Origin: Kordiimonas aquimaris
GTDB taxonomy: Bacteria; Pseudomonadota; Alphaproteobacteria; Sphingomonadales; Kordiimonadaceae
Assembly (NCBI RefSeq): GCF_025574485.1
Contig: NZ_JAOBPO010000002.1
Span: forward strand, 746,501 to 810,500
DNA: 64,000 nt
Direction of reading: 5' to 3'
The position numbers and the translations under genes were made by a program. This document shows positions 1-64,000 of this stretch, one piece after another. Under the pieces are notes generated by a model that searched no databases, was not told the origin of the DNA, and saw only the letters and a program-made list of their open reading frames with translations. Every line of letters starts with the position of its first letter. The first letter of the stretch is position 1.

Positions 1-2
1 CT

Positions 3-521
3 TTGGTGGACGGTGTTCGTCCTGTATTTCAGGTGAGCGAAACATCAAAAATATTGATAGTCGGCCAAGCACCCGGGCGTAAAGTTCATGAAACAGGTGT
101 TCCGTTCGACGATCCAAGCGGTGACCGGCTGAGAGATTGGTTGGGTGTTTCTAAAGATGTTTTTTATGATGCGCGCCAAATGGCAATTGTGCCGATGGGG
201 TTCTGTTTTCCTGGTACCGGTAAGTCTGGTGATTTACCACCACGGAAAGAATGCGCCCCTGCATGGCGAGATGAGTTGCTGCAGTGCTTGCGCAATGTGT
301 CATTAACGATTGTCATCGGGCAGTATGCAATGGATTGGCACCTTCCTTTAGACAGACCGCGCACGGTTACAGACACTGTTAAGGCATGGCAAAACTATTG
401 GCCTGACACGGTTGTTCTGCCGCATCCTAGTCCTCGCAACAATATTTGGTTGAAAAAGAACGCATGGTTCGAAGTCGATATTTTGCCTGCACTGCGTGCA
501 AGGGTTGCTTCATTATTGTGA
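3..521 (+). CDS. Uracil-DNA glycosylase-family protein, 5' end cut by window edge
   Basis: The 172 visible residues look like a small member of the uracil-DNA glycosylase superfamily. A GQAPG motif near residue 21 is followed by a conserved block around PFDDPSGDRLRDWLG, a GFCFPGTGKSGDLPP segment and, near residue 140, HPSPRN, which corresponds to the HPS-type catalytic loop of the superfamily. Members I recall have about 20 more N-terminal residues with a Cys-x-x-Cys. Those are missing here, so the reading frame most likely continues upstream of base 1 and the TTG at base 3 is not the true start. The inferred role is recognition of damaged bases, but many proteins of this subgroup are uncharacterised. 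Its stop codon directly abuts the stop of the convergent AraC gene. Confidence 0.75.
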   Translation: MVDGVRPVFQVSETSKILIVGQAPGRKVHETGVPFDDPSGDRLRDWLGVSKDVFYDARQMAIVPMGFCFPGTGKSGDLPPRKECAPAWRDELLQCLRNVSLTIVIGQYAMDWHLPLDRPRTVTDTVKAWQNYWPDTVVLPHPSPRNNIWLKKNAWFEVDILPALRARVASLL

Positions 522-1469
522 TCAAGCGGCTCTGGCATTTAACAAGCTGTGATCTTTGCGATATTTACCTGGACCGATACCAATGGTTTTCTTGAAAACT
601 TTGCTAAATGCGGCAAGAGATTGATACCCGACTTCCTCCGCAATCAAATCGGTTGGCATATCGTTTTGGATTAGAAAATTGCAAGCCTTTTGCATACGCC
701 ACATTGTGACATAATGCATGGGTGTTGTTTGCATAAGGTATCGAAAGCGGTCAGCGAAAACGGAACGAGATAACCCTGCTTCTGCCGCAAGAAGTTCAAT
801 TGTCCAGGTGTCGGCTGGTTTTTGGTGGAATGCTTTTAATGATCGCCCAATATGTCTGTCTGCAACTGCTTTAAGGAATCCTTTTTCATGCCCTGTAAAT
901 TTGTTCCATACGCGAACGGCATGAATGAAGAGAATTTCAGATAGATGCTTGATAATAACTTCATTACCCATATTGCTTGACTGAGACTCGTATGACATGA
1001 AGCGCATTGCTTGTTCAAACCACGAGAAATCAAGCGCTTGTTTGCCGCTAATTAGTATGTAGTCCGGTAGCTCAGAAATAAGGGGGTGATGAAAGTTTTG
1101 ATCGAACTGAAAATGACCACATACCAGTTTGTTCATCCCGTCGTCGTTACCGCCGTATATAAGATGACCTTCGCCAGTAAATCCGCTGGTCTCCAAAACG
1201 GCGTCCAATGTCGCCGGAGGAGTGTCTAACTTGTCCAGCAAAACATGTGCTTTACCATGCGGTATTATGATCATGTCGCCAGGAGACAGCAAAACAGGTT
1301 TTTCGACACCTTCGACCTTTACCCAGCATTCCCCGCCTATAGCGAGATGAAAGCGTGCAACATTTTGATAAGCAGGCACCTGAACGCCCCACGGCGGCGA
1401 AAATTCGGTGACAAAATACAGAGAGCCTCTAAATTGTAGAAGGTCCAATATATCACTCAAAACATCCAT
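522..1469 (-). CDS. AraC-family transcriptional regulator with cupin-type N-terminal domain
   Basis: This is a 315-residue regulator. Residues 1 to about 200 form an AraC-type cupin ligand domain, with segments such as HLAIGGECWVKVEG and GDMIIIPHGKAH. Residues about 215-305 hold the two helix-turn-helix units (LAAEAGLSRSVFADRFR and IAEEVGYQSLAAFSKVFKK), followed by the usual PGKYRK ending. The ATG at 1469 has a GGAGA ribosome site about six bases upstream. It is divergent from a VOC/MAPEG gene pair across a 162-bp gap containing a perfect dyad, so the simplest inference is that it controls that pair and possibly itself. The ligand cannot be read from the sequence. Confidence 0.9.
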   Translation of the reverse strand: MDVLSDILDLLQFRGSLYFVTEFSPPWGVQVPAYQNVARFHLAIGGECWVKVEGVEKPVLLSPGDMIIIPHGKAHVLLDKLDTPPATLDAVLETSGFTGEGHLIYGGNDDGMNKLVCGHFQFDQNFHHPLISELPDYILISGKQALDFSWFEQAMRFMSYESQSSNMGNEVIIKHLSEILFIHAVRVWNKFTGHEKGFLKAVADRHIGRSLKAFHQKPADTWTIELLAAEAGLSRSVFADRFRYLMQTTPMHYVTMWRMQKACNFLIQNDMPTDLIAEEVGYQSLAAFSKVFKKTIGIGPGKYRKDHSLLNARAA

Positions 1470-1556
1470 TTTAGTCTCCGTTACAAACTCGCTGATATCT
1501 ATGTATGCCTGTTAATTTAGCTTTAGCAAGAAATCAGGACGAATAGTCAAAAAATC

Positions 1557-1581
1557 AAGATTAATGCACATTGTTAATCTT
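1557..1581. promoter_or_regulatory. Perfect inverted repeat in the araC/VOC divergent gap (candidate operator)
   Basis: Arms AAGATTAA (1557-1564) and TTAATCTT (1574-1581) are exact reverse complements around a 9-bp spacer. The dyad ends 50 bp before the VOC start codon and lies 88 bp upstream of the araC start. Placement suggests an operator for one or both divergent promoters. AraC-family proteins more often bind direct repeats, so another regulator is possible. Confidence 0.45.
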
Positions 1582-1631
1582 ATTGGCATGGTTAATTTCT
1601 CTTTTCCTTCAATGAGACAGGAAAAAGAAAA

Positions 1632-2012
1632 ATGATCGACCATTTAAGCGTTGGGGTAGATAACTTGGCTCGCGCCAAGAAATTCTACGACAAGAGCCTT
1701 AATGCGCTAGGCCTGAGTTGCCTCGCAGAGATGGATGGCTTGATTGCATACGGTGCCGAGCACATTCAGTTTTTAGCAATGATGCCATTTAATGGTGAAA
1801 CCTTCACTAGCGCTAATGGTATGCACATTGCTTTTCATGCCAGTTCTTCGCAGGCGGTTGACGCATTCTATAATGCCGCATTGAGCGAAGGCGCGACATG
1901 TGAAGGTGCCCCAGGTACACGTGCTTATCCACATAAAGAAGTTTACGCCGCATATGTGCGTGACCCATTTGGCCATAAGCTTGAAGCATTAACAAATGGC
2001 TTTTCTACATAA
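1632..2012 (+). CDS. VOC-family (glyoxalase/bleomycin-resistance fold) protein
   Basis: This 126-residue protein has the standard single-module vicinal oxygen chelate layout. It begins IDHLSVGVDNLARAKKFYDK, with a candidate metal His at residue 3. A second His lies in the HIAFHAS segment near residue 66, and DPFGHKLEAL near residue 115 supplies a candidate Glu ligand. The length is normal for single-domain VOC proteins, which act as dimers in detoxification, thiol conjugation or dioxygenase chemistry. The start has an AGGA ribosome site. It is the first gene of a probable two-gene unit with the MAPEG gene 33 bp downstream, and the pairing hints at handling of electrophiles or glutathione adducts. 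The substrate is unknown. Confidence 0.85.
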   Translation: MIDHLSVGVDNLARAKKFYDKSLNALGLSCLAEMDGLIAYGAEHIQFLAMMPFNGETFTSANGMHIAFHASSSQAVDAFYNAALSEGATCEGAPGTRAYPHKEVYAAYVRDPFGHKLEALTNGFST

Positions 2013-2045
2013 ATTTAACATACTTAATCTCGGAAAGAATAAACG

Positions 2046-2462
2046 ATGGAAACGACACTTTTATATCTAGCTCTCAGTGGTATATTAACAGTATTGCTTT
2101 GGGTCCCATACATTTTCTCTCGCCTTCTAACGTGGGGTTTGCCAACTTTTCTTAACAATTACCCTGAAAAGTTCCCGCAAGAACAACCTGAACAACCTTT
2201 GTGGGCGGCACGTGCACAGCGCGCGCACCTCAACATGGTCGAAACAATGCCAGCATTTGTTGCGGTTGTTGTTGCAGCATTGATGCTTGCTGGCGGTTCA
2301 ACGGATACGCTGCAGGTAGTGGCTATGTGGGCTGAAGTTTTCTTCTTTGCTCGTTTGGCTCACGCTGTTGTTTATATTTTGGGCGTTCCATTCCTTAGAA
2401 CACCAGTTTACCTCGTGTCTTGGTTGTCTGTATTGATGATTGGGTTCTCTGCGATTGCATAG
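2046..2462 (+). CDS. MAPEG-family integral membrane protein
   Basis: The 138-residue protein has about four hydrophobic helices, with the family signature after the first loop (RAQRAHLNMVETMPAF, close to the RAHxNxxE pattern that contacts glutathione in eukaryotic MAPEG enzymes). Bacterial members are commonly annotated as MAPEG proteins without a proven reaction; glutathione S-transferase or peroxidase activity is possible. It follows the VOC gene after 33 bp and is closed by a strong terminator, so the two are probably co-transcribed. Confidence 0.85.
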   Translation: METTLLYLALSGILTVLLWVPYIFSRLLTWGLPTFLNNYPEKFPQEQPEQPLWAARAQRAHLNMVETMPAFVAVVVAALMLAGGSTDTLQVVAMWAEVFFFARLAHAVVYILGVPFLRTPVYLVSWLSVLMIGFSAIA

Positions 2463-2478
2463 AGACTATTATATTAAG

Positions 2479-2508
2479 CGCGGCTTCCTGGAGCCGCGTT
2501 TTCTTTTT
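2479..2508 (+). terminator. Rho-independent terminator after the VOC-MAPEG unit
   Basis: A 7-bp perfect GC-rich stem CGCGGCT / AGCCGCG with a 6-nt loop is followed by a T-rich tract (TTTTCTTTTT). It lies 16 bp downstream of the MAPEG stop codon and closes the two-gene unit. Confidence 0.85.
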
Positions 2509-2629
2509 GCAAAATAATCATGGAAGGTACTGATAAATAATCGTTTGTGACTAACTTGTTACCACACTTTCATTGCCAATGTGCCGTATGGTGATTAGTG
2601 TGACAGCCGTAAACAAAACTGATTGTTGT

Positions 2630-3289
2630 ATGACTGAAGCACTGAAAATTGCTGTTCTTGATGATCACCGGATGTTTCTGGAAGGTATATCCCTTGTTGT
2701 AAAAGGCATGGCGTCTCGTTTTGAAGTGGAAGGCTTTGATACACCAAGTAGCCTTCTAGCCAGAATACAAGATAAGCAGAAATTTAATTTGATCGTGTGT
2801 GATTTGGTGATGAACCAAATGAACGGCCTTGCGTTTGTTGCTGCGGCACGCGTTCATGATAAACAAACGCCTATTCTTATTTTGTCAGGTATTAATACAG
2901 ACCCGCCAATCAATGAGATCAAGCGCCTTGGTGCCAATGGCTTTATCCATAAATCGGCAGAAAACAAAGACTTATTGAATGCAATCAATGTATTGATTTC
3001 GGGCGCGCAGTACTTTGAAGGTGTTTCTGTTGAATCTGAAAAATCAGCGCCTCATGGTGACGCCCAAGAAAAAGCCTACGATATGCCCGCTGCAATCCCT
3101 ATATTGGGAAAGCGACAAATCGAAGTTTTGCGAATGATAGCAAACGGCGCCTCAAACAAAGAGATATCTTCCAGCCTAACCATCAGCGAAAACACTGTTA
3201 AGACCCATCTCAGGCAAATATTTGAAGAACTTGCCGTCAATAAACGCACGGCATGTGTGCGTAAAGCACAAGCATTAGGTATTATCTAG
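2630..3289 (+). CDS. NarL/LuxR-type two-component response regulator
   Basis: With the start at the ATG at 2630 the protein has 219 residues. The receiver domain fills residues 5 to about 125, with acidic residues D11 and D12, the probable phosphoacceptor D58 (LIVCDLVM) and a conserved Lys in FIHKSAE. A LuxR-type helix-turn-helix occupies about 150-215 (LGKRQIEVLRMIANGASNKEI followed by SENTVKTHLRQIF). Earlier in-frame starts exist up to 2573 but would add 19 non-conserved residues. The stop codon overlaps that of the convergent hybrid kinase at 3286, so the pair are likely cognate, although they are not co-transcribed. Confidence 0.88.
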   Translation: MTEALKIAVLDDHRMFLEGISLVVKGMASRFEVEGFDTPSSLLARIQDKQKFNLIVCDLVMNQMNGLAFVAAARVHDKQTPILILSGINTDPPINEIKRLGANGFIHKSAENKDLLNAINVLISGAQYFEGVSVESEKSAPHGDAQEKAYDMPAAIPILGKRQIEVLRMIANGASNKEISSSLTISENTVKTHLRQIFEELAVNKRTACVRKAQALGII

Positions 3290-5040
3290 GTTTTGACGTG
3301 CATGGCTGTTGCGTCTTGCAGTCGTTTGTATATCTCTTCAGGAGCAACAGGCTTTATTAGGAACGTGACGTCAGTCATTGGTTCTTTGTTGTTTAAGCCA
3401 CTCGGGTCACCGCTCATTAAAATTGCAGGAATATCATCGTTAACCTCTTCGCGTAGTTGCGTAATAAGGTCGATACCTGATGCTCCGTTTTCTAACCATT
3501 TGTCGGCTATTAACAGTGAAGGTGTCTCGGCAATATTGTTTAAAAGCTCCACTGCTTCATCAGAGGTGGAGGCCGTAATAAGTTGACATCCCCACGATGT
3601 TAGCAAATTGGACATGGATTCTCTGATAATGCGGTCGTCATCAACCAGCACCACCATTGGTGATGAATTCAATTGTGTTTGGTAGCTTTCGGCGGTGTTG
3701 GTTTTTTCATCCACTGCAATTTGATCGACGATGTCAGGCAGGCATATCTTGAATACTGTACCTTTACCAACGATTGATTGCACATCCATTTTAATAGCTA
3801 ATAATTCAGCCAATTTGCGTACAATGGATAAGCCCAAACCAACGCCGTTTTCGTTGGTATCGTTTTTCCCAAGCTGTACGTATTCTTCAAATATGTTCTC
3901 CAGTTGGTCGGTTGGTATGCCATGGCCATTATCGCTTACGACAATTTCTGGCATGCCTTTGTTGTTTGTAAGTTTAAAACTCACATTGCCGCCGCGCGGT
4001 GTATACTTAATGGCATTGGAAATTACATTGCGTACAATGCGGTTCAACAACACAGCATCCGTTTGTGTCACGCTGTCTTCAAATGTACAGGTTAATGTAA
4101 TGTCTTTTTCATCGGCTATACCGGAAAATTCATCTGCTATGGCCTGCATTTCCCCGGCTAAGCTAATGCTGCCAATGTTTGGTTTGATAGCGCCGCTGTT
4201 AAGGCGGTTAATGTCAACCAATCCTCTAAGGAATTGCCCTTGCCGTTGCCATGTTTGTTCAATTTTATCCAACAATTCTATCGTTGAAGGTTCGTTTAAC
4301 TTTTCTCGAAGTGACTGAATAAAATATCCTTGCGCATGTAGTGGTTGCGACAGGTCATGGCTTGTTGCCGCCAGAAACCTTGTTTTTTCTTCGTTTACAC
4401 GCTGAATAACCAGATTTTCTGCCTTCAACCGCTCAGCTTGCGCGTGAGCATTACGGCGTTCTATGGAATCGAAAAGGTCTTTTTCTGCACGAGCGCTTGT
4501 TATGATACCAAAGGCAAAATACACAAGTATTGCCAGCCCCATTAGTATCATTGGCCAAGGCGCAGTTAAAAGAATAAACAAAGCAAAAGGTGCGAGTGCA
4601 AAAGTAGCCAGCCCCATATACCCCGGTCGGTATGCTGAACTGGGTAACATGCCACCAATGGTGATGCCGCACACCAGAAACACAGAAACAAGCAAATCCA
4701 TCGGTTCCATGCCACTGCTGATATATATGGCAAAGCCACCCCATATTATCCCGGTGATGCTACTAACCATAATATGGCCGGCTAAATAGCCATTAACATT
4801 GGCACGTGTAATGCCGCTTTTCGCGACTATTTTGGCGTAAAAATAAGTAACAGCTACCATTGCTGTTGATAGAAAAAACCATAACAATATGCCTGTCTGC
4901 TCACCAGTAGCGAGCAATATAATGGAATAATTGCAGATCAAAAACTGAACAAAGACGCATGATGCAACAACACGCTGCTTCAGCATCGTTGCCTGTTCCA
5001 CGCGGATATCCGTTAAGTCATATGTTTCAGGTGGCGTCAC
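3286..5040 (-). CDS. Membrane-bound hybrid sensor histidine kinase with C-terminal receiver
   Basis: The 584-residue protein starts with about six hydrophobic helices (residues 25-180) and no recognisable extracellular sensor. A coiled stretch leads to the dimerisation domain with phospho-accepting H228 in SHDLSQPLHA. The ATPase domain shows the N box near 341, the G1 box DNGHGIP near 370 and the G2 box GVGLGLSIVRKL near 400. A receiver domain covers 462-580 with D513 as probable phosphoacceptor. The GTG start overlaps the TGA of the upstream symporter gene (GTGA), which implies translational coupling. The likely partner is the LuxR-type regulator converging from the other side; the signal is unknown but may relate to the transported solute. 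Confidence 0.9.
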   Translation of the reverse strand: MTPPETYDLTDIRVEQATMLKQRVVASCVFVQFLICNYSIILLATGEQTGILLWFFLSTAMVAVTYFYAKIVAKSGITRANVNGYLAGHIMVSSITGIIWGGFAIYISSGMEPMDLLVSVFLVCGITIGGMLPSSAYRPGYMGLATFALAPFALFILLTAPWPMILMGLAILVYFAFGIITSARAEKDLFDSIERRNAHAQAERLKAENLVIQRVNEEKTRFLAATSHDLSQPLHAQGYFIQSLREKLNEPSTIELLDKIEQTWQRQGQFLRGLVDINRLNSGAIKPNIGSISLAGEMQAIADEFSGIADEKDITLTCTFEDSVTQTDAVLLNRIVRNVISNAIKYTPRGGNVSFKLTNNKGMPEIVVSDNGHGIPTDQLENIFEEYVQLGKNDTNENGVGLGLSIVRKLAELLAIKMDVQSIVGKGTVFKICLPDIVDQIAVDEKTNTAESYQTQLNSSPMVVLVDDDRIIRESMSNLLTSWGCQLITASTSDEAVELLNNIAETPSLLIADKWLENGASGIDLITQLREEVNDDIPAILMSGDPSGLNNKEPMTDVTFLIKPVAPEEIYKRLQDATAMHVKT

Positions 5041-6320
5041 GTGCTGACCAGCTCCTGAGTTTGCGGTGCGCGCCTCAGTACAACAAGCGCAATGAAACGA
5101 AATATGATGGGCATTAAAGCGTAAAAGAAAGTCAGGGTAAAAAGCTGTGTTTCCGAGTTTGAACCTGTTTCATTAAAATCAACAAGATCAAGCACAGGGA
5201 AAGCAAGGCCCATCGGCACAATGAACGCCAGCTTGGAAACTGCGTTTTTGACTGCCAGATAAAGACCGGCAAGTCGGTTCTTACCGTCTTTCTCTTCAGC
5301 ATATACAATATCAGCCAGCATGGACGTTGGCATAATGGCATCTGCACCGAATGCGGCGCCAATCACCACCGACAATACGGCCATACCAACAACGTCACCG
5401 TGCCCCAAAAATGGGGTAATCGAGAGAATAATACAGCAAGTTATGATGGCCGCGCGCCACGCTGCAATTTTGCTGAACCGCTTTGATATCATCACCCAAA
5501 CAGGCAGGAACAAAGCAGATGATAGTAGGGTAAGCCCAACAAATGCCCCGACAAGTTCCGGCGCCCCTATAACATGAGTGATAAACAACACAGCAAGTCC
5601 CGCTGACAAGGCATTAGCTGATTGAATAATCAGGAATGTGAGCACAAGATTTCTATATGCCGGGCTGGCGAGTATCATTTTCAGTGAGGCTGGCATGGTG
5701 ATGCGCGGCGCAGTAACGGGCCTGTATCCGCCGGGTACAAAAATCAAAAATGATGCCAAGCCTACAAAACATAACACAATCATGATCTGCGCGATCAGGC
5801 CAAGGGCGGCCGGTGTCGGCAATGCAAAAACAAGCGGAATAACGGCGACTGTCAATGCGCCAATCACCTGAAACACCGCTTTGGAACTCGCCAGTAATGA
5901 CCGTTCGTGAACGTGCGGTGAAATCTCTAGCCCAATAGAAGAATAAGGCACATCAAGCGCCGTATAAAACAGGAAATACATACCGCTTGCTATCAACAGG
6001 TAGATCAAGCCTGCGCCTTCAGGCGGCGCCAGCAATAACCAGATTGACACACTGAATGCCGGCGCTCCCAGCACAATCCACGGCCTGCGTGGCCCCCAGC
6101 GTGTGCGGGTTTCATCGCTCAGGTAACCAATCAACGGGTCCGTCACCACATCAAACAAACGCCCAGCTACAAACACACCGCCAACAAGGCCGAGGCCAAG
6201 TCCCATATCCACAGCATAAAAAGTTGGAATAAACACGACAAACGCAAAACTTGCCATGGCAAGCGGGGTTGTTAACACACCGAAACAAATCAATTGCCAC
6301 AGTGTAAATGACGCTTCCAT
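5037..6320 (-). CDS. MFS transporter of the glycoside-pentoside-hexuronide:cation symporter type
   Basis: The 427-residue protein has about twelve transmembrane helices. The cytoplasmic loop DVVTDPLIGYLSDETRTRWG, followed by PRRPWIVLGA, is typical of MelB/GPH symporters. The ATG at 6320 (MEASFTLWQLICFG) places the first helix directly at the N-terminus. The frame is open for another 108 codons upstream, but that stretch is charged, non-conserved and runs into the intergenic and sulfotransferase regions. The stop overlaps the start of the hybrid kinase. The substrate (sugar, glycoside or organic acid) cannot be decided from sequence. Confidence 0.85.
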   Translation of the reverse strand: MEASFTLWQLICFGVLTTPLAMASFAFVVFIPTFYAVDMGLGLGLVGGVFVAGRLFDVVTDPLIGYLSDETRTRWGPRRPWIVLGAPAFSVSIWLLLAPPEGAGLIYLLIASGMYFLFYTALDVPYSSIGLEISPHVHERSLLASSKAVFQVIGALTVAVIPLVFALPTPAALGLIAQIMIVLCFVGLASFLIFVPGGYRPVTAPRITMPASLKMILASPAYRNLVLTFLIIQSANALSAGLAVLFITHVIGAPELVGAFVGLTLLSSALFLPVWVMISKRFSKIAAWRAAIITCCIILSITPFLGHGDVVGMAVLSVVIGAAFGADAIMPTSMLADIVYAEEKDGKNRLAGLYLAVKNAVSKLAFIVPMGLAFPVLDLVDFNETGSNSETQLFTLTFFYALMPIIFRFIALVVLRRAPQTQELVST

Positions 6321-6448
6321 GTCTGTTACATCATTGTTTTTATTTATGTTTTCTGCCGCCAAAGTCAGAATCACTTTCGTAAAATTTAGTTCACTGTCGG
6401 CTTTCAAAAAAGTGCCGTCAATCACCCTTTTGGGCGATTGTTTCCTTC

Positions 6449-6463
6449 TTAACCCATTGTTAA
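6449..6463. promoter_or_regulatory. CtrA-type box upstream of the sulfotransferase-RTX pair
   Basis: TTAA at 6449-6452 and TTAA at 6460-6463 are separated by exactly 7 bp and followed by CC. This fits the alphaproteobacterial CtrA consensus TTAA-N7-TTAAC. It lies 80 bp upstream of the sulfotransferase start and 129 bp upstream of the divergent symporter start. A perfect match is expected about once by chance in a window this size, so the intergenic position matters but is not proof. Confidence 0.45.
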
Positions 6464-6543
6464 CCATGAAAACAGCGATGGGTGGTCGTGTTTTGTTTTT
6501 TGAGGGGAGTGGGGCTTTGCGCCGCACAGGAGGAACCATTATC

Positions 6544-7452
6544 ATGGCTGGCGTATTTCCAATTGAACGTACATTTAATTTCATATCAGGGATGCCGCGC
6601 TCTGGCTCCACGTTGCTGAGTGCAATACTGCGCCAGAACCCCAAATTTCACGCTGGCATGACAAGTCCGGTGGGTGGTTTGTTCAGTAATCTCATTGCAT
6701 CTGTCAGCGCTGGCTCCGAGATGGCACCGATGGTCAACACCGAACAGCGCAAGCGTTTAGCCCAAGGCTTGTTCGATAGTTACTATGCTGACCTGCCGGT
6801 TGAGCAGTCTGTGGTGTTTGACACCAACCGGGCGTGGACAGCCAACCTCGCGGCGCTGACGGACCTATACCCAAATGCCAAGGTGCTGGCTTGTGTGCGC
6901 AATGTTGCGTGGGTGATGGACAGTATGGAACGCCAATTCCAAAGCAATGCGTTTGAAAACACCCGTTTGTTTGGTGACGCCAACCAGCGCAGCACTGTGT
7001 TCACTCGGTGCGAGGCACTTGCCAACCGCAACGGTCTTGTCGGTTATGGCTGGTCAGCCTTGCAAGAAGCGCTATACGGCACGAACGCCGACAAGCTGCT
7101 GCTGATTGATTATGACCTGCTGGTTGCCCGTCCCGCAGAGGTGATGGGGCTTGTCTACGGTTTCCTCGGGGAAGACGCATACGATCATGACTTCGATAAT
7201 GTTGAGTACGATGCCCCCGCGTTTGACGAGAACCTCGGCGTATCGGGCCTGCACAAGGTGCACAAGAAGGTGCAGCCCATGCCGCGCCGCACCATCCTGC
7301 CGCCCGAACTGTTCCAGCAGTATTCACAGCTGAACTTCTGGCAAAACCTGAAGGGCTCCCGCGCCAAGATGATCGTTCAACAGCCAGAGGCCGAGAACAG
7401 CAATGCAGCAGACGCTGCTGGATCAAGCACAGATAAAACCAACGCCGCGTAA
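6544..7452 (+). CDS. Sulfotransferase-family protein
   Basis: Starting at the ATG at 6544, which has a clear AGGAGG ribosome site 10 bp upstream, the protein has 302 residues. The PAPS-binding 5'-phosphosulfate loop is visible at residues 13-25 (FISGMPRSGSTLL), and a 3'-phosphate-binding region is likely around KVLACVRNVAWVMDSM near residue 113. The last 25 or so residues are Ala/Asn/Ser-rich and probably disordered. An open frame extends 96 codons upstream but is antisense to the symporter and not credible. The enzyme would transfer sulfate from PAPS to a sugar, lipid or protein acceptor. It is followed after 58 bp by the giant RTX gene, and co-expression is likely. The acceptor is unknown. 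Confidence 0.85.
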   Translation: MAGVFPIERTFNFISGMPRSGSTLLSAILRQNPKFHAGMTSPVGGLFSNLIASVSAGSEMAPMVNTEQRKRLAQGLFDSYYADLPVEQSVVFDTNRAWTANLAALTDLYPNAKVLACVRNVAWVMDSMERQFQSNAFENTRLFGDANQRSTVFTRCEALANRNGLVGYGWSALQEALYGTNADKLLLIDYDLLVARPAEVMGLVYGFLGEDAYDHDFDNVEYDAPAFDENLGVSGLHKVHKKVQPMPRRTILPPELFQQYSQLNFWQNLKGSRAKMIVQQPEAENSNAADAAGSSTDKTNAA

Positions 7453-7510
7453 CGCAACCCGTTTCACAGAATTCCACACATATAGCGCCCCTCTTTAAGG
7501 ACATAGACAC

Positions 7511-10500
7511 ATGGCAACGCTCACCGTAACCACCCTTGATGACGAAGCATTTGATAATGACGGCAATGACGCAACAGATGGCAATGGCCTCTCGTTGCGT
7601 GAGGCTATCGGCCTAGCTGGAAGCGGTGACACAATTACATTTGCCAGCAGCCTTAGCGGTGGCACACTCACGCTGGGTCAAGTGACAGCGGGAAATGCGT
7701 CCACGGTGGGCAGCGGAGAGCTGGAAGTCACGCAAGGTGTCACTATTGACGGCGATCTGGACGGTGATAACCGACCCGATGTAACCGTTGACGGCAACAT
7801 GACAAGCCGCGTGTTCAACCTTACTGGCGGCACCACAATACTGGACGGCCTGACCATTACAAATGGTCTGGCTATTGTCTCTGCCGACAACGGAAATACT
7901 GGTGCCGGTGTTCGCGTTGGTGCCGATGTAACAGCAACCATACAAAACAGCGTTGTCACCGGCAATCAGGCTAGCTTTGGTGGTGGCATATTTCACCGTG
8001 GTACATCGCTGACCATCGACAACACGCAGATTACCAACAATACCCTGATGGCAGGGGGTGGTGGTACTGGCGGTGGCATTTTTGCAAGCGCTGACTTTAC
8101 CATAACCGACAGCAGTATCGTTGGGAACAGCAGCATAAATGGTGGAAATGCCATAAGAGTCAATGGAATAACAGCCACCATCACAAATACAACCATTGCT
8201 CAAAATATCGGTGGGGCAAATGCCATTAACTTGGGGGCGGCTGATGCTACAGTGAATATTTCAAACTCAACGTTGACAGGCAATAATGGTGAGCCATTCG
8301 GCAGTTCTATTTTCGTTGGAAGTGCAACAGTAAACATATCGGACAGCGTGGTAGACAATACAGGTGCCGGGGCAGGCTTGTTTGCAGCAACAGATATCTT
8401 TGGCACGTTGAACGTTAATTTCACCGGAACCAATATAGTCAATGCCACGCCATCTGGTACAGCCGTTACAGCCAATGCAGGTGTCACATTTTCAGGTACG
8501 CCAACTGTTCAAGCAGACCTTAGTCAGGTTTTTGCTTCAACCGCAGTGGTTAACAGTATTACAGGCGGTGCCTTATCAACGGTTGGTAACGTGCAGCTTG
8601 CGCCGTTGGCGGCGGGGGTGACGGCAGGTGCGGCGTCCAGCAATACGGCTGCTCCTGTTATTACACTACCTGCGGAGCCGGTTGTTGCTGAAGATGCAAC
8701 TGATGTGGCTATCGCAGATACCATTGACATTGCTGATGCAGACACCGATAGCCAGACGGTCACACTCACAATCACGGGTGGAACAGCCTCCATCAACACG
8801 ACCGGCGTGACCGTTAGTACAGGGGACGGCAACGACGACGCGCTCATTGTATTCAATGGTTCACTTGCCAATGTAAATACTGCGCTTGATAGCCTGACCT
8901 TTACCCCTACCGCCAACCTGAACGGCATCAATGCTGGCAGTATTCGCATTCAGACAGATGATGGTGCAGGTGGCACTGACGACGAAACCCTCACGTTCAA
9001 TATTTCAGCGGTGGCTGACACGCTTACCGTCACCACCAATCTTGATACGGGCGTTGATGCGACGGTCACCGGTGATTTGGCGGCGGAAACGGCGGACGGC
9101 GGTGGCTTGTCGCTGCGCGAGGCGATCGCACTTGCAGAAGCGGGGGACACCATCACCTTTGATCTGGACGGGTCAACATCCGGCAATCAGGGCGGCACCA
9201 TCACACTTGGTGGCACCGAGCTTACGGTCAGCCAAGGCATCACCATAGACGGTGATTTGGATGATGACGGCACAGCCGATGTGACGATTGATGCTGACGG
9301 CAATAGCCGTGTGTTCAATATCACGGGCGGCACCAGCACGCTGGACGGCCTGACGATTACCGGCGGTGCAGTTACTGGCAATGGGGGTGGTATTTCTAAC
9401 GGGGGCACCTTAGTCGTTACAAATAGCACGATTAGTGGTAACACCGCCACTACTCAAGGTTTGGGTAGTAGCAGAGGTGGTGGCATATCTAATTTCGGCA
9501 CCTTAACAATAACAAGTACTACGATCAGTGGAAACACTGCTGGAATCGAAGGCGGGATTTTTACTAACTCTACTTTGACTTTGACCGACAGCATTGTGCT
9601 CGGCAATAGCTCGACGGAATTATCGACTTATGGCACTGTAAACTTTACCGGCACCAATATTGTTGGGGCCGACAACAGCGCTTTTGATGCCTCAGCAGCC
9701 AATGTGGTGAACGCAGATCCTGCAACTGTATTTGCCAGTCTTGACACCAGCAGCGGTGCACCTGCGGGTGCCGGCTTACTGGCAGATAACGGCGGCAGTG
9801 CGCAAACCATTGCTGTTTTATCGGGCGGACCGGCGGCACCGTCAGGTACAGTTGTGGCGGGGTCCGGGCCTGCTGTTGTGCCAACATTGACGGTGACAAC
9901 CGCCCTTGATACGGGCGATGACGCCACCGTAACGGGTGACTTGGCGTCGGAAACGGCGGACGGTGGCGGCTTGTCGCTGCGTGAAGCGCTTGCGCTGGCG
10001 AGCGATGGCACTGAGATCACCTTTGATCTGGATGGGTCAACATCTGGCAATCAGGGCGGGACCATTACACTGGGCGGTACGCAGCTTGAAATCACAACAG
10101 GTGTGACCATTGATGGTGATCTGGACGATGACGGCACGCCGGATGTGACGATTGACGCAGACGGCAACAGCCGCGTGCTGAACATCAATACCACCGAAGA
10201 CGTTACCCTGAACGGCCTGACTATTCAGGGTGGATATCTGGACCCAACGAATGGATCAACGCACGGGGCGGGTGTCTATATCGATAGTGGTTACAGCATG
10301 GGTACGCGAACAGTGACGGTCTCTGACAGTGTGATCACTGGCAACACCGCTTACCGCGGTTCAGGCATTCTTGTGAGGGATAACTATACCAATCTTGTTG
10401 TCACGGGTAGCAGCATCAGTGATAACACAGCCACACGCCAAGCTGCCGCCATCTACAATACAAATGGCCTATCAACAACCATCACAAATTCTACCTTCGA

Positions 10501-13500
10501 TAACAACACTATCACCGGTACAAATGGTGGAACTGGCGGCGTGATTTTTGCGCGTAATGGCGACCTGACAATTACTGACTCTACAATTTCAGATACAACT
10601 GGGGGCGGCACTGCGGTCTATTTCCGAGGTGATAGCACCGCAGATAACCTCAGTATTACTGGCTCCACATTTGCCAACAACAGTGGGCGTCAGGTAAGTG
10701 TCGGTGACGGTTCTGGAACGACGACGATCACCGATAGTATTTTTGCAGGTGGTGCAAATAATAGAAATGACGGCATATATACGCGTTCAGACTTAACTTT
10801 TTCTGGCACCAATGTCGTGCAGGGCGGCACGTATTTTTACGGTAGTGGTGTCAGCGTGAATGGATCGTCGATCGTTGAAAATGATTTCGATCAGATACTG
10901 ACTGGTGCGACGACCACCGTCGGCAATAATACAATATTTACGACCAACCCACTTGGCCCGGCGGCAGGTGTGGGTGTGTCGGCAGTACCTGCGGGCAACA
11001 ATACGCCAACCATCAGCATTGATGACACTACACCGCTTGCCTACACCGAGGGCGATGCGGCGACGGCGCTTGATCTGGCGGCAATGGTTGCCGACGCAGA
11101 CGGGGATGCGGACTTTGACGGTGCAAACCTTTTCGTTCAGATCACCGATGGCAGCGAAAGCACAGACCGCATCAGCATTGTGGACGGTAACGGCACTGGC
11201 CCTGCGATCACAGTTGGTGGCGGCGATGTATCGGCGGACGGTGTTGTTGTTGGTACTGTAGCGCAAGGTAGTTCTGCTGTTAATGTAGATGGCGATGGTG
11301 TGTTGCAGATCACCTTCAATAGCATGGCAACCGCCGCGATTGTGCAGGAAGTGCTGCAGGCAGTTAGCTTTGATAGCAGTTCAACATCACCTTCAACTGA
11401 TGACCGCACGGTAACAATCGCGATTGTGGACGCCAACGGTGCGTCAGCCAATGATGCGCGCACGATTGAGGTCACAAATGTGGTAGATCTTGGAACGGCG
11501 GGTGACGATACACTCGCTGGCACAGCGGGTATTGAGAATTTTGATGGTCAAGGCGGAAATGACACACTCGCTGGTGCAGGTGGCAATGACACGCTTGTTG
11601 GGGGCGGTGGCAACGACAGCCTATCTGGTGGCGACGACAATGATGCGTTAGGCGGCGGCGATGATAACGACACGTTGGACGGCGGTGCAGGTAACGACAG
11701 CATTGACGGCGGAGAAGGCGACGATATCCTTGTTGGTGGCGGCGGCAATGACACCTTCATCGGCGGCAATGGCAACGATACTGCCTTCCTTGGGGAAAGT
11801 GAATTTGGCGCTGTAACCGGACCGTTTTCGGGCGTTAACGCCAGCCTTGCCAGCGGCACCATCAGCTCTGCCGGTGTCGGGCTGATTGTGGGCGGCGGTG
11901 GTGCAGTCGCAGTATCTAGTTTTAGCCTCAATCAGGCATTTGGGGTGATGCGCATAGGGTCAGGTATACCTCAGACGGGAACACTATCCGGTATTGAAAA
12001 TCTGGTTGGTACTAACGCCAATGATACGCTAACCGGTGATGGCAGTGCAAACAGCCTGCGCGGGCAGGACGGTGATGACCTGTTGAACGGCGGTAACGGC
12101 GACGATACGCTGGACGGCGGTGATGGCACCGACACCATTGATTTCAGTAACTTGATGGGCGTTAGCGTTGATTTGGCGGCGGGTACGGCCATTTCTGGCA
12201 GTGAAACCGACACACTTATCAGTATTGAAGGGGTCATCGGCAGTAGTGCTGGTGACACCATCAATGGCTCAGCGAGTGATGACAGCCTGTTTGGCGGTGC
12301 TGGTAACGATACGATCATCGGCGGCGCGGGTGATGACACAATTGACGGTAACAGCGGTGATGATAGCCTAGACGGCGGTGACGGCATTGATACGATAGAT
12401 TTCACTGATACCGTCGATCCAACTGGCGTAATCGTTGTTAACCTAGTGAGCGGCACGGCAACAGACTTTGCAGGCGGCATGGACACAATCGCGAACTTTG
12501 AGAATGTCATTGGCTCGAACGGCAACGACTCTGTCACTGGCGATGCGGGTGATAACAGGCTGATTGGTAACGGGGGTGACGACTCGCTAATGGGAGGCGA
12601 TGGTAATGACACCCTTGTTGGTGGTGTCGGTAGTGATATCCTCGATGGCGGCGACGGCATCGACACCTTTGATTTCTGTGGTAGTTCTGGCCTCAACCTT
12701 GATCTGGCTACGGGAACGGCAACATCAGGTAGCAATGTTGATACATTAAGGGATATTGAAAACGCGAACGGCGGTAGCGGTAATGACACGCTTACTGGTG
12801 ATGCGAATAACAATGCCCTGAACGGCCTTGGTGGTGATGACAGCATCGTTGGTGGTGATGGTAACGACACACTGACAGGCGGTACTGTTGATGAAGATGG
12901 TAATGCGCTGAGCGGACAGGATGACACGCTGACAGGCGGTGCAGGAGCAGACACTTTCATTGTGGCAGGTACGCTGGCTTCTTCCGGTGGTGACAAGAAG
13001 GTGTCACCCAACCAAACCATCATTACAGATTTTAACGAGGCTGAAGGCGATACGATTGAGCTGGTAGATACGGCGTTTACAAGCTTTGCAGATTTAACTG
13101 CTGCAGCAACAGTGGTTAGCGGTAATCTGGTCATTGATCTGGGGAACGGTGGTCAATTGACCATTCAAGGCATAACGGATGTAAGTGAATTACGTTCAAG
13201 TGATTTTACGTTCACACAGACGACAGCTTCTGCACCGGCTCCAGCTCCTGCTCCCGCACCTTCGCCCGCTCCTGCGCCATCGCCTGCACCGGCTCCGGCC
13301 CCCGCTCCGGCTCCGGCTCCGGCACCTGAGCCGGTTGTTGTTAGAACGACTGACGACCCGGAAGGCAATAGCAGCCGCGTAGATGGCGGTAGCCTTGATG
13401 ACACCATTGAGGGCGGGGCAGGTAACGATACCGTTAATGGCGGCAGTGGTGATGACTTCTTGCGGGGCGATGAGGGTGACGATGATATCTCTGGCGGTAG

Positions 13501-14338
13501 CGGTAACGACAGGATTTTTGCCGGGCCAAATGATGAAGGGCGTGACACGGTTCAAGGCAACAGCGGCAATGATGTGATTGGTGCTGGTGCTGGTGATGAT
13601 TTGGTTGTAGGCGGTGAAGCCGGAGCAACAACACGCGAGGAAAACACCGGCCCTGCGGGTGATGACACTTTGTTTGGCGGAGATGGTAACGACCTGATCG
13701 TTGGTGGCTCCTACAACACTGAAACTGGCACTGTTGTGAACACAGAAGGCGGTGATAACGTTATTTACGCGGGCTTTGGTATGGACACCGTGTTTGGTGA
13801 CAATGCACGTGACACTATTGGTGGCGGTGTTGGCGATGACAACATCGAAGGCGGCGGCGGTGATGACATCATCTACGGCGGCACTATTGAAAGCGGTAAT
13901 GACACCTTGATGGGCGGCGGCGGCAATGATCAGGCCTTTGGAGCTTCCGATAATGACATCGTTGATGGCGGTACGGGTAACGATACATTATTTGGCGGTG
14001 CCGGTGATGACATTGTTAACGGCGGTGCTGATGATGACCTGATATACGGTGGTTCAGGCGATGATGCCATCAGTGGCGGTTCAGGTGATGACACATTCGC
14101 GTTTATCACGGGCTTTGGCGCCGATACTATCAGTGACTTTGGTTCTACGGACGGTGATACTGATACGCTTGATTTCACAGAGATTGAGGGTCTTGTGTTA
14201 ACCGACTTGCTATCTGCTGCAACATTCAGTGATGGCAACGCGACGCTGATCATTGGTACACATGGCACTATTGTGCTTGAGGGTGTGGATCAAGCTGAAC
14301 TACAGGCGATTTTCGATAATGGACAGGTTTTAGTCTAA
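7511..14338 (+). CDS. Giant CSLREA/beta-helix and RTX-repeat protein, probable type I secretion substrate
   Basis: This is a 2275-residue mosaic with no N-terminal signal peptide. Three CSLREA-type modules (LSLREA at about residues 27, 533 and 821) are each followed by a beta-helix-like region rich in TITxSTISGN patterns. Cadherin-like domains lie at about 378-500 and 1163-1327. RTX calcium-binding nonapeptides of the GGxGxDxL type run from about 1329 to 1810. A globular insert and a Pro-Ala linker (1906-1942) separate them from a second RTX block (about 1950-2190), and a C-terminal domain (2196-2275) resembles RTX secretion ends. The protein is very acidic, with one Cys (residue 1723) that I could find. 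The inferred role is a calcium-stabilised adhesin, S-layer or matrix protein exported by a type I system. No such exporter is encoded in the window. Confidence 0.88.
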   Translation: MATLTVTTLDDEAFDNDGNDATDGNGLSLREAIGLAGSGDTITFASSLSGGTLTLGQVTAGNASTVGSGELEVTQGVTIDGDLDGDNRPDVTVDGNMTSRVFNLTGGTTILDGLTITNGLAIVSADNGNTGAGVRVGADVTATIQNSVVTGNQASFGGGIFHRGTSLTIDNTQITNNTLMAGGGGTGGGIFASADFTITDSSIVGNSSINGGNAIRVNGITATITNTTIAQNIGGANAINLGAADATVNISNSTLTGNNGEPFGSSIFVGSATVNISDSVVDNTGAGAGLFAATDIFGTLNVNFTGTNIVNATPSGTAVTANAGVTFSGTPTVQADLSQVFASTAVVNSITGGALSTVGNVQLAPLAAGVTAGAASSNTAAPVITLPAEPVVAEDATDVAIADTIDIADADTDSQTVTLTITGGTASINTTGVTVSTGDGNDDALIVFNGSLANVNTALDSLTFTPTANLNGINAGSIRIQTDDGAGGTDDETLTFNISAVADTLTVTTNLDTGVDATVTGDLAAETADGGGLSLREAIALAEAGDTITFDLDGSTSGNQGGTITLGGTELTVSQGITIDGDLDDDGTADVTIDADGNSRVFNITGGTSTLDGLTITGGAVTGNGGGISNGGTLVVTNSTISGNTATTQGLGSSRGGGISNFGTLTITSTTISGNTAGIEGGIFTNSTLTLTDSIVLGNSSTELSTYGTVNFTGTNIVGADNSAFDASAANVVNADPATVFASLDTSSGAPAGAGLLADNGGSAQTIAVLSGGPAAPSGTVVAGSGPAVVPTLTVTTALDTGDDATVTGDLASETADGGGLSLREALALASDGTEITFDLDGSTSGNQGGTITLGGTQLEITTGVTIDGDLDDDGTPDVTIDADGNSRVLNINTTEDVTLNGLTIQGGYLDPTNGSTHGAGVYIDSGYSMGTRTVTVSDSVITGNTAYRGSGILVRDNYTNLVVTGSSISDNTATRQAAAIYNTNGLSTTITNSTFDNNTITGTNGGTGGVIFARNGDLTITDSTISDTTGGGTAVYFRGDSTADNLSITGSTFANNSGRQVSVGDGSGTTTITDSIFAGGANNRNDGIYTRSDLTFSGTNVVQGGTYFYGSGVSVNGSSIVENDFDQILTGATTTVGNNTIFTTNPLGPAAGVGVSAVPAGNNTPTISIDDTTPLAYTEGDAATALDLAAMVADADGDADFDGANLFVQITDGSESTDRISIVDGNGTGPAITVGGGDVSADGVVVGTVAQGSSAVNVDGDGVLQITFNSMATAAIVQEVLQAVSFDSSSTSPSTDDRTVTIAIVDANGASANDARTIEVTNVVDLGTAGDDTLAGTAGIENFDGQGGNDTLAGAGGNDTLVGGGGNDSLSGGDDNDALGGGDDNDTLDGGAGNDSIDGGEGDDILVGGGGNDTFIGGNGNDTAFLGESEFGAVTGPFSGVNASLASGTISSAGVGLIVGGGGAVAVSSFSLNQAFGVMRIGSGIPQTGTLSGIENLVGTNANDTLTGDGSANSLRGQDGDDLLNGGNGDDTLDGGDGTDTIDFSNLMGVSVDLAAGTAISGSETDTLISIEGVIGSSAGDTINGSASDDSLFGGAGNDTIIGGAGDDTIDGNSGDDSLDGGDGIDTIDFTDTVDPTGVIVVNLVSGTATDFAGGMDTIANFENVIGSNGNDSVTGDAGDNRLIGNGGDDSLMGGDGNDTLVGGVGSDILDGGDGIDTFDFCGSSGLNLDLATGTATSGSNVDTLRDIENANGGSGNDTLTGDANNNALNGLGGDDSIVGGDGNDTLTGGTVDEDGNALSGQDDTLTGGAGADTFIVAGTLASSGGDKKVSPNQTIITDFNEAEGDTIELVDTAFTSFADLTAAATVVSGNLVIDLGNGGQLTIQGITDVSELRSSDFTFTQTTASAPAPAPAPAPSPAPAPSPAPAPAPAPAPAPAPEPVVVRTTDDPEGNSSRVDGGSLDDTIEGGAGNDTVNGGSGDDFLRGDEGDDDISGGSGNDRIFAGPNDEGRDTVQGNSGNDVIGAGAGDDLVVGGEAGATTREENTGPAGDDTLFGGDGNDLIVGGSYNTETGTVVNTEGGDNVIYAGFGMDTVFGDNARDTIGGGVGDDNIEGGGGDDIIYGGTIESGNDTLMGGGGNDQAFGASDNDIVDGGTGNDTLFGGAGDDIVNGGADDDLIYGGSGDDAISGGSGDDTFAFITGFGADTISDFGSTDGDTDTLDFTEIEGLVLTDLLSAATFSDGNATLIIGTHGTIVLEGVDQAELQAIFDNGQVLV
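9019..9360 (+). repeat. Internal duplication, copy A (second CSLREA module)
   Basis: This segment and 9886-10224 encode nearly the same protein stretch (TVTGDLAAETADGGGLSLRE versus TVTGDLASETADGGGLSLRE, then the shared FDLDGSTSGNQGGTITLGGT). Long identical nucleotide runs point to a fairly recent tandem duplication. The first module near 7511 is related but clearly more diverged. Confidence 0.8.
9886..10224 (+). repeat. Internal duplication, copy B (third CSLREA module)
   Basis: This is the partner of the repeat at 9019-9360. Similarity fades after the ADGNSRV segment, where the beta-helix portions differ in length and sequence. The pattern suggests a conserved cap followed by variable helix repeats. 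Confidence 0.8.
11494..12950 (+). repeat. RTX calcium-binding repeat block 1
   Basis: Tandem 27-bp units encode GGxGNDTLx-type nonapeptides. They are interrupted by three copies of a longer spacer of the form DTIDFSNL...VDLAAGTA...DTLISIEG. These spacers are common in alphaproteobacterial RTX proteins between calcium-binding rolls. The third copy carries the protein's single cysteine (FDFCGSSG). Confidence 0.85.
13227..13335 (+). repeat. Pro-Ala-rich linker encoded by degenerate hexamers
   Basis: About 36 codons alternate Ala and Pro with occasional Ser, built from GCTCCN/GCACCN-like hexamers. This gives a stiff extended linker between RTX block 1 and block 2. The low-complexity DNA is a likely site of length variation between strains. 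Confidence 0.85.
13384..14100 (+). repeat. RTX calcium-binding repeat block 2
   Basis: This is a second array of GGxGDDxLxG-type nonapeptides, less regular than block 1. Short inserts such as GPNDEGRDTVQG and GSYNTETGTVVNTEGGD break the periodicity. It precedes the C-terminal domain presumed to carry the type I secretion signal. Confidence 0.85.
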
Positions 14339-14371
14339 CGCCCAAATAAGCTTAGTTTCGCTTGTTAAATA

Positions 14372-14398
14372 AAGGCGCCCTCAGGGGCGCCTTTTTTG
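14372..14398 (+). terminator. Rho-independent terminator after the RTX gene
   Basis: A 9-bp perfect stem AAGGCGCCC / GGGCGCCTT with a 4-nt loop is followed by six T residues. It lies 33 bp after the RTX stop and marks the end of the sulfotransferase-RTX unit. Confidence 0.9.
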
Positions 14399-14478
14399 TT
14401 GTGAACATGATTACTAGCGATCATTGCATCGTTTGGTTAGGGTAGTAGTTGCGGGTTTGCAATGAAGAGGGGACTGTA

Positions 14479-15309
14479 TTGATACAGCATGCGGGGATCA
14501 GTGCTGACAAGCTGCAGGTATGGAATGCCGCAGTGTTATCTGCGCTGAATAAGCCTGATAAAATTGGACGCCTTTCCGCGATATGTGACGGTGTGAAAAA
14601 CACTATAGACATATGTTTCGCGGCTGTTTTCGTTTTGCATCGTCGCAGTGCGCCAACATGTATTTTTGATGAAGTTGAGGACGATGGTAGCCTGAGTGAC
14701 TATGTTGATTTCGCGTATTTGTTAGACCCTATTTATGACCGCTTTTTGGCAGGTACTTTGCCTACTAACTGTTTGATGCGGGATAGTGCGCCTGATGATT
14801 TTTTCTCATCGGAGTATTACCAGAAATACTACGGACAACTGGGTATTCAGGATGAATTCTATTTTAATATGATCATGGATGCGGACACGGTGATTCACAT
14901 CACATTGACGCGTGTTAACAATCAAACACCTTTCACGCCTATGGACCTGGATACGTTAAGAGCATTAGAACCGGTTGTAAAATGGGTGGTTGATGATTAT
15001 TGGCAGGATTTTGCGCAACCGCACAAGGACAGCGCCGGGGAAAAACAAAAGGAACATGATGCTGTTACTCAAGCTTTTGAAACTTTTGGCGCTTCGGTGC
15101 TAACTGCGCGCGAAAGGCAAATTGTTCAATTAATGCTGAAAGGTTTTTCTGATAAGTCCACTGCAAGAATTCTGGAGATATCTCCAGGGACCGTTCGTAA
15201 TCACAAGAAAAGTATTTTTGGCAAGTTGGATGTGACGTCGCAAGGGCAGGTTTTTGGTTTGTTTCTTGATGCCTTAGCGGCTTCATCATCAAATGCTGAC
15301 ATTACATGA
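14479..15309 (+). CDS. LuxR-type helix-turn-helix transcriptional regulator
   Basis: The protein has about 276 residues with a C-terminal LuxR-type DNA-binding domain (LTARERQIVQLMLKGFSDKS, then SPGTVRNHKKSIFGKL). The N-terminal 200 residues show neither an AHL-binding signature nor a receiver phosphorylation site that I recognise, so the signal is unknown. I chose the TTG at 14479 because AGAGGGG lies just upstream; another TTG at 14449 would add ten residues. It sits alone between two terminators, next to the RTX gene and convergent with the amine catabolism operon, and could regulate either. Confidence 0.8.
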   Translation: MIQHAGISADKLQVWNAAVLSALNKPDKIGRLSAICDGVKNTIDICFAAVFVLHRRSAPTCIFDEVEDDGSLSDYVDFAYLLDPIYDRFLAGTLPTNCLMRDSAPDDFFSSEYYQKYYGQLGIQDEFYFNMIMDADTVIHITLTRVNNQTPFTPMDLDTLRALEPVVKWVVDDYWQDFAQPHKDSAGEKQKEHDAVTQAFETFGASVLTARERQIVQLMLKGFSDKSTARILEISPGTVRNHKKSIFGKLDVTSQGQVFGLFLDALAASSSNADIT

Positions 15310-15321
15310 GGTAGTGTAATT

Positions 15322-15347
15322 GGTTACGGAGCGGTGACCCCGTAACC
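15322..15347. terminator. Hairpin between convergent genes, possible bidirectional terminator
   Basis: A perfect 8-bp stem GGTTACGG / CCGTAACC with a 10-nt loop lies between the LuxR-type regulator and the convergent amidohydrolase gene. Neither side carries a good T tract, so termination efficiency is uncertain. Confidence 0.45.
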
Positions 15348-15372
15348 TTATTGATGATGCAGCTGGCCAAGC

Positions 15373-17112
15373 TTATTCAGATTTCCTGTATACCTCGCGG
15401 CCAGCAAAGTATGTTGCCTCAACGGCAAGATTGCGGAAACTCACATTTATTGGTGTTGGTACCTTGCCGTCAAGCACGACAAAGTCTGCCCATTTACCGA
15501 TCGTGATCGAACCGATTTCGTCCTTCCAGGGCGTGATGTTGGCACCGGCCTGTGTGTAAGCCATCAAAGCTTCCTCAAATGTAACGGCTTGTTCTGGATG
15601 AAACGGCTTGCCATCGTTGAAGCCAAACGGACTAACACGGAAAACAGCGTCCGCAATTTGAATGAGTGGGCTAAGCGGCGATGTAAAATAATCTGCACCA
15701 AAAACTACAGGTACGCCTGCGTCTAACATTGATCGCCATACGTATGCATTCGCTGTCCTTTGAGGGCCAACACGCTCAGGGACATAAACAATTGAATTAG
15801 TTGCGTGATTTGGCTGCATTGAGGCTATTATGCCTAGATCCTTGAAGCGTACGATATCTTCGGGATGCACAATTTCAATGTGTTCAATACGATTGGGATG
15901 GGGAACAGCATTATCTTTGGCGGCCTCAAAAGCATCAAGGGTTGCAGCAACAGCCGCGTCACCAATTGAATGAACTGCAACTGGCAAGCCTGCAGCTGTT
16001 ACTACTTGTACCTGATGTTTCAAGTCTTCCGGGCTTGTAATATATTCGCCCTTCCACCCTTCACGGTCATTGTAAGCTTCTGTAAGTACAGCTGTATGGG
16101 CAGATAACACACCATCATTGATAAGTTTGACGAAGCCTAAATTTAACAGAGGGCCAGTTACTTCCTCTTTTGCAGTTGCAGAAACGCGGCTGGCAACTTC
16201 TGCTTTTTTGGTGACGATTTTACTTACAACTGACTCAATAGGCTCATTGATGCCGCCACGGTTCCATGTGCCGTACCATATCCGCATTGTGGGGTCGCCG
16301 TTTTCAATGATATGCAGATAGTCCTCAAGGCCCCCCATTTGGTGAAGACCCGTAATACCAAAACTATTGGCGTATTTGTACATTTTGGCCAAGCCTTCTT
16401 GGCGCTGCATATCGCTGCGGTCGGGCACAATGTTACTGACAAGTCTTTGAGCACCTTCAAGAAGAATACCAGTTGTGTCGCCGGTTGCGGCGTCAACTAC
16501 AACTTCACCGCCTGGAGGAGCTTCTGTTTCTGCTGTTACGCCAGCCATTTCAAGTGCTTTGGAATTTACCCACGCATAATGGCCATCAATATGAGTTAGG
16601 TAAGCAGGGCGGTCAGGGATAATTTTGTCTAACATTTGCTTGGTAGGGTATACACCGTCAGAAAGTGTGTGATCCCAATTGCCGCCGATCAACCACTCAC
16701 CTTCTGGCATGCGTTTGTCCGCTTCTGTGATCATGTACAACCATTCAGTCTTATCCGCCACATACGAGAGGTCTACACCTGCGACAGCTGGTGAATTACC
16801 GCTAACATGCGAATGAGCATCAATGAGGCCGGGCGTAACAGTGTTACCGCCAGCATTAATTATACGCGTATTGGCGTCTGCGAGTGCCTGCACCTGTTCA
16901 TTGCTGCCGATTGCGCTGAACTTACCATCAGTTATGGCAAAAGCTTGCACGCGTGCTGCGCTCGGGTCGCTGGTGTAGACATCTCCGTTTATCACGATTA
17001 GATCTGGTGCTGATATGTCAACAGGGGCGGAGGATGATTGATCATCCGAACAACCCGTCAATAAAAGCGCAATTGCGCTCATGATGGGTAAGAGTGTTTG
17101 TTTTAACGTCAT
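15373..17112 (-). CDS. Lipoprotein amidohydrolase of the YtcJ-like family
   Basis: This protein has 579 residues if started at the ATG at 17112, which sits seven bases after AGGGAG; the ATG at 17118 is too close to that site. The N-terminus is a lipoprotein signal with lipobox LLTGC (Cys21). The amidohydrolase barrel shows the metal-binding HSH in TPGLIDAHSHVSG, then VAVHSIGDAAV and RIEHIEIVH with further candidate His ligands. The C-terminus returns to the beta-sandwich (IGKWADFVVLDG). It would hydrolyse an amide outside the cytoplasmic membrane. As the last gene of the oxidase-permease-dehydrogenase operon it may release the amine or amino acid taken up by the permease, which is an inference. 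Confidence 0.85.
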   Translation of the reverse strand: MTLKQTLLPIMSAIALLLTGCSDDQSSSAPVDISAPDLIVINGDVYTSDPSAARVQAFAITDGKFSAIGSNEQVQALADANTRIINAGGNTVTPGLIDAHSHVSGNSPAVAGVDLSYVADKTEWLYMITEADKRMPEGEWLIGGNWDHTLSDGVYPTKQMLDKIIPDRPAYLTHIDGHYAWVNSKALEMAGVTAETEAPPGGEVVVDAATGDTTGILLEGAQRLVSNIVPDRSDMQRQEGLAKMYKYANSFGITGLHQMGGLEDYLHIIENGDPTMRIWYGTWNRGGINEPIESVVSKIVTKKAEVASRVSATAKEEVTGPLLNLGFVKLINDGVLSAHTAVLTEAYNDREGWKGEYITSPEDLKHQVQVVTAAGLPVAVHSIGDAAVAATLDAFEAAKDNAVPHPNRIEHIEIVHPEDIVRFKDLGIIASMQPNHATNSIVYVPERVGPQRTANAYVWRSMLDAGVPVVFGADYFTSPLSPLIQIADAVFRVSPFGFNDGKPFHPEQAVTFEEALMAYTQAGANITPWKDEIGSITIGKWADFVVLDGKVPTPINVSFRNLAVEATYFAGREVYRKSE

Positions 17113-17158
17113 CTGCATTCTCCCTGCTAATACGACATAATAAATAGCGATTTATAGT

Positions 17159-18670
17159 TCAGCTATCGGCGTGATTTATCCAAACTGACTTCGTTTCCAG
17201 ATAAGCTTCTATTTGTTCCGGCCCGTTTTCGCGGCCAATCCCTGAATGTTTGAAGCCGCCGAATGGTAAGCTGGCATCAATAGGGTTGTGTGTGTTTACC
17301 CACACGATACCGGCTTGTATTCGAGGCGTAATATCCATGACTTTTTTCAGGTCGTTTGACCAAATGCTGGCGGCTAAACCGAATGATGAATTGTTCACAC
17401 GTGAAACAACTTCGTCGATATCCTTGAATGAGGATGCCACGAGAACGGGCCCAAATATCTCTTCTGTAACGATCCGCATCGTGTCTGTGCAATCGGCAAA
17501 AATAGTTGGTGAAACATAGTAACCGTTCTCGTCCATATCTCTATTTGATGTTATGAGGCGAGCGCCTTCTTCACGGCCAAGGTTAATATAGCTTTCGACT
17601 TTTTCTTTGTGAGCTAGTGAAGCCAGAGGCCCCATTTGAGTGCTTTCATCCAGACCTGCACCAACAACCAGATTGTTTGCTACTTTGGTGAGTTCTAGCA
17701 AGACATCTTCATAGATTTTCTCTTGGACTAAAAGACGAGAGCCAGCCGTGCAAACTTGACCTGCATTGAAGAAAATTCCCGCGGCAAGCTCTTCTGCAAT
17801 TGATGCGGGGTCTGCATCACCCAATACAATCATTGGTGACTTGCCGCCAAGTTCAAGTGTCACCCGTGTCAGGTTTTCCATGGCTGCTTTGCCAATCATT
17901 TTGCCGACAGCGGTTGATCCGGTGAAAGACGCTTTATTGATGCTGGGGTGCGCCATCAGTGGAGCACCAGCGTTTTGACCGTCACCAGTAATAACATTAA
18001 GAACACCAGTGGGTACGCCTGCCTCAATCGCTAACTCAGCAAGCTTAAGCGAAGTTAGTGATGCCAATTCGGAAGGTTTTAAAACCACAGTGCAACCTGC
18101 AGCTAATGCGGCGATAACTTTCCAGCAAGCCATTGAGAAAGGGAAGTTCCACGGGATAATCGCGCCGACAACACCGATAGGCTCTTTGCGGGTGTAGCCG
18201 AAGTTGCCTGGTCCGGCAGACAGCTGTGTGACACGCCCGTCCAGTTTAGTTGCCCAGCCAGCCATATAGCGACAATAGCTTGCGCTTTCCATTACATCAA
18301 TGTCGCGCGCTTCGATGACTGGTTTACCCATATCCAGTGTTTCAATTTCAGCAATAAGCTGTTTGTTTTGCTCGATCAAATCAGCCAAGCGGAACAAGAT
18401 AAGCTCCCGTTCAGCGGGTGTCATGCGCGGCCATGGCCCTGTGTCAAATGCGTTGCGGGATGACTGTACAGCGCGGTTCACATCTTCGCTATTGGCTGCG
18501 GCAATGGAGGTTAACCAATGACCTGTTGATGGCTCAAAAACATCAAACGTTTCACCAGATGCTGCTGGCATGGTCTGGCCGTCTATAAACAAGCCATGAT
18601 ACCGCGTCACAAAAGCTTTCGTTTCTGTTGTTATGTTCGGGTTTTGACCTGTGAAGAAATGCTGTGTCAT
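17159..18670 (-). CDS. NAD(P)-dependent aldehyde dehydrogenase
   Basis: This is a full-length 503-residue ALDH superfamily enzyme. The catalytic Glu is E273 in VTLELGGKSP and the nucleophile is C307 in FFNAGQVCTAGSR. The cofactor-domain segment IPWNFPFSMACWKV and the C-terminal FGGFKHSGIGRENG are also present. I start at the ATG at 18670; a TTG at 18685 overlaps the permease stop and would add MIENI. The family oxidises aldehydes to acids. Downstream of an FAD amine oxidase and a permease it most likely removes the aldehyde formed by oxidative deamination, as PuuC does in putrescine breakdown. Confidence 0.9.
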   Translation of the reverse strand: MTQHFFTGQNPNITTETKAFVTRYHGLFIDGQTMPAASGETFDVFEPSTGHWLTSIAAANSEDVNRAVQSSRNAFDTGPWPRMTPAERELILFRLADLIEQNKQLIAEIETLDMGKPVIEARDIDVMESASYCRYMAGWATKLDGRVTQLSAGPGNFGYTRKEPIGVVGAIIPWNFPFSMACWKVIAALAAGCTVVLKPSELASLTSLKLAELAIEAGVPTGVLNVITGDGQNAGAPLMAHPSINKASFTGSTAVGKMIGKAAMENLTRVTLELGGKSPMIVLGDADPASIAEELAAGIFFNAGQVCTAGSRLLVQEKIYEDVLLELTKVANNLVVGAGLDESTQMGPLASLAHKEKVESYINLGREEGARLITSNRDMDENGYYVSPTIFADCTDTMRIVTEEIFGPVLVASSFKDIDEVVSRVNNSSFGLAASIWSNDLKKVMDITPRIQAGIVWVNTHNPIDASLPFGGFKHSGIGRENGPEQIEAYLETKSVWINHADS

Positions 18671-18681
18671 TATATTTTCTA

Positions 18682-20052
18682 TCAATTATTTGATGTAGCT
18701 TTGGTGCTGGCGAACATTAGAATTTCACCAAGGATCAGTAGTGCAGCAGAACCAATTAATACGGACCACTGAAGCCCTTCGCCGGGAACGTAAAGGAAAA
18801 GGCCAATCGTCAAAGTAAGAATAACTGCGCACAAATAAGCGAGCCCATTTACAAACCAACGAGGACCTGCAATGCGGAACAGTTCTTTCTGTGGAGAGTT
18901 CGTTTTTCTAAGCTTCACAAATGCGAAGGTCATGGCGACATATGGCATCATGAACAATACACCGCTAAATGCAAACAGGGACCAAAACAGGTCTTGATTA
19001 TTGCCTGCAACCAAACCGTAAAAAAACAATACCAATGTGCTAATAATGCCAAAAATAACAGCTGCGCCAACAGGCGTTCCGCGCTGTTTGTCTTCATATG
19101 CAAATACTGCAGGTAAGTCACCATTATTGGCAGCCTCAGCGACTGCGCGATTTCCCCCTAGTGACCACGTTACGCCGTTTGAGAAAAAGGTGTAAAGTGT
19201 ACCGATGCTCAATACCGTGACAAGGACATTGCCGAGGGTTGTTCCTCCAAGGAAAAGAGTGAGTGTATCAACCAAACCTTCTACAAGGTTGATGTCAGAT
19301 GCAGGGATCGCAGTTAAAATGGCATATGTTGCTAATATATAAAGCAAAATGATTATCGAACCAGATATCATTATCCCTTGTGGGACATTTTTCTGCGGAT
19401 TTTGCACTTCATCCGAACCCGCAGAAACAAGCTCAAAGCCAAGCATGCCGTATATAATAACGGTAATGTATTTAAATCCATCTCCGAGATTAGGGATCAT
19501 GCTGTCGAATGATAAATCATTAGCTGTTTCGTGAGTTTGGCTATAGCTAATGGCGCCACCAATAATGGCCAGAAACACCATTACTTTTATGATAGCACCA
19601 ACATTGGGCACCCATTTCCCCAGCTCTAGTGTGATGATGTTAGCTCCAACTGCCAACCAAGTCAGGCCAATGCCAACAATGATTTGCATTGTGAGCGTCA
19701 TGTCTGGCCAAAAAATTTGACTGAAGATTCCGGCAAATAAAATAAAGATAGAAGGGCACCAGACGGCAACATTAACCCAGTATGCCCATGTGATGCGTGA
19801 GGCCCAGCGCTGACCATAAGCACGCTTAACCCACGCGTAAACACCGCCTTGGTCTGGATAAGAACAGCCTAATTCAGCAGTGATCAGTGAAAAGGGTACA
19901 AAGAAAATAACGCCGAGAAACACCCACCAGAAAATACTGGAAGGGCCAATAGCTGCACCTGCAGCGAGCGTATCCAGAAGAAGAATTGCCGAAATGCAAA
20001 AGAGAGTAATGTCTCTTTTGCCCATCACTCTTTTATGGTCCACGGCGCTCAT
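18682..20052 (-). CDS. APC-superfamily amino acid/amine permease
   Basis: The 456-residue protein has about twelve hydrophobic helices. The first carries the glycine-rich APC start (LDTLAAGAAIGPSSIFWW), and GCSYPDQGGVYAWVKRAYG follows after helix two, as in amino acid-polyamine-organocation transporters. It lies 46 bp downstream of the FAD oxidase gene and ends 11 bp before the chosen ALDH start, so it belongs to the same operon. Import of a polyamine, GABA-like compound or amino acid is likely; the substrate cannot be fixed from sequence. Confidence 0.9.
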   Translation of the reverse strand: MSAVDHKRVMGKRDITLFCISAILLLDTLAAGAAIGPSSIFWWVFLGVIFFVPFSLITAELGCSYPDQGGVYAWVKRAYGQRWASRITWAYWVNVAVWCPSIFILFAGIFSQIFWPDMTLTMQIIVGIGLTWLAVGANIITLELGKWVPNVGAIIKVMVFLAIIGGAISYSQTHETANDLSFDSMIPNLGDGFKYITVIIYGMLGFELVSAGSDEVQNPQKNVPQGIMISGSIIILLYILATYAILTAIPASDINLVEGLVDTLTLFLGGTTLGNVLVTVLSIGTLYTFFSNGVTWSLGGNRAVAEAANNGDLPAVFAYEDKQRGTPVGAAVIFGIISTLVLFFYGLVAGNNQDLFWSLFAFSGVLFMMPYVAMTFAFVKLRKTNSPQKELFRIAGPRWFVNGLAYLCAVILTLTIGLFLYVPGEGLQWSVLIGSAALLILGEILMFASTKATSNN

Positions 20053-20098
20053 TTATCTTCTCCGTTCTACAATTTTCATAACTTGCTCCAGCAAGACA

Positions 20099-21523
20099 TC
20101 AATGCATAGTAATGGGGAAACCCATTTTTTCGACTATTCTTACCCAAAGCTTTCGCCAGCCGCCTTTTGCGTCGAGTGTATCAAGTGCGTACATGGTGAT
20201 TTTGAAACCAAGCCAGCGAAGTGGTTCTCCTGGCACATAACCGGGTTGTGTTTGAGCAAATGTTAGCTTGCGTTCAATTGTGTCTTTATTATCGAGAATA
20301 TCGAGGCCCACGCGAGCGCCGAAACGTGTGGCAGTGACACCGAAACCGGAATAGCCGCCGGCGAAGACCATATCTCCGCCATGATAGCTTTGATAATGGA
20401 CGGCCATGCGTGTCGTTAAGCCTATAGGGCCTGACCATGCATAATCGATTTTTACATCGTCAAGCTGCGGGAAAGTTTTGAAGAAGTTCTCAACCAGCGG
20501 GATGAATGGTTTTGCCTGTTTATCCGCATCAGGGTCTGTGTCATTACCATAAAAATAGCCGAGACGACCGCCAAAGAGGATACGGTTATCAGCTGTTAAC
20601 CGCATGTAGTTGAGTTGTGTGCGGGTGTCGTATATGCCGCAACGGCTTTTCCAGCCCACTTTAGCCATTTGTTCTGTTGAAAGCGGCTCTGTAACGACAA
20701 TTCTATCTCTGATCGCTACGACCTTGCGCCGGATGTTCTTATGACCTGCTGCAAAAGCATTGGTGCAAAGCAGCACCTTGCGTGCTGTTATTGTACCCGA
20801 AGGTGTTTTTACATTGATGCCTGTGGCGGTCTTTTTTGTGGAGATGAGTTTGGTGTTTTCATAGAGGACAACGCCCAGTTCTAAAACTGCGTGTTTAAGC
20901 CCCCAGGCGAGTTTTCCGGGGTGTACTGTGCCACTACGTTTTTTGATCATTAAGCCGCCATCAAATATAGGGGAGGTGATTTCATCTTGAAGATCGGTGC
21001 GGTTCAGTAACTGTGTTTCGTGTCCATACTTGTCGAATAGTTCCTTTTCGTGCTGCAGTTGAGGCAGTTCCTGTTCACCGACAGCGACAGTGAGTTCGCC
21101 GCCCCATTCCAGGTCACAGTCAATTTTGTATTTTTTAATCGCAGCCTCAAAACCATCCATATTGTCCATGCCCAGTTGCTCGAGCGTAGCAACTTCATCA
21201 GGGAACATCCTTTCTGTATTATCGATACCGTGCATAACAGATGTGGATAAAATGGCGGCTGGCCGACCTGTTGCGCCGTTCGCTACCTCGCCTGCTTCTA
21301 TCATGATGATGTGTCGCTCTGGGTCAGTTTCTTTAGCTTGTAAAGCGGCCCATAGGCCACAAAAACCAGCGCCTACAATAAGTAGATCACATGTTTCGTC
21401 GTGATTAAGCGAGGGGGTCGTGTTTGGTTTCTTGCTGCTGTCTAGCCAATATGGTTTGTATTGGGCAGTTTGCAGTGCATGTTCGGCATGTTGTGTTGGG
21501 CTGGTATGTATCGTCACTGTCAT
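20099..21523 (-). CDS. FAD-dependent amine/amino acid oxidoreductase (PuuB/DAO-like)
   Basis: This 474-residue protein belongs to the D-amino-acid-oxidase-like flavoprotein family. The FAD-binding dinucleotide motif is at about residues 39-55 (DLLIVGAGFCGLWAALQA), followed by the acidic MIEAGEVANGATGR segment. Near the C-terminus FAGGYSGFGVTATRFGARVG is the second FAD contact region. Similarity in order and motifs is to gamma-glutamylputrescine oxidase-type enzymes. I chose the ATG at 21523 because AGGA lies just upstream; a TTG at 21535 has no such site. It is the first gene of the catabolic operon. No gamma-glutamylputrescine synthetase (PuuA) or hydrolase (PuuD) is nearby, so free amines or another N-substituted substrate are possible. 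Confidence 0.85.
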   Translation of the reverse strand: MTVTIHTSPTQHAEHALQTAQYKPYWLDSSKKPNTTPSLNHDETCDLLIVGAGFCGLWAALQAKETDPERHIIMIEAGEVANGATGRPAAILSTSVMHGIDNTERMFPDEVATLEQLGMDNMDGFEAAIKKYKIDCDLEWGGELTVAVGEQELPQLQHEKELFDKYGHETQLLNRTDLQDEITSPIFDGGLMIKKRSGTVHPGKLAWGLKHAVLELGVVLYENTKLISTKKTATGINVKTPSGTITARKVLLCTNAFAAGHKNIRRKVVAIRDRIVVTEPLSTEQMAKVGWKSRCGIYDTRTQLNYMRLTADNRILFGGRLGYFYGNDTDPDADKQAKPFIPLVENFFKTFPQLDDVKIDYAWSGPIGLTTRMAVHYQSYHGGDMVFAGGYSGFGVTATRFGARVGLDILDNKDTIERKLTFAQTQPGYVPGEPLRWLGFKITMYALDTLDAKGGWRKLWVRIVEKMGFPITMH

Positions 21524-21636
21524 TGTTCCTGTCAAACTGTTGCCAGATATGAATGCTAAGCCATAAACATCACGGTGCTTTACCTGTTCTTGTTAAGCGC
21601 ACCAGCAATTCAAAGTCACTTATACAACTTTTCTGA

Positions 21637-21664
21637 CAGACATTTAATGTCTGAAAACAGACAT
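21637..21664. promoter_or_regulatory. Compound operator of three alternating CAGACAT half-sites
   Basis: CAGACATT (21637-21644) and AATGTCTG (21646-21653) form a perfect 17-bp palindrome. The second half-site also pairs with CAGACAT (21658-21664) in a perfect dyad with a 4-bp centre. The cluster lies about 115 bp upstream of the FAD oxidase start and 309 bp upstream of mraZ, so it most likely serves the minus-strand catabolic operon. No regulator gene adjoins it. Apart from this and the MraZ-like repeats, I see no gene or strong signal in the 449-bp stretch 21524-21972. Confidence 0.6.
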
Positions 21665-21945
21665 ATGCGAAACACCAGTCATTGTGGATTTGTCATTAGA
21701 TTGAACGCGTCATGTCACCTAAGTAGAGTATCTGTAAATGCGAGAACAAAAAATGAACATATTAGTGTAATAGTTTGATGTAGTTATGTTTTATTGGTTT
21801 ATTAAACAACTAATTGATTGATAGCGGAGATAAATAAGTCCATTAAATACCATTGATAACCAACTTGAACCATGTTATCCCAATTATGTTCAGATGACGA
21901 TCTGGACGCTTGTGAAGTGCGCAATTGTTTGTTTGCGCCTCACGA

Positions 21946-21971
21946 GGGGAAACAAGGGGGACTTGTCGGGC
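21946..21971 (+). promoter_or_regulatory. Candidate MraZ operator: G-rich direct repeats just before mraZ
   Basis: GGGGA at 21946, GGGGG at 21956 and CGGGC at 21967 recur with a period of 10-11 bp immediately upstream of the mraZ start. MraZ proteins bind tandem (T/G)GGGN repeats spaced about 10 bp in front of their own operons, so autoregulation of the dcw cluster is plausible. The third repeat matches poorly, and the array overlaps the ribosome-binding region. Confidence 0.4.
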
Positions 21972-21972
21972 A

Positions 21973-22440
21973 ATGGCGTTATTCCTGTCCACATTCGAGA
22001 ATAAAGTTGACAAGAAAGGGCGCGTTTCTGTCCCGGCGCCTTTCCGTTCGGCCGTTTCCTCCAGCCATTTTCAGGGCATTGCGATATACCGTCACCTCAG
22101 CCTCCCTTGTGTTGAGGGTGCAGATATTTCTTTCCTTGAGCAGTTCTCTGATCAACTTTATGAAGACTTCAGTCCTTTCAGTACGGATCAGCTATCTGTG
22201 GCCACTGCTATTCTCGCAGAATCGCACCAATTGGCGTTTGATCCAGAGGGGCGCGTGATGTTGCCGCAGGTTATGCGGGAGTTCATGGGAATTGATGGGT
22301 TAGCGACTTTTGTAGGTATTGGTCGTAAATTTCAAGTTTGGGAACCAAAGGCATTTGCGGCGCATCGTCAAGAGCAGCGCGAGATTGCTGTTGATAAGGT
22401 AACCACTTTGCCACCTGTTGGCGCGCGGGGGCGGCCATGA
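21973..22440 (+). CDS. mraZ: Transcriptional regulator MraZ
   Basis: The 155-residue protein carries two AbrB-like swapped-hairpin domains, each with the DxxGRxxxP signature (KVDKKGRVSVP near residue 14 and FDPEGRVMLP near 86). The ATG at 21973 gives the standard MALFLSTFEN start; the upstream in-frame ATG adds 16 unlike residues. It is the first gene of the dcw cluster, overlapping rsmH by ATGA. In other bacteria MraZ represses its own operon by binding G-rich repeats, and matching repeats lie directly upstream. Confidence 0.95.
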   Translation: MALFLSTFENKVDKKGRVSVPAPFRSAVSSSHFQGIAIYRHLSLPCVEGADISFLEQFSDQLYEDFSPFSTDQLSVATAILAESHQLAFDPEGRVMLPQVMREFMGIDGLATFVGIGRKFQVWEPKAFAAHRQEQREIAVDKVTTLPPVGARGRP

Positions 22441-23447
22441 CCGCTCAGCTGGCGCAAGAAAATAATGCAAACAAACATATCCCCGTCCTGTTGGATGAAG
22501 TTGTCACAGCGCTGAGCCCGGTTTCTGGTGAGGTTTATGTGGATGGAACCTTCGGTGCGGGCGGTTATACGCGCGCAGTTCTTGGCGCTGCTGACTGCGG
22601 TGTTGTTGCAATTGACCGTGACCCACATGCGGTTGGTAGAGCAGGCGCATTTGTACAAGAGTTCGGTGAGCGTTTTCGTATATGCGAAGGTTGTTTTGGT
22701 GACATGGATACGTTGCTGAGCAAAGCGGGAACACCGACCGTAAACGGGATTATGCTTGATATTGGTGTGTCGTCATTTCAGCTTGATGAAGCTGAGCGCG
22801 GCTTTTCGTTTCGTGAAGACGGTCCCCTTGATATGCGCATGAGTGCTGAAGGTGAAAGTGCTGCAGATGTGGTTAACACATATGATGAAGGCGCTCTAGC
22901 AGACATTATTTATCAATACGGTGAAGAGCGTAAGTCACGCCGTATTGCATCTGCCATTGTTAAACGTCGTGATGCGGAAGTTTTTTCGCGTACGCTTGAT
23001 TTGGCAAACTTGATTGAAGCCGTTCTTGGCAGAGCTCCTGTGCAAAAAGGGCGAAGGTCAGTGCATCCGGCGACCCGAACGTTTCAGGCACTGCGCATCC
23101 ATGTGAATGATGAACTTGGTGAGTTGCGTAGAGGGCTTCGCGCTGCTGAGGCTGCGCTTGCTGAAGGCGGGCGTTTGGTTGTTGTTAGTTTCCATTCACT
23201 AGAAGATAGAATTGTAAAAAGTTTTATGGCGGAGCGGTCTGGGCGCGTGCCATCTGCGTCGCGGCATATGCCTGCGACAGTTGGTACGGGTCCAAGCGCT
23301 TCTTTCTCTATGCAGTCTGCAAAAGTTGTTAAGCCTTCAAGGGATGAAGAGCAGAGAAACCCAAGGGCGCGTTCAGCGCGGTTGCGAGTGGCTATAAGGA
23401 CATCTGCCCAAGCGTGGCATGACGCGGAGGAGGCGGCTCATGCGTAA
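22437..23447 (+). CDS. rsmH: 16S rRNA (cytosine-1402-N4)-methyltransferase RsmH
   Basis: The protein is 336 residues long. The SAM-binding segment VYVDGTFGAGGYTRAVL lies near residue 35. The family blocks DIGVSSFQLDEAERGFSF and DGPLDMRM follow, and RRSVHPATRTFQALRIHVN and VVVSFHSLEDRIVK come later. It methylates N4 of C1402 in the small-subunit decoding centre. The start overlaps mraZ by ATGA and the end overlaps ftsL by 8 bp, the usual arrangement at the head of dcw clusters. Confidence 0.97.
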   Translation: MTAQLAQENNANKHIPVLLDEVVTALSPVSGEVYVDGTFGAGGYTRAVLGAADCGVVAIDRDPHAVGRAGAFVQEFGERFRICEGCFGDMDTLLSKAGTPTVNGIMLDIGVSSFQLDEAERGFSFREDGPLDMRMSAEGESAADVVNTYDEGALADIIYQYGEERKSRRIASAIVKRRDAEVFSRTLDLANLIEAVLGRAPVQKGRRSVHPATRTFQALRIHVNDELGELRRGLRAAEAALAEGGRLVVVSFHSLEDRIVKSFMAERSGRVPSASRHMPATVGTGPSASFSMQSAKVVKPSRDEEQRNPRARSARLRVAIRTSAQAWHDAEEAAHA

Positions 23448-23829
23448 GGCATTTACAGCATTTGCCGCAGTGTCTGCGATGATATCTGGTGCGGCGGTTA
23501 TGCAGCTTAAGCTCGCAGTTCAAGAGCAGGCTGATGAAGTAGAGGTTTTGGCTCAGCAAATTCATAATGACCGCGAAAATATTCGCGTTTTGAATGCTGA
23601 GTGGGCGTATTTGACGTCACCGCATGCCTTGCAGGAAAAGTCGATTTCTTTTTTAGCTCTCATGCCGCCGGCCCCTAAGCAAATTCTTGGTTCTTTAGAT
23701 GACATTCCGTTTCGCATCAAAGGGGATGCAGTTGATGGAGATGCCAGTGTTTTATTGCCGTCTGCGATGACAAAAAAGAAAAATGCGCCGAAGCAAAAAG
23801 CTTCTAAAAATAAGGAGCGAGCATTATGA
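23440..23829 (+). CDS. ftsL: Cell division protein FtsL
   Basis: This is a 129-residue bitopic protein: a short N-terminus, one hydrophobic helix at about residues 5-22, then a heptad-rich stretch at about 28-60 that would form the coiled coil with FtsB. The C-terminal third is Lys-rich. The ATG at 23440 follows GGAGGAGG and gives MRKAFTAF. Sequence similarity in FtsL is always weak; the identification rests on topology and on its place between rsmH and ftsI. It is part of the FtsQLB divisome complex that activates FtsWI. Confidence 0.85.
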   Translation: MRKAFTAFAAVSAMISGAAVMQLKLAVQEQADEVEVLAQQIHNDRENIRVLNAEWAYLTSPHALQEKSISFLALMPPAPKQILGSLDDIPFRIKGDAVDGDASVLLPSAMTKKKNAPKQKASKNKERAL

Positions 23830-25523
23830 ATTATTTATCGGCAAGTAAAAGCCAATCTAATATGTTTGCAGGTGACTTGAAGGCGCCAACGATTGCTGTT
23901 GCTCGCACACGCCTTATGTTTGGTGTGTTTTTCTTTCTGGTAGCCTTTGTTGTTATGGGCGCAAGAACCGTTGAACTTGGAATGTCCACGCCGATTACAG
24001 CCAAACAAACTATTGCAAGGCATATTGAGGTGCCGGCTACAACAGTTGCACGTGCCGATATTGTTGACCGGAACGGTGAAGCGTTGGCGATAAATCTTAA
24101 ATCATCCTCGCTTTATGCCAATCCGAAGATGATTTCTAATCCTGAAGCAGTTGCTCAAAAGCTGAATGAAATTTTGCCTTCAGTACCGCGGGCCGGTTTG
24201 TTGCAGAAATTGAAGTCAGGAAGAAGTTTTGTTTGGATCAAGCGTAAGCTGACACCGAAGCAGAAATGGGACGTAAATGCGCTTGGTGTTCCCGGGTTAA
24301 AATTTCAGGAAGAAGAAGACCGTCTATATCCGCATGGACGTTTGGCATCGCATGTACTTGGTTATGTTGATGTTGACGGTAATGGTATTGCTGGTGTTGA
24401 GCATTATTTTGACGATCAGCTTTCTAATTCAAATCGTAGCGGAGAGGCATTACAGCTTTCGCTTGATATTCGCGTTCAATATGCACTGGCGGACGAGCTT
24501 GAAGCGGCGATGCGAGCGCATAGAGCTAAAGGGGCGGCTGGATTGGTAATGGATGTTAACACAGGTGAGTTGCTCGCTCTGGTGTCCATGCCTGACTATG
24601 ATCCTAACAACATTAGCGGCGTAAGCGATGACGAGCTATTCAACCGTGCAAGTAAAGGAGTTTATGAGCTTGGTTCAACATTCAAAACATTTACGTTTGC
24701 TAATGCACTGGATGACGGTGTCGCGACGTTGGAAGATGGGTACGATGCAACTAAGCCATTGAAAGTAGCACGGTTTTTGATCCGCGATGATCATCCCAAG
24801 AAAAGATATCTGACACTACCGGAAATTTTTGCTTTCTCGTCCAATATCGGTACGGCTCAGATGGCGCTCGACATAGGTTCCGATAGGCAGCGCGAATTTA
24901 TGGGTGATTTGGGCTTGTTAAATCCTGCAGCGTTAGAGCTGCCAGAGGTGGGTGCACCGATGTATCCGGCAAGCTGGCGTAAGGTATCAACAGTGACTAT
25001 TTCGTATGGCCACGGTATTGCTGTTAGCCCCGTGCAGCTTGCGACGAGCATAGCTTCTGTTGTCAATGGAGGAAGTTTGAATGCGCCAACTTTGGTGCGT
25101 ACAAGTGCAGCAGTTCAATCGCAACGCCAAGTGATTTCACAGAGCACTAGCCGCCAAATGCGTCAATTGTTACGTCTTGCTGTTACCAAGGGAACTGGCG
25201 GACGTGCTGATGCACGTGGTTATCGTGTCGGCGGTAAAACGGGGACTGCTGAAAAAGCATCTGGTGGTGGATATGACCGTAAATCACTGATTTCTTCATT
25301 TGTTGGAGTTTATCCAATGGATGACCCTCAATATGTCGTATTTGCTTTGTTGGATGAACCACAGGGTACGAAGGAAACATTTGGCTTTGCGTCTGGCGGT
25401 TGGGTGGCTGCGCCTGTGGTGAAAAACGTCATTATGAGAACAGCACCTCTTCTCGGCGTTTTGCCAAAATGGGAAGATGAAGGACTGTATCAAAAAGTAG
25501 CTTTGATGATTGATGAAGATTAA
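23826..25523 (+). CDS. ftsI: Septal peptidoglycan transpeptidase FtsI (PBP3)
   Basis: This is a 565-residue class B penicillin-binding protein. One membrane helix lies near residues 30-50 and a pedestal domain follows (VARADIVDRNGEALAINL). The transpeptidase motifs are complete: S284-T-F-K287 with nucleophile S284, S338-S-N340, and K471-T-G. It crosslinks septal peptidoglycan in partnership with FtsW. The start overlaps the ftsL stop by ATGA. Confidence 0.97.
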   Translation: MNYLSASKSQSNMFAGDLKAPTIAVARTRLMFGVFFFLVAFVVMGARTVELGMSTPITAKQTIARHIEVPATTVARADIVDRNGEALAINLKSSSLYANPKMISNPEAVAQKLNEILPSVPRAGLLQKLKSGRSFVWIKRKLTPKQKWDVNALGVPGLKFQEEEDRLYPHGRLASHVLGYVDVDGNGIAGVEHYFDDQLSNSNRSGEALQLSLDIRVQYALADELEAAMRAHRAKGAAGLVMDVNTGELLALVSMPDYDPNNISGVSDDELFNRASKGVYELGSTFKTFTFANALDDGVATLEDGYDATKPLKVARFLIRDDHPKKRYLTLPEIFAFSSNIGTAQMALDIGSDRQREFMGDLGLLNPAALELPEVGAPMYPASWRKVSTVTISYGHGIAVSPVQLATSIASVVNGGSLNAPTLVRTSAAVQSQRQVISQSTSRQMRQLLRLAVTKGTGGRADARGYRVGGKTGTAEKASGGGYDRKSLISSFVGVYPMDDPQYVVFALLDEPQGTKETFGFASGGWVAAPVVKNVIMRTAPLLGVLPKWEDEGLYQKVALMIDED

Positions 25524-25536
25524 CGAGTAAAAACAA

Positions 25537-27033
25537 ATGGCGAAAACATTGCTGCAATTGATGGGGGGGTCGGCTTGCAAACAAGATGCTGTTGTTAGCG
25601 GCCTGACAATTGACAGCCGAGGTGTGCGTGAAGGCGACCTGTTTGTAGCTGTGCCGGGTGCTAAATTAGATGGACGTGCTTATATAGGTGAGGCTTTGCG
25701 TAAAGGCGCTGCTGCTATTTTGACTGTGCCTGGCGGTGCTGATGATGTGGCTGAACGGAATGGGCAGCCGATTATTGAGCACAGTAACCCGCGAAAATTA
25801 TATGCTGAGATGGCAGCAAAATTCTACGGCCAACAACCGGATGTTCAAGTCGCAGTAACTGGCACTAATGGCAAAACGTCAGTTGCTGATTTTACTAGGC
25901 AAATTTGGCAGGCAATAGGCAGCGAAGCGGCGAGTTATGGCACTTTAGGTGTGCGTTCCAGTGCGCTTACTGTGGAGGGTGGCCTAACAACGCCTGATCC
26001 GATGGCATTGCATTCAACATTAGCAAATTTAAAATCAGCTGGCATTGATCATGTGGCAGTTGAAGCGTCCAGTCACGGCTTAGACCAGTGTCGTTTGGAT
26101 GGTATGAAAATTCGGGCAGCCGCTTTTACTAATTTAACGCGAGATCATCTGGATTATCACGGGACTGAGCAGGCATATTTTCAAGCAAAAGCGCGCTTGT
26201 TCATTGACTTGGTTGACTCAGAAAGTGGTTGTGTTGTTCTCAATGTTGACGATCCGTGGGGGCAGATACTCGATGATATAGCCGTTGGTTTAAGGGTCAA
26301 TCGTATTAGTTATGGGCGTTCAAAAACTGCAGCTTTGCGTCTTGTATCAACAAAACTAACGCCAGCAGGCCAAGATGTTGAAATAACATATGATGGAGCG
26401 GAGATTGCTTTCCACATTCCGCTTTTAGGTGAATTTCAGGCATTTAATGTGCTTGCTGCCATGGGGCTGGCTATAGCCACAGGTGGCAATATTGATGATG
26501 TGGTCAACGCTATACCAAAACTGGTTGGTGTACCGGGTCGCATGGAATTAATGGGTATTAGTAACGGCATTGCTGTTTATGTTGACTATGCGCATACACC
26601 GGATGGCTTGAGAACAGTTTTAAATGCTGCTCGTGCTCATGCTTCCAGAAAGCTTCATGTGGTTTTTGGATGTGGCGGTGACCGTGATCAAGGAAAACGG
26701 CCTGAAATGGGCGAGATAGCCGCTAAACTTGCGGACTACATTTATGTAACTGATGATAATCCGCGTACCGAAGATGCGGCGGTCATTCGCTCACAAATCA
26801 TCGAAAGTTGCCCTGATGCGCTGGAAATTGCTGATCGTAGGTCAGCAATTGAAGCTGCAATTGAAGCGGCGCAAGCTGGTGACATCATTATCGTGGCAGG
26901 TAAGGGGCACGAAACAGGTCAATCTATAGGCAATCAAGTAATTGAATATTCAGACATTGAAACAGTTGTTGATTTGCTGAGCCTTGGTACATCTGCCGGG
27001 ACTGACCCACAATTACAACCGAAAGGGCGCTAA
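25537..27033 (+). CDS. murE: UDP-MurNAc-tripeptide ligase MurE (meso-diaminopimelate-adding)
   Basis: The 498-residue Mur ligase has the ATP-binding loop GTNGKT with K113. The diaminopimelate-specific signature DNPR is at 407-410, so the added residue is meso-DAP rather than Lys. The N-terminal domain reads the UDP-MurNAc-dipeptide ([15 protein letters not shown]). It starts 13 bp after ftsI. In most alphaproteobacterial clusters murF follows, but here mraY starts one base after the murE stop. Confidence 0.96.
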
Positions 27034-27034
27034 C

Positions 27035-28099
27035 ATGTTTCATTTTCTTTCGGATCAAGGCGGAATTTTTAATCTATTCAGTTATTTGACGTTCCGCACT
27101 GGCGGTGCGGTTTTGACTGCAATGTTAATATGTTTTTTAACAGGCCCTTCAATAATTAACTGGTTGAAAAAGAAGCAAAAAAAAGGCCAGCCAATTCGCG
27201 AAGATGGACCGCAGAGCCACATTATAGCCAAAGCGGGTACACCCACTATGGGTGGTTTCATGATTTTATTGGGTTTGTTTGTCGCAACGCTGTTATGGGC
27301 AGACCTTACCAATCCGTTCGTTTGGGTTGTTTTGTTTGTTACTCTTAGTTTCGGCGCTATTGGATTTGTTGATGACTACCTAAAAGTTACTAAATCTTCC
27401 TCTGCTGGTGTGCCTGGGCGTCTAAAATTCATAATCGAGCTTCTTATCGGGCTTTCGGTTGCTTGGTGGCTGGCTGCTCTTGTTGAGCCAACTCTTGCAT
27501 TACCGTTCTTCAAAACGCTGCTACTAAATCTTGGCCTTTTCTATCTACCGTTTGCTTGTCTGGTTATTGTTTGGGCAGGGAACGCTGTCAATCTGACCGA
27601 CGGCCTTGATGGCTTGGCCATTGTACCAGTTATGATTGCGGCTGCCGCTTTTGGTTTGATCGCTTACCTTGTTGGTAACACAGTTTATACCGGCTACTTG
27701 GGCATCGCTTATGTCCCGGGCGCTGGTGAGCTTGCCGTGTTATGCGGTGCAATTATCGGAGCAGGGCTTGGTTTTTTGTGGTTTAACGCACCACCTGCAA
27801 TGGTGTTTATGGGAGATACCGGATCGCTAGCACTAGGTGGTGCATTAGGTACGGTTGCTGTTATTACAAAGCATGAAATTGTTCTTGGTATTATTGGTGG
27901 TTTGTTCTGGCTGGAAACCATTTCTGTCATCGTACAAGTCATCTCATTTAAGCTAACCGGCAAGCGCGTATTTCGTATGGCGCCGCTGCATCACCACTAT
28001 GAGCAGAAGGGTTGGGCTGAGCCAACGATCGTAATCCGATTTTGGATTATTGCGGTTATCCTTGCCCTTGTTGGCCTTGCTACATTGAAGTTGAGGTAA
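27035..28099 (+). CDS. mraY: Phospho-MurNAc-pentapeptide translocase MraY
   Basis: The 354-residue enzyme has about ten membrane helices and forms lipid I from UDP-MurNAc-pentapeptide and undecaprenyl phosphate. Family motifs are [20 protein letters not shown] with the catalytic aspartate pair, [13 protein letters not shown], and the cytoplasmic [11 protein letters not shown] histidine segment. The ATG at 27035 gives the expected N-terminus; the frame is open 17 codons into murE but those are not conserved. Confidence 0.97.
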
Positions 28100-28105
28100 G
28101 GCACA

Positions 28106-29464
28106 GTGATTACTGCACCATATTATCAAGACAAGCATATCGGGGTTTTTGGCCTTGCGCGGACAGGCGTTGCCGCTGTTCACGCACTTGTTGCATCGGG
28201 TGCAAAAGTGATGGCTTGGGATGATAATCAACAGTCATGTAAACAGGCAGGTGAGTTTGCTGGCAATCTGTATGACGCAGATTTCTCTGAGTTTGATGCA
28301 CTGTTGTTGGCACCAGGGGTGCCTTTAACATTCCCAACGCCACATAAATTGGTAGAAAAAGCTGCAGCAAATGATGTGCCCCTGTTGAGCGATGTAGACG
28401 TTTTTCAAACTGCACGGGATAATCTTGCCCCCCATAAAGTAGTGGCAATTACCGGCACCAATGGCAAATCTACTACAACGGCGCTTATTCACCACATTGT
28501 TGCAACGCTGGGCATGCCTGCTGAAATGGGGGGAAACATCGGCACAGGTATACTCTCGCTTGATCCATTACCAAAAAAAGGCGTGTACGTTTTTGAACTG
28601 TCTTCTTTTCAGCTAGAACTTACACAGTCATTTGACGCAGATATTGCTATATTATTAAATGTCTCGCCTGATCATCTGGATCGCCACGGCGACATGAAAT
28701 CATATGTTGCCGCAAAAGCTCGTTTGTTCGAGATGCAGTCGAGCAATCGTACTGCCGTTATTAGTGTTGATGATGAGTACGGTCTTGCAATGGCTGCTGC
28801 TTGTAACAGCAATATTGTGCCGATTTCTGTTCAACAAACTGTTGAGGGCGGTATTTATATTGACGATGGCATGCTGGTGGATGACATCAAAGGTAAAGGC
28901 CGCATTGTTGGTGATGTCGCTGATTTGGTGGCGCTTAAAGGCGTTCATAACTGGCAAAATGCTGCCGCAGCATATGCCGCATGCCGTAAATTAGGTCTCA
29001 AGTCCAAATCTGTATATGAAGCAATGAAAACATTCCCCGGATTGGTGCATCGTCAAGAGCTTGTGCCGACTAAGTGTGATTTTAGTGTTGTGAATGATTC
29101 CAAAGCGACAAACGTTGATGCAGCTCTGCGTGCGCTGAGAACATTCCCGCGCATAAGGTGGATTGCGGGTGGACGTTCCAAGGACCGTGATTTTCAAGCG
29201 CTCGCAAATGGGATAAGTGCCGTTCGAAAAGCATACCTGATGGGTGAGCATGGTCCTGACATAGGCGAAGCGCTTCCAGATAATCTTTTGCAGCAAAAGT
29301 TTAAGACGATGCAAGAAGCAGTAACATGCGCTATTGACGATGCGGAAGAAGGTGACACGGTTCTTTTGTCTCCGGCGTGTACAGCTTTTGATCAGTTCGC
29401 AAATTTCGAGGAAAGAGGCGACGCGTTCAAAGCACAAGTGGCCGCAACGGAGAAGTGTCAATGA
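28106..29464 (+). CDS. murD: UDP-MurNAc-alanine:D-glutamate ligase MurD
   Basis: This is a 452-residue Mur ligase with a GTG start at 28106. The N-terminal Rossmann domain (IGVFGLARTGVAAVHAL) binds UDP-MurNAc-Ala. ATP is bound by ITGTNGKSTTTALI near residue 115. The C-terminal domain carries VNDSKATNVDAALRAL and GGRSKDRDF. It adds D-glutamate in the cytoplasmic precursor pathway. It is six bases after mraY and overlaps ftsW by ATGA. Confidence 0.96.
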   Translation: MITAPYYQDKHIGVFGLARTGVAAVHALVASGAKVMAWDDNQQSCKQAGEFAGNLYDADFSEFDALLLAPGVPLTFPTPHKLVEKAAANDVPLLSDVDVFQTARDNLAPHKVVAITGTNGKSTTTALIHHIVATLGMPAEMGGNIGTGILSLDPLPKKGVYVFELSSFQLELTQSFDADIAILLNVSPDHLDRHGDMKSYVAAKARLFEMQSSNRTAVISVDDEYGLAMAAACNSNIVPISVQQTVEGGIYIDDGMLVDDIKGKGRIVGDVADLVALKGVHNWQNAAAAYAACRKLGLKSKSVYEAMKTFPGLVHRQELVPTKCDFSVVNDSKATNVDAALRALRTFPRIRWIAGGRSKDRDFQALANGISAVRKAYLMGEHGPDIGEALPDNLLQQKFKTMQEAVTCAIDDAEEGDTVLLSPACTAFDQFANFEERGDAFKAQVAATEKCQ

Positions 29465-30612
29465 TCGCATTTTCCAGAAATGATAATTCCGTACTTTCTC
29501 GCTGGTGGTGGACAGTAGATCGTTGGATGTTAGTGCTGGTTCTGGCATTGACGATGGTAGGCATATGGCTGACACTAACAGCCAGCCCAGCAGTCGCAGA
29601 ACGTATCGGACTGGGGTCTCTTCACTTTGTTAAGAAACAGTCCTTTTTTCTGACACTTGGACTTGGGGTAATTATTGCAGTTTCCATGATGTCTGCTGCA
29701 ATGGTGCGTCGCATGTCAGTGATAGGTTTTCCCATTGCGTTGATCCTGGTTGTGGCCACTTTGTTTGTTGGTCCGGAGATAAAGGGAGCAACTCGCTGGT
29801 TGCCGCTCGGTGTTTTCACGTTGCAGCCAAGTGAATTTCTCAAACCGTTCTTCATAGTTACGACAGCTTGGGTATTGTCTGCCGACTTTGAACAGGATGG
29901 TTTGCCAGCCAAGCGCGTTGCAACAGCACTTTATGTTGCTGTAGTTGGTTTGCTGATTCTGCAACCAGATTTTGGTCAGACCGTTTTGGTCAGTGCAGTT
30001 TGGCTTGCTCAAATGGCTTTGGCTGGTCTACCGCTTGCATGGCTTACACTTGCGGGTGTTGTCGCATTAATGGGCGTGGGTCTCGCCTACGCATTTTTGC
30101 CACATGTAGCCAGTCGCATAGACAGGTTTATTAACCCAGCAAGCGGCGATACATTTCAAACAGACAAGGCAATGCAGGCATTCGAATCTGGCGGTATGCT
30201 TGGTAAAGGCCCAGGTGAAGGCGCTGTTAAACTTCATTTGCCGGATGCTCATGCTGATTACATCTTTGCCGTCATCGGAGAAGAGTTTGGTGCGATAGCA
30301 TGTGTGATGCTGTTAATGCTATTTGCCGGAATTGTGATGCGTGGTTTGTCTCATTTGGTAGATGAGGAAAATCCGTTTCGTATGCTCGCTGCTGCAGGGC
30401 TTATAGCGCAATTTGGTCTCCAAACACTGATCAATGTCGGCGTCAATCTTGCAATTCTCCCGTCAAAAGGCATGACACTTCCTTTTGTTTCTTATGGCGG
30501 GTCTTCAATGCTGGCGCTAGCGATTGGTATGGGCATGGTACTTGCCCTTACGCGCCGCAACCGTTTTATCCAGGCGAGTGTGGACCCACTTGGATGGAAG
30601 GCGGCGGAATAA
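29461..30612 (+). CDS. ftsW: Septal peptidoglycan glycosyltransferase FtsW
   Basis: The 383-residue SEDS protein has about ten membrane helices. Conserved pieces are GATRWLPLGVFTLQPSEFLK, the LPDAHADYIFAVIGEEFG segment in the large periplasmic loop region, and GMTLPFVSYGGSSMLA near the end. It polymerises lipid II at the septum together with FtsI. The start at 29461 overlaps the murD stop, and its TAA shares one base with the murG start. Confidence 0.96.
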   Translation: MIAFSRNDNSVLSRWWWTVDRWMLVLVLALTMVGIWLTLTASPAVAERIGLGSLHFVKKQSFFLTLGLGVIIAVSMMSAAMVRRMSVIGFPIALILVVATLFVGPEIKGATRWLPLGVFTLQPSEFLKPFFIVTTAWVLSADFEQDGLPAKRVATALYVAVVGLLILQPDFGQTVLVSAVWLAQMALAGLPLAWLTLAGVVALMGVGLAYAFLPHVASRIDRFINPASGDTFQTDKAMQAFESGGMLGKGPGEGAVKLHLPDAHADYIFAVIGEEFGAIACVMLLMLFAGIVMRGLSHLVDEENPFRMLAAAGLIAQFGLQTLINVGVNLAILPSKGMTLPFVSYGGSSMLALAIGMGMVLALTRRNRFIQASVDPLGWKAAE

Positions 30613-31721
30613 TGAGCGATGCTCCATACATTATTTTAGCGTCAGGCGGTACAGGCGGGCACATGATGCCAGCTGAAGCTGTTGCGGATAAGCTTGTTGC
30701 TGCTGGTTATGAGGTTACCCTTGTGACTGACAAACGAGGCGGCGCTATTGGTAATGTATTCCGCACAATCGACCGCAAGGTGCTGAATGCCAGCAGTCAC
30801 ATGAGTGGTGGTTTGGTTGGTAAAGTCGCGTCTTTATTTAGTATATTTTTCAGCACTATTGCTGTGCGAAAAATGTTCAAGCTTCGAAAGCCTACGGTTG
30901 TAGTTGGCTTTGGTGGATATCCTTCGCTTCCTGCTGTCTTGGCAGCACGCTTGATGAAAATACCATATGTTTTACATGAACAGAACGCTGTGCTGGGGCG
31001 CGTGAACCGTAAAATGGCGAAGCGTGCAGAATTAGTCGCTTTGAGTGTTGAGAAGACAGAATTAGTCCCCGATGATGTGAACACCATCGTCACAGGTAAC
31101 CCTGTGCGCACACTTATCGCAAACTTGGCTAATATTGCCTACGCTGTACCGATGGGTTTTGGCGATATACGGCTATTAATTCTGGGTGGTAGTCAGGGTG
31201 CTCGCATTATGTCAGATGTGGTGCCAGAAGCACTTGCTGGTCTTAGTGATGATTATCGTGAGCGATTAGACGTAATGCATCAGGCAAGACCTGAGGATGT
31301 TAAACGTGTAACAAGCGCGTATAAAAACGCTGGTATTCGTGCAGTGATAGAGCCTTATTTTGATGATGTAGGCGGGATTTTGCTTAAAGCGCAGCTTGTT
31401 ATAGCGCGTTCTGGCGCCTCTACTCTTGCTGAACTGACGGCAATGGGTCGCCCTGCCATTTTAGTGCCTTTAGCGATTGCTGCAGATAATCATCAAGCAG
31501 CAAATGCTGCAATTATTGAAGAAGCAGGTGCTGGTTGGTTAATTGAAGAGAGCGACTTTACGGCCGAGGCTCTGACTAAACTTCTAGATAAAATGTTTGA
31601 GGACATGGGTGATATGCGAGATGCGTCAGATGGCATGCGCACACTTGCACGACTTGATGCTGCGCAAATGCTTGCATCGGAAATCATTGCTATTGGTGAT
31701 AAGGACTCGATTGTACGATGA
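30612..31721 (+). CDS. murG: Lipid II synthase MurG (undecaprenyl-PP-MurNAc-pentapeptide GlcNAc transferase)
   Basis: This is a 369-residue GT-B fold glycosyltransferase. The glycine-rich loop [17 protein letters not shown] at the N-terminus contacts lipid I, followed by GFGGYPSLP and [13 protein letters not shown]. The UDP-GlcNAc half shows ILGGSQGAR and [10 protein letters not shown]. The ATG at 30612 uses the last base of the ftsW stop. It is peripheral on the inner membrane face. Confidence 0.96.
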
Positions 31722-33133
31722 AAAACGTACCTTTTGATATTGGTGTTGTTCACTTTGTTGGTATTGGTGGTATTGGTATGTCCGGCATCGCCGAAGTTAT
31801 GCATAACCTCGGTTATAAAGTTCAAGGATCCGATCTATCAAAAAATGCCAATGTTGAGCGTCTTTGCCATTTGGGTATTGACGTTAAAATAGGACAAAAA
31901 GCGGGCAACCTTGATAGTGCCAAAGTTATTGTCGTTTCATCGGCAATAAAGTCTAACAATCCGGAAATGCAAGAAGCTAGACGCCGTGGTTTGCCAGTTG
32001 TACGTCGCGCGGAAATGCTCGCGGAGCTTATGCGTTTGAAATGGTGTGTATCCGTTGCGGGCACTCACGGTAAAACCACAACCACTTCTATGGTGGCGGC
32101 TGTTCTTGAGGCCGCGTCTATTGATCCAACAGTTATCAATGGCGGCATTATTAACAGTTACGGCACAAATGCCCGCCTTGGTGAAAGTGACTGGATGGTT
32201 GTTGAAGCAGACGAGTCTGACGGTACTTTTGTCAAGCTACCTGCAACAATTGCTGTTGTAACAAATATGGACCCAGAGCATTTGGATTTCTATGGCACCT
32301 TCGATGCTGAGAAAGAGGCCTTTCGTCAATTCTTGGATCGTGTCCCGTTTTATGGATCAGCAGTTCTATGCATTGACCACCCAGAAGTGCAAGGCCTTAT
32401 AGGCTCGCTGCAAGGCAGAAAATTTGTAACTTACGGCATGTCCGCTCAGGCTGATGTGCGAGCGCATAATATTGTTTCAAAACTGGGAACAACCACTTTT
32501 GATGTAACGGTACGGGGCCTTGGCGGTGAGCAGGATACGATAATCCAGTCTGTAAAATTACCAATGCCGGGTAATCATAATGTCCAGAACGCACTGGCCG
32601 CAATTGCGGTAGGTCTTCAAATGAATATTACTAGTGACGTTCTAGCAAATGCGTTTGCTGGCTTTAGTGGGGTAAAACGCCGCTTCACCATAACAGGGCA
32701 AGCTAACGGTGTTACGGTTGTTGATGATTATGGCCATCATCCGGTGGAAATTGCTGCTGTTTTGAAAGCCGCTCGGGACTCGTTTGATCAAAAAGTTGTC
32801 GCAGTTGTACAGCCTCACCGTTATTCCCGTTTGAAAAGTTTATTCGAGGACTTCTGTACCTGTTTTAATGATGCAGACGTCGTGATCGTCACACCTATTT
32901 ATGAAGCTGGTGAGCAACCTATTGAAGGTGCTAGTCAGAATTCCTTGATAGAAGGACTACTTGCGCGTGGACACCGACAAGTTGATGCAGTTGATGGTCC
33001 TGATGGTTTGGCAGAAACAGTAGCGAAATACACGAACGCTGGTGATGTGGTTGTTTGTTTGGGTGCTGGATCTATTTCTGCATGGGCAAATGCACTACCT
33101 GGCCAGCTCGAGGAAGTGGGAGGTCAATTGTGA
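31718..33133 (+). CDS. murC: UDP-MurNAc:L-alanine ligase MurC
   Basis: The 471-residue first-acting Mur ligase has the Rossmann domain [17 protein letters not shown], the ATP loop [12 protein letters not shown] near residue 114, [12 protein letters not shown], and [10 protein letters not shown] in the C-terminal half. It joins L-Ala to UDP-MurNAc in the cytoplasm. It overlaps murG by ATGA and murB by a single base (TGATG). Confidence 0.97.
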
Positions 33134-34059
33134 TGCAAGCATCTTTCTCATCGTTTCTTGATGCATTACCGCACGTAAAAGGGCGTTTGGTAAAAGATGC
33201 GCCGCTTGCAAGACTTAGCTGGTTCAGGACAGGCGGCGCAGCTGACTTGTTGTTTGAACCTGCTGATGAAGCTGACCTCATCGCATTCTTGAAAACCGTA
33301 CCGATAAAAACACCCATTACAGTTATTGGTGTTGGGTCTAATTTGTTAGTAAGAGATGGTGGGGTGCGAGGCATCGTTATTCGCCTTGGACGCGGGTTTG
33401 CCGACATCAATATTCGCGGCAACGTTGTTAAGGCTGGTGCTGCAGCTATGGATGTTCATGTTGCCAAAGCAGCTGCAAAAGCAGAAATGTCCGGGCTGGA
33501 GTTCTTGGTTGGTGTGCCAGGTACCATTGGCGGCGCTATACGTATGAACGCTGGTGCATACGGTGATGAAATTAAAGATGTTTTAAAGCATGTCCATGCC
33601 GTTGATCGTTATGGACATCTTCATGAATTTTTGCCAGCTGATTGCGGTTTTAGCTACCGCCATTCAAAGCTTGATGATGACCTAATAATTCTTGGCGCTT
33701 CTTTTAATGTGGTGGCAGGTGATGAAGAAATTATTCTAGTGAAAATGAACGAAATATCGAATTCACGCGCAGACAGTCAGCCACTAGGTACACGTACTGG
33801 TGGCAGCACGTTTAAGAACCCTGACGGAAAGTATGCTTGGGAGCTAATCGATCAGGCTGGATGCCGTGGCATGCGCATAGGTGGCGCTCAGGTTTCGGAA
33901 AAGCATTGTAACTTCTTGATTAACCACGGTGATGCCACGGCGGAGGATATCGAACGCCTTGGTGATGATGTGCGTGCAAAGGTTTTGGCACATAGCGGTG
34001 TTGAACTTGAGTGGGAAATAAAACGGATTGGCGATTTCGGTGACGGAGACGCCAAATGA
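33133..34059 (+). CDS. murB: UDP-N-acetylenolpyruvoylglucosamine reductase MurB
   Basis: The 308-residue flavoenzyme reduces UDP-GlcNAc-enolpyruvate to UDP-MurNAc using NADPH. FAD-binding segments IGVGSNLLVRDGG and VGVPGTIGGAIRMNAGAYG are present. The active-site serine lies in GTRTGGSTFKNPDG and the C-terminal signature is VSEKHCNFLIN. The ATG at 33133 is the natural start; the open frame 26 codons upstream lies inside murC. The murB stop overlaps ftsQ, leaving no ddl gene between them as is usual in related clusters. Confidence 0.96.
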   Translation: MQASFSSFLDALPHVKGRLVKDAPLARLSWFRTGGAADLLFEPADEADLIAFLKTVPIKTPITVIGVGSNLLVRDGGVRGIVIRLGRGFADINIRGNVVKAGAAAMDVHVAKAAAKAEMSGLEFLVGVPGTIGGAIRMNAGAYGDEIKDVLKHVHAVDRYGHLHEFLPADCGFSYRHSKLDDDLIILGASFNVVAGDEEIILVKMNEISNSRADSQPLGTRTGGSTFKNPDGKYAWELIDQAGCRGMRIGGAQVSEKHCNFLINHGDATAEDIERLGDDVRAKVLAHSGVELEWEIKRIGDFGDGDAK

Positions 34060-34835
34060 TAGAAGCTGTAAAGCACAATAAATCTGTCGCGGTATTTTTG
34101 CTTCTGCTGCTGGGAATCAGCATCAGTGCCGAGGTTTGGAAAGCGCAAACAAACAATCTGATTATCGAAACAACACGTGACGCTGGCTTTGTTTTAAGTG
34201 ACTTGAGAATTAATGGCCTTAAGCGCACAAGGCACGATAGTATCTTGGCTGTGTTGGATGTTGATGATGGAATGCCGCTGCTATCAGTTGATTTGCTGGC
34301 TTTGCAAAAGAGAATTGAAGCGTTGCCATGGGTCAAGCGTGCAGATGTTAGTCGTGTTTTACCCGGCGGATTAAACATAAATATTACAGAGTGTAAGCCC
34401 TTTGCGTTGCTGCAATCTGATGGAAAAGTTGTGCTGGTTGATCCGGACGGTATGGTCATAACTGATAGAAATTTGGCGGAATTCTCTGATTTTCCATTAC
34501 TGGTTGGAAGCTTGTCACCTGCAGATTTACGCCATTTTGAAGGCTTGATGACTGCAGCTGCTGATGTTGCAGTGCGCGTAAAGTCTGCGGTGCGCGTTGG
34601 GGACAGAAGATGGGATCTGATTTTTGACAATGGAATTCGCGTTAAATTGCCGGAAGATATAACGCGCGGCTACGACGCATCGGTTGCGTGGGAAAAGTTC
34701 ATAAACCTCAATAAAGAATACAAACTTTTGGCGCGGGAAATCAGCGTGGTGGATATGAGAACACCAGACAGGCTGACTCTGAGAATTACGCCGGAAGGCC
34801 AGCGCCAGATGGCAGGTAAAGAGAGAGTATTGTAA
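34056..34835 (+). CDS. ftsQ: Cell division protein FtsQ
   Basis: This 259-residue bitopic protein has a very short cytoplasmic tail, a membrane helix at about residues 8-27 and a POTRA domain at about 46-115 (LRINGLKRTRHDSILAVLDV, then WVKRADVSRVLPGGLNINI). An FtsQ-type beta domain follows with VVLVDPDGMVI and FPLLVG. It scaffolds FtsL and FtsB in the divisome. The start overlaps murB by ATGA. Confidence 0.92.
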   Translation: MIEAVKHNKSVAVFLLLLLGISISAEVWKAQTNNLIIETTRDAGFVLSDLRINGLKRTRHDSILAVLDVDDGMPLLSVDLLALQKRIEALPWVKRADVSRVLPGGLNINITECKPFALLQSDGKVVLVDPDGMVITDRNLAEFSDFPLLVGSLSPADLRHFEGLMTAAADVAVRVKSAVRVGDRRWDLIFDNGIRVKLPEDITRGYDASVAWEKFINLNKEYKLLAREISVVDMRTPDRLTLRITPEGQRQMAGKERVL

Positions 34836-34840
34836 CGAAC

Positions 34841-36106
34841 ATGATTGCAAAAAACGGCAAACAAGAAAGTATTGTTGCAGCACTTGATATTGGTTCGAGC
34901 AAAGTCGCATGCTTAATTGCTGAAATTACCGAAAATGGGCAAGCCCGTGTTCTAGGTGTTGGCAATCGTACATGTGACGGTGGTGTTTCCAGCGGAACTA
35001 TTGTGGATATGCGCACAACCGAAAATGCAATTAAAGCGGCTGTTGACCAAGCTGAAAAAATGGCTGGGCATACAATCAGTGACGTATTGCTTACCTTCTC
35101 TGGTGGTGACCCTAAAAGTCAGGTTATTGAAGTAACGGTTGATGTAACTGGCCATGCTGTTAGCAGTGATGATATTGACAAAGCACTTACCAAGGCAAAA
35201 GCAGAGATTGATCCTGAGCAAGGTGCATTGTTGCATGCCTTTCCAGCAGCCTATGCTGTTGACGGTAATTACGGCGTTAAGGCGCCTAAAGGTATGTACG
35301 GTAAAAAGTTAAGCCTTGCTCTGCTAGTTATTACCGTTGATCCAGGACCTCTCCAAAACTTACAAGCATGTGTCAGACGAGCACACCTTAACATACCTGA
35401 TGTGGTGTTAACTCCATTCGCGGCAGGTCTTTCCACTCTCGTAGAGGATGAAATGAAGATGGGCGCCGCTTGCATTGATATTGGCGAGGGGACGACCGGT
35501 ATCTCTATTTTTGCGCAAGGTGCGCTTGTTCATGCAGAAACGCTGCCCATAGGTGGTGGACAAATCACAGATGTGATTGCGCGCAACTTGCTGACGCCCT
35601 TTGACCAAGCTGAACGCCTCAAGACGTTTAACGGTGCGGCGATTGTTGACCCTGCAGATGAGCGACAGGAGATGGAAGTTCAACAAGTCGGTGAGGCAGG
35701 CCGTGATAGTCTTGTACGCATGCCGCGCAGCAGCCTGACGTCTGTTATTCAAGCTGAGTTGGAACTTTTGTTTGCAACTATCAGTGAGCATCTAGATGCA
35801 TCCGGTTTTTCAGGTGTAACTGGTCGGCGTGTTGTGTTGACAGGCGGCGTTGCCAACTGTGAAGGGATTAGGGACTTAGCTGGCAAGATGCTTAATCGCC
35901 GTGTTCGTATTGGTAAGCCTCAATTCGTTGATGGGTTGCCTCAGGCTGCGCAGTCGCCGAGCTTTGCTGGTGTTGTTGGTTTGGTATTGTATGCGGCCAG
36001 TGGCACGATTGAAGATGTAAAAGATAGAAAACAAGAAGTAAGTGAACCAAGCGGTGAACTTGGTGCATTAGGCCGCATAACGCGGTGGTTAAGGGACAAT
36101 TTCTAA
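34841..36106 (+). CDS. ftsA: Cell division protein FtsA
   Basis: The 421-residue actin-like ATPase has a phosphate-1 segment AALDIGSSKVACLI, a phosphate-2 segment AACIDIGEGTTGISIF and an adenosine-contact segment VVLTGGVANCEGI. The final residues ITRWLRDNF form the amphipathic helix that tethers FtsZ filaments to the membrane. It starts five bases after ftsQ. Confidence 0.96.
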   Translation: MIAKNGKQESIVAALDIGSSKVACLIAEITENGQARVLGVGNRTCDGGVSSGTIVDMRTTENAIKAAVDQAEKMAGHTISDVLLTFSGGDPKSQVIEVTVDVTGHAVSSDDIDKALTKAKAEIDPEQGALLHAFPAAYAVDGNYGVKAPKGMYGKKLSLALLVITVDPGPLQNLQACVRRAHLNIPDVVLTPFAAGLSTLVEDEMKMGAACIDIGEGTTGISIFAQGALVHAETLPIGGGQITDVIARNLLTPFDQAERLKTFNGAAIVDPADERQEMEVQQVGEAGRDSLVRMPRSSLTSVIQAELELLFATISEHLDASGFSGVTGRRVVLTGGVANCEGIRDLAGKMLNRRVRIGKPQFVDGLPQAAQSPSFAGVVGLVLYAASGTIEDVKDRKQEVSEPSGELGALGRITRWLRDNF

Positions 36107-36182
36107 CGGGCAAGAGATGGCCTCGGTGCTGGCATGCAGGCACTATATAGGCTAACATGATTTGAAACGGAGGAACTGGGCA

Positions 36183-37886
36183 ATGTCTATTGATTTTGGA
36201 AATACTGAGTTGACAGAACTAACGCCGCGTATCGCAGTAATTGGTGTTGGCGGCGCAGGTTGCAATGCTGTTAACAATATGATCAGCGCGCAACTTCAAG
36301 GTGTCGACTTTATTGTTGCAAATACAGACGCGCAAGCACTGGCAAATGCTGATGCAGATAATCGTATCCAGCTAGGTGTCGAAATCACCCAAGGCCTAGG
36401 CGCCGGTGCTCAACCAAAAATTGGTGAAGCTGCTGCTGAAGAGGCACTTGAGCGTATTGATGAAGTATTGGCCGGTTGCCATATGGCCTTTGTTACAGCG
36501 GGAATGGGAGGTGGTACAGGTACTGGTGCTGCGCCGGTTATTGCTCGCCGTGCTAGAGAAAAAGGCATTCTGACTGTTGGTGTCGTCACAAAGCCGTTCC
36601 AGTTCGAAGGTGGTCGTCGTATGAAGATCGCCGAGGCAGGTATTCAAGACCTGGCGGGTAATGTTGATACACTGATCATTATTCCAAATCAGAACCTGTT
36701 CCGTGTCGCTAATGAACGCACAACATTTGCTGACGCCTTTAATATGGCAGACGAAGTGCTGCATTCTGGTGTGCGCGGTATTACAGATTTGATGGTTATG
36801 CCCGGGTTGATCAATCTTGATTTCGCCGATGTTCGCACAGTGATGTCAGAAATGGGCAAAGCAATGATGGGGACAGGAGAAGCAGAGGGTGACAACCGCG
36901 CTGCTGATGCTGCTGCTGCTGCAATATCAAACCCATTGCTTGAAGAAGCGTCACTTAAAGGTGCCAAAGGAGTTATCATTAACGTGACAGGTGGTATGGA
37001 TATGACCCTGTTTGAAGTTGATGAAGCGGTTAATATGGTGCGTGATCAAGTGGACACTGATGCTTTAATCGTGTTCGGTTCGGCGTTTAATCAAGACCTT
37101 GAAGGCAAGCTAAGAGTTTCTGTTGTTGCAACAGGTATTGAGGGTAGCGGTGCAAGCTTGCCTATTCCTGAACCTATTCGGACAAAAGAAGAAACACCTG
37201 TTGCATCTGAGTCTGAGATTGAAGTGTCTGAAGAAGTTTCTATGGATACAGCAACCTCGGATGAAAGCGTCGATGTTGAAGAAGAAACCACAGCTATTGA
37301 TACAGACGTTGAAGAGGAAGTAATTGAGGATCTCACGTTACCATCATTTGCTGATGCAAATGATGCTGAAGAAGTAGCCGGTTCTGTTCAAATAGAGGAT
37401 ACACAATCAACTCTGGATCGCATTGCTCGTGATTTGCAGGGGAGAAACAAACCAGTAGTAAATGAAGAGGAAGATCTGGAGGCGAAAGCGCTCCAAAGCC
37501 AAGGTGATGATCTTTTTGTTGCTGAAGCACCTATGGCGCCAAAGGTTACATTTACAGAAGCCTTACAGCCAAGTAGGGCAAACGAAGAGGCTTATGTTTC
37601 CGATACGCAAGACCGGGAAGAGCGAGCAGTTGAACAACCTGTTGTTGAAGAAGAACATCCGCAAAAACGAAGCTTGTTCCAAATAATGACATCAAGTCTT
37701 CGGCCTCAAGATGCTGAAAAGCCTTCGGTTGTTACGCCATCTCCGGCGAGTAATGATTCTGGTGCATCGCAGGAAGTGCATTCCCAAGACGCTATTGGTG
37801 GTGTTTCTGCTGAGGACAGACCTGCGCCAGCCGCTAAATCAGAGCAATTGGAAATCCCCAGTTTTCTGAGGCGGCAGCAAAACTAA
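36183..37886 (+). CDS. ftsZ: Cell division GTPase FtsZ with long acidic C-terminal linker
   Basis: The 567-residue protein contains the tubulin-like GTPase core in residues 1 to about 320, with the signature [13 protein letters not shown] and the T7-loop segment [11 protein letters not shown]. About 230 residues of acidic, Glu/Val-rich linker follow, then the conserved C-terminal peptide [10 protein letters not shown] that binds FtsA and other partners. It is longer than Escherichia coli FtsZ (383) and somewhat longer than the Caulobacter protein (508). The ATG at 36183 follows GGAGG. The 76-bp gap after ftsA leaves room for a separate promoter. It is the last gene of the cluster. Confidence 0.97.
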
Positions 37887-37906
37887 AGAAAACACATGAA
37901 TATTAT

Positions 37907-37934
37907 AAAAAAGTCGGATTTTCCGGCTTTTTTT
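37907..37934 (+). terminator. Rho-independent terminator after ftsZ
   Basis: The stem AAGTCGGA / TCCGGCTT (one G-T wobble) has a 3-nt loop, an upstream A run and a downstream run of seven T residues. It lies 20 bp after the ftsZ stop and ends the dcw cluster. Confidence 0.85.
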
Positions 37935-37959
37935 ATACGCGAAGCAAAAGACCTGTTGT

Positions 37960-38409
37960 TTAGCTGTTCCAGCGTTCTAATGCTTGCTCATCAGCGGCTT
38001 TGGCTTCTACCCATTGTTCTTTTCCGGCGGTGGTTTCTTTTTTCCAGAACGGTGCATTCGACTTTAGAAAATCCATCAGAAAATCAGCAGCCTCAAATGC
38101 TGCGGATCTATGGCGGGAAGCCGTTATCACCAGCACAATGTTATCCGCAGGCTTAAGTGTGCCAAAGCGATGAATGATGCGGCAACCAATAAGTGGCCAG
38201 CGCTTTTCTGCTTCATTCGCAATACGTTCTAATTCTTGCTCTGTCATGCCGGGGTAGTGCTCAAGCGTCATAGATCTAAGCGATCCATCAATGTCTCGCA
38301 CTGTACCTATGAAGCTAACAACAGCACCTATGTCCTGATTGCCTGCTCGTATGCAGGCCACTTCTGCATTGAGGTCAAAATCATCAGTTTGTACAGAAAC
38401 GTATGCCAT
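37960..38409 (-). CDS. moaE: Molybdopterin synthase catalytic subunit MoaE
   Basis: The 149-residue protein has the MoaE landmarks: VSFIGTVRD near the N-terminus, LEHYPGMTEQELERI, HRFGTLKPADNIVLV and the catalytic lysine region WKKETTAGKEQWVEAK near residue 125. With MoaD it inserts two sulfurs into precursor Z to form molybdopterin. It lies eight bases after moaD in the same orientation. Confidence 0.95.
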   Translation of the reverse strand: MAYVSVQTDDFDLNAEVACIRAGNQDIGAVVSFIGTVRDIDGSLRSMTLEHYPGMTEQELERIANEAEKRWPLIGCRIIHRFGTLKPADNIVLVITASRHRSAAFEAADFLMDFLKSNAPFWKKETTAGKEQWVEAKAADEQALERWNS

Positions 38410-38417
38410 AATAAAAT

Positions 38418-38669
38418 TCAGCCACCAGTAACAGGTGGAAAGATTGCAATCTCGTCATCAGCGCTTAAAGCATGATCATGTTGTACATGTATTTGATTTA
38501 CAGCGACGCGAACGAGGCCGCGTACATCTAAAGCAGCAGCATGGCCTTCACTTGACTTTGATAGATAATCCAGCAAGTCAGCTACGGTTTTAACGGTGTC
38601 AGGCAAAGATAATGTTTCTTCAGCTTGACCAATGTTTTCTCGTATCCATGAAAAGTATTTAACAATCAT
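38418..38669 (-). CDS. moaD: Molybdopterin synthase sulfur-carrier subunit MoaD
   Basis: This 83-residue ubiquitin-like protein ends in the GG needed for thiocarboxylation (IFPPVTGG). The body has the expected SLPDTVKTVADLLDYL helix region and DEIAIFPPV. It starts three bases after the pgsA stop and precedes moaE, giving the order pgsA-moaD-moaE that I recall as common in alphaproteobacteria. Confidence 0.95.
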   Translation of the reverse strand: MIVKYFSWIRENIGQAEETLSLPDTVKTVADLLDYLSKSSEGHAAALDVRGLVRVAVNQIHVQHDHALSADDEIAIFPPVTGG

Positions 38670-38672
38670 ATT

Positions 38673-39224
38673 CTAAACCATGTGTTTCAAGCCGGTGCGA
38701 AGATAATCGTATCCAGTATAGAGAGTTAGAGCTGCTGCTATCCATAAAAGGGTGAGGCCAATCTCTAGTGCAGGCAAGCCAAATACGGGTGCACCTTCTG
38801 ACCAACATAAAGCGCCGAGCGCAATCATTTGAACAGTTGTTTTCCATTTTGCGAGGATGGTGACAGGCACACTGACCTGAATGCCCGCAAGAAATTCCCT
38901 TAAGCCTGAGACTAATAGTTCCCTGCACATAATAATCACGGCGGCAAGAACATGAATACCTGACACCCACTGAATGCTTACCACCATCATAATGACGGCA
39001 CCGACCATTAGCTTATCAGCGATTGGATCAAGAAATTGTCCAATTTTTGATACGTTGCCTGTTGCGCGAGCCAGATAACCATCAAAAAAATCTGTAATTC
39101 CAGCCAAAGTAAATGTGATAAATGCCACATGACTACCCAAGGGTTGCTCCATAAAAAATGATGCAACCAAAACCGGTATGACAAAGATACGTGACAAAGT
39201 CAGTATGTTGGGTAAGTTCCACAT
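38673..39224 (-). CDS. pgsA: CDP-diacylglycerol-glycerol-3-phosphate 3-phosphatidyltransferase
   Basis: The 183-residue membrane enzyme makes phosphatidylglycerol phosphate. The CDP-alcohol phosphotransferase motif DGxxAR-x8-GxxxDxxxD is complete (FFDGYLARATG, then GQFLDPIADK). It has four to five hydrophobic helices. I start at the ATG at 39224 (MWNLPNILTLSR), the typical N-terminus; a TTG four codons upstream is an alternative. It precedes moaD on the same strand. Confidence 0.93.
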   Translation of the reverse strand: MWNLPNILTLSRIFVIPVLVASFFMEQPLGSHVAFITFTLAGITDFFDGYLARATGNVSKIGQFLDPIADKLMVGAVIMMVVSIQWVSGIHVLAAVIIMCRELLVSGLREFLAGIQVSVPVTILAKWKTTVQMIALGALCWSEGAPVFGLPALEIGLTLLWIAAALTLYTGYDYLRTGLKHMV

Positions 39225-39366
39225 GTGGTTTTCCAATGACCTTTAGGCGACTACCATACTGTTCCCATTCGTTTCGTCAACGCATTGCGCATGCAATTGG
39301 CCGATCGTCACGCGAAGTTGTTATAAGTGCTTATTAGAATAAGTAACCAATAAAGGATCATGATGT

Positions 39367-41241
39367 TTATTCGTGAAAATGGTCATAAATTTGCTGGGCG
39401 ATAGCCTTTGATATGCCATCAACACTTTCAATGTCACGAACATCTGCTCCAATTACAGCTTTGGCGCTGCCAAAGTGATGCAAAAGTGCACGTTTACGCT
39501 TGGGACCAATGCCAGGCACACCATCAAGTGGAGACTTTTTAACATCCGCCTTTCTACGCGCACGGTGCGTGCCAATAGCAAACCTATGGGCTTCGTCGCG
39601 CAGGCGCTGCAGATAATACAAGATAGGATCATTATGTGGCATAGTGAAAGTTGAGCGTCCGCGTATATGGAATTGTTCACGCCCTGCATTGCGGTCTGGC
39701 CCTTTTGAGATTGCAACTACTGATACATCACCTACACCGAGTTCGTCGAGTGTTTCCCAAACAGCTGACAATTGCCCTTTACCGCCATCAATCAATAAAA
39801 GATCCGGCCACATGCCACGCTCACGATCGCTATCTTCTTTCAACAACCGGGAAAACCGGCGCTGCAATACTTCGCGCATCATACCAAAGTCGTCACCTGG
39901 CACTAATGTTTCAGATTTGATGTTGAATTTACGATAGCTGTTTTTAATAAAGCCATCAGGTCCGGCAACAACCATTCCCCCGACAGCATTGGTTCCCTGA
40001 ATATGGCTATTATCATAAATCTCAATTCTGTCTGGCGGCGCATCTAAAGCGAAAGCTTCAGCTATTCCCTCCAATAATTTTGTTTGATTAGCACTTTCTG
40101 CCAGTTTTCGCTCTATTGCTTCCTTAGCATTTCGTATTGCTTCCTTAACCGTGTCGGCCTTTTTGCCGCGCACCGGAACCGTGACATCAACTTTTCGCTC
40201 CATTCTTTCAGTCAGAGCAGCAGCAAGAAGTGTTTGATCATCGAGTTTATGTGACAGCAAGATGGAGCGAGGGGCGGGTTTGTTGTCATAAAACTGCGTA
40301 ATGAAAGCCGATAATACCGAGGCAGTATCTTCACTTTTATCGTGTCTAGGAAAATAGGCGCGGTGACCCCAATTTTGCCCGGCCCGGAAAAAGAATACTT
40401 GGATGCCAACCTGACCGCCCACCTTGGCTGCGGCAATAACATCTGCCTCATCGACCATAGCGTTAACAATCGTCTGGTGGCTTTGTATTTGGGTCAAGGC
40501 ATTTAGTCTGTCGCGGTAAACGGCCGCGGCTTCGTATTCCATTTCGTCGCTGGCTGTTTGCATTGAGGCAGCAAACTTTTTCTGAATGTCACTGGTCTTT
40601 CCCTCAAGAAACAGGCGTGTTTCTTCGACCATGTCGCCGTATTCGGTATCGTCTACTTTATCTACGCACGGCGCTGAGCAGCGTTTAATTTGATAAAGAA
40701 GACACGCACGGTGACGTGTTTCAAGCGTATTGTCTGTGCATGACCGTAGCTGAAAAACCTTTTGTAACGTGTTAAGTGTGCGGTTAACTGCGCCAGCGTT
40801 AGCAAAAGGCCCGTAATAATACCCCTTATGTTTGCGAGCGCCGCGGTGCTTTGTAATTTGCGCCCACTTATGGTCTGTGCGCAGTAATATGTATGGGAAA
40901 GATTTATCGTCTTTAAGTAGTACGTTGTAATGAGGCTTGAAACGTTTGATTAATGACGCTTCAAGTAGCAGTGCTTCGGCTTCAGTTCGTGTTGTAATAA
41001 AAACCATGCTTTTTGTGGCAGAAACCATACGCTGTAAGCGATTGTTTAAACGGTTAACTTGCGTGTAGCTTGTGACGCGTTTCTGGATGTTTTTTGCTTT
41101 GCCAACATAGAGAACATCACCATGCTGATTTAGCATGCGATACACGCCAGGTGCATTTGGCGCGGTCTTTAGATGTGACCGAATAATATTAATGCCGTCT
41201 GCGAGATTTAGAGCGATCACTTTGTGCGCCTTTATTATCAT
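39367..41241 (-). CDS. uvrC: Excinuclease ABC subunit C
   Basis: The 624-residue protein has a GIY-YIG nuclease domain at about residues 29-105 (GVYRMLNQHGDVLYVGKA), a UVR region near 205, the RNase H-like 5'-incision domain (EIYDNSHIQGTNAVGGMVV and LLIDGGKGQLSA) and a C-terminal helix-hairpin-helix pair (VPGIGPKRKRALLHHFGS). It makes both incisions in nucleotide excision repair. It is upstream of pgsA on the same strand, separated by 142 bp. Confidence 0.97.
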   Translation of the reverse strand: MIIKAHKVIALNLADGINIIRSHLKTAPNAPGVYRMLNQHGDVLYVGKAKNIQKRVTSYTQVNRLNNRLQRMVSATKSMVFITTRTEAEALLLEASLIKRFKPHYNVLLKDDKSFPYILLRTDHKWAQITKHRGARKHKGYYYGPFANAGAVNRTLNTLQKVFQLRSCTDNTLETRHRACLLYQIKRCSAPCVDKVDDTEYGDMVEETRLFLEGKTSDIQKKFAASMQTASDEMEYEAAAVYRDRLNALTQIQSHQTIVNAMVDEADVIAAAKVGGQVGIQVFFFRAGQNWGHRAYFPRHDKSEDTASVLSAFITQFYDNKPAPRSILLSHKLDDQTLLAAALTERMERKVDVTVPVRGKKADTVKEAIRNAKEAIERKLAESANQTKLLEGIAEAFALDAPPDRIEIYDNSHIQGTNAVGGMVVAGPDGFIKNSYRKFNIKSETLVPGDDFGMMREVLQRRFSRLLKEDSDRERGMWPDLLLIDGGKGQLSAVWETLDELGVGDVSVVAISKGPDRNAGREQFHIRGRSTFTMPHNDPILYYLQRLRDEAHRFAIGTHRARRKADVKKSPLDGVPGIGPKRKRALLHHFGSAKAVIGADVRDIESVDGISKAIAQQIYDHFHE

Positions 41242-41613
41242 TGAGCGTCTATTTTTGACAGAAAATCCAATAGAATCAATGTGTCAGTATAATCGATATA
41301 ACAAGCTTGTGAATTGTTCACGGAATCTGTGGATAACTATGTGCAAAACTCTTGCCACAAAACTGCAACATCGCTGTAATGCTAGGTTTTACACGAGTTG
41401 CCTATTTTTTAGGCAATATTTTTAAGCCATTGTTATATATACCTTTTTAAGAAGTCCAAGGTTGTAACTTAAATAAATTTATTTTGTTAGCTTGCAGCAA
41501 AATTAGACGTGTGGCAGGCATTGATTCGTTGTGAACAACTGAATGGTGTATGAAGCTAAAACTTCAATTATTACCAATTAGTTAAGGCATTTACGTCTGT
41601 TTTGTTTGATTTT
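41242..41613. other. AT-rich gene-free stretch with a perfect DnaA-type box
   Basis: This is the 372-bp region upstream of uvrC and downstream of folB. It contains TGTGGATAA (41328-41336, the complement of TTATCCACA), a 7-of-9 match in the same orientation at 41340-41348 and another at about 41531. There is also a perfect dyad GTGAA-TTG-TTCAC at 41309-41321, two one-mismatch CtrA-like boxes (41422-41436 and 41571-41585) and a very AT-rich core. I see no convincing gene. Perfect DnaA boxes also occur inside two genes of this window, so the signal is weak. Confidence 0.35.
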
Positions 41614-42027
41614 TTACCGTTCACGTTCGATTTCAACACCAACGCTGCCAGCTTCCGGTACAGCCTCTAGTTTTTCAACCATGACGCGTGCCTTCATAAC
41701 GGATGAATTTTGCATTGTCATGTCTGCAATTTTCTCTGCAAGAGTTTCTACAAGGTTGATATGACCAGCTTCAATAATGCGACGAATGCCTATAACTATT
41801 TCGTTATAACAAACTACTTTTTCCAGCTGGTCGCCGTGATGCTCGCCGTGTTCATGGACAACTAAATCGACAGTGATGCGAACAGCTTGTGTTTTACCTT
41901 TTTCATGTGACCAAACACCGATCTCGGCTTGCGTAACATAATCATGGACAAATACGCGGCGTGTTCTCTCACGGCTGTCTGAAAAATGCACAACATTGGT
42001 TGACTTATCTGTCTCTTCATACGGCAT
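41614..42027 (-). CDS. folB: Dihydroneopterin aldolase-family protein
   Basis: The protein has 137 residues from the ATG at 42027, which has GGAG eight bases upstream; the frame is open 12 codons further but without support. FolB features are visible: VFVHDYVTQAEIGVWSHEKG with the glutamate and glycine typical of the pterin pocket, VCYNEIV, and the conserved VETLAEKIADM. The reaction is retro-aldol cleavage of dihydroneopterin in folate synthesis. It follows the SDR gene after five bases, suggesting a joint pterin role. Confidence 0.85.
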   Translation of the reverse strand: MPYEETDKSTNVVHFSDSRERTRRVFVHDYVTQAEIGVWSHEKGKTQAVRITVDLVVHEHGEHHGDQLEKVVCYNEIVIGIRRIIEAGHINLVETLAEKIADMTMQNSSVMKARVMVEKLEAVPEAGSVGVEIERER

Positions 42028-42032
42028 ATAAG

Positions 42033-42806
42033 TTACTCCACGACAATATCTTGGGTTTGCCACGCTAAATGTTGACCACCATCCAGCGTTAGCATCTGCC
42101 CTGTCATTGACGGCGTCGCAAGTAAAAACTCAATTGCCGTTGTAATTTCTGTTAAACTTGGTCCTTGGCCCAGCGGTACACTTGCGGCTTCATTCATGAA
42201 ATCATTTTCGGATTGAAACTCGTTACCGAGAGTAGGGCCTGGTCCAATTGCATTAACTCTGACATTTGGCGCAAAATGCTGTGCCATTGTCCGGGTAACA
42301 GTCCATAGGCCAGCCTTTGATGTAGTATAGGAAAAGAATTGAGGATTGAGTTTCAACACTCTTTGATCAATCATATTGATCACGGTAGCTTTTTGGCCAC
42401 TTTCTAACGCGCTTACCATTTCTTTGGCTAAGAAAATTGGTGCACGTAAATTAACATTCTGGTGTTTATTCCATGCCTCAACGGAAAGGCTTTCCAGTGT
42501 ATCATCTTCAAAAACGGATGCATTGTTAACTAACACATCTATTGGGGAACCTAAGCTGGTTGCTGCCTTGTTAACTATGCTTGCATAGTTGTTTGATTCT
42601 GCCAGGTCACCTTCAATAGTAACCGCAGTGCCACCATTTTCTCTAATCTCGTTTGCAAGCGCGGATGCTGCCTGCTCTGAACTGCGATGATGTATAGCTA
42701 CGGCAATTCCCATGTCTGCAAGTTTTAGGACAATCGCTTTGCCAATACGTGCAGCTCCGCCGGTCACTAATGCTGTATGATACGGAATGTTTGCTTGTTT
42801 CGCCAT
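42033..42806 (-). CDS. SDR-family oxidoreductase, possibly a pteridine reductase (FolM-like)
   Basis: This is a 257-residue short-chain dehydrogenase. The nucleotide-binding motif is TGGAARIGKA at residues 15-24, with NNAS in the middle and the catalytic Y160-x3-K164 (FSYTTSKAGLW). The arginine after TGGAA and the HHRSS segment after the second strand suit NADPH and resemble pteridine reductases. Placement directly before folB supports dihydropterin or dihydrofolate reduction, which is an inference. No dihydrofolate reductase is visible in the window. Confidence 0.82.
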   Translation of the reverse strand: MAKQANIPYHTALVTGGAARIGKAIVLKLADMGIAVAIHHRSSEQAASALANEIRENGGTAVTIEGDLAESNNYASIVNKAATSLGSPIDVLVNNASVFEDDTLESLSVEAWNKHQNVNLRAPIFLAKEMVSALESGQKATVINMIDQRVLKLNPQFFSYTTSKAGLWTVTRTMAQHFAPNVRVNAIGPGPTLGNEFQSENDFMNEAASVPLGQGPSLTEITTAIEFLLATPSMTGQMLTLDGGQHLAWQTQDIVVE

Positions 42807-42814
42807 ATAGCCCT

Positions 42815-43792
42815 CTATACCGGCATACCCATAGCTGCAGCACGTTCTGCACTGTTTGCAAGGTGAGCGATATAACCAACGTATAATGCTACCATTACAA
42901 GTCCTGCAAGTTTTCCTATTTGGCTTCTTAATCTTACAAAGGGAACAAGCAAAAGTGCCGCACCAAGCATGACCCACAGGTCAATCTGCAAGAAGCTGTC
43001 AGGAACAGGAATGTCACCAACAATGGATGAAACACCCATTATACCAAGCACATTAAAGATGTTAGAGCCTATAACATTTCCTACAGCTACATCACAATGA
43101 CGACGCAGCGCTGCGACAATTGAAGTAACTAGTTCAGGCAGGCTTGTACCAAGAGCAATAAGCGTTAGACCAATTAATGCCTCAGATATGCCGTAGGACC
43201 GCGCGAGTTCAATGGACCCGACAACTAATAAATCTGCGCCTACGGCTAGACCAATCATGCCGCCGCCTACCATGATCCATGATTTTGATCTTGAGATAGG
43301 GTTCTCTTCTATAGCGGCAATCTCATCAAAGTTATCTATCTCTGATGGACATCGTTGTGCCCTACGTCCTGAGTAAATCAAGAATATACTCAGCATACCA
43401 AGCAGCATTATACCGTTGGTCCATCCGTAATTACCATTAAGGCCGAGGAGAATGAAGGCAACAGATGCCACTAGCATCATAAACATGTTGCGACCAAGAC
43501 GAGGTGCGTCGCAAGTCATGGGGGCAATAAGTGCAGGCAACCCGACGACAAGAAGTGAGTTGGCGATGTTTGAGCCAACGACATTACCGAGTGCGAGTGT
43601 AGGTGAACCTTTCAGAACAGCGTCAACGCCAACAACCAGTTCAGGGGCTGATGTGCCGATGGAAACAATCGTTAATCCGATAATGAGGGGAGAAATGCCA
43701 GCCTTATGGGCAACAGAAACTGCTCCACGTACCAAAAAGTCCCCGGCAACCACTAATAAAATGATTCCGGCAATAACTTCTAAATAGGCCAT
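42815..43792 (-). CDS. Calcium/sodium antiporter of the CaCA family (YrbG-like)
   Basis: The 325-residue membrane protein has about ten helices and the two inverted alpha repeats of the family: LALGNVVGSNIANSLLVVG near residue 65 and VAVGNVIGSNIFNVLGIMG near 220. Each is preceded by a PEL motif (TSAPELVVG and TSLPELVTS) containing the ion-binding glutamate. It ends eight bases before the SDR gene start and may be the first gene of that unit. Confidence 0.92.
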   Translation of the reverse strand: MAYLEVIAGIILLVVAGDFLVRGAVSVAHKAGISPLIIGLTIVSIGTSAPELVVGVDAVLKGSPTLALGNVVGSNIANSLLVVGLPALIAPMTCDAPRLGRNMFMMLVASVAFILLGLNGNYGWTNGIMLLGMLSIFLIYSGRRAQRCPSEIDNFDEIAAIEENPISRSKSWIMVGGGMIGLAVGADLLVVGSIELARSYGISEALIGLTLIALGTSLPELVTSIVAALRRHCDVAVGNVIGSNIFNVLGIMGVSSIVGDIPVPDSFLQIDLWVMLGAALLLVPFVRLRSQIGKLAGLVMVALYVGYIAHLANSAERAAAMGMPV

Positions 43793-43920
43793 GAAGTTTT
43801 CTAGTCCTTAAAATACAGGCGCACTTTTAGCGCGCGGTTCATGCTTATATAAGTATGAAGTGAAATAAAAACCAGCTTGCTGCGGTAAAAAAAGGTTTAT
43901 CTGCTATTTCTGCGTTGAAC

Positions 43921-44862
43921 TTAATACCCTGATGAGCGGTCGAGAAGGTTGTCAGGTTGTTTGCCGCGTTCAATCTGAGCAATACAATGGGCGACATATC
44001 GTGTGGCGTTCTTGGGTCGGGTTATTGCTGCAATATGAGGCGTTATTGTAATTTTTGGATGGTGCCATAATAAGCTGCCTTGAGGTAGCGGTTCTGTAGG
44101 GAACACATCGAGCGTTGCACCTGAAAGATGATCTGAATCTAGCTGTACTACCAGTGCATCAATATCAATAAGATTGCCGCGCCCGGCATTAATTATTGCT
44201 GCTCCTTTGGGTAACAGTGAGAGTGTGTCCGCATCCAAGAGGTTGTTTGTTTCCGACGTTGCGGGAAGCAGGCAGACAAGTATGTCAGTAGCATTCAGAA
44301 AATCGGCTAAGTCTTCACGGCCAGCATAATGTGTAACATTGTTCTCAGTAGCTTTAGGTGTGCGTGACCATGCGTTGATCTTATAGCCGATGGGAAGCAA
44401 CCTACTGATAGCCGCTCTGGCTAAAGCCCCGTATCCAAGCATGCCTACGCGCACATCTGCTGCTTCAGTTGGATAAAACGTGTCGATCCATTGCTTCTGA
44501 AGCTGTGCGGCCATTAGTTTGTGCATACCGCGATGATGCATCAAAACCGACATCAGGACAAACTCTGCCATACCATCCTTGAGCCCATCATCGCTCATGC
44601 GAATGACGGGTAACTCTTCAGGTATTGTCGGATCTCTTAGTATATGGTCCACTCCAGCCCCGAAAGAAAACACATGAGTGATGTTTGGCTGATCGGCAAT
44701 AATACCCGGCTTCGGGTTCCACACAAATGCGTAAGCGGGGCCGTCTTCGGGCTCCCCCCAGTGCGGGTAATTGCGCACATCAACGCCGGGAATTGCGTCA
44801 ATAAATGCTTCTTTCCAGATTTCGTATCCAGGTTCATCAAGATAGAAAAGAATACGCGTCAT
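43921..44862 (-). CDS. ghrA: Glyoxylate/hydroxypyruvate reductase A-type dehydrogenase
   Basis: The 313-residue D-isomer-specific 2-hydroxyacid dehydrogenase has the GhrA-like SFGAGVDHIL segment, NAD(P) loop GMLGYGALARAAI, catalytic region CLLPATSETNNLL, INAGRGNLID, and the final HPKITITPHIAAI with the acid-base His. It would reduce glyoxylate or hydroxypyruvate in the cytoplasm. It overlaps the preceding unknown gene by ATGA and forms an operon with it and the M14 peptidase. Confidence 0.87.
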   Translation of the reverse strand: MTRILFYLDEPGYEIWKEAFIDAIPGVDVRNYPHWGEPEDGPAYAFVWNPKPGIIADQPNITHVFSFGAGVDHILRDPTIPEELPVIRMSDDGLKDGMAEFVLMSVLMHHRGMHKLMAAQLQKQWIDTFYPTEAADVRVGMLGYGALARAAISRLLPIGYKINAWSRTPKATENNVTHYAGREDLADFLNATDILVCLLPATSETNNLLDADTLSLLPKGAAIINAGRGNLIDIDALVVQLDSDHLSGATLDVFPTEPLPQGSLLWHHPKITITPHIAAITRPKNATRYVAHCIAQIERGKQPDNLLDRSSGY

Positions 44863-45560
44863 GGAACTCTAACTGCGAGCGTATCTTGGTGACCAACAAT
44901 TAGCTCCCGTAAAAGAAAACTGACGTCTGCACGATTCTTAAATCCAGCAGCAATTGCAGCTTCTTCAGATTGTTGTGCCGTCACATTTGCCGGCGTCGCA
45001 TATTCTTGCAGGTTCTCGTAAAAGCCGATTGTGAAGATATCAAAGTCCGAGCCGAATTTGACATCGAAAATTACATTGGGTCGCTGGCCGATCCGTTCGA
45101 TGAAGTCATTTTCAATAATGCGCTGTCGCATCAGAGCTTCGTGGTTGCCACCACCAGCTTGAAACATCTCAATATGATAAAGGTTTTTACCTTCACTTAT
45201 TTTTTTCAAATCTACCCATGATTTGTCAGATGTGGCAGTGAAGTTTAACTCAAAATCCACAAGCTCATCAACGGCACGATCAAAGCTCGCCATTGCGGAT
45301 GCGCACCGCTCACTCATACAGCCCGTTGTTTGACCAAGCAACATCAGGTCCCAATGGTTGCCTTGACTGTGACGCATAATGAATGGCTTGCCCGTATCGA
45401 GCACAGCCCAATCTGTAGAGCTGATCAAGTTTAAGAGATCGGGTAATTTCCCCGGAGACGCTCTGTATTGTGCGACAAAATATTCATCTGCAATGGAAGA
45501 CGGTGTGAATGATGCAATTAAAGCTATCACTGAAACCGCGTATTTCATGACCTTAAACAT
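44859..45560 (-). CDS. Secreted protein of unknown function, possible tandem alpha-beta barrel
   Basis: The 233-residue protein has a signal peptide (about residues 1-24, cleavage likely after SIA). The body seems to contain two similar halves, each starting with a strand carrying an aromatic and followed by a helix (YFVAQYRASPGKLPDLLNLI and HIEMFQAGGGNHEALMRQRI). This resembles the dimeric alpha-beta barrel (NIPSNAP or antibiotic-monooxygenase) fold, but I do not recognise a family. Two cysteines sit in TTGCMSERCASA and could form a periplasmic disulfide. AGGAG precedes the ATG at 45560. It lies nine bases after the M14 peptidase and overlaps ghrA. Confidence 0.75.
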   Translation of the reverse strand: MFKVMKYAVSVIALIASFTPSSIADEYFVAQYRASPGKLPDLLNLISSTDWAVLDTGKPFIMRHSQGNHWDLMLLGQTTGCMSERCASAMASFDRAVDELVDFELNFTATSDKSWVDLKKISEGKNLYHIEMFQAGGGNHEALMRQRIIENDFIERIGQRPNVIFDVKFGSDFDIFTIGFYENLQEYATPANVTAQQSEEAAIAAGFKNRADVSFLLRELIVGHQDTLAVRVP

Positions 45561-45569
45561 TATGTACTC

Positions 45570-48272
45570 CTAACGCAGTGGGCGTGCTTGTGCCGCCCCG
45601 TGGAAAATAGCATTCATGAAAATCAAGTTTAACCCATCAAGATATGCCCTGATAGTAGGGTCTTGGGTAAAACCAATCACCATACCGTTACCCTTTTCTT
45701 CGACAACCACAAATGGCTTGAAAGCAAGCTGCTTTCTGTTCTCTTCCCACAAGTGACCGCTGACGAGTAAGTCATCAGCAGCATTGAACCATGACACATT
45801 GTTGCCAGTGTTCAATTTGGTTGGCGTATATATGTCGGAGCCACGTACAAGAACGTTGACCGTATCATTGACACCTGAGGCAAGCCAATGGTCCCTGTCT
45901 ATGCTGGCTTTGACCAGTACCCCGGGAATGCTATCCGGAGATTCTGACTTTGGCTCGCTCAGCAGTTTCATCTCATCTAATGAGTTGATGATCTGACCGT
46001 CAACACGGTTGCCTTCGGCGGGTTTGTTAACGCCCTCAGCTTTCACCTGATTTTCGCGGCGAATAGACAGCAGATTTACTTTTTCGTCGGCAAGGTATCG
46101 CACGCCTGTGCCGGTGCCGATCAGAACACCACCACGACGAACCCAGCCTTCCAGCGCATTAGCGCCCCGTTCGCCTAAGAAGCTTGAATAGCTTCCAAAG
46201 CTCGATGGAATAATAATCACCTGATAACGGTCCAGACGCGCCATGTTGAAATCATTAGTCCGAATTACCGTAACCGGATAACCAAACTGACGCTCGATAA
46301 CGAACCGCGTATTGCCTGCTGCATATTGGCTGGTTGGCTCATCCCATAACATAGCAATTTTAGGCGCAATCACACGGTTGGTTGCTCGGCTGCCAAGGTC
46401 CATGCCTGCGTCAACCCAGCTATCATTGATGCCGATAACCTCTGCACCTGTAGATGCAGCAATTTCCGCCACTGTAGTACCAAGGTCACTGGCGTTTCTT
46501 GCGTTATCAATGATCAAGGTTCCCGCGGAATATTCGCGGCCCTGCATTGTAAAGCCCTTATCAATGATTTTCATGTCAATGTTGTTTCGAAGAGCAGCGG
46601 CCATAAAGCGACCAGCTGCCATATCGCCCCATGGAACAAGGTATGCAACGGTTGCGTCGGCATTGGTCACTGAACCGGTCCCAATTCGGTCTGGAATGAC
46701 AGTTTGCATGGACTCGTTAACTTCGCGACCACACGTATCAAGATCAACACCGTACATTAGGGGCAGTGACCATGCTGTTACGTCATAAATGCTATGATCA
46801 ACATTTTTAGCGCGCAGTCTTTCCTGCTCCCGAACAAAATCAGCCTCCATATCCACTTGCGGATCCAAAAGCGTGTGAATCAGGCGTTTGCGTGGTTGTG
46901 CGGCGTCGATAACATAAGCTCCGCTGGAGTATGAAACACCACAAGCTCTGAAATCCGTGGTGGCCTGATTAATTTCGATACCTTGTTCTGCCAGTATACT
47001 GGCCAGTTTTCGGTTGGCTGCTTTATCTCTTGTTGCTGGAAAAATATAGCTGCGGCTATTGCGGTCCGTACGTCCTTCAGCGATTGCAGTTTTTTGGTAG
47101 TTGAAGAAATCCGCCAGAAGTTGCTCGCGGTTAACCGAAGTGGTTTCAGCTGTGGCCAAAGATGTTACGAAGTGTTGTTTGACAGTTTTAGCGTATTTAA
47201 GGTCTGTCCCATCATAGCGATGGTAAACAAGGCCGCGTGATGAGGCTTGCTCATACGTCATGGAAATTGCGCCGTAATAGGCAGGCCAACTAGCACCGTA
47301 TCCGGGATAGAAGGCGTCATAAACGTCCCGTGTGAAATAGTCATAGCCAAACTTATCGAACCATTTGGCGTTGTTTTTGCCAAATAAGAACAACGAATCG
47401 CGTTGATTTTTTGCCAGATGCGGATTGTAAGGAACGGCTTCGGGCGCAAAATAATACGTCGAATTACCGCCCATCTCATGCAAATCAACAAACACTAGAG
47501 GTAGCCATTCAAGTAATGCTTTCGCATGACCTTTAACTTCTGGCTGCGTCAATGAAATCCAATCACGGTTCATATCGAACATATAATGGTTTGTGCGCCC
47601 GGAAGGCCACGGCTCATTATGTTCTGCCGAAGCAGGGTCACTATCTGCAACCAAACCTTTCGCGGTGCGGAAACGATGAATAAACCGGTCGCGCCCATCG
47701 GGGTTTTGCAACGGATTGATGAATACAACGCTGTTTGCCAGAATATTTGGCACGCGGTCATCACCGCGTGCTGCCAGCAAGTGATAGGCCGTCATCATTG
47801 ACGCGTCAGGAGATGAAATTTCGTTGCCGTGAATACCGTACGCAAGCCATGTTGAAGCAGGGAGGTTGGCTATAAGATCGTTGGCGTCAGAATCAGATGT
47901 TTTGCGAGGGTCGGAAAGAGCTTGCATACCAGATTTTATTTCATCAAGGCGTGCAATGTTATCAGGGCTGGAAATAACTGCGTAAATTAGCTCGCGTCCT
48001 TCCCAGGATGCGCCGTACGTCATAATTTTCATGCGGTTTGGTGCGGCAGCGGCGAGGGCGCGCATATAGCGGTTCATGTCGGCATGCGTAGTAATACGTT
48101 CGCCTGATGTGTAGCCCAGAACACTTTTTACTGTTGGAATCGCCGGGTCATAGTTTGCCGCTGGCCAGAAGTACTCATTAGCTGGATCTTGTGCGTTAAC
48201 GCCGCCAAGCAATGAAAAGCCAAATATGAGCATGCTGGCCAGTGTTAATTTTACTATTCTGAGTGCTGACAT
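45570..48272 (-). CDS. Secreted M14-family zinc carboxypeptidase with C-terminal extension
   Basis: The 900-residue protein begins with a signal peptide ending near residue 27 (GGVNAQ). The carboxypeptidase domain covers about 50-370. The zinc ligands are H148 and E151 in GIHGNE and H265 in VDLHEMGG; FINPLQNPDGRDR binds substrate and E341 in MTYEQASSRG is the probable catalytic acid. The remaining 500 residues include a region like a class I glutamine-amidotransferase fold (RYQVIIIPSSFGSY and WVRRGGVLIGTGTGVRYL) seen in other large bacterial M14 proteins. It probably trims peptides in the periplasm. GGGGGA precedes the ATG. Confidence 0.87.
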   Translation of the reverse strand: MSALRIVKLTLASMLIFGFSLLGGVNAQDPANEYFWPAANYDPAIPTVKSVLGYTSGERITTHADMNRYMRALAAAAPNRMKIMTYGASWEGRELIYAVISSPDNIARLDEIKSGMQALSDPRKTSDSDANDLIANLPASTWLAYGIHGNEISSPDASMMTAYHLLAARGDDRVPNILANSVVFINPLQNPDGRDRFIHRFRTAKGLVADSDPASAEHNEPWPSGRTNHYMFDMNRDWISLTQPEVKGHAKALLEWLPLVFVDLHEMGGNSTYYFAPEAVPYNPHLAKNQRDSLFLFGKNNAKWFDKFGYDYFTRDVYDAFYPGYGASWPAYYGAISMTYEQASSRGLVYHRYDGTDLKYAKTVKQHFVTSLATAETTSVNREQLLADFFNYQKTAIAEGRTDRNSRSYIFPATRDKAANRKLASILAEQGIEINQATTDFRACGVSYSSGAYVIDAAQPRKRLIHTLLDPQVDMEADFVREQERLRAKNVDHSIYDVTAWSLPLMYGVDLDTCGREVNESMQTVIPDRIGTGSVTNADATVAYLVPWGDMAAGRFMAAALRNNIDMKIIDKGFTMQGREYSAGTLIIDNARNASDLGTTVAEIAASTGAEVIGINDSWVDAGMDLGSRATNRVIAPKIAMLWDEPTSQYAAGNTRFVIERQFGYPVTVIRTNDFNMARLDRYQVIIIPSSFGSYSSFLGERGANALEGWVRRGGVLIGTGTGVRYLADEKVNLLSIRRENQVKAEGVNKPAEGNRVDGQIINSLDEMKLLSEPKSESPDSIPGVLVKASIDRDHWLASGVNDTVNVLVRGSDIYTPTKLNTGNNVSWFNAADDLLVSGHLWEENRKQLAFKPFVVVEEKGNGMVIGFTQDPTIRAYLDGLNLIFMNAIFHGAAQARPLR

Positions 48273-48421
48273 AAAAATTCCCCCTTATAACTCTGCCAAA
48301 CGAAAATGTGATTATAGTCAATAAAGTTAAATTGCTGACTTGAAAAGCTTTGAAGAATCACATATCGGTGCGTTGAAATATAACTGCGGAAGATAACAGA
48401 TCATTAGATTAATACTTTCGC

Positions 48422-48450
48422 TTGATTTTTAAAAGGTGTGCCCTTATGGT
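48422..48450 (+). promoter_or_regulatory. Candidate housekeeping promoter of rpmF
   Basis: TTGATT (48422-48427) and TATGGT (48445-48450) are separated by 17 bp and lie about 96 bp before the rpmF start. Both hexamers match the consensus at four positions. No alternative of this quality is evident in the 273-bp gap between the divergent M14 peptidase and rpmF genes. Confidence 0.4.
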
Positions 48451-48545
48451 GCGCGCCTTGATTTGAGGTGTTCGCCGTTGGGCGGATCCATTTATGACGC
48501 GAGACTGTCTTATTAAAAGGCGCTGGCGAGTAAAAAGGTAAGAAA

Positions 48546-48731
48546 ATGGCTGTTCCAAAGAGAAAAGTATCCCCATCTCGCCGTGGTATGCGTCGTGCAC
48601 ATGATGCCCTGAAAGCTGTAAACTATCAGGAAGATTCGCATACAGGTGAATATAAACTGCGTCATCACATCGACCTGAAAACAGGTATGTATCGTGGTAA
48701 GCAGATTGTGGAGCCAAAAGGCGACTATTAA
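48546..48731 (+). CDS. rpmF: Large-subunit ribosomal protein bL32
   Basis: The 61-residue basic protein begins [20 protein letters not shown] and contains [17 protein letters not shown], both diagnostic of bL32. It lacks the CxxC zinc motif, like other alphaproteobacterial copies. It is a single-gene unit flanked by a good promoter candidate and a terminator. plsX and fabH, which follow rpmF in enterobacteria, are not here. Confidence 0.97.
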
Positions 48732-48758
48732 ATTTAGTCACTTTTCACAAAGTTTAAG

Positions 48759-48790
48759 AGCGTCGCTTTTTCGAAGCGTCGCTTTTTTTT
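48759..48790 (+). terminator. Rho-independent terminator after rpmF
   Basis: A 10-bp stem AGCGTCGCTT / AAGCGTCGCT with one T-T mismatch and a 5-nt loop is followed by eight T residues. The two arms also read as a direct repeat because the sequence is nearly self-complementary. Confidence 0.8.
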
Positions 48791-48852
48791 GTCTTATTTC
48801 CGTACATTATGTTTGCTAGGATAGTTTTCAAATTCACAGGAAGGACGAAACG

Positions 48853-49623
48853 ATGATTCGTAAGCTTGTTCTCGTTGCTGCTTTTTTTACATTAACCGCT
48901 TGTCTTGCTGAAAACTCAGTAACAGGACGCTCGCAGTTTATCATCATTCCACCTAGTCAGGATGCAGCGCTTGGGCTTGAGGCAATGCAGGAAGTTAAGA
49001 AAACAGCACCTGTTGTTACCACAGGTGCAATGGCACGGCGTGTTCAAGAGATGGGCCAGCGCATTGCGCGCGTTTCTGACCGTCCTGAACTTGATTGGGA
49101 ATTCATTGTTATTGATGAGCCAGTCCTGAACGCATGGGCTTTGCCTGGTGGCAAGGTAGCTATTTATCGGAAAATGCTTGATAACCTTAACGATGAACAA
49201 TTGGCTGCGGTGGTTGGTCATGAAATTGCTCATGCTGTACTACGACACGGTGCAGAACAGATGAGCCGGGCTCAGGCACAAAATGCCGCTATTCTTGGCC
49301 TTGGGGTTCTCGTTGGTACACAAACAGAAAATCAGCAAATGTCGCAACTGGCTGTAAGCCTAGGTGCTCTAGCATCGCAAGGCTTTGTTTCCTTGCCGCA
49401 TAGTCGGAAAATGGAACTCGAAGCAGACCATGTGGGTGCTATATATATGGCAAAAGCCGGATATGATCCAAGAAATGCCATCACACTATGGCAGAAGATG
49501 GCAAGCTTGAAAGAAGGTGGCGGTAGTCAACCAACGTTCTTCTCTACACACCCATCAGATGACAAGCGTATTGAGCGGCTGCGAGATAATATGCCGCGGT
49601 ATCTGGAATATTACCGCGGTTAA
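48853..49623 (+). CDS. M48-family metalloprotease lipoprotein (LoiP/BepA-like)
   Basis: The 256-residue protein starts with a lipoprotein signal ending in LTAC (Cys17). The zinc motif HEIAH is at 123-127 and the third ligand lies in ELEADHVGAIYMAKAGYD. A short C-terminus carries FFSTHPSDDKRIERL, typical of this subgroup. The inferred role is quality control of outer-membrane or periplasmic proteins. It follows the rpmF terminator, so it needs its own promoter, and it is convergent with the next gene. Confidence 0.92.
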   Translation: MIRKLVLVAAFFTLTACLAENSVTGRSQFIIIPPSQDAALGLEAMQEVKKTAPVVTTGAMARRVQEMGQRIARVSDRPELDWEFIVIDEPVLNAWALPGGKVAIYRKMLDNLNDEQLAAVVGHEIAHAVLRHGAEQMSRAQAQNAAILGLGVLVGTQTENQQMSQLAVSLGALASQGFVSLPHSRKMELEADHVGAIYMAKAGYDPRNAITLWQKMASLKEGGGSQPTFFSTHPSDDKRIERLRDNMPRYLEYYRG

Positions 49624-49624
49624 T

Positions 49625-49645
49625 GGGCACTTAAGCGCCCCTTTT
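49625..49645. terminator. Weak hairpin between convergent genes
   Basis: GGGCxCTT and AAGxGCCC can pair as a short stem with one mismatch, followed by CTTTT on the plus strand. It sits two bases after the M48 stop, ahead of the convergent lactonase gene. Strength is doubtful. Confidence 0.35.
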
Positions 49646-49670
49646 GACTTAAATGGTACTCATTCAGTTC

Positions 49671-50507
49671 TCAATCCAGGTAGCCTGGTAGTTTAGGCAT
49701 TTTATCCGTATCGTCTTTTTCGTGCTGGATAATAACGCGTGCGCCGCTTTCTTTCGCTAATTTCTCGAAACGGTCCATAGATTTCAATGTGTCTTCTACA
49801 TTCGTGTTGAATGTCGGAATTGTTCTGAGTTCACGCGACTCAGTCAGATGGTACAGGTCACCTGAAAGTAAAACAGGACCACTGTTTTCTAGGTTAACCA
49901 TCAATGATGTATGCCCCGGCGTGTGCCCTGGTAGTGACAGGATGGTTACACTGCCGTCGCCGAATACATCATGGTCACCGGTAAATTTAATTTTTTCCGA
50001 CTTATCTAATTTGTCGTATGCAGCAATAGCCTGAGGGTTAGCGCGTTTTTCTGCACTGAACATGTCAGCATATTCATTTTCATGCACAATCCATGTAGCG
50101 CCTGCATAGTCATTTAAGTTGCCAGTATGATCAAAATGCGAGTGTGAGATGGAAACGAAATCGATATCATTTGCGGAAACACCGATTTCGCTCAGTTGTG
50201 CGTCCAGTGTTTTTGGTAGCATCAATTTGTATGGACCATTGGTAAAGCCATCTTCTGCCTCAGCTATGGCTTTAGGTAACCCTGTGTCCCAAAGCAGATC
50301 ACCTTTGGGATGCCTGATAAGAAAACAAGCGTCGCCAGCTTTGTTTGTGCGACCATCGAATTCGCCGCCGCGCGCGAACAAGCTAAGGTCATTCATGTCA
50401 ATTTCGCCGCAATTGAATGTATAAAGTTTAATGTCTGCGGCTGATGTGGCTGGCGCAAAAGAAATTGCCGCGCTGAGGCAAAGGCTAGAAAGGAGAGCTT
50501 TTTTCAT
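49671..50507 (-). CDS. Secreted metallo-beta-lactamase-fold hydrolase, N-acyl homoserine lactonase-like
   Basis: The 278-residue protein has a clear signal peptide (cleavage near TSAAD, residue 24). The dinuclear zinc motif is H122-x-H124-x-D126-H127 in SHSHFDHTGN, with further ligands in SLPGHTPGHTSLM and LLSGDLYH. Domain order and the FLIRHPKGDLLWDTG segment resemble the AHL lactonase family. If it acts on acyl-homoserine lactones it would do so in the periplasm or outside; other lactones or esters are equally possible. AAGGAT precedes the ATG. A perfect dyad lies just upstream. Confidence 0.82.
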   Translation of the reverse strand: MKKALLSSLCLSAAISFAPATSAADIKLYTFNCGEIDMNDLSLFARGGEFDGRTNKAGDACFLIRHPKGDLLWDTGLPKAIAEAEDGFTNGPYKLMLPKTLDAQLSEIGVSANDIDFVSISHSHFDHTGNLNDYAGATWIVHENEYADMFSAEKRANPQAIAAYDKLDKSEKIKFTGDHDVFGDGSVTILSLPGHTPGHTSLMVNLENSGPVLLSGDLYHLTESRELRTIPTFNTNVEDTLKSMDRFEKLAKESGARVIIQHEKDDTDKMPKLPGYLD

Positions 50508-50529
50508 GAGTGATCCTTTTCAAATACAT

Positions 50530-50546
50530 ATATGCCTATGGCATAT
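50530..50546. promoter_or_regulatory. Perfect 7-bp inverted repeat upstream of the lactonase-like gene
   Basis: ATATGCC (50530-50536) and GGCATAT (50540-50546) flank TAT. The dyad lies 23-39 bp before the lactonase start and 27 bp upstream of the nadC stop boundary. There is no T tract on either strand, so an operator is more likely than a terminator. Confidence 0.4.
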
Positions 50547-50572
50547 CCAAAAATGTTGGCAGAATAAAGAAT

Positions 50573-51418
50573 TCAGGCCTCTGCGAAGTCGAGGCCAATA
50601 TCAACAGCAGGTGCTGACTGCGTCAATCGTCCTACCGAGATGTAATCCACACCGGTTTCGGCAATGGCGCGAATGGTTTGAAGTGTAACTCCACCGGAGG
50701 CTTCACATGGGATCCTGCCATTAACAATAGTAAGCGCCTCACTGATAGTAGTCGGAGACATGTTGTCCAAGAGTAGGCTGGTCGCGCCAACCTCAACAGC
50801 TTCGCTCACCTGAGCAAGGGTATCGCATTCAACTTGAATTTTTGTTTGCCCAGCAGTGATCGCAGCCTCAACAGCCTGGCGAATAGAGCCTGCGACAGCT
50901 ATATGATTGTCCTTAATCATCACAGCATCAAACAGGCCCATGCGGTGGTTTTTAGCACCACCACACGCTGCGGCGTATTTGTCCAGTTTCCGCAGGCCAG
51001 GTGTTGTCTTGCGTGTGTCCAGCAATATAGTGGCTGTTTCTTTGATCGCATCGACATAAGTGTGGGTGAGGGTGGCAATACCAGACATATGTTGAATGAT
51101 ATTTAGTGCTGTGCGTTCGGCTGATAAAAGGGCTCTGGCTGCAGCGTTGATGGTTGCGATCTTGTCGCCTGCCTTCAGAGGCGCACCATCTTTTACGGTC
51201 ACTGCGATATCTGCATTTGGGTCAAGGCGTTTAATGATAGGAGCCAGCAATGGCAGGCCTGCAACAATCATATCTTCTCGTGCATTCATGGTTGCAACAA
51301 GCATGGCGTCTTCAGGGATGACTGTTTCAGCGGTTATGTCGCCGCTGCCAATATCCTCTGCAAAAGCAATATCAATGAAAGTATTAATTTCTGCTGTATC
51401 TAGAGGAAAGTCTGTCAC
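50573..51418 (-). CDS. nadC: Quinolinate phosphoribosyltransferase (decarboxylating)
   Basis: The 281-residue enzyme converts quinolinate and PRPP to nicotinate mononucleotide. Motifs are ERTALNIIQHMSGIATLT, LLDTRKTTPGLRKLDKYA, GGAKNHRMGLFDAVMIKDNH and EASGGVTLQTIRAIAETGVD. It starts 14 bp after nadA ends, giving a nadA-nadC unit. nadB (aspartate oxidase) is not visible in the window. Confidence 0.97.
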   Translation of the reverse strand: MTDFPLDTAEINTFIDIAFAEDIGSGDITAETVIPEDAMLVATMNAREDMIVAGLPLLAPIIKRLDPNADIAVTVKDGAPLKAGDKIATINAAARALLSAERTALNIIQHMSGIATLTHTYVDAIKETATILLDTRKTTPGLRKLDKYAAACGGAKNHRMGLFDAVMIKDNHIAVAGSIRQAVEAAITAGQTKIQVECDTLAQVSEAVEVGATSLLLDNMSPTTISEALTIVNGRIPCEASGGVTLQTIRAIAETGVDYISVGRLTQSAPAVDIGLDFAEA

Positions 51419-51432
51419 AGAAAGCGCCCCAA

Positions 51433-52431
51433 TTACTCTGAAATGGCAGAAACATCTTTTGCTGGGCCGGATGTTGGACTCATCTCAAGCATACGGCGTA
51501 ATGGTTTTTCAGCGGCAACGCGTGTATCTTCATCCAGGTCAATTTCGGGGCCAAGGTCACGCAAGCACAGATACAGTTTCTGCATCGTATTGAGCGCCAT
51601 GTACGGGCATGTATTGCAACTGCAGTTGCCATCAGCTCCCGGCGCACCAATGAAGGTTTTGTGAGGTGCGGCCTTCTCCATTTGGTGAATAATACCAGGC
51701 TCAGTTGCAATGATCAGAGTGTCTGCTTCACTTTCAAGTGCAAACTTAAGTATGGAGCTTGTAGAACCCGCATGATCAGCGTGCTGAATAATATTATCCG
51801 GGCATTCCGGATGCGCCGCTACTGGGGCTTCCGGGTGTTTTGCCTTCAATTTAATCAGTTCTTTTTCACTGAAAAGCTCGTGTACAATGCACGTGCCTTG
51901 CCATAAGAGCATGTCGCGGTTCAGTTTGCGCGATAAGTATCCGCCCAAGTGACGGTCTGGTGCAAAAATTATCTTCTGATCTTCAGGTATTTGGCTCACG
52001 ATGTGTTCAGCGTTTGAGCTGGTGACAATAATATCTGTCAATGCCTTAACCGCTGCCGAACAATTGATATAGCTAAGTACCATATGGTCTGGGTGTGCTT
52101 CGACAAATTCTTTAAATTCATCGGGTGGGCAACTGTCTTCCAAACTACAACCGGCGTCGAGGTCAGGTAGAACGACGGTTTTTTCCGGGCTGAGAATTTT
52201 TGCAACTTCAGCCATGAAGCGTACACCGCAAAACACGATAACTTCTGCGTCTGTTTCGGCTGCTTTACGAGACAAATCAAGACTATCGCCTACGAAATCA
52301 GCGATATCCTGAATTTCAGGCGCTTGATAATAGTGCGCGAGAATGACGGCATTTTTTTCTTTACGCAGACGCTTGATTTCTTCAACCAAGTCCATCGTTG
52401 GGTCTACGTTTTTACCAGCCATCAAGTTCAT
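51433..52431 (-). CDS. nadA: Quinolinate synthase
   Basis: The protein has 332 residues from the ATG at 52431, which follows GGAGAG by six bases; the frame is open 23 codons further upstream with no conservation. It condenses iminoaspartate and dihydroxyacetone phosphate. The three [4Fe-4S] cysteines are likely those in FCGVRFMAE, near the CPDNI region and in CNTCPYM. AHYYQAPEIQDIADFVGDSL is the family start. It is the first gene of the NAD unit. Confidence 0.96.
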   Translation of the reverse strand: MNLMAGKNVDPTMDLVEEIKRLRKEKNAVILAHYYQAPEIQDIADFVGDSLDLSRKAAETDAEVIVFCGVRFMAEVAKILSPEKTVVLPDLDAGCSLEDSCPPDEFKEFVEAHPDHMVLSYINCSAAVKALTDIIVTSSNAEHIVSQIPEDQKIIFAPDRHLGGYLSRKLNRDMLLWQGTCIVHELFSEKELIKLKAKHPEAPVAAHPECPDNIIQHADHAGSTSSILKFALESEADTLIIATEPGIIHQMEKAAPHKTFIGAPGADGNCSCNTCPYMALNTMQKLYLCLRDLGPEIDLDEDTRVAAEKPLRRMLEMSPTSGPAKDVSAISE

Positions 52432-52532
52432 ATCGTCTCTCCGAACGTCGAAAATCAGCATTTCAGCCGCATAGATACAGGCGCTTGCGCCTGAGTGCAA
52501 TCAAGGAATTGTTGCCATGAGTACAGATAATA

Positions 52533-53450
52533 TCATCCAAGCCTGTACTTAGCTTCAAGTGTTGGCGGGCCTTCACATTGAATGCGGTCATTTTCTTCAA
52601 GTGAAATCATGTGCGCAAGTACCGAGCGAGCGGCTGCCGGATGAAGGCGCTTGTCAACATCCTTGTACATGACGGTGACCAGTTGATCAATTTGCATAGG
52701 GCCGTTTTCAAGGTGTTTAAGAATTTGACCCTCGCGCATGCGCCGGTGAGTTATGATACCTCGAATAAAAGGCGCTGGCTCGTCAACCCAAGGACCGTGG
52801 GTTGGCGCAAGTCTATCCGCATTTAATGCTGCTACTTTCTTCAGGCTGGCAAGATAATCACTCATGTCTCCGTCTGGTGGTGATATTACAGTGGTTGCCC
52901 AGCCCATAATGTGATCACCTACAAATAGTGTGTTTTCTTCATGTAGGTGATAGCAGATGTGATTAGCCGTATGACCGGGTGTGTGAATGGCCTGAAGTGT
53001 CCAGCCATTGCCTGATAATATTTCACCGTCTTTTATTTTCACATCTGGTAAAAATGTTTTATCTGCACCAGCCTCTACTTCTTCTGTATCTAATCCGCCT
53101 TTTCTACCACTGCCATGAGCACCAAATGCATATGTCAGCGCGCCTGTTTTTTCCTTTAGCCAATTTGCCAAAGGTGAGTGGTCAGCATGTGTGTGCGTCA
53201 CAAGGATATGGCTGATGCGGCGGCCATTTAAAGCGTCCAGTATTGCTTGACCGTGCGCTGGCATTAGTGGGCCAGGGTCAATGACAGCGACGTCAGTTTT
53301 GTTGCCTACAATGTATGTACCTGTTCCTGTGTATGTATATGGGCTGGGATTGTTGCACAGCAACCGCTCAATCAGTACAGACATGCGCTCGGCCTCGCCG
53401 TAGTTGGCACTAAAGTCTTGTTTGAAAAGGGAAGGCTGCTCTTCACTCAC
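52533..53450 (-). CDS. LACTB2-like metallo-beta-lactamase-fold hydrolase
   Basis: The 305-residue cytoplasmic protein has the metal motif H86-x-H88-x-D90-H91 (THTHADHSPL), further ligands in IHTPGHTANHICYH and FVGDHIMGW, and a C-terminal winged-helix domain (about residues 225-300) that begins HRRMREGQILKHLENG, as in LACTB2-type enzymes. Eukaryotic LACTB2 is an RNA endonuclease; bacterial activities are not established. The start is GTG, with AGGA about nine bases upstream. Confidence 0.85.
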   Translation of the reverse strand: MSEEQPSLFKQDFSANYGEAERMSVLIERLLCNNPSPYTYTGTGTYIVGNKTDVAVIDPGPLMPAHGQAILDALNGRRISHILVTHTHADHSPLANWLKEKTGALTYAFGAHGSGRKGGLDTEEVEAGADKTFLPDVKIKDGEILSGNGWTLQAIHTPGHTANHICYHLHEENTLFVGDHIMGWATTVISPPDGDMSDYLASLKKVAALNADRLAPTHGPWVDEPAPFIRGIITHRRMREGQILKHLENGPMQIDQLVTVMYKDVDKRLHPAAARSVLAHMISLEENDRIQCEGPPTLEAKYRLG

Positions 53451-53503
53451 TACACTAATCCTAAATACTATTTCATTAGCATGTTAATTAGCATGTTTCA
53501 GGC

Positions 53504-53631
53504 AAAAGAAAACCGGCGACGCTTGGGGTGTTTGGAAAGCAAGCATCGCCGGATTATTGGAAATACGCATACCTTGATGGTTTGACATATATTCAAGTCA
53601 CGCAATCGATGGCAGTCGTTCTGCGGACTTG
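53504..53631 (-). ncRNA. Predicted sigma-54-dependent small RNA
   Basis: The boundaries come from a sigma-54 promoter (predicted start near 53631) and a rho-independent terminator on the minus strand. The RNA would be about 128 nt. Its 5' part can fold as CAAGTC-CGCA pairing with TGCG-T-GACTTG. An AT-rich unpaired middle follows, then the terminator: CCGGCGATGCTT (53552-53541) pairs with AAGCGTCGCCGG (53524-53513) with one C-A mismatch, and TTTTCTTTT ends it. No open reading frame with a ribosome site is evident. The hairpin could instead terminate ispB read-through, but it is about 230 nt past that stop. Targets are unknown. Confidence 0.6.
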
Positions 53632-53640
53632 TAATTACAT

Positions 53641-53658
53641 TCGCAATGGTTGTGCCAA
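53641..53658 (-). promoter_or_regulatory. Sigma-54 (-24/-12) promoter
   Basis: Read on the minus strand, the sequence is TTGGCACAACCATTGCGA. It matches TGGCAC-N5-TTGC exactly, with the diagnostic GG and GC dinucleotides separated by 10 bp (GG at 53656-53655, GC at 53644-53643). It points away from the polyprenyl synthase gene into a gene-free stretch that ends at a terminator. Confidence 0.65.
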
Positions 53659-53728
53659 TATTTTTGTATATATATTACAATGGCTTATAATTTTTTCTGT
53701 ATGACAGTGTTCCATGTTGAACCACGGC

Positions 53729-53770
53729 TGTATCAAAATGAAACAGCATGTGATGCATCAAAATGGGACA
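53729..53770 (-). promoter_or_regulatory. Paired 17-bp repeats, candidate enhancer for a sigma-54 activator
   Basis: TGTATCAAAATGAAACA (53729-53745) and TGCATCAAAATGGGACA (53754-53770) are identical at 14 of 17 positions and spaced 25 bp apart. Each is an imperfect dyad (TGTATC/GAAACA type). They lie about 100-140 bp upstream of the predicted start of the small RNA, the usual place for bacterial enhancer-binding proteins. A perfect palindrome TGATGCATCA overlaps the second copy. Confidence 0.5.
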
Positions 53771-53779
53771 ATTGATGAC

Positions 53780-54808
53780 TTAGTATCCGCGTGCAATACA
53801 AAAATCGACAATATCCAGCATTGCTTTTTTCGCAGGATTATCATTGAAAATAGCAAGCGCGTCTTTTGCCATTTCACCGTAATGCCTAGCACGGTCAAGC
53901 GTTGCAGCAAGTGTTCCGTGAGAATTAAGAATGACTAAAGCTTTATCAAGATCGCCTTCTTTTTGACGGACGGCTTGCATTGTTTGTTTCCAGAATTCTC
54001 TCTCTTCATCAGTCCCGCGTCTGTAGGCTAGGATGACAGGTAATGTGATTTTCCCTTCCTGGAAATCATCACCAACATTTTTACCCATTGTTGCCTGCTT
54101 TGCTGAATAATCCAGTGCGTCGTCAACCAGTTGAAACGCAATGCCAAGATATTTACCGTACGCGCTCAGTGCGGCTTCAACATCTGTTCCTTGATCCGAG
54201 ACGACACCTGTAACCTCGCAGGCCGCAGCAAATAATACCGCAGTTTTGGCCGTAATAACTTCAAGGTATTTTTCTTCGGTTGTGGACAGGTCATTTGCTG
54301 TTGTTAACTGAAGCACCTCACCCTCGGTGATAACCGCAGAGGTATTAGACAGAATTTTGAGTACGCGCAGCGAGTCGCTTTCAACCATAAGCTCAAAAGC
54401 ACGACTAAACAGGAAATCACCGACTAAAACTGTAGGTTGGTTACCCCAAATCAGATTGGCTGTTTTTTTGCCGCGACGCAGCGTGCTTTGATCAACTACA
54501 TCATCATGCAGTAATGTTGCCGTATGAATGAACTCAACGGCCGTGGCGAGACCGATGTGCCGTTTCCCCTCATATCCAATCAGTTTTGCCGCAGCGAGCG
54601 TTAGCATTGGACGTAAACGTTTGCCGCCTGACGAAATAAGGTGTCCCGCAAGCTCAGGGATAAGAGCTACTGGGCTTTGCATGCGCGATAAAATAATCTC
54701 ATTGACAAGATTCATGTCAGCGTTTGTTAGTTCTTGCATTGCATCAATCGCGGTTTGTGCATCTTCCTCAATTGATTTGCTATGCATCGGGACAACATTA
54801 TCTGACAT
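53780..54808 (-). CDS. ispB: Trans-isoprenyl diphosphate synthase (ubiquinone side chain, IspB-like)
   Basis: The 342-residue protein has both aspartate-rich motifs of long-chain prenyl synthases: HDDVVD with D102, D103 and D106, and FQLVDDALDY near residue 230. GGKRLRPMLTLAAAKL binds isopentenyl diphosphate. The small residues ahead of the first motif suit a long product such as an octa- to decaprenyl chain for ubiquinone. GAGAG precedes the ATG. The gene is divergent from the methyltransferase gene across 213 bp, where I see no clear signal. Confidence 0.93.
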   Translation of the reverse strand: MSDNVVPMHSKSIEEDAQTAIDAMQELTNADMNLVNEIILSRMQSPVALIPELAGHLISSGGKRLRPMLTLAAAKLIGYEGKRHIGLATAVEFIHTATLLHDDVVDQSTLRRGKKTANLIWGNQPTVLVGDFLFSRAFELMVESDSLRVLKILSNTSAVITEGEVLQLTTANDLSTTEEKYLEVITAKTAVLFAAACEVTGVVSDQGTDVEAALSAYGKYLGIAFQLVDDALDYSAKQATMGKNVGDDFQEGKITLPVILAYRRGTDEEREFWKQTMQAVRQKEGDLDKALVILNSHGTLAATLDRARHYGEMAKDALAIFNDNPAKKAMLDIVDFCIARGY

Positions 54809-55021
54809 TAATACTCTCGCTTTACTGTAGTTACGTGGCTCAACAACGCCGTATTAGTTAAATCGTATTGTGGGTACATACGTTTGCACGTATCAATCCC
54901 TCTATACTCAATTGTTGTGGAAGTTTTAACTGAACACTGTGTTAATTGACCACCACATCAAATGCCGTACAATTGCCTTACTTGAAGACCTAAAGCAAAT
55001 AAACTTCTGTTGAAGGGCGTT

Positions 55022-55807
55022 ATGACGCAGCCGTTAGACGAAAATAACAACAATCACGAGCTCGTCAGGAATACGGGCAGTGATACAACCATTGACGATT
55101 TCTTAGGTGGTTCTATCCGATTGATACAGCCTGCCGATGGTTACCGCGTATCGATGGATACTGTTATGTTAGCTGCAACGGTACCAGCCAAGCCGGGACA
55201 GACGGTTCTTGAAGGCGGTGTTGGGTCAGCTGGTGCGGCACTTTGTTTAGCGCGCAGAATACCGGGCGTTAATGTTTATGGTATTGATGTTCAGACAGAA
55301 ATGATTGCGCTCGCGGAGCAAAATATCGCCTACAATGACTTAGGTGATTTTGTTTCAGTTGAAGAGGGTAGTGTGCTTGATCGCAGTGGTCCACAAGCAC
55401 GTTTTGATCATGTCATGATCAATCCACCTTATCTGGCAAAAGGTAAGGCTGTTCGACCACCGGCAGAAAATAAAGGTTTGGCGCATATGGATTCGACAGC
55501 CAATCTGTCTGATTGGATAAAATTCTGCGTCCATAACGCAAAGAACGGTGGCACAATTTCAGTTGTTTACCGCGCCGACCGCATGGATGAAGTGATCGCA
55601 AGGTTATACCGGCGTGTGGGCGACCTGAAAATCATGCCTTTGTGGCCGCGTATTGGGCAGCCGGCAAAGCGTGTGATCATTCAGGGCCGTAAAGGAATGC
55701 ACGGCGCCGCACAAATGTTGCCCGGGCTTGCACTGCACAGTGACACAGAGCGTTACACGCCGGAGGCGCGGGAAGTATTATGGGATGGTAAGGCTCTTAA
55801 TCTTTAA
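55022..55807 (+). CDS. TrmN6/YfiC-like tRNA (adenine-N6)-methyltransferase
   Basis: The protein has 261 residues from the ATG at 55022, which follows AAGGG. The Rossmann segment VLEGGVGSAGAALCLARRI binds SAM (the usual D/E-x-G-x-G-x-G shape), IDVQTEMIALAEQN carries the acidic residue at the end of strand two, and N135-P-P-Y138 is the adenine N6 motif. The preceding DDFLGGSIRLIQPADGYRVS is family-typical. The probable target is A37 of a tRNA; substrate assignment is inference. Confidence 0.87.
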   Translation: MTQPLDENNNNHELVRNTGSDTTIDDFLGGSIRLIQPADGYRVSMDTVMLAATVPAKPGQTVLEGGVGSAGAALCLARRIPGVNVYGIDVQTEMIALAEQNIAYNDLGDFVSVEEGSVLDRSGPQARFDHVMINPPYLAKGKAVRPPAENKGLAHMDSTANLSDWIKFCVHNAKNGGTISVVYRADRMDEVIARLYRRVGDLKIMPLWPRIGQPAKRVIIQGRKGMHGAAQMLPGLALHSDTERYTPEAREVLWDGKALNL

Positions 55808-55959
55808 GCAGTCATACTGGTGAGTATAAGGTGTTAAGGTTTAGCGGCGCATAAATACTTACTGAATGTGACAATTTCTTTGCTCTGACACTGGAAAGCC
55901 GTTAATCAATGCCCAAATACATACGAATATGAGCTGAAAACCACTAATTAAGAGCAATC

Positions 55960-56844
55960 ATGAAAAAAAAGATAAGTAAATTCATATTTGGACTCCGCCG
56001 ATCATTGTTTGGTGACCCACCTCCAAAGGTTGCGGTTATACCTATGCAGGGCGTTATTGCTGCTGGTGGACGCTTTAATAAAACTTTGAGTTTGGCATCT
56101 GTTGAAGACAAAATAGACACTGCTTTTAACATGCCAGGCGTATCTGCGGTGGCATTACTTATTAACTCACCGGGCGGCTCACCCGTGCAGTCATCCCTGA
56201 TCACAAAGCGCATCCGTGACTTGTCGACTGAAAAAGATATCCCTGTTCTTGCATTTGCAGAAGATGTTGCGGCATCAGGTGGTTATATGCTCGCGCTTGC
56301 TGGCGATAAAATTTATGCAAACGAGTCATCTATTGTTGGCAGTATCGGCGTTATTTCGGCTGGTTTTGGGTTTACAGAAGCTATTGCAAAAATTGGTGTG
56401 GAACGCCGCCTTTACACAGCGGGCGAAAGCAAATCTATGCTGGATAGTTTTTCGGAAGAAAAACCCGAAGATGTTGCGCGCCTGCGTGAATTGCAGGATG
56501 AAATTCACGAACATTTCAAGAAATTGGTACGTGATCGCCGCGGTAAACGACTTAAAGGATTGCGTGGTAAGGTATTTTCTGGCGATGTTTTCTCTGGTAA
56601 CGAGGCGGTTAAGCTCGGTTTGATTGATGATATTGGTGATGTGCGCGGTGTGTTGCGCGACCGTTTTGGTGACAAGGTTAAGTTTGAAGTGCTTGGTGAA
56701 AAGAAACCGCGCCTTGGTGCATTGCTGGGTTTGGGTGGTAAGGCTGATATGACAGCACTTGCGGAAAACGCATCAGGTGGCTGGGCTCACGGCTTAATTG
56801 CTGCGGTTGAAGAACGACTTTATTGGAACAGGTTTGGGCTTTAG
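55960..56844 (+). CDS. S49-family serine peptidase (SppA/SohB-like)
   Basis: The 294-residue protein has a Ser-Lys dyad: S106 in DVAASGGYMLALAGD and K158 in YTAGESKSMLDSF. The GVIAAGGRF and LLINSPGGSPVQSS segments form the ClpP-like core. The N-terminus is basic and only weakly hydrophobic, so I see no convincing signal peptide or membrane anchor. The family degrades signal peptides or membrane-protein fragments. It starts 152 bp after the methyltransferase and heads a probable operon with chorismate mutase 21 bp downstream. Confidence 0.9.
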   Translation: MKKKISKFIFGLRRSLFGDPPPKVAVIPMQGVIAAGGRFNKTLSLASVEDKIDTAFNMPGVSAVALLINSPGGSPVQSSLITKRIRDLSTEKDIPVLAFAEDVAASGGYMLALAGDKIYANESSIVGSIGVISAGFGFTEAIAKIGVERRLYTAGESKSMLDSFSEEKPEDVARLRELQDEIHEHFKKLVRDRRGKRLKGLRGKVFSGDVFSGNEAVKLGLIDDIGDVRGVLRDRFGDKVKFEVLGEKKPRLGALLGLGGKADMTALAENASGGWAHGLIAAVEERLYWNRFGL

Positions 56845-56865
56845 TCTTAAAGGGCGGAGCGACTA

Positions 56866-57171
56866 ATGACGACGGATGAAAAGCATAAAGCGCAATTAAC
56901 GGCATACCGTGAAAGTATTGATAACATTGATGCTTCGCTGGTTTTCATGCTTGCAGAGCGATTTAAAATCACGAAAGCGGTTGGCTTTTATAAAAAAGAG
57001 CATGACCTGCCGCCGGCAGACCCAGCACGTGAGCAAGAGCAGGTTAAACGTCTGCGCGATCTTGCTGACAGTGCCAAGCTTGATCCGGAGTTTAGCGAAA
57101 AGTTCCTCAATTTTATCATCCGTGAGGTGATCCAGCACCATGAACGTATCCGCGAGAAAGGTGAGCTTTAA
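56866..57171 (+). CDS. Chorismate mutase, AroQ class
   Basis: This 101-residue all-helical monofunctional enzyme has the AroQ pattern: YRESIDNIDASLVFMLAERF, then KITKAVGFYKKEHDLPPADP with the substrate-binding lysines, and the final FIIREVIQHHERIR helix. It rearranges chorismate to prephenate for Phe and Tyr synthesis. It lies between the S49 peptidase and map with short gaps. Confidence 0.93.
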   Translation: MTTDEKHKAQLTAYRESIDNIDASLVFMLAERFKITKAVGFYKKEHDLPPADPAREQEQVKRLRDLADSAKLDPEFSEKFLNFIIREVIQHHERIREKGEL

Positions 57172-57189
57172 AAGGCTCGTGATGAATTT

Positions 57190-57930
57190 ATGACTGTTGA
57201 TGGCCCTGAACAATTGGAGAAACTTCGCGAGATTGGCGCAATTTGCCGTGATGTGCTTGCTGCGATGGGGGCTAAGGTTGCACCCGGTGTAACGCCGCGG
57301 GAGCTGGATAATATGGCCGGTGAAATGCTCACGGCATGCGGTGCAAAGTCAGCACCGATTCTAGCCTATGATTTTCCGGGTCACACATGCATTTCGGTTG
57401 GTGACGCCATTGCACACGGTATCCCGTCAGACATTCCCCTTAAAGAAGGCGAGCTCGTTAATATTGACGTTTCAGCCGAGAAAGATGGTTTTTTTGGTGA
57501 TACGGGCGCAAGCTTTCCTGTAGGGCAAGTGGCATCTGAACTGCTGATATTGCTTGAGGCAACGAAAACTGCGCAGCGCAAAGCAATGTTTGCTGCACGC
57601 GCGGGCCAGCCCATTAATGTTGTTGGCAAAGCTGTTGAGAAAGAGGCGAAGAAACACGGCCTTAAGATCATCGAGGGTCTGAATGGGCACGGTGTTGGTG
57701 GTTGGATTCACGAGGAACCTTCCGTGCCAAACATCTATTACCCGAGTGAACGCACGCGCCTGAAAGAAGGTCAGGTGATGACCATTGAGCCGTTTTTGGC
57801 AACTAAAAGCCACCAGTATGCAGAAGATGCAGATGGCTGGACGCTGCGCTTGGCGCAGGGCGGTTTTGGTGCACAGTTTGAGCATACATTTGTGGTGACT
57901 AAATCCGCACCAATTATCCTGACGGCGTGA
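57190..57930 (+). CDS. map: Methionine aminopeptidase, type I
   Basis: The 246-residue enzyme has all five metal ligands: D93, D104, H167, E200 and E231. The substrate His lies in the DAIAHGIPSD region, and GHTCISVGD precedes it. It removes the initiator Met from nascent proteins. There is no zinc-finger extension, as expected for bacterial type Ia. It starts 18 bp after the chorismate mutase stop. Confidence 0.93.
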   Translation: MTVDGPEQLEKLREIGAICRDVLAAMGAKVAPGVTPRELDNMAGEMLTACGAKSAPILAYDFPGHTCISVGDAIAHGIPSDIPLKEGELVNIDVSAEKDGFFGDTGASFPVGQVASELLILLEATKTAQRKAMFAARAGQPINVVGKAVEKEAKKHGLKIIEGLNGHGVGGWIHEEPSVPNIYYPSERTRLKEGQVMTIEPFLATKSHQYAEDADGWTLRLAQGGFGAQFEHTFVVTKSAPIILTA

Positions 57931-58052
57931 GGTAACAGGCAAGCTATCTCTCATATGTGATAAACCTTGCTTGACCGTGGTGTTTGCTAAGGCTAGGTTG
58001 CCGGAAATTTCGCACCATTTATGCGGCAAACTACACGGTAAGAACAGTTTTC

Positions 58053-58952
58053 ATGACCCGACCTTCAGCCAGCAATGCAGCAGCGCCCAAAAGCGCGATG
58101 CCATTCCAGAAAATGATCCTAAATTTGCAGAATTATTGGGCGGAACATGGCTGTGCCATACTGCAGCCTTATGACCTTGAAATGGGTGCGGGTACTTTTC
58201 ATCCAGCTACTACGCTTCGCTCATTAGGCCCGGACCATTGGAAAGCGGCATATGTTCAGCCTTGCCGCAGACCTACTGATGGCCGTTACGGTGAAAACCC
58301 GAACCGCCTGCAGCATTATTATCAGTTTCAGGTGATCCTGAAACCAAGCCCTGAGAATATGCAAGAGTCGTATCTTGGCAGCCTTAAAGCCATCGGTATT
58401 GATGCTGCCCTGCATGATATCCGTTTCGTTGAAGATGATTGGGAAAGCCCGACACTCGGCGCATGGGGCCTTGGTTGGGAAATCTGGTGCGATGGTATGG
58501 AAGTCAGCCAGTACACGTATTTTCAGCAAGTTGGTGGCTATGACTGCAAACCTGTTTCAGGTGAATTGACATACGGCCTTGAACGTCTCGCGATGTTCGT
58601 GCAGGGCGTCGATAATGTATATGACCTTGACTATAACGGCGCGGGAATAACGTACGGCGATGTTTATCTTGAAAACGAACGCGAACAATCGGCCTTCAAT
58701 TTTGAATATGCCAACACGGACAAATTGTTTGAAGATTTCAAAAAAGCTCAAGATGAATGCGCGAAGCTGATTGAGGCCGAACTGCCTTTGCCTGCCTACG
58801 AGCAGTGCATCAAATCAAGTCATACATTTAATTTGCTCGATGCGCGCGGGGTCATTTCGGTAACGGAACGACAAGCGTATATTGGACGTGTGCGCGACCT
58901 TGCCAAAGGTTGCTGTGATGCGTGGGTGAAGAAAAATGGATGGGAGTTATAG
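58053..58952 (+). CDS. glyQ: Glycyl-tRNA synthetase alpha subunit
   Basis: The 299-residue catalytic subunit includes the class II motifs [53 protein letters not shown]-like text near residue 90 and [19 protein letters not shown] start at the ATG at 58053 (MTRPSASN); the frame is open 23 codons upstream without conservation. The gap to map is 122 bp and contains only a weak promoter-like TTGACC. glyS follows after two bases. Confidence 0.96.
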
Positions 58953-58954
58953 TC

Positions 58955-61177
58955 ATGGCTGATCTCCTCATCGAATTGTTCTCCGAAGAAATTCCGGCGC
59001 GTATGCAGAAGAAAGCTTCTGATGATTTGAAGCGCATGATCTGTGATGCGCTTAAAGGTGCTGGCCTAACATTTGATGCTGCGGATGCATATGCAACACC
59101 GCGCCGTCTTGCGCTTCATGTAACAGGCGTGCCTACTACAACGCCTGATATTTCGGAAGAACGTCGCGGTCCGCGCGCCGATGCACCTGATCAAGCGATA
59201 GCAGGCTTTTTACGCGGTGCGGGTGTTGAACGCGAAGACTTAGTCGAGCGTGAAGACAAAAAAGGCACATTCCTATACGCGATTATCGAGAAGAAAGGCC
59301 AAGCTGCTACTGATGTGATTGCAGATGCTATCCAAACCACTGTGCGTAACTTCCCGTGGCCGAAATCACAGCGCTGGGGCGAGGGCAGCTTGAAGTGGGT
59401 GCGCCCACTGCATTCAATTTTGTGTGTGTTTGATGGCGTGGCAATCAGCTTTGATGTGGACGGTGTGCCTGCGGGTAACGCAACACGCGGTCATCGCTTT
59501 ATGGCACCTGATGCCTTCACGGTTACTGACTTTGTTGACTACAAACAAAAGCTGCTGGATCATAAGGTCATTCTTGACCCTAGTCGCCGTGAAACGCTGA
59601 TCCATGATACGGCGCAAACATTGGCAAGTGCCGCTGGACTTGAGCTTGTTGAAGATAAAGGTCTGATTGCGGAAGTAGCCGGTTTGGTTGAATGGCCAGT
59701 GCCGATGATCGGCTCATTTGATGCCGACTTTCTCGAGGTGCCGGAAGAAGTACTGATCCTGACCATGAAAAAGGATCAGAAGTATTTTGTCACGCGTGAC
59801 CCTGCAACAGGAAAGCTTGCGAACAAGTTTATCTTCACGGCAAATATCGAACCATCAGATGATGGTAGTGCTGTGACAGGCGGTAACGAGCGTGTACTGG
59901 CTGCACGTCTTTCAGATGCCAAGTTCTTTTACGATCAAGACCTGAAGGGCAAGCTTGAAGATAACTTAGCCGCGCTGAACGATATTGTATTCCATAAAGA
60001 CCTTGGCACGGTTGCTGAGCGTGTTGAGCGCATCAAGAAACTGTCGCGTTATCTGGCTGAATTTATTCCGGGCTGCGATGCTGGTGAGGCAGAGCGTGCG
60101 GCGGAACTGTGTAAAGCCGACCTTGTTTCAGGTATGGTATACGAATTCCCTGAAGTGCAGGGCGTTATGGGTCGTTATTATGCCAAAGCACAAGGCGAGA
60201 GTGATGCGGTAGCAGATGCTATTCGCGATCATTACGCGCCGCTTGGCCCTAATGATGCCTGTCCATCTGCGCCGGTTTCAGTTGCGGTAGCGCTGGCTGA
60301 AAAATTAGACACACTTGTTGGCTTCTTTGGTATTGACCAAAAACCAACAGGATCGAAAGATCCCTTCGCGCTACGCCGCGCCGCGCTTGGTGTGATCAGG
60401 TTTATTACTGAGAACAGTATTCGGATATCCATGGCTGAGGTGTTTGATAAACATCATATAACTTTTGCAAATTCGATACTTTTAGGAACCGAACTAAAGA
60501 ATTTCCCTATCAGCTCTCCGGATGTAATCGTTCAGAGAGCGGAAGGGTCATTACGTGTACTACAGAACGAACGACCACTTTTTTCTATTGAATATGAAGA
60601 AGATGATAATTGGGAAAAGTATCAGTCATTTGATAAGGAACGGCATAAAGTTCTCTCTGAGTTAGTTTCATTTTTTGGTGATCGTCTCAAAGTACAGCAG
60701 CGTGACAAAGGCGTTCGGCATGATCTAATCGATGCTGTGTTTGCCAAAGGTGATGATGATCTCGTACGCATTTTGAACCGCGTTTCTGCGCTGTCTGCAT
60801 TCCTTGATACTGATGATGGTACAAACTTGCTTGCGGGTTACAAACGCGCAGCAAACATTCTGAAAATTGAAGAAAAGAAAGACGGCAAGGCATATGACCA
60901 AGCTGTTGATGCTGACAGTCTTGGTGCTGATGAGGCGGTTACACTTGCAAACGCCTTGATCACTGCTCAGGATGACGCATCAAAGGCGCTTCAGAGTGAA
61001 GACTTTGAAGCGGCGATGGCTGCACTCTCGACGCTGCGTGCTCCGATTGATGCTTTCTTTGAAAAAGTTAAAGTAAACGATGACAATCCTGCGGTGCGTG
61101 TAAACCGTTTGGCGCTGTTGTCTGCGATACGATCTGCCGTTAATACGGTGGCTGATTTTAGTTTGATTGAAGGCTAG
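58955..61177 (+). CDS. glyS: Glycyl-tRNA synthetase beta subunit with unusual internal insertion
   Basis: The 740-residue tRNA-binding subunit starts at the ATG at 58955 (ADLLIELFSEEIPARMQ). Conserved parts include FVRPL-like WVRPLHSILCVFDG, LTMKKDQKYFVTRD, DLVSGMVYEFPEVQGVMGRY, KPTGSKDPFALRRAALGVIR and VRHDLIDAVFA. Usual length is about 690. The extra residues fall at about 490-570 (60420-60670), where codon choice turns AT-rich compared with both flanks. The reading frame is intact and the conserved motifs resume afterwards, so the protein is probably functional. Confidence 0.93.
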   Translation: MADLLIELFSEEIPARMQKKASDDLKRMICDALKGAGLTFDAADAYATPRRLALHVTGVPTTTPDISEERRGPRADAPDQAIAGFLRGAGVEREDLVEREDKKGTFLYAIIEKKGQAATDVIADAIQTTVRNFPWPKSQRWGEGSLKWVRPLHSILCVFDGVAISFDVDGVPAGNATRGHRFMAPDAFTVTDFVDYKQKLLDHKVILDPSRRETLIHDTAQTLASAAGLELVEDKGLIAEVAGLVEWPVPMIGSFDADFLEVPEEVLILTMKKDQKYFVTRDPATGKLANKFIFTANIEPSDDGSAVTGGNERVLAARLSDAKFFYDQDLKGKLEDNLAALNDIVFHKDLGTVAERVERIKKLSRYLAEFIPGCDAGEAERAAELCKADLVSGMVYEFPEVQGVMGRYYAKAQGESDAVADAIRDHYAPLGPNDACPSAPVSVAVALAEKLDTLVGFFGIDQKPTGSKDPFALRRAALGVIRFITENSIRISMAEVFDKHHITFANSILLGTELKNFPISSPDVIVQRAEGSLRVLQNERPLFSIEYEEDDNWEKYQSFDKERHKVLSELVSFFGDRLKVQQRDKGVRHDLIDAVFAKGDDDLVRILNRVSALSAFLDTDDGTNLLAGYKRAANILKIEEKKDGKAYDQAVDADSLGADEAVTLANALITAQDDASKALQSEDFEAAMAALSTLRAPIDAFFEKVKVNDDNPAVRVNRLALLSAIRSAVNTVADFSLIEG

Positions 61178-61278
61178 GGCGGATGCCCTATCTCAATCGA
61201 CAGTGTTGACTTGGGTGGTCATGGCACTTTGGGCGAAGTTAAATGCGTGCGGTTGCGCACAAAACGGGGACTGAATAA

Positions 61279-63942
61279 ATGACCAAATGGGTTTACACCT
61301 TCGGTGACGGTGCGGCAGATGGCCGGGCTGATATGAAAAATCTTCTGGGTGGTAAGGGCGCAAACCTTGCGGAAATGGCCTCGCTTGGTCTGCCGGTCCC
61401 ACCGGGCCTGACGATTACCACCGAAGTTTGTACTCATTATTACGACAACAAGCATCAGTACCCCACTGAATTAACCGCACAGGTTGATGCGGCTATTACC
61501 GCGATTGAGAAAAGCCTTGGCGCTGTGTTTGGTGACAAGTCGAACCCGCTTTTGGTTTCTGTGCGTTCAGGTGCACGAGTGTCCATGCCGGGCATGATGG
61601 ACACGGTTCTAAACCTTGGTCTTAACGACGAAACGGTACTGGGCTTAGCGGCAAACAGCGGCAATGCACGCTTCGCGTGGGATAGTTACCGCCGCTTTAT
61701 CCAGATGTATTCTGATGTAGTGCTCGGCGTTGATCATTATCATTTTGAAGAACTAATCGAAATTCATAAGGAAGAGCTAGGCGTTGATCTGGACACTGAA
61801 CTTGGTGCAGACGATTGGCGTGTGCTCTCAGGCAAGTTCAAGGCGAAAACCGAAGAAGAATTAGGCCAGCCGTTTCCGCAAGATGCACGCGAGCAACTAT
61901 GGGGCGCCATTGGTGCTGTGTTCGGCAGTTGGCGTATTGAACGCGCACGTGTTTACCGCAAGTTGAACAACATTCCTGAAGCTTGGGGTACAGCCGTTAA
62001 CGTGCAGGCGATGGTGTTTGGTAATATGGGCGACACGTCAGCTACTGGTGTTGCCTTCACACGTGACCCGTCCACTGGTGAAAACGAATTTTACGGCGAA
62101 TATCTGATTGATGCGCAAGGTGAAGATGTGGTTGCTGGTATTCGCACGCCGCAGAACCTGACCAAACGTGCGCGTGAAGCCGCCGGTGCAACGGCACCGT
62201 CAATGGAAGAAAGCATGCCTGAAGTGTACGGGCAGCTGGCTGATGTGTTTGCCAAGCTTGAAAAACACTACCGCGACATGCAGGACATTGAATTTACCGT
62301 TCAGCGCGGCAAGCTTTGGATGCTGCAAACGCGTGCAGGCAAGCGTACAGCGAAGGCGGCGCTCAAAATTGCGGTTGATATGGCTGAAAACGGCCTGATT
62401 GATGAGAAAACTGCTGTGCTGCGTGTTGAACCGGGTGCGCTCGATCAACTTTTGCACCCAACACTGGACCCTGATGCACCGCGCGATATATACACGCGCG
62501 GTTTGCCTGCTTCACCAGGCGCTGCTGCAGGTGCTGCGGTTTTTGACGCGGATGAAGCTGAGGCATGGGCCAAAGACGGCAAGGATGTGATCTTGTGCCG
62601 GGTTGAAACATCACCTGAAGATATTCACGGCATGCACGCTGCGCGCGGTGTTTTGACCGCACGCGGTGGTATGACCAGCCACGCAGCCGTTGTGGCGAGA
62701 GGCATGGGACGTCCTTGTGTGTCTGGCGCTGGGCAACTGCGTATTGACGGCAAAGCGGGTGTCATGACTTGCATGGGCCGCGAAATTAATAAAGGTGACC
62801 TGATCACTATCGACGGTGCAACAGGTGAAGTAATGGTGGGTGCTGTGCGCACATTGCAGCCAGAACTTTCGGGTGATTTTGCCAAGCTGATGACATGGGC
62901 GGACCGGTACCGCAAACTGCGCGTTCGCACGAACGCTGACACGCCGATGGATACAGAAGTAGCGCGGGAGTTTGGCGCTGAAGGTATTGGCCTGTGCCGC
63001 ACAGAACATATGTTCTTTGAAGGTGAGCGCATTATAGCCGTACGTCAGATGATTTTGGCGGAAGACTTGGCAGGGCGCAAAGCCGCACTTGAGAAGTTGT
63101 TGCCAATGCAGCGCAGTGATTTTGTCGAGATTTTCAAAATTATGCGCGGTTTGCCGGTGACGATAAGGTTGTTGGACCCACCGCTGCATGAGTTTTTGCC
63201 GCGTGAAGAGTCTGAGTTTGAGGATGTGGCTGCTGCCATTGGTGCAGACGCTGCAACCTTGAAGCGTCGTGCTGCGGACTTGCATGAATTTAACCCGATG
63301 CTTGGCCACAGGGGGTGCCGTTTGGGTATTACGTACCCTGAAATATACGAGATGCAGGCGCGGTCCATTTTCGAAGCTGCAATCGCGGTGGAAGCTGAAA
63401 CTGGTGAAACTGTGGTGCCCGAAATTATGGTGCCACTTGTTGCAACAGAAAAAGAACTGGCAATTCTTCGTGTGCGCATTGAAGCGATGGCTGAAGCGGT
63501 GTTTGCTGAAACCGGTAAGCAGGTTGACTATATGATTGGCACCATGATTGAGCTGCCGCGTGCTGCTATTTGTGCACATCAAATCGCCAATGCAGCAGAC
63601 TTTTTCTCCTTTGGCACCAATGATCTTACACAAACTGCAATCGGTATTAGCCGCGATGATGCCGCGCGGTTCCTTGATCAGTACGTCCGTGATGATATCT
63701 TTGCGCAGGATCCGTTTGTCTCCATCGATCAAGACGGTGTTGGCGAGCTTGTTAAACTGGGTGTTGAGCGTGGCCGGTCAACAAAGGCTGACCTTAAGCT
63801 TGGTATCTGCGGTGAACACGGCGGTGATCCGGCATCAGTTGAGTTTTGTCATATCGCCGGGCTCGATTATGTTTCCTGCTCACCGTTCAGGGTGCCTATT
63901 GCACGCCTTGCGGCAGCTCAGGCAGCTATTAATCACAAATAA
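61279..63942 (+). CDS. ppdK: Pyruvate, phosphate dikinase
   Basis: The 887-residue enzyme has the usual three domains: N-terminal nucleotide-binding (KNLLGGKGANLAEMASLGLP and SVRSGARVSMPGMMDTVLNL), the swivelling phosphohistidine domain with H468 in GGMTSHAAVVARG, and the C-terminal PEP/pyruvate barrel (GIGLCRTEHMFF and LGICGEHGGDP). It interconverts pyruvate, ATP and phosphate with PEP, AMP and pyrophosphate. The ATG at 61279 follows a 101-bp gap after glyS. The remaining 58 bases of the window hold nothing I can name. Confidence 0.97.
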   Translation: MTKWVYTFGDGAADGRADMKNLLGGKGANLAEMASLGLPVPPGLTITTEVCTHYYDNKHQYPTELTAQVDAAITAIEKSLGAVFGDKSNPLLVSVRSGARVSMPGMMDTVLNLGLNDETVLGLAANSGNARFAWDSYRRFIQMYSDVVLGVDHYHFEELIEIHKEELGVDLDTELGADDWRVLSGKFKAKTEEELGQPFPQDAREQLWGAIGAVFGSWRIERARVYRKLNNIPEAWGTAVNVQAMVFGNMGDTSATGVAFTRDPSTGENEFYGEYLIDAQGEDVVAGIRTPQNLTKRAREAAGATAPSMEESMPEVYGQLADVFAKLEKHYRDMQDIEFTVQRGKLWMLQTRAGKRTAKAALKIAVDMAENGLIDEKTAVLRVEPGALDQLLHPTLDPDAPRDIYTRGLPASPGAAAGAAVFDADEAEAWAKDGKDVILCRVETSPEDIHGMHAARGVLTARGGMTSHAAVVARGMGRPCVSGAGQLRIDGKAGVMTCMGREINKGDLITIDGATGEVMVGAVRTLQPELSGDFAKLMTWADRYRKLRVRTNADTPMDTEVAREFGAEGIGLCRTEHMFFEGERIIAVRQMILAEDLAGRKAALEKLLPMQRSDFVEIFKIMRGLPVTIRLLDPPLHEFLPREESEFEDVAAAIGADAATLKRRAADLHEFNPMLGHRGCRLGITYPEIYEMQARSIFEAAIAVEAETGETVVPEIMVPLVATEKELAILRVRIEAMAEAVFAETGKQVDYMIGTMIELPRAAICAHQIANAADFFSFGTNDLTQTAIGISRDDAARFLDQYVRDDIFAQDPFVSIDQDGVGELVKLGVERGRSTKADLKLGICGEHGGDPASVEFCHIAGLDYVSCSPFRVPIARLAAAQAAINHK

Positions 63943-64000
63943 TTACCTGGTTTTACGCATGCCTTTTCGTTAGCAAGCCCGCACATGCAGCACTGAGAAT

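Follow-up and report, generated by a model that had tools for sequence, protein, structure and literature searches.

A conserved, predicted small RNA gene of the sigma-54 type and its sister locus in Kordiimonas

Most known sigma-54-driven regulatory RNAs come from the Gammaproteobacteria. The Qrr RNAs of Vibrionaceae, which are activated by LuxO, have sigma-54 promoters with repeated upstream NtrC-type enhancers, are encoded as siblings at separate loci and end in Rho-independent terminators. GlmY and GlmZ of enterobacteria, the sibling RNAs of the QseF/GlrR system, likewise have a sigma-54 promoter, here with three enhancers and IHF (PMC6075780).

We examined a stretch of 64,000 nucleotides (the window; G000:C11:746501-810500) from a Kordiimonas-type alphaproteobacterium, in which a sequence-only reading had proposed a sigma-54-controlled small RNA similar to Qrr. 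This likeness stands only as an analogy: the promoter, the repeated enhancers, the sibling loci and the terminator have counterparts in Kordiimonas. It does not extend to membership of the family: the RNA has no match in Rfam, the spacer gives no Qrr match when E values as high as 5 are allowed, there is no sequence similarity, the loops differ, the host belongs to the Alphaproteobacteria and the activator is probably not LuxO. The enhancers also differ, being palindromes of the form TGTYYCAnnnTGRRACA as against TTGCAWWWTGCAA in Qrr, and no LuxO box (TTGCA-N3-TGCAA) was found upstream. GlmY/GlmZ are alike in having sibling RNAs, sigma-54 and three enhancers with IHF, a likeness of layout only, without evidence of kinship and with an IHF match of 7/9 in the window. 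Their enhancer consensus is TGTN12ACA, glmY adjoins its regulator operon, and neither a sequence relation nor an Rfam match to the GlmY/GlmZ family was found. By the tests made, the Kordiimonas RNA is a member of neither group; in its working it would resemble Qrr and, more closely still, GlmY. The system may thus add an independent case to the sibling-RNA design of Qrr and GlmY/GlmZ: two unrelated-looking RNAs share a control region, and probably a response regulator dedicated to them, throughout an alphaproteobacterial genus and beyond. A search of the open literature, incomplete in coverage, for Kordiimonas and small RNA returned one unrelated paper; the RNA described here and its sister very probably constitute a real, so far undescribed regulatory system.

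Table 1. Features of the small RNA locus and its neighbours in the window
Feature	Position	Strand	Basis or remark
Gene-free spacer	53451-53779	-	Between ispB and MBL-fold hydrolase gene, all on minus strand
ispB, polyprenyl diphosphate synthase (upstream gene)	53780-54808	-	Pfam PF00348; context only
Metallo-beta-lactamase-fold (MBL) hydrolase (downstream gene)	52533-53450	-	Pfam PF00753 and PF17778; context only
Enhancer site 1, TGTCCCATTTTGATGCA	53754-53770	-	-139 to -123; about -114 from promoter T in most orthologues
Enhancer site 2, TGTTTCATTTTGATACA	53729-53745	-	-114 to -98
Enhancer site 3, TGGTTCAACATGGAACA	53708-53724	-	-93 to -77; 13/14 against family motif; conserved at about -68 from promoter T
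IHF-like site, TAAGCCATTGTAA	53675-53687	-	7/9 in window (weak match); position conserved in both RNA families
Sigma-54 promoter, TGGCACAACCATTGC	53643-53657	-	GG at -25/-24, GC at -13/-12; conserved in orthologues
Predicted small RNA, family A, 128 nt	53504-53631	-	Fold, covariance model, no conserved ORF
Hairpin I	53594-53631	-	Inner stem CGA-[CUGCCA]-UCG
Hairpin II	53564-53591	-	Second CUGCCA loop lost in window; kept by most relatives
Hairpin III, intrinsic terminator with TTTTCTTTT	53504-53552	-	Compensatory changes at 11/15 stem pairs

The elements named by the sequence-only reading were recovered in place (Table 1): two 17-bp repeats (14/17 identical, 25 bp apart in register), an exact TGGCAC-N5-TTGC promoter, a 5' stem-loop and a GC-rich terminator hairpin. 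With the C of the promoter at -12, the predicted start falls at 53631, and TGGCAY-N5-TTGC occurs once within the 64 kb. The repeats had been described as an enhancer pair; both sites hold, and the count was one short, as site 3 had been missed. Measured from the promoter T, the three copies lie near -114, -89 and -68 across orthologues, in fixed steps of 25 and 21 bp. The combination had also been judged beyond what each ordinary element would give, and this is borne out by 48 enhancer matches upstream of 18 orthologues (window included), where 1.2 were expected after shuffling. Scored against the general IHF consensus, an IHF-like site at -30/-31 reaches 8/9 in 32 of 41 promoters against 3.7 after shuffling, the window copy scoring 7/9. 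The locus has two of the three features that would mark a sigma-54/bEBP-dependent small RNA, namely a -24/-12 promoter before a non-coding RNA and conserved upstream enhancers; an rpoN-dependent transcript would be the third.

The predicted RNA of the window folds with -44.6 kcal/mol and is unusually stable (z = -6.3). Members of this family, termed family A, consist of two hairpins with a CUGCCA hexaloop and a third, GC-rich hairpin, and the loop stays constant while its stems change freely between species. Variants occur: CUGCCA is found in one hairpin only in G002, G004 and G019, UUGCCU takes its place in hairpin II of a few members, and G022 and G029 have three CUGCCA hairpins. The window copy, the most diverged of its genus family, keeps the loop of hairpin I, with the closing pair changed from G-C to A-U. 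Its U-tract is strong, as in most relatives; in G005, G007 and G011 no good U-tract follows hairpin III, which may therefore have a second role.

Relatives found by an IspB-based search fell in Kordiimonas and Kordiimonadaceae. A BLASTN search of the spacer against 60 relatives gave no match, a result that would by itself have been a false negative, because synteny around the MBL gene, which has orthologues across the genus, recovers the locus. When the DNA upstream of these orthologues was read, the stretch from modA to the MBL gene had this layout in nearly all species. Combining synteny with covariance models, we recovered family A from each of the 20 species sampled within the genus and, outside it, with promoter, from G022 and G029. 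A model built from the other 18 sequences with the window left out matched the window at 53631-53503 (E = 5.5e-5), with no other match at E < 0.4 in 64 kb. Conservation of the promoter and repeats in relatives, the lack of which had been named among the results that would refute the original proposal, was thus found, and a real, conserved small RNA gene of the sigma-54 type is very probably present. Matches to family A outside the bacterial family, for example in G144, lacked the promoter and were rejected. A weak family-A-like RNA in G025 (L297:1501-1616) has neither sigma-54 promoter nor enhancers; this genome also lacks the L084-type regulator discussed below. The neighbourhood itself varies, as modA, which most relatives carry between ispB and the MBL gene, is absent at this place in the window (53754-53780). 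The regulatory unit is intact despite this loss: site 1, which overlaps or abuts the modA stop codon in relatives, here starts nine bases past the stop codon of ispB.

A scan of the whole genome for further repeat-bearing promoters, also proposed at the outset, yielded one. Among 37 TGGCAY-N5-TTGC sites (the last seven judged by eye), enhancers were found only at the window site and at G000:C20:534022-534130 on the minus strand, the locus of a sister RNA, family B. This RNA has the same control region as family A, two loops of sequence UUGCCUGA and a covarying terminator. The covariance model located it in all 20 genus genomes, in six other genomes of the family and in G035 of another family, nearly all matches having enhancers and promoter; a match in G076 was a simple repeat and was discarded. 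Since a convergent gene lies directly downstream in several genomes, family B appears to be a unit of its own. In G030, which belongs to another family of the order, promoters of this type occur at two loci. One, with a UGCCUGA loop, lies elsewhere; the other occupies the modA-MBL position (L236:2997-3290), and its RNA carries a different repeated motif (GUUUAGACACCUU and GCUUAGACACCUU). Comparison across these genomes establishes the promoter, the three enhancers, their fixed spacing, a covarying structured RNA, the two families and the motif at a regulator gene, to which we now turn.

The genome encodes eight full sigma-54 activators: FlbD-, NtrC-, NtrX- and PspF-like proteins, two LuxO-like proteins (L086 and L087), L088 and L084. 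The best fit is the L084-type NtrC-type response regulator (own copy at G000:C1:1014689-1016110, between murI and pntA), because of two independent pointers, the motif at its own promoter and its co-occurrence, for the most part, with family B. The 17-mer motif lies just upstream of the start of all 14 L084-type orthologues, in a similar place over the likely promoter, in a degenerate form with 10-12 of 14 positions. Each family B genome that was checked (G020, G022, G027, G028, G030, G035) has the gene. Of the four genomes of the family that lack family B, three (G023, G025 and G026) lack the gene too; G024 has the regulator and no covariance-model match. Both pointers suggest that the L084-type regulator is probably the activator of both RNAs. 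A relay of the TacA/ShkA type was considered for its identity, and the published account of that relay gave no binding motif. A hybrid histidine kinase gene elsewhere (L234:3118-4758; G000:C11:720117 onward) bears a perfect 14/14 enhancer motif over its likely promoter and is a candidate partner or regulon member of the regulator.

The account we favour, with fair though not full confidence, is that of trans-acting sibling small RNAs under sigma-54 and the L084-type regulator. The spacer would be the gene of one of the two siblings, transcribed on the minus strand by sigma-54 RNA polymerase, with its counterpart elsewhere in the genome. A phosphorylated NtrC-type response regulator would bind the three 17-bp enhancers, and an IHF-like bend would bring it to the promoter, leading to synthesis of both RNAs. 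Through this motif the regulator probably also represses its own gene. The fixed short loops (CUGCCA in family A, UUGCCUGA in family B) would then base-pair with target mRNAs, the mode of action that we predict and consider likely. Within this account we infer transcription, the identity of the regulator, the use of IHF, the pairing and the targets.

With regard to targets, the family B loops are exact complements, over 9-12 nt, of the core CUCUCAGGCAAAAGG of the glycine riboswitch upstream of gcvT, a core present there in at least 17 of 20 genomes (in one case at L403:638-724). Conservation of the core is itself uninformative, because glycine binding holds it constant in all bacteria, and the match of an invariant family B loop to it is suggestive only. 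That family B pairs with the aptamer core and overrides or blocks the riboswitch in trans is a long shot; if true, it would be a new combination of two kinds of RNA control. Sibling RNAs directed at this mRNA have a precedent in NgncR_162/163 of Neisseria, which target the riboswitch-bearing gcvT mRNA at its ribosome-binding site, not at the aptamer core, and for which the part of the account cited here describes no sigma-54 control (PMC13104608). The loop complement CTCAGGCAAAA has 137 matches in 20 genomes against nine for a reversed control. We rejected this enrichment as evidence of targets, as most matches lie within coding sequences; outside genes it recurs only in the gcvT riboswitch core and at one gene start. 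The latter belongs to a TPR-SPOR lipoprotein gene (L382:167-1498, L383:161-1498), where CTCAGGCAAAA precedes the start codon by two bases; this site is limited to G006 and G014. A duplex of family B with this start in G014 was unconvincing (-44.3 against a shuffled mean of -34.4 and minimum of -53.4).

Among other readings, the same small RNA could be activated by a LuxO-type protein in a Qrr-like quorum circuit. LuxO was our first choice given L086 and L087, for which LuxO is the best PDB match by >100 bits and which score 602 and 549 bits against NCBIfam LuxO (602 for the second regulator, below the equivalog cut-off of 800); one of them shares an operon with H-NOX and hybrid-kinase genes, and the enhancer motif resembles LuxO and SypG sites (PMC10162802). 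That operon, however, has its own sigma-54 promoter with two perfect LuxO boxes TTGCAnnnTGCAA upstream, not TGTYYCA, which suggests that these are what L087 binds, and the LuxO-like genes of relatives show no TGTYYCA motif upstream. Nor does their distribution follow that of the RNAs: some genomes that lack the RNAs encode LuxO-like proteins, and G030, in which both promoters are present, encodes none. On these grounds LuxO was demoted, and we regard its role here as unlikely.

It is quite unlikely that the loops bind a protein, as in the sponge RNA CsrB, rather than mRNAs. The repetition of one short loop, two or three times, on changing stems would also be typical of a protein decoy, but two different loop sequences stand under one control, the family B loop has exact complements at gcvT and at a single start codon, and there is no candidate protein. 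A regulated leader or attenuator of the MBL-hydrolase mRNA, in place of a separate RNA, would suit the directly downstream, same-strand position of that gene in most species and the poor U-tract in three genomes. This is very unlikely, given that the genes following family B, which shares this architecture, are unrelated or convergent, that the MBL gene of G012 is about 1.4 kb away and that the U-tract is strong in the window and most relatives. A chance pairing of an ispB terminator with a random promoter-like match would exploit the ordinariness, judged from sequence, of each element by itself; genus-wide conservation and the sister locus already refute it, leaving a practically negligible probability.

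The LuxO-like genes merit a separate description. A single operon (L178:4593-8989; G000:C1, approximately 640590-644990) encodes H-NOX, a GAF hybrid kinase with REC and HPt domains, and the regulator L087. It is an alphaproteobacterial arrangement that recalls the NO-quorum circuit of Vibrio. The second LuxO-like regulator (L179:3593-5020) has a palindrome, TGTTGCAAAATGCAACA, upstream (5095-5111), which recurs in few relatives.
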